From NCBI GenBank assembly GCA_003647385.1, contig QMMT01000020.1:1-12109 (forward strand): DNA of 12,109 nt, given 5' to 3'. The DNA comes from Deltaproteobacteria bacterium (GTDB taxonomy: Bacteria > Desulfobacterota > Desulfobacteria > Desulfobacterales > Desulfobacteraceae). This document shows, piece after piece, positions 1-12,109 of the stretch (its first letter is position 1; each line of letters opens with the position of its first letter). Below the pieces are notes generated by a model that was not told where the DNA came from, ran no database searches, and saw nothing but the letters and a program-made list of their open reading frames with translations. Made by a program: the position numbers and the translations under genes.

Positions 1-2146
1 CGATAATATAGAGCATCAGCCTGGATGTTGTGTTTTGCTGTTCGATCAAAGACAGTTTTTTAAAAAACTGTCGGCTCTTGTCAAAATTCCTGGTACAAAA
101 ATTGAGCACCCCTGCTGCAAACAACAGGACAGGATCATTTCTTTTTTTAAGCATGGTTTCACATAAATCAGCCGCTTGTTTGAATTCATGTTCAACTGCA
201 AGGCTGGCAATCTGTTCAAGTTTGGATTCCAGAGAAAAATCAAGAATGCCATCCCAATGGGGCTGACCCGTCTTAATTGATTCAATAAACTTGGCCGGTC
301 GTGAAATGGGTAAAATGAGGCCAAAATCAGATAAAGGTGTGTTGATTTTAAAATATCCGCTTGTCTGATCTGTTACCACCCCGGATGCAATCCCGATGAC
401 ATGACCTTTTGCATTGATGGCAGGCCCCCCACTGTTTCCTTTATAAATAGAGGAGTCCACCTGGATGATTTCTTTGGATATCCTTCTGACATATCCTCTG
501 GTAATACTTGTATTGATGTGGTCATCCTGGGTCCGTTTTCCCAAGGGAAAACCTAAAATCATCACGGGTGACAGACGCTTAATATCATCAGAAGCAATGG
601 TTGTTTCTATGGGTAAGGGTTTTAAACGGGAAGGAAGTGTATCAATTTTTAAAACTGCAAAATCGTTTTTAAATGGGGATTTAATCATTTCCCCGGTTTT
701 TGCAGAAGACCTTGGGACCCCGACAATTTTCAGGTTTCCCTGGCCGCCTGTGCTGTATGCGGACGAAAGATAATAAGAATCAGATAATTGGGCATTATTG
801 CTTAATGCGGGTAACCGGTTGAATGCCTTTTCACCTTCAAACCACAAATACATCCTGTAGTCAAATTCAATGGTTTTTTTTAAAATAGCATACTGACCAT
901 ATACTTGAAAAAGGGAGGTGTCATCAAGCCACGGACAGGCGACATGACGGTTGGTCAGAAGGTATCCCTGAGTGTCCACAAGAAAAGCCGTGCCTTCCAC
1001 TCTGTTTTTATATACAATTTGTTCGGTGTTTGTCAGCCAGTATTCAACCATTAGAAATGCAATAGAACCGGCATAGGATTCAACAAAATTAGAAAGTATC
1101 ACATCTTTTTTGTTTTTGTCAAAATTGACATATAACCATGAAACGGTACCAATGGTAACGATTCCTGCAATAATTAAAATCAGCATCACAACCACTTTTT
1201 TAAACCATCTCAATTCTTTAAGCAGTTTGGGCTTTTTTTTATTGGATGATGGCGGCCCGTCAGAATAGGGCAGCCGGTCTAAGATGTGTGATAATGCAGA
1301 TACCACCTTGCCCATGGTTTGGGGTCGCAGATCCGGGTCGTCCGACAGCATGATTTTGATCAGAACGGCAAGCTCAGAGTCCAGACTTTCTATTTCATCA
1401 ACCCTTGAAGAAAAGTCTTTCAGGTTATGGTCTGCGGTTAAAAGCTCAATAAATATTTTTCCAAGAGACCAGATTCCGCTTTTAAAATCAATGGCTCTCT
1501 GGTTGATGATATCCGGGTGGCATTCAAGCAGCTTCTGTAGCATGGGACCGTGGTGGGTTGCCCTTGCATTTAAGAATCTGGATAGTTTGTAGTTGATTTT
1601 TACACAGAGCTCTTTTGTTTTTCCCTTTGGGATCAGAATATCTTCAAGAATCAGGTAGGGCATGAAATGATCTTTTTTGTGCAGAAGGTCAAGTACTGAT
1701 GCGATATTGTGAAAAAGAGTGACCACCCGTCGCGGGTCATTTAATAGATCCGACATAAAGATAGAGCCCCAATCGTTTGCATCGACCCATTCACTGACCC
1801 TGTACCAGAGCCCTTTACTGCTTTTTTTGATGGCATAATGCTGAACAAAGTGCTCGGGTGGCAGTTTGTTGAGCTCCTCAAGTTCTGCCACAAGCCGGCT
1901 GGCAATACGGGTATCTACACCGGATGTTTCTGTGAATAATCTGATGGAGACCGGCTTCTCACCATGGCCTTTTTTTGCAGAATCTTTTTTAGCTTTGCAA
2001 ACAAGGGAGGAGTGGCCTTCGTGAATGATAGCTAAAATCTTGTAATCGTCAATATATTTTATGCCGTCTACAATGGAGCTGCCGCAGGCCGGGCACATTG
2101 TAATTTTTTGAGAGATAATTTGTCCGCATGATTTGCACTGTTTCAT
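1..2146 (-). CDS. Membrane pseudokinase / trypsin-like serine protease fusion with N-terminal zinc ribbon (partial, C-terminus off the left edge)
   Basis: An open frame of 715 codons starts at the ATG complementary to 2144-2146 and runs off base 1 without a stop. Residues 4-21 hold a CxxC...CxxC zinc ribbon (Cys 4, 7, 18, 21). Residues ~35-290 follow a Ser/Thr kinase fold, with a WSLG motif and a following ELLT, but the catalytic residues look lost: the glycine loop is degenerate (IIHEGHSSLV), the VAIK lysine is Arg69, the HRDLKPEN region reads MPYLILED and DFG reads NYK. A basic stretch then a hydrophobic helix (~318-340) predict N-inside topology, placing the rest in the periplasm. Residues ~370-622 are a trypsin/HtrA-type protease with His401 (TNRHV), Asp495 (NDFAVLKI) and Ser572 (GNSGGP). 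Residues ~640-700 look like TPR-type helices. The architecture recalls T6SS PpkA (cytoplasmic kinase, one TM, periplasmic domain), with a protease in place of the von Willebrand domain. It is divergent from the T6SS operon. The substrate is unknown. Confidence 0.88.
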   Translation of the reverse strand, partial: MKQCKSCGQIISQKITMCPACGSSIVDGIKYIDDYKILAIIHEGHSSLVCKAKKDSAKKGHGEKPVSIRLFTETSGVDTRIASRLVAELEELNKLPPEHFVQHYAIKKSSKGLWYRVSEWVDANDWGSIFMSDLLNDPRRVVTLFHNIASVLDLLHKKDHFMPYLILEDILIPKGKTKELCVKINYKLSRFLNARATHHGPMLQKLLECHPDIINQRAIDFKSGIWSLGKIFIELLTADHNLKDFSSRVDEIESLDSELAVLIKIMLSDDPDLRPQTMGKVVSALSHILDRLPYSDGPPSSNKKKPKLLKELRWFKKVVVMLILIIAGIVTIGTVSWLYVNFDKNKKDVILSNFVESYAGSIAFLMVEYWLTNTEQIVYKNRVEGTAFLVDTQGYLLTNRHVACPWLDDTSLFQVYGQYAILKKTIEFDYRMYLWFEGEKAFNRLPALSNNAQLSDSYYLSSAYSTGGQGNLKIVGVPRSSAKTGEMIKSPFKNDFAVLKIDTLPSRLKPLPIETTIASDDIKRLSPVMILGFPLGKRTQDDHINTSITRGYVRRISKEIIQVDSSIYKGNSGGPAINAKGHVIGIASGVVTDQTSGYFKINTPLSDFGLILPISRPAKFIESIKTGQPHWDGILDFSLESKLEQIASLAVEHEFKQAADLCETMLKKRNDPVLLFAAGVLNFCTRNFDKSRQFFKKLSLIEQQNTTSRLMLYII
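51..72. repeat. Perfect 22-bp palindrome inside a coding region
   Basis: The half-site GACAGTTTTTT is followed directly by its exact reverse complement, AAAAAACTGTC, with no spacer. It lies inside the pseudokinase-protease gene, where it encodes the residues RQFFKKLS. The FFKK codons in an A/T-rich gene explain the central twelve bases; the flanking GACAG/CTGTC arms complete the symmetry. It may be a chance result of codon choice or a binding site. No function is assigned. Confidence 0.5.
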
Positions 2147-2234
2147 AGCAAAGACTCTTTAGCCGTTTTTAAAGTTTGCATGAAGATGTATGGCAAACTC
2201 AAGTTAATCATCGCAAGACATGGTATTTTCCTTT

Positions 2235-2263
2235 ATAATAAGGTGTTTAGCAAAAATAGTCAA
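2235..2263 (-). promoter_or_regulatory. Sigma70-type promoter driving the pseudokinase-protease gene
   Basis: On the minus strand TTGACT (complement of 2258-2263) is followed by exactly 17 bp and then TATTAT (complement of 2235-2240). Each hexamer matches the TTGACA/TATAAT consensus at five of six positions, with ideal spacing. Transcription would begin near 2228, leaving a leader of about 80 nt before the ATG at 2146. AAAGAG, about 8 nt ahead of that ATG, is a weak ribosome binding site. This is consensus matching only. Confidence 0.55.
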
Positions 2264-2366
2264 GAAAGAGAAAAAGATCTGTTGGATAAAATCCAATATC
2301 TGTCAGCCATAGAGGATCGTTTTATTGACGGATTCAAAACAAAGGGGAAATAAGCCGGAGAACGCC

Positions 2367-2379
2367 TTAACACCGTTAA
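2367..2379. repeat. Short inverted repeat, possible operator
   Basis: TTAAC-acc-GTTAA is a 5-bp inverted repeat with a 3-nt spacer. It overlaps the putative -35 region of the rightward promoter candidate, where an operator could act. It is short and A/T-rich, so chance occurrence is quite possible, and no regulator is encoded nearby. Confidence 0.25.
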
Positions 2380-2402
2380 AAAAGGGTTGATTTTCTTATA
2401 AT
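2374..2402 (+). promoter_or_regulatory. Candidate promoter for the T6SS operon
   Basis: A perfect TATAAT (-10) sits at 2397-2402. The sequence about 16-17 bp upstream (GTTAAA at 2375-2380, CGTTAA at 2374-2379) is a poor -35. If used, it would give a leader of about 80 nt before the start at 2489. No other start region is visible before the operon, but a promoter for an alternative sigma factor or an activator-dependent promoter could be present instead. Confidence 0.3.
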
Positions 2403-2488
2403 TAGACGTTACTGTGCCCGTGGGCCATTGCTAAAAATAAGTGGGTCATCGAAAACCCAAAACCTGATATGGGGATAGAGATCAAAAA

Positions 2489-4417
2489 ATGGACGAAACA
2501 ATTTCACTGCTTCCGTTTATTGAATCCGGGGGAGAAGGTTTCCTCCTTGATATTCCTGTGTTAGACTCGGACAGGAATTTATTTCAGGGATATTCATATC
2601 TGTTTCAAATCGTTGACAAAGGACAGCATCTTTCAATTATAGTCAAGGCTGGATTAAAGATCAATGATGCCGACCGGTTTAAATCTCTTTTTTTACTGGT
2701 TCAACGGGATGATTACCCAATCTTACCTGATGATTTGACCCCCTTTACAAATGTCAGTATCGACAGGATCTGGCTTGAAACAATACAATCATATTCCAAA
2801 GATAAAAATGTCTTTATCGTTCCGAAACAATTAAGCCGGGAAGGAAAGGCCACTGCCTTCCGATCGCTTTTTTATTGTAAAAAACAACAAAAATTTTTTC
2901 ATCCGCCATGCCCTGAATGTGGGACCGAACTTGATCTTTGTCAGGATGATACCCTGTTGATAAGCAAATCGCTTCCCCCTTTTTCTACGTCGTTAAAGCG
3001 ATATCTTTTCTGCCCCAGGTGTCATGCTGCCAAAACAAATTATGAGTTTTACCAGTTTTCCCGTTCTGCTGATGACCCAGTTTTTACGAAAGATCGGTTT
3101 GATCTTATCAAGGATTTCAGTAAGCTGAGAAGTGCAGTTTCCAGCAGTTTTCCCTGTCCTGACTGCCCCGGCCACGCAGAGTGTTACATCACCGGGGAAA
3201 AAGCGGCATCGCATATCAGTTTTTTTTCTTTTTATCCCTTTCACATGCTTTTTTTTGATGCCCAGCCCATAAAAGCAATTGATTTTCTCTCCTTGATTTC
3301 CGGGGCACCCTTTGAAAGAATAAATGCGTTTCCCACTACAGTATCGGGGTCTGGTCGGGGAGGAGAAAGCCCACTCTCTCAGGACAACATTCCATTTTTT
3401 TTTGAGGGGGATGAAAGATTTTTCTTAGAAGTCCTTTTTTTAAAGCTTTGTTTTTTTGAAGAATTTTTTCGCTCTCTTTATCAAAGGGTTGAAAAAGAGA
3501 GCTATCCCCTGCTTAATTTATCTGCACAAAGCATCTGGATAAGGCCCCAGTCCACAGGGAACAGTCTTCCTTTTTTCTGGAGTTTCAAGTTGAGCATTAT
3601 TGACCTGATGGTTAATTCTCCGAGAAATTATATTCACTCTGTTCTGTCAAAAAACAGCAGTTTGCACTTTATGGCGTCACTCTGGTTTCATACCTTTCTT
3701 GTGAACGAAAATCAGGGACAGGATAAGGTGTATGAGGAGATTGGGAAACTGGTTGAAACGGGTTTGGACGATGGTCTTCTTTCTGATTACAATCAGTTGA
3801 TCAAAGCGTTTCCATCTGTGGCAATGGAAAATATTTTCTGGAATCCTGATGATAGACCCACCCCCCAGAAGTGGCATCAATTTTGGTTAAGGATTATTGT
3901 GACGGGGCTTTCTTTTTTTAATGGCAAAAAAGAACAGGGTCTGGATCATGAATTAAATCAGTTGATTAATAAAATTACAACCCTGAAACAGGAAATAAAA
4001 GAAGAATTGTTTTCAGATCAGAAAAAGGTTAAGTCTTCAATAGAGGAAACACCAGGGGCAGATAAAGGTCAGGTGCTGCCGTCATCTGAAAAACAGGCCA
4101 TTTTATTGATCCTTGAACAACTGAAAACAAAATGGGCTGACCAGAAAGAATTGTCCCCTGATTTCGATGATGATGCACTGGAAACCATTGTGCTTTCGTC
4201 TGACGAGATGGAACAGGATGCAGGTTTTGATGACATAGTTGAAAAAACCATGGTCATGATGCCCGCGCCGCAAACAGAACCCGCCGAGGATGGTGGATTT
4301 AACGATATGGAGGAAACCGTCATTATATCTTCGCCAGAAAAAACACATCAAGAATCTGATTTTTTCAGTGAAGATGATGACCTTGATAAAACGATTGTAA
4401 TAACCCCCAAAAAATAG
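2489..4417 (+). CDS. Zinc-ribbon protein of unknown family with a repeated Thr-motif acidic tail, T6SS-associated
   Basis: This 642-aa protein is predicted to be cytoplasmic, with no signal peptide or clear membrane helix. I do not recognise its family. Cys pairs at 141/144 (CPEC) and 175/178 (CPRC) look like one zinc ribbon, with Cys151 nearby; a second cluster, CPDC at 223-226 with His229 and Cys232, may be another metal site. The middle (~240-480) is rich in aromatic residues without recognisable motifs. Residues ~485-525 are charged, helical and probably coiled coil. The last 80 residues are acidic and low in complexity, and carry four motifs of the form (D/E)(K/E)T-hydrophobic-V/I centred on Thr566, 587, 610 and 635. 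The ATG is preceded by an in-frame TGA at 2465 with no other start between, so the start is firm although the ribosome site is weak (GGGGAT). It is the first gene of the operon, 19 bp before the FHA-C-like gene. A scaffold or phospho-acceptor role in T6SS control is inference. Confidence 0.85.
   Translation: MDETISLLPFIESGGEGFLLDIPVLDSDRNLFQGYSYLFQIVDKGQHLSIIVKAGLKINDADRFKSLFLLVQRDDYPILPDDLTPFTNVSIDRIWLETIQSYSKDKNVFIVPKQLSREGKATAFRSLFYCKKQQKFFHPPCPECGTELDLCQDDTLLISKSLPPFSTSLKRYLFCPRCHAAKTNYEFYQFSRSADDPVFTKDRFDLIKDFSKLRSAVSSSFPCPDCPGHAECYITGEKAASHISFFSFYPFHMLFFDAQPIKAIDFLSLISGAPFERINAFPTTVSGSGRGGESPLSQDNIPFFFEGDERFFLEVLFLKLCFFEEFFRSLYQRVEKESYPLLNLSAQSIWIRPQSTGNSLPFFWSFKLSIIDLMVNSPRNYIHSVLSKNSSLHFMASLWFHTFLVNENQGQDKVYEEIGKLVETGLDDGLLSDYNQLIKAFPSVAMENIFWNPDDRPTPQKWHQFWLRIIVTGLSFFNGKKEQGLDHELNQLINKITTLKQEIKEELFSDQKKVKSSIEETPGADKGQVLPSSEKQAILLILEQLKTKWADQKELSPDFDDDALETIVLSSDEMEQDAGFDDIVEKTMVMMPAPQTEPAEDGGFNDMEETVIISSPEKTHQESDFFSEDDDLDKTIVITPKK
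4166..4405 (+). repeat. Four diverged copies of a T-h-V/I motif in the acidic C-terminal tail (protein-level repeat)
   Basis: Residues 560-639 of the 642-aa protein contain ALETIVLS (Thr566), VEKTMVMMP (Thr587), MEETVIISS (Thr610) and LDKTIVITP (Thr635), each preceded by an acidic DD or ND cluster and spaced 21, 23 and 25 residues apart. Thr followed by aliphatic residues in an acidic setting is the kind of site phosphorylated by bacterial Ser/Thr kinases and read by FHA domains. The DNA copies are diverged, so the conservation is at the motif level. Confidence 0.7.
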
Positions 4418-4436
4418 TGCTGAATGGATTTGGAAA

Positions 4437-5168
4437 ATGACTGAACCGATTCAATATGAAAAGATAGAAGACCATATAATAAGGATTTTTAAAGAACAAA
4501 GGACTAATCCTGATCTTTTGGTAACTGAGTACCTTGAAAATGAATTAGCAGCACTTGATTTGTCAGATAAGACTAAAGCTCTGGACAAATTGATTGAGTT
4601 ATTTGGTCCCCAGGATCATGGAAATAAAAAAACCGACGTCCTGCCAGAGGATGACCATGTGTTGGCCAGAGTAATTAAACTTCTTCTGGGTCGCGAAATT
4701 TCCCAGGTGGATCTCAGTTCAGAAGAACTTTTAGAAAGTCTGGGAGAATCAATCAATACAGTCTTTGAATCATTAAATCAATTGATTAGCGTTATCAATA
4801 CGACTCTGGTAGGTAAACAGGACTCCGATGAAACCATACGACAGGTTATTGGATATCATCTTGAAGGAAGTCAAAACACAAGCACTCTGGAAAAATATAT
4901 CGGCCAGATAGGCAAAGCTTTTTTCGCTTCCCAGGAGGCTTCCAAAAAAGCAGCACATTCCAAGGTGATGCAAATTTTAGAAGAGCTTGCACCTGAGAAA
5001 ATTGAAAAAGAGGCGGATGTTTCAAGACTCAGCCCTATGCGCAAATCCAAGTATTATGAAGTCTATGAACTAAAATTTAAAAAATTTGAGAAATGGTTTG
5101 AATCAGGACGATTTATGGAGTCTTTTTTAAGAGAATTTGAAAGGAATTGTCAAAAAATATCATTTTAA
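4437..5168 (+). CDS. T6SS FHA-protein C-terminal-domain-like protein (TagH/Fha type) lacking an FHA domain
   Basis: This 243-aa, mostly helical protein is predicted to be cytoplasmic. Residues ~75-243 resemble the conserved C-terminal domain of T6SS FHA proteins (Fha/TagH): a hydrophobic segment (VLARVIKLLLG), a long helical stretch with an FxSQEAS..A region, a LEELAPEKIE segment, and the closing signature MRKSKYYEVYELKF...FLREFER (~201-237), which corresponds to the family's R-K-(A/S)-k-x-W-x-x-Y-...-F-x-x-x-F-x-x-a-y ending. Full-length members carry an N-terminal FHA domain of ~100 residues; here the first ~70 residues are helical and acidic with no GRS or SxxH-type FHA motifs, so the phosphothreonine-binding module is absent. 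It lies 19 bp after the Thr-motif protein and 12 bp before tssJ. In other T6SSs Fha promotes assembly after phosphorylation by PpkA. The assignment rests on remembered family pattern, not a search. Confidence 0.7.
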   Translation: MTEPIQYEKIEDHIIRIFKEQRTNPDLLVTEYLENELAALDLSDKTKALDKLIELFGPQDHGNKKTDVLPEDDHVLARVIKLLLGREISQVDLSSEELLESLGESINTVFESLNQLISVINTTLVGKQDSDETIRQVIGYHLEGSQNTSTLEKYIGQIGKAFFASQEASKKAAHSKVMQILEELAPEKIEKEADVSRLSPMRKSKYYEVYELKFKKFEKWFESGRFMESFLREFERNCQKISF

Positions 5169-5170
5169 TT

Positions 5171-5176
5171 AGGAGG
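5171..5176 (+). promoter_or_regulatory. Strong ribosome binding site fixing the TTG start of tssJ
   Basis: A full AGGAGG lies 4 nt before the TTG at 5181 and only 2 nt after the stop of the preceding gene. No ATG gives a sensible signal peptide in this frame, while the TTG start yields a complete lipoprotein signal, so the site decides the start codon. Confidence 0.75.
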
Positions 5177-5180
5177 AAAA

Positions 5181-5720
5181 TTGGAAAAAATTATAAAATT
5201 ATTATTATCTGTTTTTATCACCCTGTTTGTGTTCTCATGCACTGCAAAAGTTCTGCCTCCTCCCCAGTGGACCTATGAAAAGGATGCAATTAAACTTCAA
5301 GTGATTGCAGACCCCAGGTTGAACCTTGATGATGAAAAGGCACACACACTTCATGTCTGTGTTTACCAATTAAAGGATCCCAATGGATTTAATCAGCTCT
5401 CAGGTGATCAGAGCGGACTTTACAAGCTTCTGGATTGTAAATTGTTTGATCAGAGTGTTGCGGCATCAAAGCGGTTGATTGTTCATCCGGCAGAGGATAT
5501 CACACTGGCTTTGGACCGTGCGGAAAATGCAAAGTATCTGGCCGTGGTGGCAGGATACTATGACATTGTAAAAGAACGAATCACACGACTCATTGAAATC
5601 CCGGTTGTTATTGAAGAAAAAGGATTTTTTTCTAAAGAAAAAAAGCAGAAACCAGGTATACTTGATGTTAAACTTTTTCTGGGACCTCAACAGATCGATA
5701 AAATTGAAGGGCATCAATAA
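5181..5720 (+). CDS. tssJ: T6SS outer-membrane lipoprotein TssJ
   Basis: This 179-aa protein starts at TTG. Residues 1-20 form a lipoprotein signal: basic N-terminus (EKIIK), hydrophobic core, lipobox VFSC with Cys20 as the lipidation site. The mature part fits the TssJ beta-sandwich: a KLQVIADPRLNLDDEKAHTL segment near residues 35-55 matches the family's 'hNxxxxgxaxpl' opening, followed by hxVCVYQLKDPNGF and L-Y-K-L-L-D. A basic loop and a VVAGYYD strand come near the end. The length is typical. TssJ anchors in the outer membrane and binds the periplasmic C-terminus of TssM. Its TAA overlaps the ATG of tssK by one base, implying translational coupling. Confidence 0.92.
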   Translation: MEKIIKLLLSVFITLFVFSCTAKVLPPPQWTYEKDAIKLQVIADPRLNLDDEKAHTLHVCVYQLKDPNGFNQLSGDQSGLYKLLDCKLFDQSVAASKRLIVHPAEDITLALDRAENAKYLAVVAGYYDIVKERITRLIEIPVVIEEKGFFSKEKKQKPGILDVKLFLGPQQIDKIEGHQ

Positions 5721-7105
5721 TGGCTAAACCTCTTTTCTGGCATCAGGGGCTTTTTCTCCAGCCACACCATTTTCAGTTAAATGATCTTTATAACCGATCG
5801 CTTTCCGAACCGTGGTATAAATTCATGGCCCCTCATTTTTGGGGAGTTGGAAACCTTGGAATTGATGAATCTTCTCTGTCCAATTATGTGTTTGATATGA
5901 AGTCCGGAGAATTTCTTTTCCCTGATAACACTCATGTCATCATTGGTGAAAATGGTGTAATACAGGCCAGGTCATTTGAAAAGGCCTGGGAGGATGGAGG
6001 AAAATCTTTTTTAGTCTATCTGGGCTTAAAAAAGTGGGATGAGAACGGAGAGAATGTTTCTGTTTTAGCAGACTATAATGATTTGTCACCTGTATCAAAC
6101 CGCTTTGTTTCCTTAACAGCACCTGAAGAGGTAGGAGACCTTCATGGAGACGGTCCCAAGGCTGAAGTCAGGCGGATGAGTTTTCTTGTCAAAATATTCT
6201 GGGAGACTGAAATTGATCATAAGAGTGATTACCAGCTGATCCCCATTGCCAGGCTTAAAAAAAATCTGGAAGAAATAGAGATCAGCAATAATTTTATCCC
6301 GCCATGCCTGACGATTGCAGGTTCAGGGATTTTAATGGGGATTATCAAGGAAATAAAGGATCAGCTTTTTTCTAGGGCTCGGCAGCTTGAGGCGGTCAAA
6401 AGATCCAAAGGCGTTCACACGTCAGAGTTTGGATCAAGAGATATGGTATATATGCTGGCATTACGCTCGCTGAACAGATATGTACCGCTTTTAACCCATT
6501 TGACCGCCACTATTCAAAGCGGACCCTGGGCAATCTACGGTATTTTAAGGCAGATTATCGGAGAACTATCCTCTTTTTCAGCAGACATATCCGCCGGCGG
6601 AGAACTTGAGGATGGCACAGCTCTTTTATTGGAATATAACCATAAAAAATTATGGGAATGCTTTACAGGCGCACAGCAGCTGATCACTCAACTTCTGGAT
6701 GGAATAACATCAGGGCCTGAGTATATCATTCCTCTTCATTTTGACGGTACGTATTATACCGCTGAAATACCTCCTAATATATTTGAAGGAAGGAATCAAT
6801 TCTTTCTGGTCATGGAATCTGAAGGAAATGCGGAAACCATCATTGAATCCATGAAGCATATCGCAAAATTGAGTGCCCGGGAGTCTCTGCCCATCCTCAT
6901 TGCCCAGTCTCTGCCGGGCGTTAAGCTTAATCATCTTGAAATACCCCCACAGGAACTTCCTCGAAAAACCGCTTCAACCTATTTTAAGGTTGATCACCAT
7001 GGAAAACAATGGGAGCCCGTACAAGGGGGGAACAATATAGCTCTTTACTGGGATACAGCACCTGAAGACCTTAAGGTTGAATTAATGGTCGTGAGGAGGA
7101 ATTAG
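5720..7105 (+). CDS. tssK: T6SS baseplate-membrane complex linker TssK
   Basis: This 461-aa cytoplasmic protein opens with the family signature WHQGLFLQPHHFQ (residues 7-19), the TssK N-terminal hallmark. Length and the three-part layout (N-terminal beta shell domain, helical middle with the LNRYVPLLTHL segment, and a C-terminal beta domain ending VELMVVRR) fit the family. TssK trimers join the baseplate TssFG to the cytoplasmic parts of TssL and TssM. The start overlaps the tssJ stop (TAATG). The 3' end contains GAGGAGG, which serves as the ribosome binding site of tssL 4 bp downstream. Confidence 0.96.
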   Translation: MAKPLFWHQGLFLQPHHFQLNDLYNRSLSEPWYKFMAPHFWGVGNLGIDESSLSNYVFDMKSGEFLFPDNTHVIIGENGVIQARSFEKAWEDGGKSFLVYLGLKKWDENGENVSVLADYNDLSPVSNRFVSLTAPEEVGDLHGDGPKAEVRRMSFLVKIFWETEIDHKSDYQLIPIARLKKNLEEIEISNNFIPPCLTIAGSGILMGIIKEIKDQLFSRARQLEAVKRSKGVHTSEFGSRDMVYMLALRSLNRYVPLLTHLTATIQSGPWAIYGILRQIIGELSSFSADISAGGELEDGTALLLEYNHKKLWECFTGAQQLITQLLDGITSGPEYIIPLHFDGTYYTAEIPPNIFEGRNQFFLVMESEGNAETIIESMKHIAKLSARESLPILIAQSLPGVKLNHLEIPPQELPRKTASTYFKVDHHGKQWEPVQGGNNIALYWDTAPEDLKVELMVVRRN

Positions 7106-7109
7106 AAAG

Positions 7110-7784
7110 ATGAGACTTTCAGATTGTTTTACCGATATCATTTCTTATACAATCTTGCTCCAAAAAAAGCAGGGGTTGGAAAACATACCCTTTGATCAGG
7201 CCAGTGCTGGTATGGAAAGACTTAACAGGGAGAGTGAAGTTTTTTTTGAAAAAAGTGATGCTACCAGGGAAGACTATGATCTGGCCCGGTTTGCCGTTTT
7301 TGCATGGGTTGATGAAACCATTATGAGCGGTTCCTGGGAGGGTAAAATCCAATGGCAGGGAGAACAGCTTCAACGCAAATATTTCCAGACATCTGATGCA
7401 GGCGAACTCTTTTTTTCGAAACTCAACACCATCGGTCCCCATCAAAATCATGTAAGAGAGGTCTATTATATCTGCCTGGCACTGGGGTTTACCGGCCAGT
7501 ATTGCAATCCGGGAGATGACATGCTTTTAGATCAGTTGAAAACATCAAATTTAAAGCTTTTAACAGGAAGTTCCGTGGATCTGCCCTCCATGGACCGAAT
7601 CAAGCTCTTTCCCGACTCCTATGTGACGGACCATGAACCGTCTGAAACAGCCGGTCAAAAACGGTTTTCAATTTTGACTCTTGCCGCCTTCCTGGTTCCG
7701 GTGGGCTTATATGGCGTGCTGTTTTTGATTTATAAATTTGTTTTAAATAATGTTGGAGAAACTTTAATCAGCAGGATACCTTAA
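7110..7784 (+). CDS. tssL: T6SS inner-membrane protein TssL (DotU/IcmH family), short form
   Basis: This 224-aa protein has the DotU-type helical cytoplasmic domain: DYDLARFAVFAWVDETIM (residues ~51-68) and WQGEQLQRKYF (~79-89) match the conserved '(R/K)yaLaAxlDE' and 'W...sLq..fF' blocks, followed by EVYYICLALGFTGQY (~115-129). One C-terminal transmembrane helix lies at ~188-212 with a few residues after it, so the protein is a tail-anchored inner-membrane subunit. There is no peptidoglycan-binding OmpA-like extension, unlike 'evolved' TssL proteins. It pairs with TssM in the membrane complex and contacts TssK. Its ribosome site GAGGAGG is 10 nt upstream inside tssK, and its TAA abuts the ATG of tssM. 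Confidence 0.95.
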   Translation: MRLSDCFTDIISYTILLQKKQGLENIPFDQASAGMERLNRESEVFFEKSDATREDYDLARFAVFAWVDETIMSGSWEGKIQWQGEQLQRKYFQTSDAGELFFSKLNTIGPHQNHVREVYYICLALGFTGQYCNPGDDMLLDQLKTSNLKLLTGSSVDLPSMDRIKLFPDSYVTDHEPSETAGQKRFSILTLAAFLVPVGLYGVLFLIYKFVLNNVGETLISRIP

Positions 7785-10700
7785 ATGAAAAATCGGCTTG
7801 CGTTTCTGTTTAAAATTTTTTTGATCATTGCCTTGGTTGCGTTTATTGGCGTTGCAATTTTTGCAGGGGTTGTATGGGCCAGGTGGCCGTTATGGGTCTG
7901 TTTCTTTATTGCCGCCGGCGTTATTGGAGTTTTTCTAGGCATACTTTTTTTCCGCAAGCTGCTTTTGAAAAAAAAGGAACAGAAATTTGTAAGTCAGATC
8001 ATTGAGCAGGACAGCGCTGCATTGAAATCTGCTGACAAAAAAGAGCGGGAAGTATCAAGAGAGATGCAGGCCAAATGGAAAGAAGCCATGGAGGCCTTAA
8101 AAAAATCCCACCTGAAAAAGCAGGGTAATCCATTGTATGTTCTTCCCTGGTATATGATCATCGGAGGAAGTGGAACCGGGAAAACTACCGCCATTAAAAG
8201 TGCAAAGCTGTCCTCTTCCTTTGCTGAGGTCAGCAGTGTATCTGGGATATCGGGTACACGCAATTGTGACTGGTGGTTTTTTGAACAGGCCGTCCTCATT
8301 GATACAGCCGGAAGATATGCTGTCTCTGTGGATGATGAACGGGACAGAGATGAGTGGCAGAAATTTTTAGGACTTCTTTCACGGTATAGGAAAAAAGAAC
8401 CGCTAAATGGCTTGATTGTAACTATTGCCGCAGATTCATTAAATAACATGGACGCAGAAGGGCTTGAAAAGTATGGCCGGGATATCAGAAAGCGCTTAGA
8501 TGAGCTGATGCGCGTTCTGGATGCAAAGTTTCCGGTCTATATCATGGTCACGAAATGCGATCTCATTCAGGGAATGACCCATTTTTCCGATTGCTTCAGT
8601 GATGATGTATTAGGCCAGACCATGGGGATCGTGAATCATGGTCTAAAAAAAGATCCCATGGGACTTGTCTCGGATTGTTTCAGGACTATGGGAGAGAGGA
8701 TTCGAGATATCCGGCTGCTGCTTATGCAAAAGCTTGAAAGCCGCAAAATCAGCCCTGAACTCATCCTTTTCCCCAGCGAATTTGAAAAAATCAGGCCGGG
8801 ATTTGAAGCCTTCATCAAAGGAGCTTTTCAGGAAAATCCCTACCAGGAAACCCCTTTTTTCCGTGGCATATATTTTTCCAGCGGCTGTCAGGAAGGAACG
8901 CCTTTTTCCCATTTCTTAAAAGATTTAGGGGTCATTGGGGAACAGGAGGTTCTACCCGGTACCAGCAAGGGGCTATTCCTTCACGACTTTTTTTCATGGC
9001 TTCTTCCATCTGACAGAGGGCTTTTCAGGGTGACTCAACGGGGGGCTGCATGGAAAAGGTTGACCCGGAATATTGGATTTGCGGCCTGGACTGCCATTAT
9101 TATCGCTTTTTGTGGTATTTTGAGTTATTCTTTTGTGAAAAACCTTCATACCATAAAAACAGCCTCTGCCCAGTTTGCCGGCCCCAGGATACTCCAGGGA
9201 GAAGTGATTTCAGATATTTCTACTCTGGAACAATTTAAACATACCATAAAAACGGTTGAAAATAGCAATGGCAGGTGGTGGATTCCACGGCTTGGCCTTA
9301 ATGAGAGTATTGAGGTAGAGGAAGAGCTTAAGAAAAAATACTGTATACTGATGGAAAAAAGATTTGTTGCCCCCCTTGATAAGAAAATGTTTGATAATAT
9401 GGCATATTTTAATTCATCCACACCAGTTGATGTCATCATCAGCCATGTGGATCATCTGGTAAAACGGATAAACCTCATTAAAGCCAAATTATTAAATCAT
9501 CCGGTTGAAGAGTTTGAGAAGATGGGACAGCCGGTTTTCAATACAGTGGAAATTGGGGCAGGCCAGGATATTGCTGAAGATATCCAGTTAAAAATCAAGG
9601 ACCTTTATCTTTATTATCTGCTCTGGCAGGAGGATACCCAGTCCATAAATCAAGGAATGAACGATTTACAGCAATGGCTGGCGCGGGTTCTTTCCATTAA
9701 AGGATCTAACCTGAACTGGCTTGTTGCCAGGACCAATTCAGATCCTCAATTGACCCCGTACACACTGGCGGATTTCTGGGGGGAAGCAGTCCGGGAAACC
9801 AAATCCGAACGGGTTGATTCAAGTTTTACCCTTAAAGGAAAAGAAAAGATTGATGGATTTATCAGTGAAATTGAAACAGCATTGACCGATCCTCTCATTT
9901 TAGCCGGCCGGAAGCGCGAATTTTACAAATGGTATAAAACCGCCTATCTTACAGGATGGTTGAATTTTGTTGCCCAATTTGACACCGGCAAAAAAAATCT
10001 GAAAACCCGGGAACAATGGCTAAATATCTCAACGATTGCAGGCGATAAAAAAGGTCCGTATTTTTCTTTACTTCAAATCATCATCCATGAGCTTAAATCC
10101 TTTTTTGATGAGAAAAATTTGCCGGAATGGATAAAGCTGGTCCGAGATCTCAATAACCTGCAAAGCCAGGCCATAACCCTCAGAGCTCAGAAAACAGGTT
10201 CAAGCGGTATTATAGGTCAGGCTGCATCAAGGGTGAAATCAAAACTGGCAAGCGCAACCCATACCAGTGGTGTTATCAACACCCACCTGGATGCCGGGGC
10301 AATGATGAAGGCGGGTAAGATGTTTATGACGTATCAGGATGCTCTTGCCAACATTATTCCATCTGTTTTATCTCAAAGGGCGGCATTTGAGTTTGCAGCC
10401 TCCATTTATACTGAAGACCCTGCCACAAGCACGATCCCATTTTTTACTGCCCGAAAAGCAGTCAATAAACTTAAAGCAATCGTGGTATATACGGGGAAAG
10501 AACCCGCCTATATCTGGGAAATTTTTGAAGGGCCGCTGAATTTTTATCATGAATTTGCCTTGCAGGAAGCATCCTGCCAACTTCAAAAGAAGTGGGAAGA
10601 AACTGTATTAATGGAGATGAAAGATGTCTCAGATAAAAAGAATATTAACACTCTTCTTCTGGGTCCTGAAGGGGTTGTAACAAATTTTTTAAAAGGACCT

Positions 10701-11273
10701 GGCAAGCCATTTGTAAAAAGAGGGTTAAAAAAGGGATTTTATTCAGCCAAGGTCAATGGAAAAAGTATGGCATTTGACCCCTATTTTTTTAAATTTCTCA
10801 CCCGGGGCGTTACGGCTTCCAAACCGTTAAAAACAAACTATAGTGTGAAGATAAGCGGATACCCGACCAGTGCCAATGAAGAGGCTCAGGTACAGCCCCA
10901 TGCCACAGTACTTGAACTCGCCTGTGCCGATGGCACAACCACACTGGAAAACCGCAACTATCCCGTCAGGAAGATATTCCTTTGGGTTCCCCAGTCAGAC
11001 TGTGAAGTGATTTTTAAGATCAAGATCGGCAGTCTTGTGCTGGTCAAAAAATATACGGGTCCCCTTTCCTTTCCTAAATTTTTGAAAGCTTTTTCAAAGG
11101 GACAACACAGATTTATCCCATCTGATTTTCCAGATGCTGAAGATGACTTAAAAAGAATGAGAGTCCGGTTTATCAAGGCAAAGTATGGATTAAAAGGGAA
11201 TAAACCCGTCGTCAGGTTGTTAGGTGCTGTCCCCGGGAAGACGCCTATGGAGATTGTTAAATGCTGGGATTAG
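7785..11273 (+). CDS. tssM: T6SS inner-membrane core protein TssM (IcmF family)
   Basis: This 1162-aa protein has the usual family length. Two N-terminal transmembrane helices lie at ~7-30 and ~34-56. The cytoplasmic NTPase-like domain follows, with Walker A GGSGTGKT (127-134, Lys133), IDTAGRY with Asp173 (the family DTAGRY block) and TKCD (256-259). A third transmembrane helix lies at ~430-452, and the rest is periplasmic: helical repeats, then the C-terminal beta domain (~1010-1162) that binds TssJ. The Walker A motif is intact, whereas some TssM proteins have lost it, so nucleotide binding is plausible. TssM forms the trans-periplasmic channel with TssL and TssJ. The gene starts directly after the tssL stop, and its 3' end overlaps the next gene by 13 bp. 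Confidence 0.97.
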   Translation: MKNRLAFLFKIFLIIALVAFIGVAIFAGVVWARWPLWVCFFIAAGVIGVFLGILFFRKLLLKKKEQKFVSQIIEQDSAALKSADKKEREVSREMQAKWKEAMEALKKSHLKKQGNPLYVLPWYMIIGGSGTGKTTAIKSAKLSSSFAEVSSVSGISGTRNCDWWFFEQAVLIDTAGRYAVSVDDERDRDEWQKFLGLLSRYRKKEPLNGLIVTIAADSLNNMDAEGLEKYGRDIRKRLDELMRVLDAKFPVYIMVTKCDLIQGMTHFSDCFSDDVLGQTMGIVNHGLKKDPMGLVSDCFRTMGERIRDIRLLLMQKLESRKISPELILFPSEFEKIRPGFEAFIKGAFQENPYQETPFFRGIYFSSGCQEGTPFSHFLKDLGVIGEQEVLPGTSKGLFLHDFFSWLLPSDRGLFRVTQRGAAWKRLTRNIGFAAWTAIIIAFCGILSYSFVKNLHTIKTASAQFAGPRILQGEVISDISTLEQFKHTIKTVENSNGRWWIPRLGLNESIEVEEELKKKYCILMEKRFVAPLDKKMFDNMAYFNSSTPVDVIISHVDHLVKRINLIKAKLLNHPVEEFEKMGQPVFNTVEIGAGQDIAEDIQLKIKDLYLYYLLWQEDTQSINQGMNDLQQWLARVLSIKGSNLNWLVARTNSDPQLTPYTLADFWGEAVRETKSERVDSSFTLKGKEKIDGFISEIETALTDPLILAGRKREFYKWYKTAYLTGWLNFVAQFDTGKKNLKTREQWLNISTIAGDKKGPYFSLLQIIIHELKSFFDEKNLPEWIKLVRDLNNLQSQAITLRAQKTGSSGIIGQAASRVKSKLASATHTSGVINTHLDAGAMMKAGKMFMTYQDALANIIPSVLSQRAAFEFAASIYTEDPATSTIPFFTARKAVNKLKAIVVYTGKEPAYIWEIFEGPLNFYHEFALQEASCQLQKKWEETVLMEMKDVSDKKNINTLLLGPEGVVTNFLKGPGKPFVKRGLKKGFYSAKVNGKSMAFDPYFFKFLTRGVTASKPLKTNYSVKISGYPTSANEEAQVQPHATVLELACADGTTTLENRNYPVRKIFLWVPQSDCEVIFKIKIGSLVLVKKYTGPLSFPKFLKAFSKGQHRFIPSDFPDAEDDLKRMRVRFIKAKYGLKGNKPVVRLLGAVPGKTPMEIVKCWD

Positions 11274-11989
11274 GCAGACCAAAATCCACTATTGAATTTT
11301 CGGCTTATGGGAAGCATCCGGCTTTTAATGATTATTTCAGTTTGAATATAGATTCTCCTTTGGCCAATGCCTTGTCCGCCTGGGCTGAAAAGGGTACAAA
11401 ACTTAAGGGAGATCAGAAAAATAATACAATGATCCGATCGTTTCGTTTCTGGGTCAAGGGGGTAAATAAGGGTGAACTTGTCCTGGGGGTTATCAGGGAC
11501 AGCAGTGACCGGATGGGACGGTCTTATCCCCTTCTCATCATGGGCAGAGGCTCCGTGAAAGATTGGGACAAAAAATGGCATTATATCTTCACACGATTTG
11601 AGCCTGTTTTTCGAAGCTTTGAAGATGTAAGTGCTTCGCGGTATGACAGTTTTAAAGCGTTTGAGGAAAAATTGATAAAAATTAGATTTCCAACGTCTTT
11701 ATCAATTCATGAGGATGAAAGATCCAGATTACCGGAAATAATGATGGCCTGGTTCAGGAAGGATCAGGAAAAAGGGGCACTCGCCCTTCCGGTCGAAACA
11801 CTTTTGAGTAACGCTGATGTGTATTCTCATCCCAAAAAAGGTTGGGGGGTGTTTAAAAAAAAAGAAGCAATGCCAGGAGCTGTTTTTTTAGGAGGTCTGC
11901 CCGAGAATCCCGGGCTGACAATCTATACCAGACCTTTAAAGGCTGAAGATTTTCTGACTCTTTTTAATATATCCACTGGTGGGGAATAA
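11261..11989 (+). CDS. tagF: TagF-like T6SS accessory protein
   Basis: This 242-aa soluble protein has a TagF-type N-terminal domain. AYGKHPAFNDYFSL (residues 15-28) corresponds to the family block 'GKlPaxGDF', with Asp24 kept but the Gly before it replaced by Asn. W41 fits the following '...W' position, and DSSDRMGRSYPLL (80-92) matches the 'PSxDxxGRxFPL' block with Asp replacing Pro. A second half (~125-242) is less conserved. TagF is a post-translational repressor of T6SS assembly in Pseudomonas and Agrobacterium, acting with Fha and PppA; here no PppA phosphatase is fused or adjacent. Its ATG lies inside the tssM end (13-bp overlap) with GGAG about 8 nt upstream, so it is probably translationally coupled. 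The family assignment is firm; a repressor role in this organism is inference. Confidence 0.83.
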   Translation: MLGLGRPKSTIEFSAYGKHPAFNDYFSLNIDSPLANALSAWAEKGTKLKGDQKNNTMIRSFRFWVKGVNKGELVLGVIRDSSDRMGRSYPLLIMGRGSVKDWDKKWHYIFTRFEPVFRSFEDVSASRYDSFKAFEEKLIKIRFPTSLSIHEDERSRLPEIMMAWFRKDQEKGALALPVETLLSNADVYSHPKKGWGVFKKKEAMPGAVFLGGLPENPGLTIYTRPLKAEDFLTLFNISTGGE

Positions 11990-12014
11990 CCATAACATGG
12001 CGGATCAAAAAAAT

Positions 12015-12020
12015 AAGGAG
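12015..12020 (+). promoter_or_regulatory. Ribosome binding site for tssA
   Basis: AAGGAG followed by AAGG lies 7-11 nt ahead of the ATG at 12032. It supports that start and lies inside a 10-codon micro-frame (11997-12029). Confidence 0.6.
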
Positions 12021-12031
12021 AAGGTTTAAAA

Positions 12032-12109
12032 ATGGATATTGATGCGATTCTGACTCCCTTGCCCGGCGACAATCCTTCTGGTGATAATCTTCGGTATACA
12101 GCTGTATAC
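12032..12109 (+). CDS. tssA: T6SS protein TssA, N-terminal fragment (cut by the right window edge)
   Basis: The 26 visible codons give an N-terminus with IDAILTPLPGDNPSGDNLRY, which matches the opening of the ImpA_N/TssA family ('...LLxPixgdxPxGeDLRY'). TssA proteins start assembly of the baseplate and sheath. A good ribosome binding site precedes it, and it follows tagF by 42 bp on the same strand, so it is probably in the same operon. The C-terminal domain that separates TssA subclasses lies outside the window. Confidence 0.85.
   Translation, partial: MDIDAILTPLPGDNPSGDNLRYTAVY

Follow-up and report, generated by a model that had tools for sequence, protein, structure and literature searches.

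Does a gene that joins a dead kinase to an intact protease serve the T6SS genes beside which it stands? The window, the whole stretch of 12,109 nucleotides analysed here, is one entire contig (C20) of a metagenome assembly of 3.07 Mb in 611 contigs, 81% complete and with 5.28% contamination; its nearest relatives suggest that the host is a Desulfobacula. Its left end carries the gene in question, KP (pseudokinase-protease gene), for which the first-pass annotation had proposed a role in the T6SS.

Architecture and distribution of KP

The features of KP in the window are:

2..2146, (-): KP; 715 aa of ~1,032, C-terminus lost at the contig end
2081..2146, (-): Cys4 zinc ribbon (C4, C7, C18, C21); Pfam Zn_ribbon_3, E 0.005, below cut-off
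1268..2047, (-): pseudokinase domain, residues ~34-293; alignment, profile alignment and model
1127..1195, (-): transmembrane helix, residues ~318-340 (by eye); hydropathy and charge, 143 rows
269..1066, (-): HtrA-like S1 protease, residues ~361-626; triad H401/D495/S572, GNSGGP motif
2..241, (-): TPR-like helical tail, start only; Pfam in relatives and model, complete in relatives to residue ~1,028

KP belongs to Desulfobacterales, a group of sulfate reducers, where it is conserved as a single-chain protein of the inner membrane. Homologue comparison gives family members of ~1,035 aa with a constant domain order, from N- to C-terminus a Cys4 zinc ribbon, a pseudokinase, a single membrane helix, a trypsin domain of the HtrA type and, last, TPR-like helices. 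This anatomy, with its full protease triad, had been read, tail apart, from the window itself and is borne out by Pfam, a 143-row alignment and a structural model; the model and fold comparison give a kinase-like domain and an HtrA-like protease. The closest copy (P0001) has 1,032 aa and 99% identity across the 715 residues of the window; the 81% complete host assembly yielded neither the missing C-terminus nor rarA. KP was counted in 41 of 145 genomes, chosen by eye as full or clear partial matches; the truncated copy of G008 and the divergent one of G053 are included, a decayed copy with stop codons (G110) and a 29-residue match (G048) left out. Outside the order it occurs, at E 1e-30, in at least two of 296 other genomes sampled from the phylum, a lower bound because scoring covered no more than two candidates in each genome. 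One named match belongs to a Verrucomicrobia MAG (33% identity). Among cultured relatives, Desulforhopalus singaporensis DSM 12130 and Desulfosarcina alkanivorans PL12 have homologues.

We note some unusual copies. In G008, a single-contig genome, KP consists of zinc ribbon and pseudokinase only (~294 aa; L058:9188-10069) with unchanged neighbours; the two halves are therefore separable, and the short copy is either decayed or a sign that the zinc ribbon-pseudokinase half can act alone. The G110 copy (L057, G110:C35) is reduced to pieces with in-frame stops. The remotest homologue (L056, in G053) has 28% identity to the window and is followed, in the same orientation, by a reading frame of 2,028 aa.

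The zinc-ribbon cysteines are kept in 136-139 of the 143 rows, the remaining rows being gapped. In the kinase-like domain R69 replaces the VAIK lysine, Y164 the HRD aspartate and N185-Y186-K187 the DFG motif. These losses, already noticed in the single sequence, proved to be family-wide: no row has the kinase lysine (one is gapped), the HRD aspartate or the DFG glycine, and the DFG aspartate is retained in 38/143 and missing in 105/143. The HRD site reads MPY/H and the DFG site N/D-Y-K. No catalytic Lys/Asp/Asp was seen at shifted positions by profile alignment, and the assignment as a degenerate kinase stands. Structural kinase features are retained, namely the alpha-C Glu88 (142/143), HPD at the APE site, W226-S-L-G229 and R274. 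R69 is conserved in 138/143 rows; D169 is invariant, as are W114, Y115, R116, S118 and W120 of the hinge strand WYRVSEW. The mean frequency of the commonest residue is 0.74 in the kinase region and 0.72 in the protease, with 0.49 in linker and helix and 0.58 in the TPR tail; columns conserved to at least 98% number 56/261 in the kinase region and 66/266 in the protease. The kinase region is conserved on a par with the protease, and the dead kinase is therefore under constraint. Such conservation would point to a retained binding role.

Charge across the 143 rows places the N-terminus inside, and by topology the protease is periplasmic; the model shows a helix at residues 312-361. The catalytic triad His401/Asp495/Ser572, reported as complete in the window, is invariant across the alignment. 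The protease is clearly HtrA-like, yet falls far under the NCBIfam cut-offs for every named HtrA group. A Pfam scan of four full-length members at E 0.05 matched TPR models, below cut-off in P0001 and above it in P0086, and detected no PDZ domain in any of the four. Judging from topology, KP would carry out its proteolysis in the periplasm.

Comparison with known systems

KP shares with the HtrA/Deg proteases (DegS, DegP, DegQ, AlgW) the protease fold, the triad, the GNSGGP motif and the predicted periplasmic side; it differs in having a TPR-like tail, with no PDZ detected, and a cytoplasmic zinc ribbon and pseudokinase of ~300 residues. DegS, too, has a single N-terminal helix as its membrane anchor. 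A second parallel is LapD-LapG, in which the LapD receptor domain is a degenerate GGDEF-EAL and LapG is a cysteine protease. In this pair a cytoplasmic receptor controls periplasmic proteolysis (PMC3032545, PMC3032553, PMC4359373), an arrangement that the anatomy of KP suggests it may share. The c-di-GMP receptor LapD and the protease LapG are separate proteins, whereas KP is one chain with a kinase fold and a serine protease.

PpkA, as described in PMC12607579 and PMC3953482, resembles KP in its kinase fold, one membrane helix and periplasmic domain; it is however an active kinase, whereas KP has lost the catalytic residues and shows no association with the T6SS. Among pseudokinases, GLW, DYD, ActPs3/MviN and EssB are membrane-linked like KP, and DYD also has the beta-3 Arg; as far as the text available to us extends, none is described with a protease, which KP has (PMC12599244). 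The words trypsin and peptidase are absent from the available text of PMC12599244. Set against the descriptions given there, KP is not a DYD pseudokinase, since the alpha-C Glu88 that DYD lacks is kept in 142/143 rows and the motif is N/D-Y-K; nor is it a GLW pseudokinase, since the HRD site is MPY/H, the beta-3 residue is Arg and not Leu/Trp, and the GLW that KP does have is found ahead of the hinge, at 112-114 (PMC12599244). Assignment as a defence gene was also rejected: the PADLOC matches (RT-Protease, PD-T4-6 kinases, mad6, PDC-M35A) are at the level of domains only, and the neighbours, named by reading their sequences, appear to be housekeeping genes. Among the literature matches listed, which mostly do not cover subscription papers, there is no description of a pseudokinase-trypsin protein.

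KP does not travel with the T6SS

KP and the first T6SS gene are 342 bp apart and divergent. The T6SS side of the window reads:

2489..4417, (+): orfA, first T6SS gene; kinase-like fold by model, outside the KP system
4437..5168, (+): match to the C-terminal domain of T6SS FHA proteins; E 5e-5, 23.5 bits, cut-off 23.7
5181..5720, (+): tssJ; profile/family match
5720..7105, (+): tssK; profile/family match
7110..7784, (+): tssL/dotU; profile/family match
7785..11273, (+): tssM; profile/family match
11261..11989, (+): tagF; profile/family match

Homologues with the domain order of KP had been expected to recur beside tssJKLM if KP served the T6SS, and they stand apart from it. BLAST found no match to the window T6SS proteins (orfA to TagF) in 38/38 KP loci of relatives, nor in 78/78 named KP loci, whose genomes overlap those of the 38; 41 of the 78 have at least 3 kb on both sides and many are cut by contig ends. 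In the control, TssK, TssL and TssM each match 16/16 fetched T6SS loci and the other window T6SS proteins 10 to 15, these 16 loci having been drawn from stronger TssK matches. Divergent T6SS types may be missed because the queries were the host's seven T6SS-side proteins. Twelve other ORFs of the fetched T6SS loci match some KP loci and were taken for general flanking genes.

Counting by genome gave the same picture. TssK is found in 54/145 genomes, in 15/41 of those with KP versus 39/104 of those without (Fisher p=1.0), so 26/41 KP genomes have no TssK match. Two other genomes have both KP and TssK on one contig, separated by 3.95 Mb and 1.93 Mb; adjacency is absent from every other genome examined.

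The host has another candidate for T6SS phosphorylation control. Another of its contigs, C76, carries in order an FHA protein, a TPR protein, a deacetylase, a membrane protein, a kinase and a PP2C phosphatase, followed by F5, a thiolase-like gene. The kinase retains VAIK, HRD and DFG and is PpkA-like; the membrane protein and the kinase each match Cache weakly, below cut-off. The intact kinase and the phosphatase that follows it (L163, G000:C76, 3905-6242) are likely the T6SS phosphorylation pair of the host genome. The FHA and kinase families were searched in seven hand-picked genomes (the host and six others), and in 6/6 of the others a double-FHA gene and a kinase gene lie on one contig with TssK, at a distance of 22-58 kb. 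DNA identity between C76 and the corresponding block of G076 is 65-71%.

Adjacency in the window speaks for a role of KP in T6SS regulation, with its protease acting at the meeting point of TssJ and TssM. Set against the T6SS-free homologous loci, the lack of association by genome and the host's FHA protein, intact kinase and phosphatase, whose block is found near the T6SS in relatives, such a role is scarcely credible, and the T6SS neighbourhood of KP is probably incidental. Of the first-pass annotation the anatomy holds and the T6SS role falls; sensor-gated periplasmic proteolysis we keep, conditionally, below.

orfA

The gene adjoining KP behaves differently: orfA tracks the T6SS, TssK being present in 23/24 orfA genomes (p 6e-11, 145 genomes). 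Structure prediction alone gives its product a kinase-like fold; the product also has nine invariant Cys and a disordered tail in which Thr motifs recur at T566, T587, T610 and T635. It may serve the T6SS as a scaffold that FHA proteins read. No FHA domain was detected in the product of 4437..5168; FHA domains sit on a separate protein (C76, L163:2-436), and there are two in G076. Among the literature matches listed, with subscription papers mostly outside their coverage, we found no description of a pseudokinase in the T6SS.

Probable insertion of the T6SS cluster beside KP

The DNA between KP and orfA divides into:

2147..2328, no strand: KP 5' spacer; matches DNA upstream of KP in relatives
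2329..2375, no strand: junction; among the matches listed, KP-type upstream homology stops before it

Among the matches listed, the spacer homology extends to 2268-2292 in seven of the closest loci and to 2328 in L007. One T6SS locus (L072) matches 44 bp from 2376 with its DNA upstream of orfA; the main T6SS homology follows from 2486. In the Desulfobacula/Desulfobacter group, rarA-like and der-like genes often follow KP (18 loci each) and F5 precedes it in 11 loci, the names rarA-like, der-like and thiolase-like having been assigned by reading sequences. No conserved partner gene was seen in the 4-kb flanks outside this group. The F5-KP spacer measures 119-266 bp in three of the 11 loci with both genes and 0.9-3.8 kb, with other content, in the remaining eight. 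Different inserts are found in the spacers of L033, L034, L036, L040, L046, L047, L048 and L061. The spacer is a possible insertion hotspot.

In the host, KP adjoins the orfA end of the T6SS genes and F5 adjoins the PP2C end of the C76 block, three bases past the PP2C end and convergent. Relatives suggest that C76 is the far end of the window's T6SS cluster; the stretch between C20 and C76, two separate contigs, is unassembled. With F5 and KP presumably at opposite ends of the T6SS cluster, the simplest reading is that the cluster was inserted into the F5-KP spacer, which probably happened, judging from these two contig ends. A chimeric contig, in which KP would not truly adjoin the T6SS, is what one might suspect of a metagenome assembly with so many contigs and some contamination, the more so as the adjacency is seen in no other genome examined. 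Yet C76 independently joins a T6SS-associated block to the gene that precedes KP in relatives, and at the four nearest loci, among the matches listed, the 78-82% DNA identity of the C76 F5 resembles the 79-84% of KP. The matching ends of C20 and C76 therefore make a chance misjoin unlikely, and we consider a chimera very improbable.

Proposed mechanism and alternatives

In the proposed mechanism the cytoplasmic pseudokinase would bind a ligand or a protein partner, and the membrane helix would relay its state to the periplasmic protease on the same chain. The TPR tail, in place of PDZ, may select periplasmic substrates or hold an assembly together. KP would thus work like LapD-LapG, with a receptor gating a periplasmic protease, but within one chain. 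We give even chances to the reading of KP as an inner-membrane single-chain receptor-protease under inside-out control, with the adjoining T6SS incidental by insertion. Two observations count against it: outside the Desulfobacula/Desulfobacter group the 4-kb flanks show no conserved partner gene, and the short G008 copy has no protease half. A more specific version is offered tentatively, as a possibility we would not yet back: a pseudokinase pocket conserved for binding would gate the HtrA-type protease inside-out, and orfA would be a second, hidden pseudokinase that is truly T6SS-linked.

KP could instead be a constitutive quality-control protease of the DegS/DegP/DegQ type, in which pseudokinase and zinc ribbon merely anchor or localise the enzyme and gate nothing. 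The HtrA-like character of the protease domain, despite its scores far below the cut-offs for named groups, would fit, as would the lack of a conserved partner gene in 4-kb flanks beyond the Desulfobacula/Desulfobacter group. A pseudokinase as conserved as the protease, with invariant hinge residues, exceeds the needs of a simple anchor, and no PDZ was detected in the four full-length members; we regard this alternative as unlikely, if still one to reckon with. Somewhat less probable again is that the kinase-like domain keeps some chemistry, be it atypical phosphorylation, AMPylation or another transfer, with the protease regulated by it or separate. Kinase-like folds with other transfer chemistry are known in SelO and SidJ, and DYD pseudokinases, with their beta-3 Arg, are predicted to bind ATP (PMC12599244). 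The conservation of R69, Glu88 and D169 and the partial retention of the DFG aspartate are in keeping with such activity; the loss of the HRD aspartate and DFG glycine in every row, and of the DFG aspartate in most, argues against it.

Implications

For KP, a T6SS link suggested by one window was removed by comparison of many genomes, and the same comparison points to the adjoining orfA as the truly T6SS-linked gene. An earlier description of the KP architecture was not found among the literature matches listed. If the receptor-protease reading is true, KP would be an inside-out signalling design new among those matches, and the proteolysis that is presumed to be its output shares a chain with the pseudokinase and can be assayed.
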